DNA from: Chloroflexota bacterium | GTDB lineage: Bacteria > Chloroflexota > Dormibacteria > Dormibacterales > Dormibacteraceae | Reading direction: 5' to 3' | DNA length: 38,507 nucleotides | Assembly (NCBI GenBank): GCA_005880945.1 | Contig: VBIU01000054.1 | Span: 1-38,507, forward strand | Shown here: in pieces, positions 1-38,507 of the stretch | Layout of the letters: every line of letters begins with the position of its first letter | Numbering within the stretch: position 1 is the stretch's first letter | The notes under the pieces: model-generated | Database searches by the model: none | Seen by the model: only the letters and a program-made list of their open reading frames with translations | What the model was told of the DNA's origin: nothing | Made by a program: the position numbers and the translations under genes

Positions 1-334
1 GGTGGCGCGGCTGGTACACCCCGAGCTTTCCGCCGCCTGGCAACTTGATGAACGCCAGACGTCCCCAGGGTTCGTCGTAGAACCGGGGTTCGACTGTGAC
101 TCCTTTTCTCGTGAGCTCCTTCACTGCGGCGTCGATGTCACCGCACATGAGAAAAAGTTCGTGACCCGGTTTTCCTGGCTCAGCGGGATGGACGGCAACT
201 TCGGCAGGCGGAAGCGCGAAGATTAGCCAACCGCCGCCCGCGTCTACGTGATGCAGCCCAAGCACTTCCTTGAAGAATGTTCGATCGGCCTCAGGGTCGT
301 GGCTGTAGATGATTGCGTGAGCCCCATCAATCAT
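1..334 (-). CDS. VOC/glyoxalase-fold protein, C-terminus cut by window edge
   Basis: The reverse strand from an ATG at 334 reads about 111 codons and runs off the left edge, so the C-terminus is missing. The protein begins MIDGAHAIIYSHDPEADRTF, the usual first beta strand and helix of a vicinal-oxygen-chelate module, followed by a lone conserved FFKEVLGL segment and a second half-module with FLMCGDIDAAVKEL and a PWGR strand. An AAGGAG ribosome site lies about 10 nt upstream. VOC proteins include glyoxalase I, fosfomycin/bleomycin resistance proteins and ring-cleavage dioxygenases. Nothing here fixes the substrate, and a small stand-alone glyoxalase or resistance-type protein is most likely. 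Confidence 0.8.
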   Translation of the reverse strand, partial: MIDGAHAIIYSHDPEADRTFFKEVLGLHHVDAGGGWLIFALPPAEVAVHPAEPGKPGHELFLMCGDIDAAVKELTRKGVTVEPRFYDEPWGRLAFIKLPGGGKLGVYQPRH

Positions 335-491
335 TTCACCCCATCTCCTTAAGACTCCGCGTCTCTAGGACTCCCTCAAGCCCGGACGTTGCAGCTCCGT
401 ACGCTCATTGTCTCACCCACCCCGGGGCTTGCCGCAAGGCCCCCGCTCCGTGCGACGCTGGCGCCTCATTCTTGCGCGGAGGTTCAGGAGG

Positions 492-1988
<1,497 letters not shown>

Positions 1989-2251
1989 ACGTCGACAGCA
2001 CGGGAACGCGGTTATGCCGGCCATGGGAAAGCCGCAGTCGGCGCCAGCGTTTGTGGATTCAAAGCTAGGCCAAAAGGCCGACAGCAGCTCACTCTTTGCG
2101 AGCGGCCACAACGGTAAGTAAGGCTGTTCAGGTCACATAATGTGGCGACGTACTTGGCGTGCGCGCTCGACGCAACGGAGACGCGCAACGAGATGCAGAG
2201 CCATGGCCAGCCGACATGCCGGCTATGACGTATTGAAGGGAATGAGCGGAG

Positions 2252-3292
2252 ATGGCTGACGAGCACGAGCCGGGTGCCTACCTGAGAGCGACGCTCGAAA
2301 GCCAGCCGCGGGAGCTGGCGAGGCTCCTCGCAGACGGCTCCGCGGCTGCGGCCGCAGAGCGGCTGCGCGATGCGTCCCGCATCTTCCTGGTCGGGACCGG
2401 CACCAGCTTCCACGGCGCGCTCGCGGGCCAGTACATCCTGCGCAGCGCCGGGCGCGAGGCCTGGGCTGTGCGCGCGTTCGAGTTTGCGAAGTACCCGCCC
2501 CGTTTTCGCAAGGGTGACGGGCTGGTCCTGCTCAGCCATCGGGGAAACAAGCGTTTCAGCCGCGATTCGCTCGACCTCTTCAAGGACTTCGGCGAGCGCT
2601 GGATCGTTATCTCGGGTGAGGGCTCGACGCTGGAAGGCGAAGGCGTCGTCCGGACGGTGGAGCAGGAGAAGTCCCCGGTGCACACCGCCAGCCACACCGG
2701 CGCTATGTTCCGGCTCGCCCAGATCGCCTCGGCGCTCGGGCACCCCGCGTGGAAGTCGCAGTTGGGAGGTGTGCCCGATGCCGTGGCAGCGTGCGTGGCG
2801 CTGCAGAGCGAGGTTGCGGTGGCGCTGCGAAGCTTCGACCTCGAGCGCAGCATGCACTACATCGGCGGCGGCCCTGCGCGGGCGACCGCGTACGAGGGGG
2901 CGTTGAAGATCCGCGAGGCAGCCCATCGCGTCGCCGCCGAAGGGCACGACCTGGAGGGAATACTGCACGGCCCGCTGATCAGTGTGCAGCCCGAGCACGC
3001 GGCCGTACTGGTCGCGCAGCCCGGGCCCTCCATCGAGCGGGCGCGCGAGGTGGCTGAGGCCCTGGCTGAGATCGGGACCCGGGTGCTGGCGGTCGGCCCC
3101 GAGGCTGCTTCGGTGCCGGCGCGCCACCGAATCATCACGCCGCTGCTGGACGAGGTGCTGGCGCCCATCGTCAACGTCGTACCGCTGCAGTGGCTGGCCT
3201 ACGAGGCCTCTTTGCGGCTGGGCGTGAACGCGGACAGCTTCCGCCGCGACGAGCCCACCTACGCGGCGGCGCAATCGAAGTTCAAGCTCTGA
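2252..3292 (+). CDS. SIS-domain protein, GlmS isomerase-like, no glutaminase domain
   Basis: A 346-residue protein with two tandem SIS (sugar isomerase) domains, roughly residues 25-165 and 185-340. It resembles the C-terminal half of glucosamine-6-phosphate synthase and AgaS-type deaminases. The first domain shows the fold signature RIFLVGTGTSFHGALAGQY, and the second has the GGGPARATAYEGALKIREA segment typical of GlmS isomerase halves. The N-terminal amidotransferase domain is absent. The usual SxSGxT phosphate loop is replaced by SHRGNKRFS, so phosphate binding may differ. The ATG at 2252 has AAGGGA about 10 nt upstream. The likely role is sugar-phosphate isomerisation or deamination, or ligand sensing. 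Neighbouring genes give no pathway clue. Confidence 0.8.
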   Translation: MADEHEPGAYLRATLESQPRELARLLADGSAAAAAERLRDASRIFLVGTGTSFHGALAGQYILRSAGREAWAVRAFEFAKYPPRFRKGDGLVLLSHRGNKRFSRDSLDLFKDFGERWIVISGEGSTLEGEGVVRTVEQEKSPVHTASHTGAMFRLAQIASALGHPAWKSQLGGVPDAVAACVALQSEVAVALRSFDLERSMHYIGGGPARATAYEGALKIREAAHRVAAEGHDLEGILHGPLISVQPEHAAVLVAQPGPSIERAREVAEALAEIGTRVLAVGPEAASVPARHRIITPLLDEVLAPIVNVVPLQWLAYEASLRLGVNADSFRRDEPTYAAAQSKFKL

Positions 3293-3333
3293 CGAAGAGA
3301 GATGCGGCCACGGCCGGGCCCGATCGAAGACGA

Positions 3334-4515
3334 TCAGTCCAGTGCGCCACCAAAAAGCGAGCGCGCGATCACGACGTTCTGAATCTCGCTGGTGCCGTCC
3401 AGATATTCGGCCATCTTCGCTGCCGCTAAGTGTCTCCCGATTGTCGAATCAATCAGGAAGCCACGGGCTCCCATGACCTGCATGCACGTCACCAATCCGC
3501 TAACCGCTGCGGCGGTAGCAAATTTCTTGGCTTGTGCAGCTTCCAGGGTTGCCGAGAGATTTTTATCTGCCGCGGCGGCAGCGCGATAGGCCAACAAGCG
3601 CGCCGCTTCGCGCTGGGTTGCCACATTCACCAGCTCCCACTGGAGACCCTGGAAACTTCCAACGAGCTGCCCGAATGCCTTTCGCTCTGAGACGTAGCCA
3701 ATCGCTCGCTCAAGGCCGGCCTTCAAGATTCCGCAGCATTGCGCGCTGACGAAGATTCTTGCCGATGTGATCCCCTGCATTGCAACTTTGAATGCTTCCC
3801 CAGGTGCTGATATGAGGTCATCGGCAGGCACTCGACAGTCCCGAAGCAAAATTCCGGCAGTACCCATAGCGTGGCCGCCCATCAGCTGGTAGGGATCGGT
3901 GACTGTCAGTCCCTCGGCCTCCCGATCTACAAGGAATGCTGCGATTCCCCGCCACCCGGCCGCAGCATCTGTCTGCGCCCAAACCGCGAAAAGATCAGCC
4001 CCCGCTGCATTGGTCACCCATGCTTTCTCTCCGTTCAGCACCCAATCTTTTCCTGCGCGGTCGGCCTTGCACTGAATGGCGGCCGCATCGCTGCCTGCAG
4101 TTGGTTCCGTCATGCAGAACGCAGCAATCGCATCTCCGGACAGAAGCCGAGGCAGCCATCTGTCTTGCGCTTCTTGGCTGGCGCGCCTGCTGACGAGGTT
4201 TGCGATGTTGTTGTGGACTTCGAGAGAGAATGCGTGAGCGAAGCATCCTTCGGCGACCTCTTCATAAACGCGAGCGGCGGCTACCGTGCTCAAACCGCTG
4301 CCACCATGTGTCCGCCCTACCTGTAGACCAAGCAGTCCATATTTGCTCGCCAGGCGGATCGTAGAGATTGCGGTTTCACGCCTGACCTCGATGCCGTCCG
4401 CAACTGGCGTGACGTGTACGTCTCGAAACGTGCGGGCAGCTTGTACAGCTTGCTTCTCGTCCGACGCGAGAGCGTCATCCACATCAACCAGAACATCAGT
4501 GTGGGCGGCCACCAT
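3334..4515 (-). CDS. Acyl-CoA dehydrogenase with Asp at the catalytic-base position
   Basis: A 393-residue acyl-CoA dehydrogenase, full length for the family. It would take an alpha,beta-hydride and proton from an acyl-CoA and pass electrons through FAD to ETF. Visible signatures are the CMTEPTAGSDAAAI flavin/substrate loop, GEKAWVTNA, the RKAFGQLVGSFQGLQWELV helix and the C-terminal YLDGTSEIQNVVIAR. In medium- and short-chain enzymes the last motif reads YEGTSxIQR, with the catalytic Glu in EGT. Here the aligned residue is Asp373. AGGAG lies about 10 nt upstream of the ATG at 4515. It is transcribed away from the amine oxidase gene across a 217-bp gap. The substrate is unknown, and a cyclic or branched acyl-CoA is possible. 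Confidence 0.88.
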   Translation of the reverse strand: MVAAHTDVLVDVDDALASDEKQAVQAARTFRDVHVTPVADGIEVRRETAISTIRLASKYGLLGLQVGRTHGGSGLSTVAAARVYEEVAEGCFAHAFSLEVHNNIANLVSRRASQEAQDRWLPRLLSGDAIAAFCMTEPTAGSDAAAIQCKADRAGKDWVLNGEKAWVTNAAGADLFAVWAQTDAAAGWRGIAAFLVDREAEGLTVTDPYQLMGGHAMGTAGILLRDCRVPADDLISAPGEAFKVAMQGITSARIFVSAQCCGILKAGLERAIGYVSERKAFGQLVGSFQGLQWELVNVATQREAARLLAYRAAAAADKNLSATLEAAQAKKFATAAAVSGLVTCMQVMGARGFLIDSTIGRHLAAAKMAEYLDGTSEIQNVVIARSLFGGALD

Positions 4516-4619
4516 TTCTCAACGACTCCTGCTTATAGAGCTTGCCGACCAACGTCTTGGAATCGAGTCAAGAAATCGTACCGCTAGGGAACCGCGGCGG
4601 AACTTCCGTCAGGAAGGGT

Positions 4620-4648
4620 TTGACACAGAGCGTGGGGCGGACTACGTT
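4620..4648 (+). promoter_or_regulatory. Candidate sigma70-type promoter for the amine oxidase operon
   Basis: A perfect TTGACA (4620-4625) is followed after exactly 17 bases by TACGTT (4643-4648), a 3 of 6 match to TATAAT. The expected transcription start near 4655 would leave a leader of about 78 nt before the amine oxidase ATG at 4733. The rest of the 217-bp divergent gap (4516-4732) shows no other clear element. It must also carry the promoter of the acyl-CoA dehydrogenase gene. Confidence 0.4.
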
Positions 4649-4732
4649 TTAGCAGACGCTGCGCTCCTTGGGGCTGGTGCGCATGTCCAGCACCGTCATC
4701 TCCAGGGAATTACGGCGATCTGGAGGTACACC

Positions 4733-6706
4733 ATGCAGACGGTAGAGCCAGCGGTCGCGACGACCCGGCATCCGCTCGACCCGCTGACGTCCGACGAGGT
4801 GCGGGCGGCGTCAACGATCCTCAAGAAGGAGCGGGGCCTCGACGCCGGCCACCGCTTTGTGTACGTGATGTTGAACGAGCCGGCCAAGAAGGACGTGCTC
4901 GCCTGGAAGCCCGGCAACGGCGCCCAGCTCGATCGCCAGGCGTTCGTCATCCTCCGTGACCGCACGAGGCGCAAGACCATCGAGGCGGTCGTCTCCCTCA
5001 CCCGGGAGAAAGTCGTCAGCTGGGACGAGATCAAGGGCGTGCAGTCCTCGATCATGCTCGAAGAGTTCATGACGGTGGACGACGTGGTCCGCAAAGACCC
5101 ACGCTGGCAGGCGGCCCTGCGCAAGCGCGGAGTGACCGACTTCGACATGGCGATCACCGACGCCTGGTCCTGTGGCTACTACTCCGAAGACGATGCCGCT
5201 GAGAAGGGTCGCTTCTGCCGGCCGCTGACCTGGATCCGGCCGGGCCCAGGGGAGCACGTATATGCGCGACCCATCGAGGGACTGATAGTCAAGTTCGACC
5301 TGGACAAGATGGAGGTCATCGACGTCGAGGACCATGGTGTGGTGCCGGTACCGCCAAAGAAGGCCAACTACACGGCCGACAGGATCTCGGATCCGGACAA
5401 CGTGCCCTACTTTCCGGACGGCGTGCGCAAGGACCTCAAACCACTCGACATCGTCCAGCCCGAAGGCACCAGCTTCCAGGTCATTGGGAACCAGGTCAGG
5501 TGGCAGAAATGGAGCTTCCGCATCGGCTTCAATCCTCGCGAAAGCATGATTCTCTACACCGTCAGCTACAACGACAGGGGCACGGAGCGACCGATCCTAT
5601 ATCGGGCCTCATTGGCCGAGATGTTCATCCCCTATGGCGACCCGGCGCCCAATCAGTACCGCAAGAACGTATTCGACATGGGCGAGTACGGCGTCGGCAT
5701 GATGAGTAACAGCCTGGAGCTCGGCTGTGACTGCCTCGGCGAGATTCGCTACTTCGACGGCATCGTGAACGACAACGACGGCGGTCCGGTGCCCATCACC
5801 AACGCAATCTGCTTGCACGAAGAGGACTTCGGCATGCTCTGGAAGCACAAGGACTTCCGGACGGAGGAGACCGAGGTCCGACGCTCTCGCCGGCTCGTGC
5901 TGTCGACGGTCGCCACCATCGGCAACTACGAGTACGGCTACTTCTGGTACTTCTACCAGGACGGCGGCATCGGCTACGAAATCAAGATGACCGGCGTGAT
6001 GTCCAACGGCGCGGTGGCGGAGGGCGTCACCCCCAAGCACGGCGCGCTGGTCGCTCCGGGCGTCTACGGCCCGCACCACCAGCACTTCTTCAGCATCCGG
6101 CTGGACATGATGGTGGACGGCCTCAAGAACACCGTCTACGAGTGCGACAGCGAGGGCCTGCCGCCGGGGCCGGACAACCCGTACGGCAACGCATGGATCG
6201 TGAAGGAAACGCCCTTCAAGCGCGAGTCGGAAGCGCAAAGCATCATCAACCCTCTGGCAGCTCGGTACTGGAAGATCGCCAACAACAGCAAGCGGAATGC
6301 AGTGGGTGAGCCCGTCGCCTACAAGCTGATGCCGGGCGATAACGTACTTCCCTTCTACCAGCCCGACGCCCATCCGATCCAGCGTGCGCAGTTCACGACC
6401 AAACACCTCTGGGTGACCAAGTACGACCCTGACGAAATGTTCGCCGCGGGTGATTACCCGAACCAGCACCCGGGAGGCGCCGGCCTGCCGGAGTTCGTGA
6501 AGAGCGACAGCAAGCTGGAGGAAGAGGACGTGGTCCTCTGGTACACCATGGGCGCGCACCACGCGGTGCGCCCCGAAGAGTGGCCGGTGATGCCCGTGAA
6601 GTACATCGGGTTTCACCTTCTGCCCCACGGCTTCTTCGACGGGAACCCGTCCTTGGACGTGGCGCCGTCACACCCGGCGCATCACGGCCACCACAACGGG
6701 CACTAG
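4733..6706 (+). CDS. Copper amine oxidase (topaquinone primary-amine oxidase)
   Basis: A 657-residue copper amine oxidase, the usual length of the Arthrobacter-type enzyme. It oxidises a primary amine to the aldehyde with release of NH3 and H2O2. The topaquinone precursor is Tyr399 in IGNYEYG. The base is Asp315 in FDMGEYG, and the gate Tyr lies in IPYGDP. The copper ligands are His449 and His451 (HQH) and His610 (GAHH before RPEEWP). N2/N3-type domains precede the large beta-sandwich, and there is no signal peptide. GGAGGT at 4722-4727 sets the start 5 nt later. The open frame running upstream to 4286 is antisense to the dehydrogenase and rejected. The APC permease follows after 14 bp, suggesting import and oxidation of one amine. 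The substrate (phenethylamine, tyramine, tryptamine or histamine) is not readable. Confidence 0.95.
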   Translation: MQTVEPAVATTRHPLDPLTSDEVRAASTILKKERGLDAGHRFVYVMLNEPAKKDVLAWKPGNGAQLDRQAFVILRDRTRRKTIEAVVSLTREKVVSWDEIKGVQSSIMLEEFMTVDDVVRKDPRWQAALRKRGVTDFDMAITDAWSCGYYSEDDAAEKGRFCRPLTWIRPGPGEHVYARPIEGLIVKFDLDKMEVIDVEDHGVVPVPPKKANYTADRISDPDNVPYFPDGVRKDLKPLDIVQPEGTSFQVIGNQVRWQKWSFRIGFNPRESMILYTVSYNDRGTERPILYRASLAEMFIPYGDPAPNQYRKNVFDMGEYGVGMMSNSLELGCDCLGEIRYFDGIVNDNDGGPVPITNAICLHEEDFGMLWKHKDFRTEETEVRRSRRLVLSTVATIGNYEYGYFWYFYQDGGIGYEIKMTGVMSNGAVAEGVTPKHGALVAPGVYGPHHQHFFSIRLDMMVDGLKNTVYECDSEGLPPGPDNPYGNAWIVKETPFKRESEAQSIINPLAARYWKIANNSKRNAVGEPVAYKLMPGDNVLPFYQPDAHPIQRAQFTTKHLWVTKYDPDEMFAAGDYPNQHPGGAGLPEFVKSDSKLEEEDVVLWYTMGAHHAVRPEEWPVMPVKYIGFHLLPHGFFDGNPSLDVAPSHPAHHGHHNGH

Positions 6707-6720
6707 AAAGGGGGAAGCAA

Positions 6721-8181
6721 ATGTCCGATGTCGCCAAGCCAGTGGGGTCTACCAATCCGCCAGCCTCACCCGGCGGTGGGGCGGGGCTGCGAAGGAACAT
6801 CCTCTCGATGCCCGAGGTGCTCACCCAGTCGGTGGCCAACGCCGCGCCGAGTGCCGCCGTCTCGGTTCTGCCTGCGATTGCCTTCATCTACGCGGGGAAC
6901 GGCGCCTGGCTGACGTTCGTGATCGCCACCGTCTCAATGGTCCTGATCGGTTACTCGGTGAGCATCTTCGCCCGCCGGTTTGCGTCGGCGGGCTCGTTCT
7001 ACGTCTACAACACGAAGGCCCTCGGCTCCGCCGGCGGCTTTGCCTCGGGCTGGGCACTGGTCCTGGGCTACGTCTTCACCGCGATGGCCACGACCTGTGG
7101 CGTGGCGATTTACCTGGGCGCCTTCTTGACCCAGATCGGACTGCCTGGCGGAACCACCGGCGCCATCCTGCTGATGATCGCGATCGACGTAGCGGTCGCG
7201 AGCTGGTTCGCGTATCGAAGCATCGGTTTGTCGGCCAGGATGTCCCTCGTGCTCGAGGCCGTTTCGATGTCGATCATCCTCGTGCTCTTCGCTATCGTCT
7301 TCGTGCGAAAGGGGATCTCGACAGACGTCCTATCCCTCAAGGGCATGCCGAGCGCCGGTATCGGTCCCGGGATCGTGATCGCCATCTTCGCCTTCGTCGG
7401 CTTCGAGAGCGCCGCATCACTCGGGCTCGAGGCGAAGAACCCTTACCGGACGGTGCCCATGTCGGTGATCGTCAGTGCCGTCCTCGTCGGAACGTTCTAC
7501 ATCATCGGCACCCTGGCCCAGAGCACCGGGTTCGAGGGCGCCAAGGTCGGGTTCGACAGCGCTCCGGCGCCACTGTTTGACCTCGCCGGGCTCATGGGAG
7601 TGTCCTGGTTCGGCTATGTGATGAACCTCGGCATAACGGCCAGCAACTTCGCCTGCACGCTGGCCTGCATCAACGCAGGCTCGCGGATGGTGTATCAGAT
7701 GGGCCAGGACGGAATGATCCTTGGCGCGGCCGGGCGTTCGCATGCGACCAACCAAACGCCCCACATCGGGATCTATCTGGTGATACCACTCATGGTGCTC
7801 GGTCCCTTCGTCATCATCCTGAGCGGGCATGGTCCGCTCGACGTCATCAACTGGATGGGCACCACAGCGACTTTCGGATTCATGCTCGCCTACCTCTTGG
7901 TGGCGATCGCGGCGCCGCTCTACCTCTACCGGCGGGGAGAGCCGTACATCGCCCCGCTCGTGGTGGGGATCATCGGCTCGCTGATCATGCTCTACGTCTA
8001 TTACGCAAGCGTGTGGCCGATCCAGCCCATGCCGGGACCGCTCTGGCCGATCATCTTCGTCGCCTGGATGATCATCGGGTTCGCCTGGTACTTCGTCGTC
8101 AGGTCGCGGTCTCCCCACGTGATGGCGCAGGTCGGTGCCATCCACGAGACCAACGAGGCGATGGTAGGAGCCCGGCGCTAG
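6721..8181 (+). CDS. APC-superfamily amino acid/amine permease
   Basis: A 486-residue polytopic membrane protein with about 12 hydrophobic segments. Its first segment carries PSAAVSVLPAIAFIYAGNGAW, and the third region FVGFESAASLGLEAKNPYRTVP is the typical APC TM6-7 signature, where FxGFE is diagnostic. It would be a secondary importer of amino acids, polyamines or other amines in the cytoplasmic membrane. The start at 6721 follows AAAGGGGGAAG and is 14 bp after the amine oxidase stop, so the two form an operon ending at the terminator at 8196. Import of the amine used by the oxidase is the natural reading. Confidence 0.88.
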   Translation: MSDVAKPVGSTNPPASPGGGAGLRRNILSMPEVLTQSVANAAPSAAVSVLPAIAFIYAGNGAWLTFVIATVSMVLIGYSVSIFARRFASAGSFYVYNTKALGSAGGFASGWALVLGYVFTAMATTCGVAIYLGAFLTQIGLPGGTTGAILLMIAIDVAVASWFAYRSIGLSARMSLVLEAVSMSIILVLFAIVFVRKGISTDVLSLKGMPSAGIGPGIVIAIFAFVGFESAASLGLEAKNPYRTVPMSVIVSAVLVGTFYIIGTLAQSTGFEGAKVGFDSAPAPLFDLAGLMGVSWFGYVMNLGITASNFACTLACINAGSRMVYQMGQDGMILGAAGRSHATNQTPHIGIYLVIPLMVLGPFVIILSGHGPLDVINWMGTTATFGFMLAYLLVAIAAPLYLYRRGEPYIAPLVVGIIGSLIMLYVYYASVWPIQPMPGPLWPIIFVAWMIIGFAWYFVVRSRSPHVMAQVGAIHETNEAMVGARR

Positions 8182-8195
8182 GTCCGGCCCTTACC

Positions 8196-8236
8196 AAGAG
8201 GCGGCGGGAACGATGCCCGTCGCCTCTTCTCTTTTC
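8196..8236 (+). terminator. Rho-independent terminator of the amine oxidase-permease operon
   Basis: A 13-bp stem (8196-8208 with 8216-8228) has a single G-U pair and a 7-nt loop. It is followed by a T-rich stretch containing TTTT. It starts 14 nt after the permease stop. The reverse-strand pseudogene ends just beyond it, so the hairpin may have served both. Confidence 0.85.
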
Positions 8237-8238
8237 TC

Positions 8239-8752
8239 CTACCCCAGGGCGGTCAGGGTTGTCGCAAACAGCTCGGGAAAGGTCGTCATTCCCGACTCGA
8301 CGCCGAAGTGTTTCCGGCCCTCAAAGAGGCGCGTGTGGGCGCCCAGCCTTTGCTCGAAAAGGCCCTGGTTCTCGAGTGACACGAACGGGTCATCGGTGGA
8401 GAAGTAGGCGGTGAGCTCCGGCAAGCGGCTGCGAACTCGGGCAAAGTCGATTGGGGTGTCGATCCAGGGCCCCGCGATCGCCTCCTCGTCAGCGGACAGG
8501 TTGGAGAGAACGAACCAGGGCGCCACAAGTACGGCGCCCCGCACCGTGACGCCGGGAGGCAGCTGCTCGAGGTGTCGAAGGATCGTCTGGCAGCCGATGC
8601 TGTGGCCGACGTAGTACGCGTCTTCGATCCGTGTGGGGCATCTGCGGAGCCGCAACCGAGAAGCCGTTGAGCTCCAGCTGCTCCTTCAACCACGGCATCC
8701 AGTGGTCGCCTGGTTTGTCTCCCCAGCCGTGGACGATGAAAACGCGCGTCAT
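8239..8752 (-). pseudogene. RBBP9/YdeN-type serine hydrolase, broken by internal deletion and frameshift
   Basis: From the ATG at 8752 the reverse strand reads a good RBBP9/YdeN start, MTRVFIVHGWGDKPGDHWMP, continuing to about residue 42 (MPHTD). The frame then becomes nonsense. Homology resumes in another frame from about 8634 with TRIEDAYYVGHSIGCQTILR, carrying the GxSxG nucleophile (Ser codon at 8601-8599). It runs to 8239 with the LFEGRKHFGVESGMTTFPE C-terminus containing the catalytic His. About 20-25 residues normally lying between these parts, including the conserved IEEWV helix, are missing. The lesion is therefore a loss of roughly 70 bases that also shifts the frame, near 8620-8640. 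The small alpha/beta hydrolase is probably inactive unless this is an assembly error. Confidence 0.75.
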
Positions 8753-8838
8753 TGGTCAGTTCGCGAAGATACAGCAGATCGGTAAGATCGGCCTCGGGCA
8801 CGTTCGAGCGCAATCGGGCTGGAAAAGGAGAAGGCCGA

Positions 8839-9612
8839 ATGACGGTGTTGAGCGACCTCTTGAGCGCCCTTGCCGGTGGCAGCGTCGAGGTGGTCGACCT
8901 CACGGCGCCGCTGTCGGAGGCCACGCCGGTGATCCAGCTGCCGCCACCCTTCGCCAACACCAGGCACTTCGCCCTGGAGGAGATCAGTCGCTACGACGAC
9001 CGCGGCCCCGCGTGGTACTGGAACGACATCTCGACCGGCGAGCATGTCGGCACCCATTTCGACGCACCGGTTCATTGGGTGACGGGCCGCGAGGGCGTTG
9101 ACGTGTCCCAGGTTCCCGCCCGCCGGCTGGTCGCGCCCGCGGTCGTCATCGATAAGAGCGAGGAGTGCGCCGACGATCCCGACTTCCTTCTGACTGTCGA
9201 GCACGTCGAGGCCTGGCAGGCGGAGCATGGATCGCTGCCAGACGGCGGCTGGCTGCTCTACCGGACTGGGTGGGCCAGCCGGGCCGGCGACGCCGGCCGC
9301 TTCCTCAATGCGAACGAGACCGGACCCCATACACCTGGCCTGGCGCCGGACTGCGCGCGGTGGCTGGCCCAGACCGCCCCGATCCTTGGCATCGGGGTGG
9401 AGACGGTCGGAACCGACGCCGGCGCGGCCCACAGCTTCGACCCGCCTTTTCCCTGCCATGCCTTCATGCTTGGCGCCGGCAAGTACGGCCTCACCCAGCT
9501 TGCCAACCTGGAGCGGCTGCCGGTCACGGGCGCGGTGCTGATCGCGAGCCCGCTGCCGATCGTTAGGGGATCGGGCAGCCCGGCTCGCGTCCTTGCGCTG
9601 GTTGTTCGCTGA
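8839..9612 (+). CDS. Cyclase-family metal hydrolase (kynurenine formamidase/isatin hydrolase type)
   Basis: A 257-residue protein of the cyclase/KynB superfamily. The metal-binding signature HVGTHFDAPVHW supplies His69, His73, Asp75 and His79. A second conserved block reads GIGVETVGTDAGAAHSFDPPFPCH. Members hydrolyse amides or lactams such as N-formylkynurenine or isatin using Mn or Zn. AAAAGGAGAAGG sits just before the ATG at 8839. It opens a tight plus-strand operon with the TPP enzyme 14 bp downstream. Isatin hydrolase would give isatinate, a 2-aminophenylglyoxylate. That fits a TPP decarboxylase and a DpgC-like arylglyoxylate-forming enzyme as neighbours, but this is inference from context. 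Confidence 0.85.
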   Translation: MTVLSDLLSALAGGSVEVVDLTAPLSEATPVIQLPPPFANTRHFALEEISRYDDRGPAWYWNDISTGEHVGTHFDAPVHWVTGREGVDVSQVPARRLVAPAVVIDKSEECADDPDFLLTVEHVEAWQAEHGSLPDGGWLLYRTGWASRAGDAGRFLNANETGPHTPGLAPDCARWLAQTAPILGIGVETVGTDAGAAHSFDPPFPCHAFMLGAGKYGLTQLANLERLPVTGAVLIASPLPIVRGSGSPARVLALVVR

Positions 9613-9626
9613 GGAATGGTGATCCG

Positions 9627-11273
9627 GTGAAGGTTTCCGAGGCGGTCGGGAGGCTGCTGGTGGAGCGGGGCGTCCGCCAGGTTTTTGGCCTGATCGGGAG
9701 TGGGAACTTCGACGTCACCCTGGCGATGGTCGAGGCGGGCGCATCCTTCGCCCCCTCGCGCCACGAGGGAGGGGCGATCACCATGGCCGACGCCTTCGGT
9801 CGCGCCAGCGGTGAGGTGGCCGCTTGCTCAGTTCACCAGGGGCCCGGCTTGACCAACACGATGACCGGACTGACCGAGGCGGCCAAGAGCCGGACGCCTC
9901 TCCTTCTCCTTGCCGCGGAAACGGCCGCCAGCGCGACCCGATCCAACTTCCGCATCGACCAGGAAGCGCTTGTCACCTCGGTCGGCGCCGTGGTCGCGCG
10001 CCTTCGCGAGCCGGCGACCGCGCTCGCCGACGCTGCGCTCGCCCTGCAGCGCGCCCGGGACGAGCGCCGCCCGGTGGTGCTGATGCTGCCGCTCGATATT
10101 CAGGCGGCCGAGTGCTCGTCCGGCGCTCCGCCGCCGGCGCAGCCCGCGGCCCCGCCGCCCGAGCCCCAAGCGGACGCCGTGCATGAGGTTGCCGACCTCC
10201 TGGTCGGGGCCCAGCGGCCGGTAATCATCGGTGGCCGCGGCGCGTTGGGACCGGGGGCTAGAGAAGCGATTGAAGAGCTGGCCGATGCGACCGGCGCGCT
10301 TCTGGCCACATCCGCGGTGGCCGCCGGGCTCTTCGCCGGCAACCCCTGGTCGGTTGGCATCACGGGGGGCTTCGCAACCCCGTTGGCGGCCGAGCTGATG
10401 GTTGAAGCCGACCTCGTGCTGTCGTTCGGGGCGACCCTGAACATGTGGTCGACCCGGCACGGACATTTGATCGGACCAGGGGCCCATGTGGTGCAGGTCG
10501 ACATCGATCGTGACGCGATCGGCAGCCACCTCCGCGCTCAAGCAGGGATCGTCGGCGACGCGGCCGCGACAGCCCGCGCCCTGGCCGGCGAGCTCCATCG
10601 CCGCGGCCACCACCGCGAGGGCTGGCGGTCGGCGGGCCTGGCCGAGCGCATTGCCCGCGCCGGGTGGTCGCAGCAGCCCTTCGAAGAGGCGGCCTCGCCG
10701 GACCACATCGATCCCCGGGCTCTGTCGATCGCCCTCGACGAGCTGCTGCCGGCGGGTCGTACGCTGGTCGTCGACTCCGGCCATTTCATGGGCTGGGCGC
10801 CGATGTACATGGCCATTGCCCCCGACCGCGGCTTCATCTTCACCCAATCGTTCCAGTCGATCGGGCTGGGCCTCGCGACGGCGATCGGCACCGCGGTCGC
10901 ACGGCCGCAACGGCTGACAGTCGCCGCCCTCGGTGACGGCGGGCTCCTGATGTCGCTGCCGGAGCTCGAGACCGTGGCGAGGCTCAGCCTCAACCTCTTG
11001 ATCGTCGTCTACAACGACGCCGCCTATGGAGCCGAGGTCCACCACTTCGCGACCCTCGGAAAGCCGACAGACATCGTCCGCTTTCCGGACACCGACTTCG
11101 CCGCAATTGCCCAGGCCTGCGGGCTCGAGGGGCTCACGGTACGAAGCCCCGATGACCTGGCGCCGGCTGCGGAGTGGCTTGCCGGCAACCGCGGCAAGGC
11201 GCTCCTGATCGACGCCAAAGTCATCCCGACAGTGGTCGCCGAGTGGCTAGAGGAGGCCTTCAAGGGCCACTGA
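9627..11273 (+). CDS. Thiamine-pyrophosphate-dependent lyase/decarboxylase (acetolactate synthase family)
   Basis: A 548-residue three-domain TPP enzyme. The N-terminal PYR domain carries the activating Glu47 in RHEGGAITMADAFGRASG. A central Rossmann-like domain follows a Pro/Ala-rich linker near residue 175. The C-terminal PP domain has the GDG motif at 436-438 and the metal-binding Asn at 463 (YND). The family includes acetolactate synthase, benzoylformate decarboxylase, benzaldehyde lyase and sulfoacetaldehyde acetyltransferase. The specificity residues are not decisive. A GTG start at 9627 is preceded by GAGGAA. Position between a cyclase and a DpgC/PaaK pair favours an arylglyoxylate substrate over branched-chain amino acid synthesis. 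No ilvN partner is present. Confidence 0.85.
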   Translation: MKVSEAVGRLLVERGVRQVFGLIGSGNFDVTLAMVEAGASFAPSRHEGGAITMADAFGRASGEVAACSVHQGPGLTNTMTGLTEAAKSRTPLLLLAAETAASATRSNFRIDQEALVTSVGAVVARLREPATALADAALALQRARDERRPVVLMLPLDIQAAECSSGAPPPAQPAAPPPEPQADAVHEVADLLVGAQRPVIIGGRGALGPGAREAIEELADATGALLATSAVAAGLFAGNPWSVGITGGFATPLAAELMVEADLVLSFGATLNMWSTRHGHLIGPGAHVVQVDIDRDAIGSHLRAQAGIVGDAAATARALAGELHRRGHHREGWRSAGLAERIARAGWSQQPFEEAASPDHIDPRALSIALDELLPAGRTLVVDSGHFMGWAPMYMAIAPDRGFIFTQSFQSIGLGLATAIGTAVARPQRLTVAALGDGGLLMSLPELETVARLSLNLLIVVYNDAAYGAEVHHFATLGKPTDIVRFPDTDFAAIAQACGLEGLTVRSPDDLAPAAEWLAGNRGKALLIDAKVIPTVVAEWLEEAFKGH

Positions 11274-11300
11274 CGAAATGACTCGCCTCGCGGAGAAGAA

Positions 11301-12461
11301 ATGAGAACGACCGTTGACGCTCTGTCTGCATTAGACCAGGTCACGGACGGTGGTCGACGAGACCTGCGTTGCGCCGAACTGGCTTATGAGGCGGCCCAGC
11401 AATTCCCGGGCCTGTTGCCCACGCGGGCGGAAATCGATGAGGAACGCAGCCACCTCCAGAAAGACAAACAAGGACTGGAGATCAGGCAGGGCGAGTTCTT
11501 TGCTCGTGTCCTGGCTGATTCGACGCGTGGGCACCGGCTCATTGGAGCCATGGGCCGGCCCCTCCGGCAGTCAATCGACCGGCTCCAAGATTTCCAGCAA
11601 AGCGGTTACACCGACTTGGGCACAGTCGAGTTGGAGAGGCGCGGGCGGATCGGCTGGATCACGCTCAAGAATCTGAGCAGCCTGAACGCCGAAGACGACG
11701 CATCGACACGAAACCTGGAGATTGCCGTCGACCTCGTGCTCCTCGATCCGGAGATCGAGGCAGGCGTTCTGCGGGGCGCTCCGATGACGCACGCCAAGCA
11801 CCTTGGGCGTCGCATCTTCGGCTCCGGCATCAACCTGACCGACCTCTACCACGGCAAGATCTCGTTTATCGAGTTCATGCTCGAGCGTGAGCTGGGCTGC
11901 GTCAGCAAGATGTACCGCGGCCTGTCACCAGAGGACTCGTCTATGGGTGACCTCGAGGAGGGCCGGACCGAGAAGCCATTTCTGGCGGCGGTCGAAGCGT
12001 GGGCGATCGGGGGTGCCTGCCAGTGGCTGCTGGTCATGGACGTGGTGGTGGCCGAACGAGACTCGTACTTCAGCCTTCCCGCGCGCAACGAGGGCATCGT
12101 CCCGGGCTGTGCTCCCATGCGCTTGCCCCGCTTCATCGGCGAGAGACTCGCTCGCCAGGCACTGTTCATGAGCCGCGTTTTTCCAGCCGACTCCGCCGAG
12201 GGAAGACTGCTGGCAGACCATGTGGTGGACCGTGACGAGATCGAGTCCACTGTGCGGAGATTGGCCGAAGATCTGACCGCTCCGGGGAGGACCAGCCTGC
12301 TCGCCAATCGCCGCGCCCTGCGTATCGCCGCGGAGCCTCTCGACCTCTTCCGGCGTTACATGGCTACATACGCTGTAGAGCAAGCCCGGTGCCTCTACAG
12401 TCCCGCGCTGATCGATAACCTCGAACGCAACTGGGGCGTTAGAGATCGGCAGTCGCAGTGA
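11301..12461 (+). CDS. DpgC-like cofactor-independent arylacetyl-CoA dioxygenase (crotonase fold)
   Basis: A 386-residue crotonase-fold protein with the long N-terminal helical domain (about residues 1-105) of DpgC rather than a simple enoyl-CoA hydratase. DpgC converts 3,5-dihydroxyphenylacetyl-CoA plus O2 to the arylglyoxylate and free CoA without metal or cofactor. Visible family features are GRRIFGSGINLTDLYHGKIS followed by the FMLERELG helix and YRGL, the oxyanion segment AVEAWAIGGACQWLLVMD, and SLPARNEGIVPG. GGAG precedes the ATG at 11301. It overlaps the downstream CoA ligase by 4 nt (GTGA), so the two proteins are probably made together. No glycopeptide biosynthesis genes are nearby, so a catabolic use is likely. 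A hydratase-only activity cannot be excluded. Confidence 0.8.
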   Translation: MRTTVDALSALDQVTDGGRRDLRCAELAYEAAQQFPGLLPTRAEIDEERSHLQKDKQGLEIRQGEFFARVLADSTRGHRLIGAMGRPLRQSIDRLQDFQQSGYTDLGTVELERRGRIGWITLKNLSSLNAEDDASTRNLEIAVDLVLLDPEIEAGVLRGAPMTHAKHLGRRIFGSGINLTDLYHGKISFIEFMLERELGCVSKMYRGLSPEDSSMGDLEEGRTEKPFLAAVEAWAIGGACQWLLVMDVVVAERDSYFSLPARNEGIVPGCAPMRLPRFIGERLARQALFMSRVFPADSAEGRLLADHVVDRDEIESTVRRLAEDLTAPGRTSLLANRRALRIAAEPLDLFRRYMATYAVEQARCLYSPALIDNLERNWGVRDRQSQ

Positions 12462-13714
12462 ACGCAACATCGGAACCTGAACCGCTGCAAGCGCTCAACG
12501 GTCTCCTGGCTCGACTGCGAGAAAAGGTGAGCCTCTACCGCGAACGCCTTCCCGAGGGTCCGCTTCGCACGATGGAAGACATCGGCCGTCTTCCATTCAC
12601 CACTAAAGAGGACTTTCGGGCCAACTATCCCTTTGGGCTGTTCGCCGTGCCACGGAAAGATGTCGTCCGGCTGCACATGTCGAGCGGGACGACGGGCAGG
12701 CCGGTGGTGACCGGCTACACACGTCACGACCTGGCCCTTTGGGCAGAATGCATGGGCCGCGTCATGGAGTACGCCGGTGTCACCTCCAACGACGTGGTTC
12801 AGAATGCTTACGGTTACGGCCTCTTCACCGGCGGGATGGGTTTGCACCTCGGCGCCGAGGCAGTCGGAGCAACAGTCGTCCCCACCAGCTCAGGGGTGAC
12901 CCAGCGCCAGGTGATGCTGATGCGTGACCTCGGCACCACAGTGCTTTGCTGCACTCCCTCATACGCGCTGGTTTTGGCCGAAGCTCTTCATGCGTCCGGA
13001 GGTCATTTGGACACGCGACTGCGAGTGGGCATCTTCGGGGCGGAGCCCTGGAGCGATGGCATGCGGCGTCAGATCGAAACGCGCCTCGACCTGGAAGCCT
13101 TCGACATTTATGGTCTGACGGAGTTGGGTGGGCCCGGAGTGGCAGCCGAATGCAGCCGGCACGATGGCCTGCACATCTTCGAGGATCACTTCTACGCGGA
13201 AGTTGTGGACCCGGACACCGGGACGCCACTTCAGGAAGGCCAGCCAGGTGAGCTGGTGCTGACGAGCCTCCGTCGCGAGGCCTCACCGGTGGTGCGGTAC
13301 CGCACGAGGGATCGAACTGTGCTCACCTCGGAGCCCTGTGCATGTGGCAGCCCTTATCGACGCTTCCTTCGGGTCCAGGGTCGGACCGATGACATGCTGG
13401 TCGTGCGCGGAGAAAACGTATTTCCAAGCCAGATCGAGGAGTTGCTGGCCGGCTTCGGTGGCTTCAACGGCCAATACATCCTGGTGATAGACCGCCAGGC
13501 GCACGCGCTGGACACGCTCGAGGTCGTCCTTGAAGCCGACACCGCGGACGAACAGGGGCTCGAGCAAGAGATTCGCGATCGAATTCGCGACTCGATCGGG
13601 CTCAGGATCACCGCCAAGGTGTTGCGACCGGGTGTCCTTCCCCGCAGCGAAGGCAAGGCTAAACGGGTAGTGGACCACCGCGAAGCACCTGGGGGATCGG
13701 GATCGCCGCCCTAG
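12458..13714 (+). CDS. Phenylacetate-CoA ligase family protein (PaaK-like)
   Basis: A 418-residue adenylate-forming ligase of the PaaK type that would turn an arylacetate or related acid plus ATP and CoA into the acyl-CoA. The P-loop-like motif SSGTTGRP is at residues 75-82. The middle has NAYGYGLFTGGMGLHLGAEA and YGLTELGGPGV, and the C-terminal domain has YRTRDRT and GRTDDMLVVRGENVFPSQIE. The GTG start overlaps the stop of the DpgC-like gene by 4 nt, indicating coupling. The natural reading is that it supplies the acyl-CoA substrate of the dioxygenase. It ends 52 bp before the cytochrome b gene on the same strand. Confidence 0.9.
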   Translation: MNATSEPEPLQALNGLLARLREKVSLYRERLPEGPLRTMEDIGRLPFTTKEDFRANYPFGLFAVPRKDVVRLHMSSGTTGRPVVTGYTRHDLALWAECMGRVMEYAGVTSNDVVQNAYGYGLFTGGMGLHLGAEAVGATVVPTSSGVTQRQVMLMRDLGTTVLCCTPSYALVLAEALHASGGHLDTRLRVGIFGAEPWSDGMRRQIETRLDLEAFDIYGLTELGGPGVAAECSRHDGLHIFEDHFYAEVVDPDTGTPLQEGQPGELVLTSLRREASPVVRYRTRDRTVLTSEPCACGSPYRRFLRVQGRTDDMLVVRGENVFPSQIEELLAGFGGFNGQYILVIDRQAHALDTLEVVLEADTADEQGLEQEIRDRIRDSIGLRITAKVLRPGVLPRSEGKAKRVVDHREAPGGSGSPP

Positions 13715-13766
13715 ATGACGAGGCTCGTAGGGTTTAGGAAGACTTCCGCGGTAGGAGCTCGCCGAG

Positions 13767-14486
13767 ATGGACCGCAGGCTTAGAGGAACGGCGCCGCGCA
13801 CCGGCCGCTTCCAGATGGCGGTCGTCGAGTGGCTCGACAACCGTTTCTCCTTCGTCGAAGCAGTTGACGCGGAGCTGTACCGGCGGGTGCCGAACTACGC
13901 GACGGCCGTCTATCGCTACCTGGGCGGCTTGGCGGCGATCATCGTGGTGATCGAATTCGTGTCCGGCTTCCTACTTGGCATCTACTACATCCCGGACGGG
14001 AACGGTCACCCCGCGCCTGCGTTCACCAGCGTCGACTTCATTCAGCACGCCGTCTACCTAGGCTGGCTGATGCGCGGGATTCATTTCTGGGGAGCGAGCC
14101 TCCTGATCATGGTCGCGCTTCTGCACATGACTTTCGTCTTCTGGACCGGGGGCTATCGCGCGCCTCGCGAAATCAACTGGATGGTCGGGGTTGTCATCTT
14201 CCTCATCGTCCTTGCTTTCAGCCTCACTGGTTCGCTCCTTCCGTGGGACGTGAACTCTTACCTCGCAAGGGGACGCGAGCTGTCGATCCTGTCCGGAGCA
14301 TCCGCTCTTCCCAGCGGCGTCAGCGGATTCATCAAAGACCTGCTGCAAGGCGGACCGATCGTCGGCCCTCCAACTCTGCTTCGGTTCTATATGGCGCATG
14401 TTTTTCTGCTGCCGGCCGTGATGACCGCGCTGATGTATTTTCATTTCCGGTTGGTTCGCCGCCAGGGTCCATCGGAGCCGACGTGA
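13767..14486 (+). CDS. Cytochrome b6-like protein (N-terminal half of cytochrome b)
   Basis: A 239-residue membrane protein with four main transmembrane helices, matching the dihaem half of a split cytochrome b. The haem ligand pairs are His106/His120 (13 residues between) and His211/His226 (14 between). The latter spacing is b6-like, since bc1 has 13. The ARGRELSILSGASALPSG region replaces the quinol-site helix region of standard enzymes. AGGAG about 9 nt upstream supports the ATG at 13767. It overlaps the subunit IV gene by 4 nt. No Rieske protein or cytochrome c gene is visible on either side, so the complex partner must lie elsewhere. Confidence 0.88.
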   Translation: MDRRLRGTAPRTGRFQMAVVEWLDNRFSFVEAVDAELYRRVPNYATAVYRYLGGLAAIIVVIEFVSGFLLGIYYIPDGNGHPAPAFTSVDFIQHAVYLGWLMRGIHFWGASLLIMVALLHMTFVFWTGGYRAPREINWMVGVVIFLIVLAFSLTGSLLPWDVNSYLARGRELSILSGASALPSGVSGFIKDLLQGGPIVGPPTLLRFYMAHVFLLPAVMTALMYFHFRLVRRQGPSEPT

Positions 14487-15124
14487 AGGCACCCGGGCCG
14501 CTTGAGCTGCCACGTGAAGCCGACGACGGCAAGGCCGATGAGCGGTCGACCGGCGGCACGCGTGTCGAGCCTGGCCATCCTCTCTACCCGCTGTTTGCGC
14601 TTATCGCTCTGACCGGCATCGTTTTCGGGCCCACTGGCCGCCAGGTCGTCGACGATATGCCGGAGCGCGACACGCATTCGTACTTCCCCGACCACTTCTG
14701 GCCGTACCCGATCCTGGCGATGGGAGCTCTGGTCACTCTCGGTCTGCTTGCGCTCATCGGCCAGCCGGTGCTTCAGACCACGCAGTCAGCCGATCCTCGA
14801 ACGGCGGAGATCCCGCATCCAGACTGGTATTTCCTCTTCCTGTTTCAGCTGCTGAAGCTTGGACCCCAGGTGATCACGGCCATCGTGATCCCGACGGCTG
14901 CAGTCCTGGGGCTCCTCGCCTGGCCGATCATCGACTCTCAACTCGGTCCTCGGCTCGCGCGGCGACTTGGCTGGCGATCCTGGCCGGTGCCGGGGCGGAA
15001 TGTAATCACTGGAACACTATGGTTGGCCGGCCTGGGAGCAGTTGGACTCTTGACCTTATGGGCGCTGCTCGGCCCCGGTGCCTGTATCCCGTGGTTTTAC
15101 AACGGCTCCGTCTGCGCGGGTTGA
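14483..15124 (+). CDS. Cytochrome b C-terminal half (subunit IV-like) with PDWY motif
   Basis: A 213-residue protein corresponding to cytochrome b6f subunit IV, with three transmembrane helices. It starts at a GTG overlapping the stop of the b6-like gene (GTGA). The Qo-site motif is PDWYFLFLFQLLK in place of PEWY. PDWY is known from complexes that oxidise low-potential quinols such as menaquinol. The first 35 residues are hydrophilic. The C-terminus has a final hydrophobic segment and a Cys-containing tail (GACIPWFYNGSVCAG) that may face outside. Together with the upstream gene it forms a split cytochrome b. Confidence 0.85.
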   Translation: MKAPGPLELPREADDGKADERSTGGTRVEPGHPLYPLFALIALTGIVFGPTGRQVVDDMPERDTHSYFPDHFWPYPILAMGALVTLGLLALIGQPVLQTTQSADPRTAEIPHPDWYFLFLFQLLKLGPQVITAIVIPTAAVLGLLAWPIIDSQLGPRLARRLGWRSWPVPGRNVITGTLWLAGLGAVGLLTLWALLGPGACIPWFYNGSVCAG

Positions 15125-15202
15125 GGCGGTTCCGAAGAACCAGAGGCGCGGACTTGGGGTGGACTCACGCGAGGTAGGTTTCGAGCGAGGCGCGTGCCTT
15201 GC

Positions 15203-15832
15203 TCACGACGGGGTCTCGTCCTCGCGCAGGCGATCCAGCACCTGCTTGAAGTTTTCGTAGGGATGTGCGCCGACCACCAGGTACCGCTGTCCGAAGATGT
15301 GCGCCGGAATCGCGTTGATTCCAACCGACTCCGCCTGGCGGCGGCTGTCGTCGAGCGTCCCCTCGAAGCGCCCCAGCTCGACCGCCGACCTCAGCTCCAC
15401 TGGATCGAGTCCTACCTCCATTCCGATGCGCACGAGATCGTCGACCACCTCGAGCATTCCCGTGCCCTCCCAGTGGGCCTTGAAGAGCGCTCGATGCATC
15501 TCTTCGAACTTACCGTGCTCGCGTGCGAACTCAGCGGCGCCGAGCGCCTTGCGCGAGTTGATGATCACGTCGCGCTGCCTCATGACGAGGCCCACCTCCT
15601 CGGCGATGGTGTCGAGGCGGCTTCGCATCTGCTCTGAGCGGGCGCTCCCGAAGTACGTCTCCCGCGGTATGCCCTCCGGCGGCGCCTCGGGATGCAGCTC
15701 GTACGGAAGCCACGTGAGGCGAACGAGCCCTTCGTTCTCCAGGCGCTCGACTCGGACCGAGTCGATGTAGCACCAGGGTCAAACGTAGTCGGAGAAGACG
15801 ATCAGGTCCGTGGGCGCCCCTGTCTCTGTCAC
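15203..15832 (-). CDS. DsbA/FrnE-family thioredoxin-fold oxidoreductase, probable selenoprotein (TGA at residue 18)
   Basis: Read through one TGA, the reverse strand encodes 209 residues of a FrnE-type DsbA protein. The active site reads FSDYV-TGA-PWCY, where relatives have CPWC, so the TGA (15781-15779) sits exactly on the first catalytic cysteine and would give U-P-W-C. The helical insertion (about 60-160) follows, then the cis-proline loop SVGINAIPAHIFG (Pro about 176) and the VVGAHPYENFKQVLDRL end. Homology on both sides of the TGA is continuous and in frame. A stem-loop right after the TGA matches a bacterial SECIS. Such proteins catalyse thiol-disulfide or related redox reactions. The GTG at 15832 is the only plausible start and has a weak ribosome site. 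A Cys-to-stop mutation is the alternative. Confidence 0.82.
15747..15765 (-). promoter_or_regulatory. Candidate bacterial SECIS hairpin after the in-frame TGA
   Basis: On the transcribed strand an 8-bp perfect stem (TCGACTCG with CGAGTCGA) closes a GTC loop. Counted as a 7-bp stem, the GGTCC loop gives a guanine at its first two positions, as in E. coli fdhF, where the loop holds GGUC. The loop begins about 20 nt after the TGA, within the 16-37 nt range reported for bacterial SECIS elements. The stem lies inside coding sequence, directly behind PWCYI. Confidence 0.7.
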
Positions 15833-15962
15833 CTCAGGTGGAGTGTGACACCGCCGGAAGAGCGAGATCCCTCTCCACCGGACGCCGGGTGGCTTGCAAA
15901 AGTCCCTCGGGTGGAGTTGAATTCTGATGTCCGTAGTGGACCTGTCGTTTGAAAGGGGGGCG

Positions 15963-17843
15963 ATGGGGATACTCCTTACGTTCCATCAGACCTACGAGCC
16001 GGTCTTCGGCAACGTGTTGCTGTCGGCGCTGGTCGCGGGACTCCCGCTCTACGTGCTCTTCATCATGCTGGCGCTGCTGCGCCTGCCGGCCTGGATCTGC
16101 GCCATCACGGCGATGCTCACCGCCTTCGTCCTCGCCTGGCTGGTCTGGGGCATGCCCATTGGCGTGACGGCCGGGACGGCGACCGAAGGCATGGCGTTCG
16201 GCCTGTGGCCGATCAGCTGGATCGTGCTCAACGCCGTTTTCTTTCACAATCTGACCGTCGCCAGCGGCGATTTCGACGTCATCAAACGTTCGCTGACGCG
16301 GCTCACCGAGGACCGGCGCCTGCAGGCACTGCTGATTGCCTTCAGCTTTGGGGCTCTTCTCGAAGGAATCGCCGGCTTCGGCGCGCCGGTCGCGATCACC
16401 GCATCGATCCTGGCGAGCCTTGGATTCGAGCCCGTGACCGCTGCGGTCCTGGCCCTGCTGGCCAATACAGCGCCGGTGGCCTTCGGCTCGATCGGCATCC
16501 CAGTCGTCACTCTTGGCGCCCTGGTCGCGCCGATCCTGCATACGGACGTGACGGCGACCACCCTCGCGCTGTCGGCAATGGTCGGGCGCCAGCTGCCGCT
16601 TTTCTCGATCCTCATCCCGGGCTACCTGATAGTGGTGCTGGCCGGCTGGCGCAGGATGCGCGAGATCCTGCCGGCCGTGCTCGTCACCGGCGTCTCCTTC
16701 GCGATAGTTCAGTTCCTGGTGTCCAACTTCGTCGGACCTGAGCTGACCGATATCATCGCGGCTCTCGTCTCGATGGGCTGTCTGGCCGCCTTGCTTCGGG
16801 TCTGGCGTCCGGCTCAGATCTACCGTTTCGAGGCTGAAGGCGCCGCAGCGACCTCGCGCCGGGTGTCGGGCGGGTCGGGACGGCCAGGCTCTGAGGTCGA
16901 AGTCGACAGCCCTGGCCGCATCTCTCGCGCCTACTCCATGTACGTGATTCTGACCATCGTCATCCTCATCGGCCAGATGGGCAATCTGCCCTTCTTCTCC
17001 GGCCACCCTGTTGGAGACGTTAAAACCGCCCTGGCCGTTCCGGCCAATGTCACCGCCGACCTGAAGTGCGGGACGCCCGGCTTCAAGCTGTGCGCCCAAC
17101 CCTGGATCGGGCCCGACCCGGCCAAGGACCGCCAGGCATTCAAGTTCCCCGACTGGAACTTCTACTGGCCTGGCACGTATGAGATCACGGGCGGCAAGCC
17201 AGTTTCATTGATCTCCCGTGAGCCGCCGATCGTGGCGAAATCCACCGAGTACCCCCTGACCTTCGACTGGAACTTCCTCGCCGCCGCCGGATCACTCGTC
17301 CTTTATGCAGGGCTGGTCGCATTTCTCCTCATGAGACTGCGAGGCGCGAAGGTCAACTTCTTTACCGTCTACGGCCGCACCGTCCGCCAGCTCGCGCTGC
17401 CGATAGTGACCATTGCTTTCATCCTCTCGATCGCCCAGCTCATGAACTACTCAGGCATGACCTCCAGCATGGCCATCACTCTGTCCAAGACCGGGTTTGT
17501 ATTCCCGTTTGTCGCGGCGTTCCTCGGCTGGCTGGGTGTGTTCCTCACCGGCAGCGATACCTCATCGAACACGCTGTTCGGTCCATTGCAAGCGCAAACC
17601 GCGCAGCAGTTGGGAAACGTGAGCCCGATTCTGACCGCCGGCACCAACTCGTCCGGCGGCGTCATGGGCAAGATGATCAGCCCGCAAAACCTGTCGGTCG
17701 GAGCGGCCGGAGTGAACAAGGTAGGTGCCGAAGGGGAGATCTTCCGGCGGGTGATCGGCTACAGCCTCATCCTCACCAGCCTCGTCGGCATCGTTGCGAT
17801 GATCGAGGCCTATGTGATCCCAGGCATCGTCCCGACGCCGTAG
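15963..17843 (+). CDS. lctP: LctP-family L-lactate permease
   Basis: A 626-residue polytopic permease with about 12-14 transmembrane segments, importing lactate or glycolate with protons. The family blocks FGALLEGIAGFGAPVAITAS, NTAPVAFGSIGIPVVTLG and, near the C-terminus, FLTGSDTSSNTLFGPLQ and GTNSSGGVMGKMISPQNL are intact. I prefer the ATG at 15963 because LTFHQTYEPVFGN aligns with the N-terminus of E. coli LctP and AAAGGGGGG lies just upstream. An ATG at 15927 is also possible. Compared with E. coli (551 residues) it has a longer hydrophilic loop, roughly residues 345-435, with two cysteines. It is divergent from the selenoprotein gene with a 130-bp gap, so the promoters must be there. Confidence 0.92.
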   Translation: MGILLTFHQTYEPVFGNVLLSALVAGLPLYVLFIMLALLRLPAWICAITAMLTAFVLAWLVWGMPIGVTAGTATEGMAFGLWPISWIVLNAVFFHNLTVASGDFDVIKRSLTRLTEDRRLQALLIAFSFGALLEGIAGFGAPVAITASILASLGFEPVTAAVLALLANTAPVAFGSIGIPVVTLGALVAPILHTDVTATTLALSAMVGRQLPLFSILIPGYLIVVLAGWRRMREILPAVLVTGVSFAIVQFLVSNFVGPELTDIIAALVSMGCLAALLRVWRPAQIYRFEAEGAAATSRRVSGGSGRPGSEVEVDSPGRISRAYSMYVILTIVILIGQMGNLPFFSGHPVGDVKTALAVPANVTADLKCGTPGFKLCAQPWIGPDPAKDRQAFKFPDWNFYWPGTYEITGGKPVSLISREPPIVAKSTEYPLTFDWNFLAAAGSLVLYAGLVAFLLMRLRGAKVNFFTVYGRTVRQLALPIVTIAFILSIAQLMNYSGMTSSMAITLSKTGFVFPFVAAFLGWLGVFLTGSDTSSNTLFGPLQAQTAQQLGNVSPILTAGTNSSGGVMGKMISPQNLSVGAAGVNKVGAEGEIFRRVIGYSLILTSLVGIVAMIEAYVIPGIVPTP

Positions 17844-17846
17844 CGT

Positions 17847-18764
17847 TCACGGCGCCAGTAGCAGCTTGCCCACGGTCTGGCGCGAGCCCAACATCTCGAG
17901 CGCCTGAGCCGCTTCCGCAAGCGGGAAGGTCCGTCCGATCGGAGGCGCCACCCGGCCCGATCGCAACAGGTTTAGGGCTTGTGTTGCGAGGTCGGCGGTG
18001 CGAACGGCATCGGACGCGCGGAGCATTCCGAGCGAGAAAGGCAGTATTCCGATGTTGCGGCGCCGGAGCGCATCGAAGGAAGGAATCTCGGGCACCTGGC
18101 CGGAAGAAGCCCCGAACAACACCATCCGGCCCAGCGGCCGCACTGAGGATAGGGCGCTCTGGAACACCTTCCCGCCGACCCCGTCCATGACGATGTCGAC
18201 AGGCGGAACCGGGTCGTCGTATCCGATTGCCTCGTCGGCGCCTTGCCGCAGCGCGAACTCGCGCTTCTCGGGGGTGGATGCCATGCCCACGACATGGCCG
18301 GCGCCAAGCGCCTTCGCGACCTGGACGGACGTGGAGCCCAGCCCGCCCGCGGCGGCGGTGACCAGCACCGTTTCGCCGGGTCGCAACCTCGCCATCTCCG
18401 ACAGGCCGAAAAAAGCAGTGACGGTGACCAGCGGCCAGCCCCCGGCCAGCTCCAGGTCCAGCTCCGTTGCATCGAAGACGAACCTGCTGTCGGCCACCAC
18501 CTTCGCCGCGAAACCGCCGGTCGTGAGGAGCGCTATGACAGGCCTGCCGCTCCCGCCCTCGACGCCCGAAACCTCGAGGCCCGGGGTGAAGGGTGGAGGC
18601 GGGGCCGCCGCATAGCGGCCGCGGAGCGAGAGCAGGTCAGCGAAATTGACACCGGCTCGAACGACGTCGATCACGACCTCGCCGGCTCCCCCCACTGGAT
18701 CCTCCACCTCCCGCAACTCCAGGACTTCCGGCCCGCCCAGGCGAGCCGCCACGATCGCTTTCAT
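17847..18764 (-). CDS. Zinc-independent MDR-family oxidoreductase (quinone reductase-like)
   Basis: A 305-residue medium-chain dehydrogenase/reductase of the NADPH:quinone reductase group. The N-terminal GroES-like domain starts MKAIVAARLGGPEVLELREV and includes VIDVVRAGVNFADLLSLRGRY. The nucleotide-binding motif is AAAGGLGSTSVQVAKALGA. No structural zinc cysteines are present. The methionine at 18764 is chosen because homology starts there. The open frame reaches 18848 but adds nonhomologous residues. It is convergent with lctP with 3 bp between stops and divergent from the MFS gene. It would reduce quinones or enones with NADPH, substrate unknown. Confidence 0.88.
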   Translation of the reverse strand: MKAIVAARLGGPEVLELREVEDPVGGAGEVVIDVVRAGVNFADLLSLRGRYAAAPPPPFTPGLEVSGVEGGSGRPVIALLTTGGFAAKVVADSRFVFDATELDLELAGGWPLVTVTAFFGLSEMARLRPGETVLVTAAAGGLGSTSVQVAKALGAGHVVGMASTPEKREFALRQGADEAIGYDDPVPPVDIVMDGVGGKVFQSALSSVRPLGRMVLFGASSGQVPEIPSFDALRRRNIGILPFSLGMLRASDAVRTADLATQALNLLRSGRVAPPIGRTFPLAEAAQALEMLGSRQTVGKLLLAP

Positions 18765-18894
18765 CTTGCGCAGCCAGAGTTGCCGTGAGATCGGGACCGC
18801 ATCCGACCCATATTCGCCGATCCAGGTGGGGTAAAAAGTGATAAACAATTGGGAGGGGCAGACCTTTCCGGGGTCACAAACAGGGGGTGAACCA

Positions 18895-20277
18895 ATGTCT
18901 GACTTGGTTGGCGGCCAAGAGCTTCAACGCGGGCAGGACATGCCACCGGAGGAGCGTCGAAAACAGATGCTGCGGGCCGTCGTGGCCAGCACAGTCGGCA
19001 CCTCGATCGAGTGGTACGACTATTTCCTGTACGGGACGATGGCCGCCCTCGTCTTTCCGAAGCTGTTCTTTCCCAAGGCGGATCCGCTTACAGGCACGCT
19101 TGACTCGTTCGGCATCTTCTTCATCGGCTTCGCAGCGCGTCCGGTAGGCGCCTGGATCTTCGGCACGTACGGCGATCGCATAGGCCGGAAAGCGGTTCTG
19201 ATAGCGACCCTCCTGCTCATGGGAATCGCGACGTTCCTCATCGGTTTAATGCCGACGACGTCGCAGATCGGCATATCCGCTGCGGTAATCCTTGTGGTCC
19301 TGCGCACCTGCCAAGGACTCGGCGTCGGCGGGGAGTGGGGCGGCTCGGTACTCATGTCGATGGAATGGGGCAGCGCCAAGCGCAAGGGCTTCCTGGCGAG
19401 CTGGCCTCAGTTCGGAGTCCCCGCGGGGCTGCTGACCTCGACGCTCGTGGTAGCCGCGACGAGTGCGGCAACCGGCTCCGGCTTCTTGGTCTGGGGCTGG
19501 AGGATTCCGTTCCTTCTCAGCATCGTGCTGGTCGCTGTCGGTCTCTACATTCGGCTGGGTGTCATGGAAACCCCGATCTTCCGTCAGATCGTGGACAAGA
19601 AGCGTGTCGAGGCGCGGCCCATGACGGAGGTGGTCAAGCGCAACTGGCGGGAGATCATCCTCAGCGCCCTCATTCGATTGCCGGAGCAGGCGCCTTTCTA
19701 CCTGTTCACGGTTTTCGTCTACACGTATGGCACGACGGCGCTCAAATTCCAGCGTGGGTTCCTGGTCAATGCGGTGAGCGTCGCCGCCCTCATCTCGTTC
19801 GTCACCATTCCGCTGGCGGGCCACCTGTCCGACCGGATCGGACGCTTGACCATGTACCGGATCGGCATCGCCGTCATGGCGGTCTGGGGCTTTGTCTACT
19901 TCGGCCTGTACAGCACAGCCATACCCGCGCTCGTTTTCATCACGATCATGCTGTCCCTGATCCCGCACGACCTGCAGTACGGCCCTCAGGCGGCCTTGAT
20001 CGCGGAGAGCTTCACCGGCCGGCTGCGCTACAGCGGCGCGTCGCTCGGGTACCAGCTTGCATCGGTGATCGCGGGAGGCCCCGCGCCATTGATCGCCACC
20101 TACCTGTTTGCCCAGACGAAGAACCCGTACGTCATCAGCGTGTACATCCTCGTCTGCTGCGTTGTGGGCTTTGCGGCCACCACGCTGCTCAAGGATCGCT
20201 CCAGCTACGACCACTCGCGGGAGTACGAGGAGCAGGAGATGCCAGCGCAAGCGGTCACTCGACGCGCCATGGGCTGA
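18895..20277 (+). CDS. MFS transporter, metabolite:H+ symporter (MHS) family
   Basis: A 460-residue 12-TM transporter. The N-terminus AVVASTVGTSIEWYDYFLYGTM is the hallmark of the MHS group (ProP, KgtP, ShiA), and the loop 2-3 motif GDRIGRKAV is intact. CQGLGVGGEWGGSVL (TM4) and the repeated GHLSDRIGRLTMYR in the second half also fit. It would import organic acids, betaines or aromatic acids with protons. GGGGGTGA precedes the ATG at 18895, and an in-frame ATG-like extension to 18838 has no support. The gene is monocistronic and followed by a terminator at 20298. Confidence 0.9.
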   Translation: MSDLVGGQELQRGQDMPPEERRKQMLRAVVASTVGTSIEWYDYFLYGTMAALVFPKLFFPKADPLTGTLDSFGIFFIGFAARPVGAWIFGTYGDRIGRKAVLIATLLLMGIATFLIGLMPTTSQIGISAAVILVVLRTCQGLGVGGEWGGSVLMSMEWGSAKRKGFLASWPQFGVPAGLLTSTLVVAATSAATGSGFLVWGWRIPFLLSIVLVAVGLYIRLGVMETPIFRQIVDKKRVEARPMTEVVKRNWREIILSALIRLPEQAPFYLFTVFVYTYGTTALKFQRGFLVNAVSVAALISFVTIPLAGHLSDRIGRLTMYRIGIAVMAVWGFVYFGLYSTAIPALVFITIMLSLIPHDLQYGPQAALIAESFTGRLRYSGASLGYQLASVIAGGPAPLIATYLFAQTKNPYVISVYILVCCVVGFAATTLLKDRSSYDHSREYEEQEMPAQAVTRRAMG

Positions 20278-20297
20278 TCGGTAGAACCGACTCATTG

Positions 20298-20330
20298 GAG
20301 GCGCTGCGCGGCGGCGCCTCTTTCTTTTTT
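20298..20330 (+). terminator. Rho-independent terminator after the MFS gene
   Basis: A 7-bp GC stem (GAGGCGC at 20298-20304 with GCGCCTC at 20314-20320) and a 9-nt loop are followed by TTTCTTTTTT. It begins about 21 nt after the MFS stop and lies between convergent genes. Confidence 0.85.
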
Positions 20331-20337
20331 CCTTGGC

Positions 20338-20754
20338 TCAGTCGATCTTGTCGGTCGCTTCGCCCATCGCGTCGTCGCCTTCGATGAGCGGATCCTCATC
20401 GCTTGCGGAGTAGCGATCGCGAACCTCGGCTCCGCCAGTTTCGGAGTCGCCGATGCCTTCCTCGGAATCCAGCTCAACGAGCTCCCCAGCCTGCCGGTCT
20501 TCTTCGAGCAGCTGCGCGTAGGACCGCTGCGCCTCGTCCAGCGTCGGGTACTCCCAGAACTCAGTGTTGGGCGGAACTTCGGCGCCCTCGGTCTCGTCCA
20601 GGCCGTGCTGGAACACATAGGCGCGGCCGCTGTCGGGATCCTGGATCAGGGAAACAAATCGTTCGCCGGTGAGCTCGGCGCGCTGTGCAGCCTGCCCACC
20701 GTTTTCCAGGTCGAACAAGCGACTTATCAGCTGTTCTTCGCTTTGTTCCTCCAT
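20338..20754 (-). CDS. Acidic hypothetical protein
   Basis: A 138-residue soluble protein beginning MEEQSEEQLISRLFDLENGG and rich in Glu and Asp, especially in the last 60 residues. I do not recognise a named family. The middle part (FVSLIQDPDSGRAYVFQHGL, then TEFWEYPTLDEAQRSYAQLL) looks like a small alpha/beta domain. The C-terminal tail, with repeated acidic stretches, is probably disordered. GAGAGGGC lies upstream of the ATG at 20754. It follows the FMN-binding protein gene by 11 nt, so the two are likely cotranscribed. Confidence 0.7.
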   Translation of the reverse strand: MEEQSEEQLISRLFDLENGGQAAQRAELTGERFVSLIQDPDSGRAYVFQHGLDETEGAEVPPNTEFWEYPTLDEAQRSYAQLLEEDRQAGELVELDSEEGIGDSETGGAEVRDRYSASDEDPLIEGDDAMGEATDKID

Positions 20755-20765
20755 GCCCTCTCTCC

Positions 20766-21386
20766 CTATATGTGTGGCTGGTCCGCCGCGGCCGGTTCTC
20801 GTGCGGGATCGCTCTCGGGCAGCACATCGCAGGCCCAATCCGAACGCTTCCAGTCCGGGACTGGCGGCCGCGAGGTCTTTCTCGGCACGAACCTGGAGCG
20901 CTCCACAAGCTGGTAGTGATGGATGTAACGCGGGCAGTTCGGGAACACTTCCCTGACCTTCACGCGGACGATGAATTGCGCGTACGGATACGCATCAATC
21001 AAATCGTCGTTTTCAACGACGCTCGCAGTGCCGTTGACCCGCACCCGGTTGCGCTTTTCGAAATCGATGAACAGCATTCCGACCTCGCCCGTGGCCAGCG
21101 CGTTGCCCATGGAGAGGTACATCCCATTGCCGTCGTAGTTCGGAAACGCCAGCGTCCGCTCATCGATCACGCGGACGAACCCGGGGTCGCCGCCCTTGTA
21201 CGAGCAGTTCGGCCGCCCCATGGGATCCACCGTCGCCAAAAAGAACATGTCGCGCCTGAGAATGAACTCGGCGTCGTCCTCGTCTATGAAGTCGTGGACG
21301 AGGCGCTCCTCGATCCTGTCGGCCAGGCGACGCGTGTCAAAACGGTCCTGCAGCCGGCGCTGCGCATCGTGGTAGAGCTCCGTCAT
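20766..21386 (-). CDS. Pyridoxamine 5'-phosphate oxidase-like FMN-binding split-barrel protein
   Basis: A 206-residue protein with the split-barrel core RRDMFFLATVDPMGRPNCSYKGGDPGFVRVIDE and the following FPNYDGNGMYLSMGNALATG and VGMLFIDFEKRNRVRVNGTA strands. These are standard for the PPOX-related family, which bind FMN or F420 and reduce various substrates. The first 45 residues are helical, and the tail (YIHHYQLVERSRFVP and after) is an extra segment seen in longer members. A true PdxH role is unlikely because the pyridoxal-phosphate pocket residues are not apparent. It leads a two-gene unit with the acidic protein. Confidence 0.85.
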   Translation of the reverse strand: MTELYHDAQRRLQDRFDTRRLADRIEERLVHDFIDEDDAEFILRRDMFFLATVDPMGRPNCSYKGGDPGFVRVIDERTLAFPNYDGNGMYLSMGNALATGEVGMLFIDFEKRNRVRVNGTASVVENDDLIDAYPYAQFIVRVKVREVFPNCPRYIHHYQLVERSRFVPRKTSRPPVPDWKRSDWACDVLPESDPAREPAAADQPHI

Positions 21387-21470
21387 GCCCGCAGTCTAGG
21401 CCGTGGTCAGCCGAGGCCGGCTGGTACGCCCTGGGAACCCGACTGGCGCGAGCGGTGTACAAGAGTCGAC

Positions 21471-21989
21471 GTGCGCTTCGTGGCCCTCGCTCCGCTGGTG
21501 GCGCTTGCCGCCGTGGGATGCACGCCCGGGCCGCCTTCAGCCCAGATCAGCCCGCTCACTGCGCCGCCGTCGACCGCCGCAACAGCGGTGGCAGGCGGGT
21601 GCGGGTCCACCCAGGTGTTCAAGGGCGGGGTGCCGGCGTGGCTCGACGCGGCCGGTGCGTACAACAACCCCGCGGGACTCCCTTACGTCGTCGCGAACCC
21701 ACCCATCGCGGCAGGATTTCTCTTCGGCGCTCCGCTCAGGGCGGGGCATCCAACCAACCCGGCGAACAAGATCCTCTGGGTGGTCGGCAAGCCGCGAGAG
21801 GGCGCTGAGCTCAGGATCATCGGGCATCCGCTGGAGGCATCGACGCCTGAGGTGCAGACTTCGGCTCCGGCGGGCTCGTCGCCCGGCGAGATCTATCCAT
21901 CGATCGTCGACGTGCCCCGGCCAGGCTGCTGGCGCTTCGACCTTTACTGGGCCGGCCACACCGCCGCGGCGGAGCTTCTGTACACCTAG
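21471..21989 (+). CDS. Small predicted lipoprotein
   Basis: A 172-residue exported protein. The N-terminus VRFVALAPLVALAAVGC (GTG start at 21471) is a short signal peptide with a lipobox-like AVGC, so Cys17 would be lipidated. A Pro/Thr/Ala-rich linker (about 18-45) leads to a compact domain with GCWRFDLYWAGHTAAAELLY at the end, which resembles a beta-sandwich. Pro/Gly-rich sequence elsewhere gives no clear family. Its stop overlaps the stop of the convergent membrane protein gene. Confidence 0.7.
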   Translation: MRFVALAPLVALAAVGCTPGPPSAQISPLTAPPSTAATAVAGGCGSTQVFKGGVPAWLDAAGAYNNPAGLPYVVANPPIAAGFLFGAPLRAGHPTNPANKILWVVGKPREGAELRIIGHPLEASTPEVQTSAPAGSSPGEIYPSIVDVPRPGCWRFDLYWAGHTAAAELLYT

Positions 21990-23002
21990 CCGTCGCTCGT
22001 CGGTGCGCGCCGCGACCAGAGAGTGCCCCCGACCCGGACGTTGCGGAAGACCTCCTCGCTCACCATGAACCCGGCAAATATCAAGAGCACACCAAGGAGC
22101 TCTCCGAGGAAGAACGACCAGGTCACGCCGAAGCGGTTGAGGCCACTCGTGACGCCGGGTATGAACGCGCCGGCGGCGATCAGGATGGTCGCCGGCACGC
22201 GCGAGTTGAGCCTGCCTTTGAACAGGGCGTCGATGGCTGCCGGCAGCGAGGCCACGAAGTTGACCGCCACCGCCGCGGCGCCGTACAGCTGGGCGAACAC
22301 CGGGGTCCTGACCTTGGCGCGCAGCACCTTGCGCTTGGGCATGTAGACATACGCCGAGAAGAGCGCACCGAAGACCAGGCACAGCGCACCAGCGACGTTG
22401 AATCCAGGCGTCAGCACGCGCAGGTAGTTGGGGAACGCAGAGCCGACCGGGACATGCGTGCTCGGGTCGACGGCCCAGCCTGGGGATGCCACACCTGCTG
22501 TCAACGTCAGATAGGCAACCGCAACCGAGCAGATGACCAGAACGCTCATCGCGATGTGGGCGGCCATGGTGCGGCGCACGGCCGTGGCGACGATGATGGC
22601 GATGCCTCCGAGCAACGCGATGGCGAAGGCAACGGTCCCAGCGCCGGCCGATCCGGGATACTTCGCGGTCACGGCCAGCGACAGCGCGCCCCCGATCATG
22701 AAAGTGACTCCGGCGAAATAGCCGAACCGGGTCTTCGAGAGCAAGTAGATCGTGCCCGCGCCCAGATAGGCGGCGACGAAGAAGGCGCCCACCAGGTACC
22801 ACGCCTTGTACAGCGGTTCGCTCCAACCGAAGGCGCTGCCGGCAAACTCGCACCCGGCGCTGATGCCATACCAGAGAAGGCCGATCCCCCAGACGAGCTG
22901 GAACGGCTGGCGTCGCTGCCACCACTGATCCAACACCATCGCAGCGAAAACAAGGCTCAGCACCGAGGAGCCCAATGGCAGCACGACGTTGAGCGTGTTC
23001 AA
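21986..23002 (-). CDS. Multi-pass membrane protein of unknown function, coupled to a MerR-like regulator
   Basis: A 338-residue integral membrane protein with about 9-10 hydrophobic segments, beginning MNTLNVVLPLGSSVLSLVFA. It has no clear named family. The short polar loops carry MVLDQWWQRRQP after TM1 and YVYMPKRKVLRAKVRT before the C-terminal half. The likely start is a TTG at 23002 that overlaps the stop of the upstream regulator gene (TTGA), with AAGGGGG and GGAG just before it. An open frame reaches 23239 but has no homology-like or hydrophobic content there. Coupling suggests it is controlled by, or works with, the regulator. Confidence 0.72.
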   Translation of the reverse strand: MNTLNVVLPLGSSVLSLVFAAMVLDQWWQRRQPFQLVWGIGLLWYGISAGCEFAGSAFGWSEPLYKAWYLVGAFFVAAYLGAGTIYLLSKTRFGYFAGVTFMIGGALSLAVTAKYPGSAGAGTVAFAIALLGGIAIIVATAVRRTMAAHIAMSVLVICSVAVAYLTLTAGVASPGWAVDPSTHVPVGSAFPNYLRVLTPGFNVAGALCLVFGALFSAYVYMPKRKVLRAKVRTPVFAQLYGAAAVAVNFVASLPAAIDALFKGRLNSRVPATILIAAGAFIPGVTSGLNRFGVTWSFFLGELLGVLLIFAGFMVSEEVFRNVRVGGTLWSRRAPTSDG

Positions 23003-23607
23003 GCTCCAACCCCCTTGAACGATTCCACCATCGCCACTCGCACTTCGTTCAGGAACCACCCGACATTTCGCTCGAAGTCGGCCGACCCGCCGGCCTGGAC
23101 CGCCGACATCTGCTTTGTGCTCGAGTGGACGACGCCTTCGAAAAGATGGAACGCTCGCATCGCGTCGCCCAGGGAGAGCCCCACGTCGTGCGCCAGCCGC
23201 GCGTACCGTTCGCCCAGGCCCCGAACGTCGCCCGACCAATCCTTGTCGGTGTCACCCAGGTAGGCGACCAGCAGCCGCATCAGGTCGTGACCGAGCTCTC
23301 GCTGCCGTGCCTTGGCGGCGTCGTCGAATCGCGAGTACCACGGCTCCGTCTCCAGCTGGCCGTCGGTGGTGGCGAGGCGAGCCTGTCCGACGAGGGCGCT
23401 CATGAACAGCGCCAGCTCGGGCGCCGCCTCGCCGGCCAGGGCGTCGACGTCCTCCAGGCTGAAGCGGCGGTGGCCTCCGGGCGTTCGAAATGTCCGGATC
23501 CGGCCTCGGTCCGCCCACTCGCGGAGCGTTGCCGGATGCACGTTGAGCTTTCGTGCCGCCTCGTTGAGGCTCAGCCAGCCGGTTTCAGCCGATGCGGCAG
23601 GGGGCAC
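22999..23607 (-). CDS. MerR/excisionase-type HTH regulator with helical sensor domain
   Basis: A 202-residue protein. Residues 10-60 form a winged-helix DNA-binding domain of the MerR/BldC type: SLNEAARKLNVHPATLREWADRG followed by the wing IRTFRTPGGHRRFSLEDVDAL. The rest (about 65-200) is all-helical and lacks the MerR dimer coiled coil. Its LGHDLMRLLVAYLG and AFHLFEGVVHSS segments resemble helical sensor domains such as RsbRD_N, but I am not certain. The GTG at 23607 starts near the first homology. The gene overlaps the membrane protein gene by 4 nt, so it probably regulates that unit or itself. Confidence 0.8.
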   Translation of the reverse strand: MPPAASAETGWLSLNEAARKLNVHPATLREWADRGRIRTFRTPGGHRRFSLEDVDALAGEAAPELALFMSALVGQARLATTDGQLETEPWYSRFDDAAKARQRELGHDLMRLLVAYLGDTDKDWSGDVRGLGERYARLAHDVGLSLGDAMRAFHLFEGVVHSSTKQMSAVQAGGSADFERNVGWFLNEVRVAMVESFKGVGA

Positions 23608-23663
23608 CGCAGTAGTGTAGGGAATCTAGGAACTTGGGCGCAATTCAGCAGCTTTCTATAGAT

Positions 23664-24167
23664 TCACAGCGCGAAAAAGGCTGTCTCGCTCTCTCCCTGG
23701 AGGCGAATATCGAACCGCAGCACCTGACCGTCCGGCCGCGCGATCAGGGTCGCACGGAGGTTGGGGTCCAGCAGCTCCAGGACAGGGTCCGTGCTGTTCG
23801 CCTCGCTCTCGTCTGGGAAGTAGAGGAACGTTTCGAGGTGGCGAAGGAGACCGCGGGCAAACACAGTCACATTCATGTGCGGCGCTCGCACACGCCCATC
23901 GAGGAGGCGTAACGCTGCCGGCTTGGCCAGGTTGAAATGGAACGCACCCTCGACATCCGTGCGGCATCGCGCGAACTGCGACGCGTGCCAAACCTCGACA
24001 AGGGAGTCCGGGACGGGCTCGCCCGCGCCATCGAGCACCTGTCCCTCGATGCGAAGCGTTCCCGTTCCGTCCGGCCTCACCGCGTCGACGTCGCCGGTGA
24101 AGGGCAATGCGAACCCGAAGAAGGGCCCGACGGTCTGCGACGGTGTTGGCCTCGGGCGCTCGCTCAT
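23664..24167 (-). CDS. pcaG: Protocatechuate 3,4-dioxygenase alpha subunit
   Basis: A 167-residue intradiol dioxygenase alpha chain, beginning MSERPRPTPSQTVGPFFGFA, the typical actinobacterial-style PcaG start, and ending LRFDIRLQGESETAFFAL. The beta-sandwich with LVEVWHASQF and the HMNVTVFARGLLRH strand is intact. It is non-catalytic and pairs with PcaH to open protocatechuate to 3-carboxy-cis,cis-muconate. It follows pcaH by 5 bp and is the last gene of the minus-strand aromatic operon. The ATG at 24167 sits at the first conserved residues. Confidence 0.9.
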   Translation of the reverse strand: MSERPRPTPSQTVGPFFGFALPFTGDVDAVRPDGTGTLRIEGQVLDGAGEPVPDSLVEVWHASQFARCRTDVEGAFHFNLAKPAALRLLDGRVRAPHMNVTVFARGLLRHLETFLYFPDESEANSTDPVLELLDPNLRATLIARPDGQVLRFDIRLQGESETAFFAL

Positions 24168-24172
24168 CGAGG

Positions 24173-24865
24173 TCAGCGTTCCAACGGCGTTGCGCGCCGG
24201 CCCCTGATCACGATGTCCCAGCGATACGCCAGCGCCCACCCCGGGGTGGTGGAGGCGATGTCGAACGACGCCACGAGCAGCTGACGGCCCCGGGCATCGG
24301 GGATCGAGTTGAGAATTGGGTCGAGCCGCATCAACGGATCGCCAGGGAAGTACATCTGAGTAACCAGGCGGCCGCTGAGCTGTGGGCCGAACAGCGAGAA
24401 ATGCACGTGCGCGGGCCGCCACGCGTTCTCGTGGTTCTGCCATGGATACGCTCCCGGTTTGATGGTGACGAACCGGTAGCGTCCGTCGGAGTCAGTGCGG
24501 CATCGGCCCGCCCCTGTGAAGTTCGGGTCGAGCGGCGCGAGATGATCATCCGCGGGGTCTGCGTACCTGCCTGCCGCGTTCGCCTGCCACACCTCGACCA
24601 GCGTGTCCCGGACCGGGGCGCCGTCCTCGTCCACCACGCGGCCCGCCAGGATGATCCGCTCCCCCAATGGCTCTCCCTTGTGCTGGCGTGTCAGGTCGGC
24701 ATCGTCCGGGCTCACCGGGATCCGCCCAAAGGCGGGCCCGGGACCGCGGTGGAACCACTCCTCGGGAAGCCGCACCAGCGGGCGGTGCGGCGCCCGCAGC
24801 ACCGTCGAACGGTACTCCGGAAAAAGGTATGGAGGCTCGAAGTCGACGACCTCTGCCGGGCTCAC
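24173..24865 (-). CDS. pcaH: Protocatechuate 3,4-dioxygenase beta subunit
   Basis: A 230-residue beta (catalytic) subunit. The Fe(III) ligands are visible: a Tyr in AAGRYADPADDH, a second Tyr in KPGAYPWQNHEN, and the two His of RPAHVHFSLFG. The N-terminal region HRPLVRLPEEWFHRGPGPAFGR matches PcaH. It cleaves protocatechuate between the hydroxyls, the entry to the beta-ketoadipate pathway. The GTG at 24865 overlaps the livM stop by 4 nt. pcaG is immediately downstream. Other pca genes are absent, so the later steps are encoded elsewhere. Confidence 0.94.
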   Translation of the reverse strand: MSPAEVVDFEPPYLFPEYRSTVLRAPHRPLVRLPEEWFHRGPGPAFGRIPVSPDDADLTRQHKGEPLGERIILAGRVVDEDGAPVRDTLVEVWQANAAGRYADPADDHLAPLDPNFTGAGRCRTDSDGRYRFVTIKPGAYPWQNHENAWRPAHVHFSLFGPQLSGRLVTQMYFPGDPLMRLDPILNSIPDARGRQLLVASFDIASTTPGWALAYRWDIVIRGRRATPLER

Positions 24866-25893
24866 GATTTCACCTTAACGGTGCCTCGGGCCGGGTGTAG
24901 GAAGTATCCGACCGGGAACAAGCGGAGGTCGAACCTGTCGCTGATGAGTCCCCAAATGCCTCGTGGAACCCACATTGCCATCAACACCGCGACCGAACCG
25001 AGGATGATCAGATACCACGCGCCGCGGTCTGCGAGGGTCTGCTGGAGCATGTAGAAGATCACCGTGCCAACGATCGGGCCTTCAATCGAGCCCAGCCCAC
25101 CGATCAGCGCAACGAAGATCATGTACGCGGACCACTGCACGCTGAAAACCGAGGTGGGCTGGACGAACAGCTGGCTGATGATCAGAACGCCGCCGGCCGC
25201 GCCTGCGCCTGCGGCGGCCACGAAATACACGATCCCCTTGGCCAGAGCCACGCGCACACCAACGCTCCGCGCACCGATCTCGTTGTCGCGAATCGCCGTC
25301 AGGTCGAGCCCGACGCGGCTGCGAAGCAGGAGGTAGGTGCCCAGCAACGTCGCCACGGCGACAGCCAGCGCCGCCCAGTATGTGTAGGCCTGGCGGAGCG
25401 CTGGATCGAGGTCGGACAAGCCCCGCAGAGTGGCGCCTGTCCCACCGCCCAGCGAGTCGGATCTCAGGACGGCCAGCAGGACCGCCTCGGCCACGACCCA
25501 GGTGGCGATCGCGAAGTACTCACGGCGAAGCCGCAGCAGCAGGAACGAGGCGGGCACCGCGACAAGGCCGCTGACCAGCGCAGCCACGGGGATGGCGAGG
25601 AACGGTGAGAGCCCGTTGTCGGCGAGCACGAACACCGCGTATGCGCCGATACCGATGTAAGCCTGCTGGCCGACCGAGATCAGCCCTGCGTACCCGGCCA
25701 GGAGGTTCCACAACGTAGCCAGCGAGAGAAGGATGAAGAGGTTGACAAGCACGCCGGTGACGTTGGCGTAGACGAGGTAGGGAAGGGAGGCGAGGACCGC
25801 GACGGCGACGGCGCCGGCGACCGCGTTCCATCTCGCTGAGCGCCGTGAGCGGGTGACACGTTGAGGCGTGGCTGAAGGCGCCGACTCGATCAT
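24862..25893 (-). CDS. livM: Branched-chain-type ABC transporter permease LivM
   Basis: A 343-residue permease with about 9-10 transmembrane segments. The family blocks LATLWNLLAGYAGLISVGQQAYIG and ALIGGLGSIEGPIVGTVIFY, plus RDNEIGARSVGVRVALAKG, are clear. The last is the EAA-like coupling loop. The ATG overlaps the livH stop by 4 nt (ATGA). The final residues are joined to pcaH by GTGA. The transporter is probably for an aromatic acid or amino acid, given the operon. Confidence 0.92.
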   Translation of the reverse strand: MIESAPSATPQRVTRSRRSARWNAVAGAVAVAVLASLPYLVYANVTGVLVNLFILLSLATLWNLLAGYAGLISVGQQAYIGIGAYAVFVLADNGLSPFLAIPVAALVSGLVAVPASFLLLRLRREYFAIATWVVAEAVLLAVLRSDSLGGGTGATLRGLSDLDPALRQAYTYWAALAVAVATLLGTYLLLRSRVGLDLTAIRDNEIGARSVGVRVALAKGIVYFVAAAGAGAAGGVLIISQLFVQPTSVFSVQWSAYMIFVALIGGLGSIEGPIVGTVIFYMLQQTLADRGAWYLIILGSVAVLMAMWVPRGIWGLISDRFDLRLFPVGYFLHPARGTVKVKS

Positions 25894-26756
25894 GCAAGCC
25901 GCGCCGGGATCAGGCCGTTCGGTCTCAGCGCCAGCAGAACCAGGAAGACGAGGTGCCCGGCGAGAACGCCGAAGCTCGAGTCGACCTGCGCACCGAGGAC
26001 CTGCGCTACGCCAAGGATCATCCCGCCGAGGAGGGTTCCCCAGAGGGATCCGACTCCGCCGATAACCACCGCCTCGAACGCGAATATGAGCCGCTGCGGC
26101 CCGGCCGCGGGGTCAAAGGACGAGTACATGCCGAATGCCACACCGGCGAGGGCCACCGTCGCGAAAGCGATCGCCGCCGCGATCCCGTAAACATGTCGCA
26201 CGTTGACGCCGACAATGCTCGCTGCCTCGAGGTCGTCCGCGGCCGCCCGCACCTGGCGCCCGAGGCGGGCTCGTGACAGGAACAGCTGCAGACTGCTGAG
26301 CACAACCACCGCGACCGAGAAGACGATGACCGACTCGTAGGCGATCGAGAGCTGGCTGTTGACCTGGAAGGACGCTGACGCGAGCCACCCGGTAGGCAGC
26401 GAGCGGCTGTTCGCCGACACGCCTTCGAGCAGCACGTTCTGGATGACGATGGATAGGCCAAAAGTCACCAGCAGGGTCGTGAGAGGGCTGACGTCCAGGC
26501 TCCGCTGGATCACGAACCGCTGCACCGCGTAGCCAACCACGCCGAACAGCGGCGCCACGACAAGCGCCGACCACAGGACCGGTACGTGCAGTCCCGTGAT
26601 CACGGCCAGAGCCAGGTACGCGGCGAGCACCGCCAGGTCGCCGTGGGCGAGGTTCACCACGCGCATGACCCCGAACATCAGTGATAGGCCGCACGCGAAA
26701 AGGGCGTAAAGGCCGCCGAGAAGGATTCCCTGGACTATCGCGTTGACCCAGACCAA
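25890..26756 (-). CDS. livH: Branched-chain-type ABC transporter permease LivH
   Basis: A 288-residue permease with about 8 transmembrane segments. It starts MVWVNAIVQGILLGGLYALF and contains the LivH signature ACGLSLMFGVMRVVNLAHGD and the RAAADDLEAASIVGVNVRHVY coupling loop, with AVVIGGVGSLWGTLLGGMIL near the end. It starts 3 bp after the livF stop and overlaps livM by 4 nt. Confidence 0.93.
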   Translation of the reverse strand: MVWVNAIVQGILLGGLYALFACGLSLMFGVMRVVNLAHGDLAVLAAYLALAVITGLHVPVLWSALVVAPLFGVVGYAVQRFVIQRSLDVSPLTTLLVTFGLSIVIQNVLLEGVSANSRSLPTGWLASASFQVNSQLSIAYESVIVFSVAVVVLSSLQLFLSRARLGRQVRAAADDLEAASIVGVNVRHVYGIAAAIAFATVALAGVAFGMYSSFDPAAGPQRLIFAFEAVVIGGVGSLWGTLLGGMILGVAQVLGAQVDSSFGVLAGHLVFLVLLALRPNGLIPARLA

Positions 26757-26759
26757 GCG

Positions 26760-27506
26760 CTATCCCCGGCCGCCCGCCGTGCTCTTGGCGAGACCGAAGT
26801 AAGCGGCCTCGACATCGGAGGGAGAGAGGTCGCGCGGCCGGCCGCTGAGGGTGATCTTTCCCTCCAAGAGGCAGTGCGCCCGGTCAGAGACGCGCAGGGC
26901 CTGGGTGACGTCCTGCTCGACGAGAAGGATGGTGGTGCCTGCAGCAAGAAGCTCCGGGAGCAGGTCGTACAGCTTGCGCACCACCGCGGGGGACAGGCCC
27001 AGCGACATCTCGTCGATCAGCAGAATTGTTGGATTCGCCATCAGGGCGCGCCCGATCGCGACAGCCTGCTGCTCGCCTCCCGACAGGTAGACGACCGGCC
27101 GAGCGCGCCGGGTCGCCATCCACGGGAACAGCTCGAACACCCTGGCTACGTTCCAGCTGCCGCGTCGCGACGGAACTGAGCCGATGACCAGGTTCTCTTC
27201 AAGCGTCAAAGATGGGAAGAGGCGGCGGCCTTCCGGGACGAGGACGATGCCTGCGGCGACGCGGCGGTGCGCAGGCAGATGCGTGATGTCGCGCCCTTCA
27301 AGGCGGATGCTGCCCGCGGTGGGTGTGTGGATTCCCGCGATGGCGCGCAGCAAGGTCGACTTGCCCGCACCATTGGCGCCGATCATCGCCACCGTCTCGC
27401 CGGCTGCCAGCGTGAAGCTCACGTTGGTCAATGCGGGCAGCAGGCCGTACCGCACTGTCAGGTCTTCGATCTCGAGCAGTGGCGCGGCGGGAGTCGCGCT
27501 CCTCAG
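26760..27506 (-). CDS. livF: ABC transporter ATPase LivF, probable CTG start
   Basis: A 248-residue ATPase. The Walker A is IGANGAGKSTLL, the signature motif is YLSGGEQQAVAIGRAL, Walker B is ILLIDEMSLGL, and the H-loop is in LVEQDV. The conserved first strand LLEIEDLTVRYG lies upstream of the only canonical start (GTG at 27455). The frame upstream has no ATG, GTG or TTG before a stop-free region overlapping livG. A CTG at 27506-27504 overlaps the livG TGA as CTGA, matching the 4-nt overlaps used by neighbouring genes, and is the best start. Ending at GTG 27455 would remove the first beta strand. Confidence 0.85.
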   Translation of the reverse strand: MRSATPAAPLLEIEDLTVRYGLLPALTNVSFTLAAGETVAMIGANGAGKSTLLRAIAGIHTPTAGSIRLEGRDITHLPAHRRVAAGIVLVPEGRRLFPSLTLEENLVIGSVPSRRGSWNVARVFELFPWMATRRARPVVYLSGGEQQAVAIGRALMANPTILLIDEMSLGLSPAVVRKLYDLLPELLAAGTTILLVEQDVTQALRVSDRAHCLLEGKITLSGRPRDLSPSDVEAAYFGLAKSTAGGRG

Positions 27507-28249
27507 GTTTGTGAGGCCTCGCCGTAGCTCGTGCCGAGGAAGACATCTTTGACGGCGGGGCTGGCGAGGACGGCGAGTGGCTCCCCGTCGCCGATGATCC
27601 TGCCGCCGGCGAGACAGATGAGACGGTCGACCATTCCAACGAGAGCTCGAACGACGTGCTCGACCCAGATCACCGCGACGCCCCTGGCGCGGATCCGCTC
27701 GATCACCTCGACCAAACCGGCCACCTCGGGCTCCGTCAAACCTGCGGCGACCTCGTCGAGCAAAAGCAGGCGTGGCTTGCAGCCGAGCGCTCGCGCCAGC
27801 TCCAGGCGCTTGCGCTGCACCAGGCCGAGCCGCGAGGCGGGCGAGTTGGCCTGTTTGCGGAGGTCGGCTTCATCGAGGACGCCTGCGGCCAGGCTGGACG
27901 CTGCATGTCCGCGGAGGCCGGCGCCGCGGTAGGCAGCGACCAGGACGTTCTCGAACACCGTCATGTGCTCGAACGATCGAGGCACCTGGTAGGTGCGCGC
28001 GATACCGAGCCGGCAGCGCTGTGCGGAGTCGAGTCGGGTGACCGCCCGACCCTCGAAGTGAACCTCGCCCGAATTGGGAGAGAGGTCGCCGGAGATGAGC
28101 GAGAAGAGGCTCGTCTTGCCCGCACCGTTGGGCCCCACCATGCCGACCGCGTCCCCGCCCCTGACGACCAGCGAAAGTGAATCGGCCACGATGATGCTCC
28201 CGAACCGCTTCGAGACACCTGCAAGTTCCAGCAGCGGACCAGCCGTCAC
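27503..28249 (-). CDS. livG: ABC transporter ATPase LivG
   Basis: A 248-residue ATPase starting VTAGPLLELAGVSKRFGSII (GTG at 28249, overlapping the binding-protein stop). Walker A is VGPNGAGKTSLFS, the signature region is SRLGLVQRKRLELARALG, and Walker B is RLLLLDEVAAGLT, followed by VIWVEHVV. ARTYQVPRSFEHMTVFENVLVA is the typical LivG block. The longer open frame to 28402 is inside the upstream gene and rejected. Confidence 0.93.
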   Translation of the reverse strand: MTAGPLLELAGVSKRFGSIIVADSLSLVVRGGDAVGMVGPNGAGKTSLFSLISGDLSPNSGEVHFEGRAVTRLDSAQRCRLGIARTYQVPRSFEHMTVFENVLVAAYRGAGLRGHAASSLAAGVLDEADLRKQANSPASRLGLVQRKRLELARALGCKPRLLLLDEVAAGLTEPEVAGLVEVIERIRARGVAVIWVEHVVRALVGMVDRLICLAGGRIIGDGEPLAVLASPAVKDVFLGTSYGEASQT

Positions 28250-29559
28250 GCGTTGGTGGGTTGGAGATCCCCGTTCGTCGGCACGTCTTTGTTGAGCGAG
28301 TTGTCGACGACGACCATGCTGTAGGGGTACTTGCTCCCCTTCCTCCACTGCACGCCGACGGGCTGCTGGATTGCGATACCGGGCATCGGGCCTTTGGTCC
28401 AATCAAGCGGGCCGCTTATGCCCGTGTAGCTGAGGGTTTTGAGCTTACCCGCGACGGCAGTTTTGTCATGGGGATTGTCGACGTTGGTCAGCGCTTCGTG
28501 CGCGATCTCGAACAAGGAATGCACCGAGCCCAGCGACGACAGCCACTGCTGGCCGGTAGATTGCTCGAAACCGTCAGCCAGCTGCTTGGCGGTCTGGCCG
28601 GTCAGCGTAGACGTGTAGGGGTGATACGGCGACCACCAGCAGTCGGTGGCGATGTTGATGACGAGGTCGCCCAGGGCTGTCGTGTCGGCTGGGAAGAGCA
28701 GAACCTTGGCAACTGTCGCGAGCTTCGGCTTGAAGCCTTGCTGGGCGGCCTGCTTCCAGAAGGTGTTGAAGTCCGGCGGGAGCGGCACGTTCGAGTACAG
28801 CTGGGCGTTCTTGTTCTTGAAAGTGTTGATCATCGAGCTGTAGTCGGTGGTGCCGTCCGCATATGCGCCGCCGTCGATCGATGTGTATCCGGCAGCCTTG
28901 ACCAGCGGTATGAAGTTGGTCCGAAAGGCAGCGCCGTCGGGGTCGTTCGGATACATCTCGGCGACGACCTTGTTGGTGTTCATCTTCGCCCACATCGGGA
29001 AAAAGCAGCCGGCGAACTCGTGAAGGCCGAAGAAGAACATCGTCGTGAACTTGAATGCGTCGCCGGGCTTGGCGCCGCGGCCGAAGTACCAGGCCTCCCA
29101 CGGCACTATGGTGGCCACGCAGGGTACGCCGCTGGCCTCGCAGAGCGTGGCCACAGGGTTGGTGACCTCGGGGGTTGATGCGCACAGCACGATGTCGGCG
29201 CCGGAATTGATCAGCTCCTGTGTGACTGCGGCAGCTCGGGTTGGGTTCGACTGACTGTCCTTGACGATGATCTCGACGTCATAACCCTTGCCGCCGGCCT
29301 TGAAGCCGCTCTTGTAAGCACTCGCGCCCCGAATGCCGTTGATGACGTAGTTGTCCCCGGTCGCGAAGCCGGCCGCCTCACCTGTTTGCGGGCTGACGTA
29401 TCCGATGGTTATCTTGCCGGTGTTGGCGTTGCTCGTGCCCCTGATGTCGCAAGCATCAAGAAGGGCTGCTGCCGACAGGCTCAGGGCACTGGCGCCGGCC
29501 GCTTTGAGCAGGGTCCGCCGCGTGATCTCGCGGTAGAGACGATTCTCCAACTCCGTCAT
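28246..29559 (-). CDS. Liv-type ABC substrate-binding lipoprotein with Tat-like signal
   Basis: A 437-residue periplasmic-binding-fold protein (LivJ/K type). The signal region has Arg14-Arg15 in TRRTLLKAAG, a hydrophobic stretch, and a lipobox with Cys37 (LLDAC), so it is likely exported by Tat and lipid-anchored. The domain begins ITIGYVSPQTGEAAGF and includes DSQSNPTRAAAVTQELINSGADIVL. Many aromatic residues in the cleft (for example EAWYFGRG, CWWSPYHPY) suggest an aromatic or large hydrophobic ligand. AGGAG is 9 nt before the ATG at 29559. It begins the transporter block, overlapping livG by 4 nt. There is a 92-bp gap to the upstream isochorismatase gene. Confidence 0.92.
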   Translation of the reverse strand: MTELENRLYREITRRTLLKAAGASALSLSAAALLDACDIRGTSNANTGKITIGYVSPQTGEAAGFATGDNYVINGIRGASAYKSGFKAGGKGYDVEIIVKDSQSNPTRAAAVTQELINSGADIVLCASTPEVTNPVATLCEASGVPCVATIVPWEAWYFGRGAKPGDAFKFTTMFFFGLHEFAGCFFPMWAKMNTNKVVAEMYPNDPDGAAFRTNFIPLVKAAGYTSIDGGAYADGTTDYSSMINTFKNKNAQLYSNVPLPPDFNTFWKQAAQQGFKPKLATVAKVLLFPADTTALGDLVINIATDCWWSPYHPYTSTLTGQTAKQLADGFEQSTGQQWLSSLGSVHSLFEIAHEALTNVDNPHDKTAVAGKLKTLSYTGISGPLDWTKGPMPGIAIQQPVGVQWRKGSKYPYSMVVVDNSLNKDVPTNGDLQPTNA

Positions 29560-29651
29560 CCCTCGTGACTCCTCTCGGGCGTGCGGCCCGCGAACCCAGG
29601 CGTTCGCCAAGCGCGAAGCTCAGCCAATCGTGACCACGCCTTTGGCGAGTG

Positions 29652-30353
29652 TCAAGGAGCGCGCCGGGGAGCTCCTCGAAGTGCGGTTGCGACGTCCTCC
29701 GAGTTCGCCACCCAGCCGAAGAACGTCTTGACGTTGTAGACGGTGGCCGCCTGGATTCCCGCTGGTCCCGCCGGCATGGTCGCGTCCTCGATCATGACCG
29801 GCCAGTACTCATTGAAATAGGCATCGCGGAGCGTCGACTCGACACAGACGTTCGACGCGATACCGACCATCAGCAGGTTCCGAATGCCACGACCTCGAAG
29901 CACGGAATCGAGATCCGTGCCATGGAAGCCGCTGTAACGCGGTTTGACGATCACAACGTCGCCGGGCTGTGGGGCAAGCGCGTCAACGATCTGGAAATCC
30001 CACGTTCCGAAGGTCAGCAACCTGCCACGCAGCTCGGGTCGCTCGCTCATCAGGCGCAGGGCGAGCTCCTTCCGAGGATTCGGGGAGTCGGGTCCGCCGG
30101 CTGTAGATCCGTCCGCCGGCCAGCCGATCGTGAGATAGATGATCGCCACGCCGGCGCCTCGTGCCTCGTCGCACACGAGGCGAGCGTTCGAGACCGCGTC
30201 GCGTGCGGGACCGACGTCGATGCCCGCAAGGTCGAGCATCCCGCCTGGGCTTGCGAAGGCGTTCTGCATGTCCACGATCACCAGCGCGGTGCGATCGAGG
30301 TCGAGGACGATCGGCTCCGGCTCAGCCGGAATCTCAACCCTGTTGAATGTCAC
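29652..30353 (-). CDS. Isochorismatase-family cysteine hydrolase (RutB-like)
   Basis: A 233-residue hydrolase with the family triad Asp28 (VIVDMQNAF), Lys137 (IVKPRYSGF) and Cys170 (GIASNVCVESTLRDAYF). The KPRYSGF and VCVESTLRDA strings resemble ureidoacrylate/N-carbamoyl amidohydrolases such as RutB, so amide or ureido hydrolysis releasing NH3/CO2 is likely. The GTG at 30353 lies inside the end of the upstream PaaK-like gene (20-bp overlap). Between a CoA ligase and an ABC importer, it may process an amide form of the imported compound. Confidence 0.88.
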   Translation of the reverse strand: MTFNRVEIPAEPEPIVLDLDRTALVIVDMQNAFASPGGMLDLAGIDVGPARDAVSNARLVCDEARGAGVAIIYLTIGWPADGSTAGGPDSPNPRKELALRLMSERPELRGRLLTFGTWDFQIVDALAPQPGDVVIVKPRYSGFHGTDLDSVLRGRGIRNLLMVGIASNVCVESTLRDAYFNEYWPVMIEDATMPAGPAGIQAATVYNVKTFFGWVANSEDVATALRGAPRRAP

Positions 30354-31572
30354 CCTCGAGCCTCACGATTCGCTTCGACTTCAGCTCTGCTCGCGGCAGC
30401 GTCCCCGCGGATACAACGCGACACTCCAGGCGCACGCCGAGGGCCTGGCGGAGGTCCGCCTCGAGGCGCTCGGTGGACGTCTCCGGTCCGTCGATCTCCA
30501 CCAGCAGCGCGACTTCGTCCATGTGGCGCACACGCCGCCGCTCGATGACGAACTCGCTGACGCTTGGGTGGCGCCGCACGATGTCCTCTACCTGCGATGG
30601 AAAGAGGTTCACACCGCGCACTGTGAACATGTCGTCGACCCGCCCGCGGATGCCCCCGAGCAGCTTCATGTAAGAGCTGCCGCACGAGCAGGGTTCGCGC
30701 GAGACGACAACGCGGTCCCCGGTGCGGTAGCGGATGAGCGGCATGCCCCAGCGCCCGAGGTTGGTGGCGACGAGCTCGCCGTCATCCGTGGCACGACCAT
30801 CCTGATCCAGGACCTCGAAGATGAACTCCGACTCGATGGCGTGAATACCGTCTCGCTGAGAGCAGCTGTGTCCGGTCGGACCAAGCTCCGTCATGCCGGT
30901 GTGGTCGAAGCACGCTGCCGAGTAAGCAGCCTCGATGGCGGCGCGCGTGGCCGGGATGCTGGCGCCCGGCTCGCCGGCATGAATGGTGATGCGAACTTTG
31001 GATCTGGCCGGGTCGATCCCGATGCTTCGCGCCACGTCCGCCAGGCGCAGCGCGTATGTGGGCGTCGACAGCAGGACTGTCGCGCCGAGCTCGGACATGG
31101 TGCGGATCCTCTGCTCCGTCGTCATCGCGCCGCCGGAGATGACGAGGGCGCCAAGCCGCTCAGCGCCGCCGAACGCCGTCCAGAAGCCGATGAAAGGCCC
31201 GAAGGAGAAGGCGAAGAACAACCGGTCGGTGGCGGTGACCCCCGCCGCCCGGTAGACATGGTCGGCCCAGATCCGCAGCCACCACTCCCATGACTCGGCG
31301 GTGTCCAGCCAGCGCAGCGGCTGCGAGCCTGACGAGCCTGAGGTCTGGTGCAGGCGGACGTAGCGATCGAGCGAATAGGTGAGGTTGGTGCCGTACGGAG
31401 GGTTGGCTGCTTGATCCGCCAGGAGCTCGCTCTTGGTCGTGAGAGGAAGGCGTTCGAAATCGTCCCAGCCGCGGACCTCAGTCAGGCGGGTACGCCAGAA
31501 AGGGTTCGTCCGCAGGGTTGCGCGGACGCCGGACTGCAGCCGCTCGAGCTGCAGGGCGCGGATCTCGTCGAG
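30334..31572 (-). CDS. PaaK-like phenylacetate-CoA ligase, no canonical start codon
   Basis: About 413 residues when read from the first conserved segment SLDEIRALQLERLQ. Key motifs are HQTSGSSGSQ (near 31350-31324), SFGPFIGFWTAFGGAERLG, FDHTGMTELGPTG, YRTGDRV and GGIRGRVDDMFTVRGVNLFPSQVE, so it is a full adenylate-forming ligase. Between an upstream stop near 31674 and codon TTG at 31221 there is no ATG, GTG or TTG. A start at 31221 would delete the nucleotide motif. A CTG at 31554 (GCC-CTG-CAG) or another noncanonical codon must serve, or the 5' end is damaged. The end coordinate is therefore approximate. It follows the aminotransferase closely and overlaps the hydrolase gene. Confidence 0.82.
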   Translation of the reverse strand, partial: LDEIRALQLERLQSGVRATLRTNPFWRTRLTEVRGWDDFERLPLTTKSELLADQAANPPYGTNLTYSLDRYVRLHQTSGSSGSQPLRWLDTAESWEWWLRIWADHVYRAAGVTATDRLFFAFSFGPFIGFWTAFGGAERLGALVISGGAMTTEQRIRTMSELGATVLLSTPTYALRLADVARSIGIDPARSKVRITIHAGEPGASIPATRAAIEAAYSAACFDHTGMTELGPTGHSCSQRDGIHAIESEFIFEVLDQDGRATDDGELVATNLGRWGMPLIRYRTGDRVVVSREPCSCGSSYMKLLGGIRGRVDDMFTVRGVNLFPSQVEDIVRRHPSVSEFVIERRRVRHMDEVALLVEIDGPETSTERLEADLRQALGVRLECRVVSAGTLPRAELKSKRIVRLEGDIQQG

Positions 31573-31573
31573 A

Positions 31574-32962
31574 CTACTTGGTGACGACGCGGTCGCCGAT
31601 CTCCAGGGCTCCGTCGAGGATCTCGAAACCCTCGTCCAGCTCGGCCTCGGTGATGCACAGGGGCGGATTGGTCATGATCGTGTTCCAACGGACAAAGGTA
31701 TGCATGCCCGCGTCCAGAAGGGCCTGCGCGATCGCCTTCATCTCAGGTGACGTGCCGTTGAACGGCGCCATCGGCTCCAGAGTCTTGCGATCCCGCACCA
31801 GCTCAATCGCGCCGAAAAGGCCGATGGAACGCACCGCGCCGACGCACGGATGGCGCTCCTGGAGGCGTCGGTGGTGGTTGGCCAGTACCTCGCCCATGCG
31901 CCGCGAGTTGCCGACCATGTCGTCCTCTTCGTATGCCTGGATCGCACCCAGCGCGGCGGCGCAGCCGAGAGGATGGCTGTTGTAAGTCAGACCGCCGTAG
32001 AAAACTTTGTCGTCGAAGTAGGCGGCGACCTGCGGACGCATGCCAACTGCGCCAAGCGGCACGTAGCTGCTGGTCAAGCCCTTGGCCAGGGTGATGAGGT
32101 CGGGCACCACGTCCCAATGGTCGACTGCGAACCAGCGTCCGGTCCGGCCGAAGCCGGTCATCACCTCGTCGCAGATGAGCAAGATCCCGTGCCGGTCGCA
32201 GATCTCGCGCACGCCCTGGAGGTAGCCGTCGGGAGGGATCAGGATCCCGTTGGTGCCCGTGACCGGCTCGATGATGAAAGCGGCGATCGTCCCAGGGCCC
32301 TCGAGACGGATCGTCTCCTCGAGCAGGTCCAGAGCTACCTGAGCGGTGTCCGTTCCGCGCTGGATGCCGTGGTACGGGTCGAGCACGTGGACCACACCGA
32401 CCGCATGCTCGTTCGGCCAGCGGCGCGGGTCTCCGGTCGCCTGGATGGCGGTGCCGGTCGAGCCGTGGTACGAGCGATACCGGGCGAGGATCTTGGAGCG
32501 GCCCGTAACCGTACGAGCGATCTTGATCGCGTTCTCGTTGGCGTCGTTGCCCGCAAGTGTGAACAGGACCTTGTCGATGTCGCCAGGGAGTAGCTCGGCG
32601 AGCTTGCGGCCGAGCCGCGCTCGCACTTCGGTCGCCATGAACGGGCTGATGTACGGGAGCTGATCGGCCTGGCGCTTGATCGCGTCGATGATCCTTTGAT
32701 CGCCATGACCGGCGTTCACGCACATCAGCTGGCTGTTGAAGTCGATGAACCGCTTGCCGTCGGCGGTCTGGAAATGGACGCCTTTGGCGCTGGCGACCGC
32801 CAGCGGTTTCAGCCCCGCCTGCGCGGACCAGTCGTACAGCGTGTGGCGCAGGCAGAGCTCGGTAATCTCCGCCGCGCTCAGCGCTTTGACGGCCTCGACC
32901 ACCATCGGGGAAATCGTACTCGTGGCTGCGTGATCGAGGCCTGACCAACCCGTGTTTGACAT
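31574..32962 (-). CDS. Class III PLP-dependent aminotransferase
   Basis: A 462-residue fold-type I transaminase. The PLP lysine is in TLAKGLTSSYVPLGAV (residue 294), the cofactor aspartate lies in LICDEVMTGFGRTG, and the N-terminal half has FTLAGNDANENAIKIAR. It would move an amino group from an omega-amino acid or amine to pyruvate or 2-oxoglutarate. From ATG 32962 (MSNTGWSGLDHAAT) the homology begins within about 20 residues, and ATG 32905 is an alternative. No strong ribosome site is visible. It is the first gene of the minus-strand aromatic operon, divergent from coxM with a 91-bp gap. Confidence 0.9.
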   Translation of the reverse strand: MSNTGWSGLDHAATSTISPMVVEAVKALSAAEITELCLRHTLYDWSAQAGLKPLAVASAKGVHFQTADGKRFIDFNSQLMCVNAGHGDQRIIDAIKRQADQLPYISPFMATEVRARLGRKLAELLPGDIDKVLFTLAGNDANENAIKIARTVTGRSKILARYRSYHGSTGTAIQATGDPRRWPNEHAVGVVHVLDPYHGIQRGTDTAQVALDLLEETIRLEGPGTIAAFIIEPVTGTNGILIPPDGYLQGVREICDRHGILLICDEVMTGFGRTGRWFAVDHWDVVPDLITLAKGLTSSYVPLGAVGMRPQVAAYFDDKVFYGGLTYNSHPLGCAAALGAIQAYEEDDMVGNSRRMGEVLANHHRRLQERHPCVGAVRSIGLFGAIELVRDRKTLEPMAPFNGTSPEMKAIAQALLDAGMHTFVRWNTIMTNPPLCITEAELDEGFEILDGALEIGDRVVTK

Positions 32963-33053
32963 CCCCACTACCCGGTGCTATACCCCTCGTGGTGCTCGGG
33001 TGGGCGCCCTTGTACCGCTCCTTTTCTGCACCGCCTGTCTGGGAGGGGAATGG

Positions 33054-33925
<872 letters not shown>

Positions 33926-33929
<4 letters not shown>

Positions 33930-34437
33930 AGGTCACGATGCGCATCAACGGAACTGAACGCGGCGGGGATGTCGAGCCGCGCGTGCTACTGGTCGACTTC
34001 CTGCGCACCAACCTGCTGCTCACAGGCACTCACGTCGGGTGCGACACCAGTGGCTGCGGAGCCTGCACCGTGCTGCTGGACGGAGAACCGGTCAAGTCGT
34101 GCACGATGCTTGCGGTCCAGGTCGAGGGGCGGGACATCAAGACGGTCGAGGGCCTCCTGCAGGGCGGCGCGCTCTCGCCGATCCAGGTCGGCTTCCACGA
34201 GGAGCACGGTTTGCAGTGCGGGTTCTGCACGCCGGGCATGATGATGGTCGGCAGCGCGCTGCTCGAGCGCAACCCAGACCCCACCGACGAGCAGATCCGG
34301 TGGGCGATCAGCGGCAACCTCTGCCGCTGCACTGGATACATGAACATCGTCAAGGCGATCAAGCACGCCGCGAAGATGAACCAGGAAGCGGCCAAGGCCG
34401 GATCGCATGCGGAAGCCGTCCCGGCCGGAGGTGGCGA

Positions 34438-34441
<4 letters not shown>
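33926..34441 (+). CDS. coxS: CO dehydrogenase iron-sulfur subunit CoxS
   Basis: A 171-residue subunit with two [2Fe-2S] clusters. The plant-type cluster ligands are in HVGCDTSGCGACTVLLDG with a later Cys in VKSC. The second cluster uses LQCGFCTPGMM and NLCRCTGY. It starts with ATGA overlapping the coxM stop and ends with ATGA overlapping coxL. It links the Mo-Cu site to FAD. Confidence 0.95.
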
Positions 34442-36788
<2,347 letters not shown>

Positions 36789-36792
<4 letters not shown>

Positions 36793-37715
36793 CAGACGAC
36801 GTCCTGGAGCTGTTACGGGAGTACGCGGCCAACGGCACGCCTTGCGCGCTGGCCACGGTCGTGCGGGTCGAGCCGCCGACCTCGGCGCGCCCCGGGGACA
36901 AAGCGGTCATCACCGCCGACGGCCGGCTGCGCGGGTGGATCGGCGGCAGCTGCTCCGAGCCCGTGGTCCGCCGAGAGGCGCTGCGGGCGCTGGCCGAGGG
37001 CACGTCGCAGCTCGTCAAGATCGTGGCCGCGGCGGAGGTCCGGCAGAGCCGAAAGCGGGGCGAGCTCATGGTCGCTACCACATGTCCGAGCGGCGGATCG
37101 CTCGACATCTTCATAGAGCCGCGGTTGCCACGCCCACTGCTCCTCGTGTTCGGCGAAACCCCGGTGGCGGAGACCCTGGCCAAGCTTGGCGAGCTCACAG
37201 GCTTCCGCAGCCGGATGGTGACCCAGGCCGAGGTGGCCACATTGTCAGTGCCTGGAAGCGACGCCTGGGCCGTGGTGGCAACCATGGGCCACTTCGACGA
37301 GGACGCGGCCGAGGCCGCGCTTGCCTATCCGGAGCTTGATGTGAGCTTGATCGCGAGCACACGGCGCGCCGCGGCTGTGCGCGCCGAGCTGCTGGCGCGT
37401 GGCCTGGACGAGCACACGCTCGAGCGCCTGCGCACCCCCGCCGGCAAGGTACGCGGGGTCACGCAGGAACAGATCGCGCTGCTGGCTCTGGCCGAGGTCG
37501 TGACGGCGCGGCAGAAGCGAGGACCCAAGCCGGCTGTGCAAGAAGCGCCAGCTGTGGTGTTTGCGACCGACCCGGTGTGCGGGATGACTGTCGACCCGCT
37601 CACCGCAACCCATAGGTCCGAGCTCGGCCGGACGACGTTCTGGTTTTGCTCAGCCGGCTGCCAGGCGGAGTTCGAGAAAGCCCCGGAGCGCTACCTCAGA
37701 CCGATCGAAGACTGA
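36789..37715 (+). CDS. XdhC/CoxI-type maturation protein fused to a C-terminal YHS domain
   Basis: About 308 residues. The N-terminal XdhC/CoxI domain (REYAANGTPCALATVVRVEP and RGWIGGSCSEPVVRREAL) and Rossmann-like middle (LLLVFGETPVAETLA) belong to the chaperones that deliver a finished Mo cofactor. The C-terminal 45 residues (DPVCGMTVDPLTATHRSELG, then FWFCSAGCQAEFEKAPERYL) form a YHS domain that often binds metals. The conserved N-terminus precedes the only canonical start (GTG 36861). An ATA at 36789, overlapping the coxL TAG and about 8 nt after AAGGGGG, or CTG at 36801 would serve. It overlaps the nitrilase gene 3' end by 25 bp. It probably matures the CO dehydrogenase, and the YHS domain may handle copper. 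Confidence 0.82.
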
Positions 37716-38497
37716 GCGCTTGCGGCGCGTCGCTGCGCCAGCACCGGCAGGCGGGCACGCGCAGCCTTGAGCCGTTCGTGCGAGATGTCGGCGATCGCGA
37801 CTCCCTCACCGTCCCCGAGGCCCGCGATTTGCGCACCGAGCGGATCCACGATCACGCTCCGGCCCGTGTACGCCGCCCCGGCCATTCCGCCGACGGCGAC
37901 ATACATCGTGTTGTCGAGCGCCCGGGCTCGCGCGACAACGTTGAGGTGCTCCTCCTTGAGCGGGCCCGCGACCCAGGCTGTCGGCGCCAGCAGCAGGTCG
38001 GCGCCTTGATCCGCGGCGCGTTCGATGAAGCTGGCGAAGCGCAGGTCGTAGCAGATGACCACCGCGGCCCGAAACCCATCGACATCGACCTGCAGCGGGT
38101 CTTCGGCGCCGGCCCGAAACCGGTCCGACTCGACCTCCCCGAACGCATCGAATAGGTGGCGCTTGTGGAATGTGCCGATCAGGCCCTTGACAGGATCCAC
38201 CACGACGGCGGAGTTGTAGATGCGGCGCTCGCCGGCGATCGACTCGAACATCCCGGCCACCACGGTCATGCTGTGCCGCGCGGCCAGCTCCGCCAACGTG
38301 GTCACGAAACGTCCGTCGAGCGGCTCCGCGACTGCATACAGGTCGGCAGTCTTCTCGCCGAAGTCGCACATCGCCGCTTCGGGAAAGACAACCAGGCGCG
38401 CACCCGAATCCGCTGCCTGAGCAGCGAGGGTGGTGATGCGGTCGACGTTGGCCGGCTTGCTCATCCCGGCGCTGAGCTGGGCTACAGCGATTTTCAT
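37691..38497 (-). CDS. Carbon-nitrogen hydrolase (nitrilase superfamily)
   Basis: A 268-residue amidase of the nitrilase fold. The Glu-Lys-Cys triad is Glu40 (VVFPEAAMC), Lys112 (FHKRHLFD) and Cys149 (VICYDLRF). It would hydrolyse an amide such as an omega-amidase or deaminated glutathione amidase substrate. The C-terminus is slightly trimmed of common length. It is convergent with the XdhC-YHS gene, and their ends overlap by 25 bp. The ATG at 38497 leaves only 10 bases to the window edge. Confidence 0.9.
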   Translation of the reverse strand: MKIAVAQLSAGMSKPANVDRITTLAAQAADSGARLVVFPEAAMCDFGEKTADLYAVAEPLDGRFVTTLAELAARHSMTVVAGMFESIAGERRIYNSAVVVDPVKGLIGTFHKRHLFDAFGEVESDRFRAGAEDPLQVDVDGFRAAVVICYDLRFASFIERAADQGADLLLAPTAWVAGPLKEEHLNVVARARALDNTMYVAVGGMAGAAYTGRSVIVDPLGAQIAGLGDGEGVAIADISHERLKAARARLPVLAQRRAASAQSSIGLR

Positions 38498-38507
38498 CGG
38501 CTACACG

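Follow-up and report, generated by a model that had tools for sequence, protein, structure and literature searches.

Bacterial DsbA-like proteins with a UxxC active site include a member of COG2761 reported in 2005 from the Sargasso Sea (PMC1088965), a COG to which D. radiodurans frnE (DR0659) also belongs (PMC1978522). The DsbA-like selenoprotein of the GOS set goes by the name "DsbA 1" (PMC2398784), further ones occur in sequenced bacteria, Anaeromyxobacter, Desulfovibrio, and Desulfotomaculum among them (PMC1794560), and the table of a 2026 review lists a "DsbA-like protein form 1" (PF01323, UxxC) (PMC13188914). FrnE proteins are predicted to be cytoplasmic; the D. radiodurans protein uses NADPH and thioredoxin reductase in the reduction of DTNB, and mutants in frnE show sensitivity to oxidative treatment (PMC8945050). 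Under the names that we searched, we found no literature on selenoproteins of Dormibacterota.

The DNA analyzed here (the window) is a 38,507-nucleotide stretch, contig VBIU01000054.1, from a Chloroflexota bacterium of the Dormibacteraceae (GCA_005880945.1). A sequence-only reading had placed at 15203-15832 a probable selenocysteine (Sec) DsbA/FrnE oxidoreductase, noting that UxxC thioredoxin-fold selenoproteins are common; the UxxC FrnE/DsbA-like proteins are themselves already a known selenoprotein family (PMC1088965). The coordinates were correct, and the strand, which had been left unstated, is minus. As judged from sequence comparison, this gene with an apparent stop is a working selenoprotein gene, the stop being decoded as Sec at the predicted active site.

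Reading frame, active site, and conservation of the TGA

The features of the locus are as follows.
15203..15832, minus strand: predicted selenoprotein gene, DsbA family/FrnE-type (COG2761-like) oxidoreductase (from the frame, PF01323, and homologues)
15832-15830 and 15205-15203, minus strand: start GTG and stop TGA, respectively, of the frame read with TGA as a residue
15779..15781, minus strand: in-frame UGA, putative Sec18, with which the U-P-W-C active site begins (from homologue conservation)
Residue 21: Cys21, putative resolving Cys of the UPWC active site
15747..15765, minus strand: predicted bacterial SECIS apical hairpin, 7-bp stem and 5-nt loop GGUCC (15758-15754)

With TGA read as a residue, the frame from 15832 to 15203 encodes 209 amino acids, with one internal TGA (codon 18) and a terminal TGA. 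The GTG at 15832-15830 is the sole ATG, GTG, or TTG upstream of the Sec codon in this frame. Translation around codon 18 gives VTETGAPTDLIVFSDYV-U-PWCYIDSVRVERL... and, over a longer stretch, VTETGAPTDLIVFSDYV-U-PWCYIDSVRVERLENEGLVRLTWLPYELHPE... As the sequence-only reading had noticed, the single internal TGA (15781-15779) stands at the first Cys of a CPWC motif, and homology of the FrnE type continues on both sides of it. Cys homologues have TGC or TGT there. The Pfam DSBA domain (PF01323) matches without a break across the TGA from residue 10 to residue 199 (E=1.6e-26; 93.7 bits versus a cut-off of 25.6), a score above the gathering threshold that assigns the protein to the DsbA family. 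The closest PDB sequences retrieved by phmmer were D. radiodurans FrnE (5cnw and 5cp1; E=2.7e-16) and Streptomyces SCO1869 (3gl5; E=2e-11), and their CPWC aligns exactly with U18-P-W-C21. No hydrophobic stretch precedes the first strand, as read from the sequence, and hence no signal sequence was recognized; together with the 5cnw alignment, this fits the FrnE subfamily (cd03024/COG2761), with its CP(W/F)C in a cytoplasmic DsbA-like domain. The translated protein contains no Cys besides Cys21 and lacks the C-terminal CX4C motif common, though not universal, in FrnE; since some FrnE members also lack CX4C (PMC8945050), its absence does not exclude membership. Under the standard code, the open reading frame of this gene shrinks to 141 amino acids from an ATG at 15628, which annotation pipelines blind to Sec would take. 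Standard-code annotation would thus shorten the gene or label it a pseudogene, an outcome that the Sec reading corrects.

TGA at codon 18 is shared by all eight of the nearest homologues in our contig search (55-81% identity), whose sources are MAGs of Dormibacterota or of soil "Chloroflexi". When 42 genomes of the family were searched in six frames, 32 gave a match, and TGA occupies codon 18 in 30 of the 31 with a readable site; in a further genome (G006) the matches were fragmentary and none spanned codon 18. The 31st readable copy (L138, G042:C358) carries a one-base slip exactly at TTGACC-TGG, with one C fewer than its relatives, which is either an assembly error or a true frameshift. Of 201 genomes sampled from the phylum, 34 yielded matches at E<=1e-25; 24 new loci were read, and each of the 23 that span the site has TGA, even where identity drops to about 33-35%. 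Because the query given to the alignment programs had Cys at position 18, the six-frame search offered TGA forms no advantage. The same TGA is thereby found in about 50 homologues, with coding conserved over the full length on both sides, and its presence in independent assemblies excludes a sequencing error in the present one. Farther homologues from other phyla and some from Chloroflexota have TGC or TGT at codon 18. Our first homologue list had given the impression that Cys forms dominate beyond the closest clade, in part through search bias, as the peptide patterns included CPWC; contrary to that list, the six-frame search of the phylum yielded mostly TGA forms. Several Sec homologues (L137, L139-L141, and L154-L161) have UPFC instead of UPWC.

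The hairpin downstream of the UGA

In bacterial Sec decoding, SelB on a hairpin loop brings Sec-tRNA-Sec to the UGA. A hairpin with a G in its apical loop, as expected of a bacterial SECIS, lies directly 3' of the UGA of codon 18. Its sequence, UCGACUC-GGUCC-GAGUCGA, forms a stem of 7 bp, to which the window sequence can add a G-C closing pair; the hairpin claimed by the sequence-only reading is real. With the U of UGA as nt 1, the two sides of the stem are nt 17-23 and nt 29-35. The hairpin begins 13 nt past the UGA and the loop G 21 nt past it, in agreement with the earlier estimate of about 20 nt, and homologues show GGU, GGG, or CGU in the apical loop.

A 61-nt segment folds at -25.9 kcal/mol versus a mean of -18.8 for shuffled sequences (z=-2.3), a modest difference taken alone. 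It is the comparative evidence, not this single-sequence value, that is decisive for a SECIS. Like the TGA, the hairpin persists in Dormibacterota and Chloroflexota homologues to identities of about 33-35%. Across 39 distinct Sec sequences, pairing holds for 94.5% of the cells in the stem, and 38 keep either all seven pairs (29 sequences) or six of them (9 sequences); several of the unpaired cells stem from one divergent sequence (L175) whose hairpin is displaced by one base. The covariation score reached 0.333 versus 0.159 in shuffles, a value attained in 0 of 500, with 26 doubly changed cells versus 4.4 and compensatory pair types at two pairs; these shuffles ignore the kinship of the sequences, which is retained in a control where sliding the stem partner by 1-3 columns lowered the paired cells to 21-50%. 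In most Cys homologues, 2-5 of the 7 stem pairs survive, and the mean MFE of nt 13-40 is -10.3 kcal/mol in Sec forms versus -4.9 in Cys homologues (p about 2e-13, nominal given that the sequences are related). Codon entropy at conserved residues of the family falls to its gene-wide minimum around codons 15-29, a reduction in synonymous variation that an RNA element overlapping coding sequence should produce. The check on homologues proposed with the sequence-only reading therefore came out in its favor, with TGA in 8/8 of the closest and a stem both conserved and covarying.

Two Cys-form (TGC) homologues, L034 and L044, keep all seven stem pairs. These may be candidate relict SECIS elements left after recent Sec-to-Cys replacement.

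Selenocysteine machinery and rival readings

The machinery on which the sequence-only reading counted is present in the genome as far as selA, selB, and selD are concerned; tRNA-Sec is not in the draft, and it is in 18 of 24 family relatives. On contig C173, selA (494 bits) adjoins selB (360 bits), and selD (359 bits), with a TGA-bearing motif GAG-UGA-ACK, is on contig C79; all three score over their curated cut-offs. TGA also occupies the Sec site in two genes for formate dehydrogenase (...NVDSCNRT-UGA-HAPSVAGL... and ...NQARI-UGA-HSSSVPGL...). We take the TGA sites of these two genes and of selD to be known Sec sites (a Sec/Cys site in SelD). Together with the FrnE-type gene, they bring the genome to at least four UGA-containing selenoprotein genes. 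The second formate dehydrogenase-like gene, likewise with a Sec-site TGA, was matched in several pieces on a 4,887-nt contig (G000:C231, L149).

Rfam searches and a tight pattern satisfied by the tRNA-Sec of the same-genus genome G001 detected no tRNA-Sec in the 93%-complete draft. One Rfam match above the cut-off (G000:C216, 47.9 bits) was rejected, as ARAGORN identified it as tRNA-Ser(gct). Neither Rfam at a loose E-value nor ARAGORN found tRNA-Sec beside or within selA/selB on C173, and the window holds no tRNA genes. Strong tRNA-Sec matches (about 67-75 bits) are present in the 18 family relatives just mentioned, G001 included, and ARAGORN read the anticodon as UCA at all 12 loci tested (11 of this family, the twelfth of the same class). 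In G001 the gene occupies L113:5260-5355. The only contig of the present genome that matches L113, C143, starts at the equivalent of L113:5497, 142 nt beyond tRNA-Sec, so that the gene would fall just outside the contig end. The absence is thus probably best explained as a gap in the draft assembly.

The conserved TGA, the covarying hairpin, and SelA/SelB/SelD bear out the earlier proposal that the TGA encodes Sec18, and on these grounds we regard the UGA at codon 18 as almost certainly decoded as Sec. Were it instead a nonsense mutation from Cys to stop in a pseudogene, translation might restart downstream, e.g., at ATG 15628, where the 141-residue standard-code frame does start. Such a mutation would hardly recur at the same codon in about 50 homologues whose coding sequence is conserved in full on either side, nor does it fit the RNA-level constraint on the hairpin or a genome endowed with Sec machinery and three further UGA-containing selenoprotein genes; the conservation makes this explanation extremely improbable and, for practical purposes, refutes it. 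A genome-wide reassignment of UGA (e.g., to Trp or Gly) would likewise leave the frame open at codon 18. Yet the gene's own last codon is TGA, its homologues stop close to that position with TGA, TAA, or TAG, and many other open reading frames of the window end at TGA stops. Since, moreover, the UGA aligns with a catalytic Cys, not with Trp or Gly, and is accompanied by a SECIS, we grant reassignment a vanishingly small likelihood.

Another way to a full-length product would be insertion of Cys at the UGA by selenium-free read-through, or a regulated Sec/Cys mix, either of which would yield mainly a CPWC enzyme. The lack of a visible tRNA-Sec in the present assembly and the occurrence of Cys forms of the FrnE-type family in Chloroflexota lend themselves to this idea. 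It is nonetheless very unlikely in view of the presence of selA, selB, and selD, the maintained SECIS, and the contig break that accounts for the missing tRNA-Sec, a gene widespread in the family and with the anticodon UCA wherever tested.

Evolution, proposed role, and relation to known systems

In a maximum-likelihood tree of 102 rows, with some long branches and unsure deep joins, the window gene belongs to a clade of 37 rows, all of them Sec forms (support 100/99), and the tree as a whole gives about six changes between Sec and Cys. By these searches, the predicted selenoprotein family is spread widely through the lineage of Chloroflexota and Dormibacterota. We incline to the view that the FrnE-type oxidoreductases of these bacteria constitute a selenoprotein lineage of long standing in which Sec and Cys have been exchanged repeatedly, and the breadth of which is perhaps unreported. 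Alongside formate dehydrogenase and SelD, a family of soil Dormibacterota almost certainly has Sec in a disulfide oxidoreductase that is probably cytoplasmic. With so many Sec and Cys homologues in a single phylum, some of which bear what looks like a relict SECIS, the group lends itself to studies of Sec/Cys replacement. In Candidatus Mesolinea (DICP01000006.1), a second DsbA-like open reading frame (L036:2828-3451) with TGA at the first Cys (UVWC) adjoins a Cys-form FrnE homologue, and the sister record L032 has TGT at that position; these could be another case of closely related genes that differ in Sec versus Cys.

By analogy with the known bacterial mechanism, SelB would bind the hairpin loop and Sec-tRNA-Sec with its UCA anticodon would be delivered at the UGA, yielding a full-length 209-residue FrnE-type product that is probably cytoplasmic. 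Sec18 would then act as the N-terminal nucleophile attacking substrate disulfides or oxidized thiols, Cys21 might resolve the mixed selenenylsulfide, and a thioredoxin-type donor might re-reduce the enzyme. Given that there is neither a signal peptide nor a second CX4C, our best guess is a cytoplasmic reductase or isomerase served by such a donor. A role in cytoplasmic thiol/disulfide reduction or repair thus seems somewhat favored, as extrapolated from distant FrnE homologues (phmmer E=3e-16). The neighboring genes in the window, cytochrome b on one side and lactate permease on the other, provide no functional hint. The cytochrome b region (13767-15124, plus strand) comprises an N-terminal half at 13767-14486 and, in another frame, a stretch resembling the C-terminal half (PDWYFLFLFQLLK), and may represent either separate subunits like those of b6/IV complexes or the result of a frameshift. 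A phage origin was considered and rejected, as phage matches were distant only (about 30% or less).

Among the named systems, the NF041057 family (Rcas_1661 thioredoxin-like (seleno)lipoprotein, DsbG-like) shares a partial C-terminal similarity with the present protein at 42.8 bits, far under the curated cut-off of 190 bits, and we rejected membership. The putative DsbA oxidoreductase SCO1869 of Streptomyces belongs to the same family (3gl5; E=2e-11) but is a Cys form and distant. D. radiodurans FrnE (DR_0659; 5cnw, 5cp1) has in common with our protein the DsbA-like thioredoxin fold, a CP(W/F)C motif aligned with UPWC, and a predicted cytoplasmic location, whereas the latter has a predicted Sec for the first Cys and lacks the C-terminal CX4C. 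The DsbA-like selenoproteins of the Sargasso Sea, the GOS set, and the review, to which we liken it by description, share with it PF01323, Sec for the first Cys of CxxC, and a bacterial SECIS just downstream. The 2005 and 2008 sets are of marine metagenomes, while the present clade is one of Dormibacterota/Chloroflexota and includes UPFC variants. The window gene is, therefore, a well-supported new member of a selenoprotein family known since 2005.
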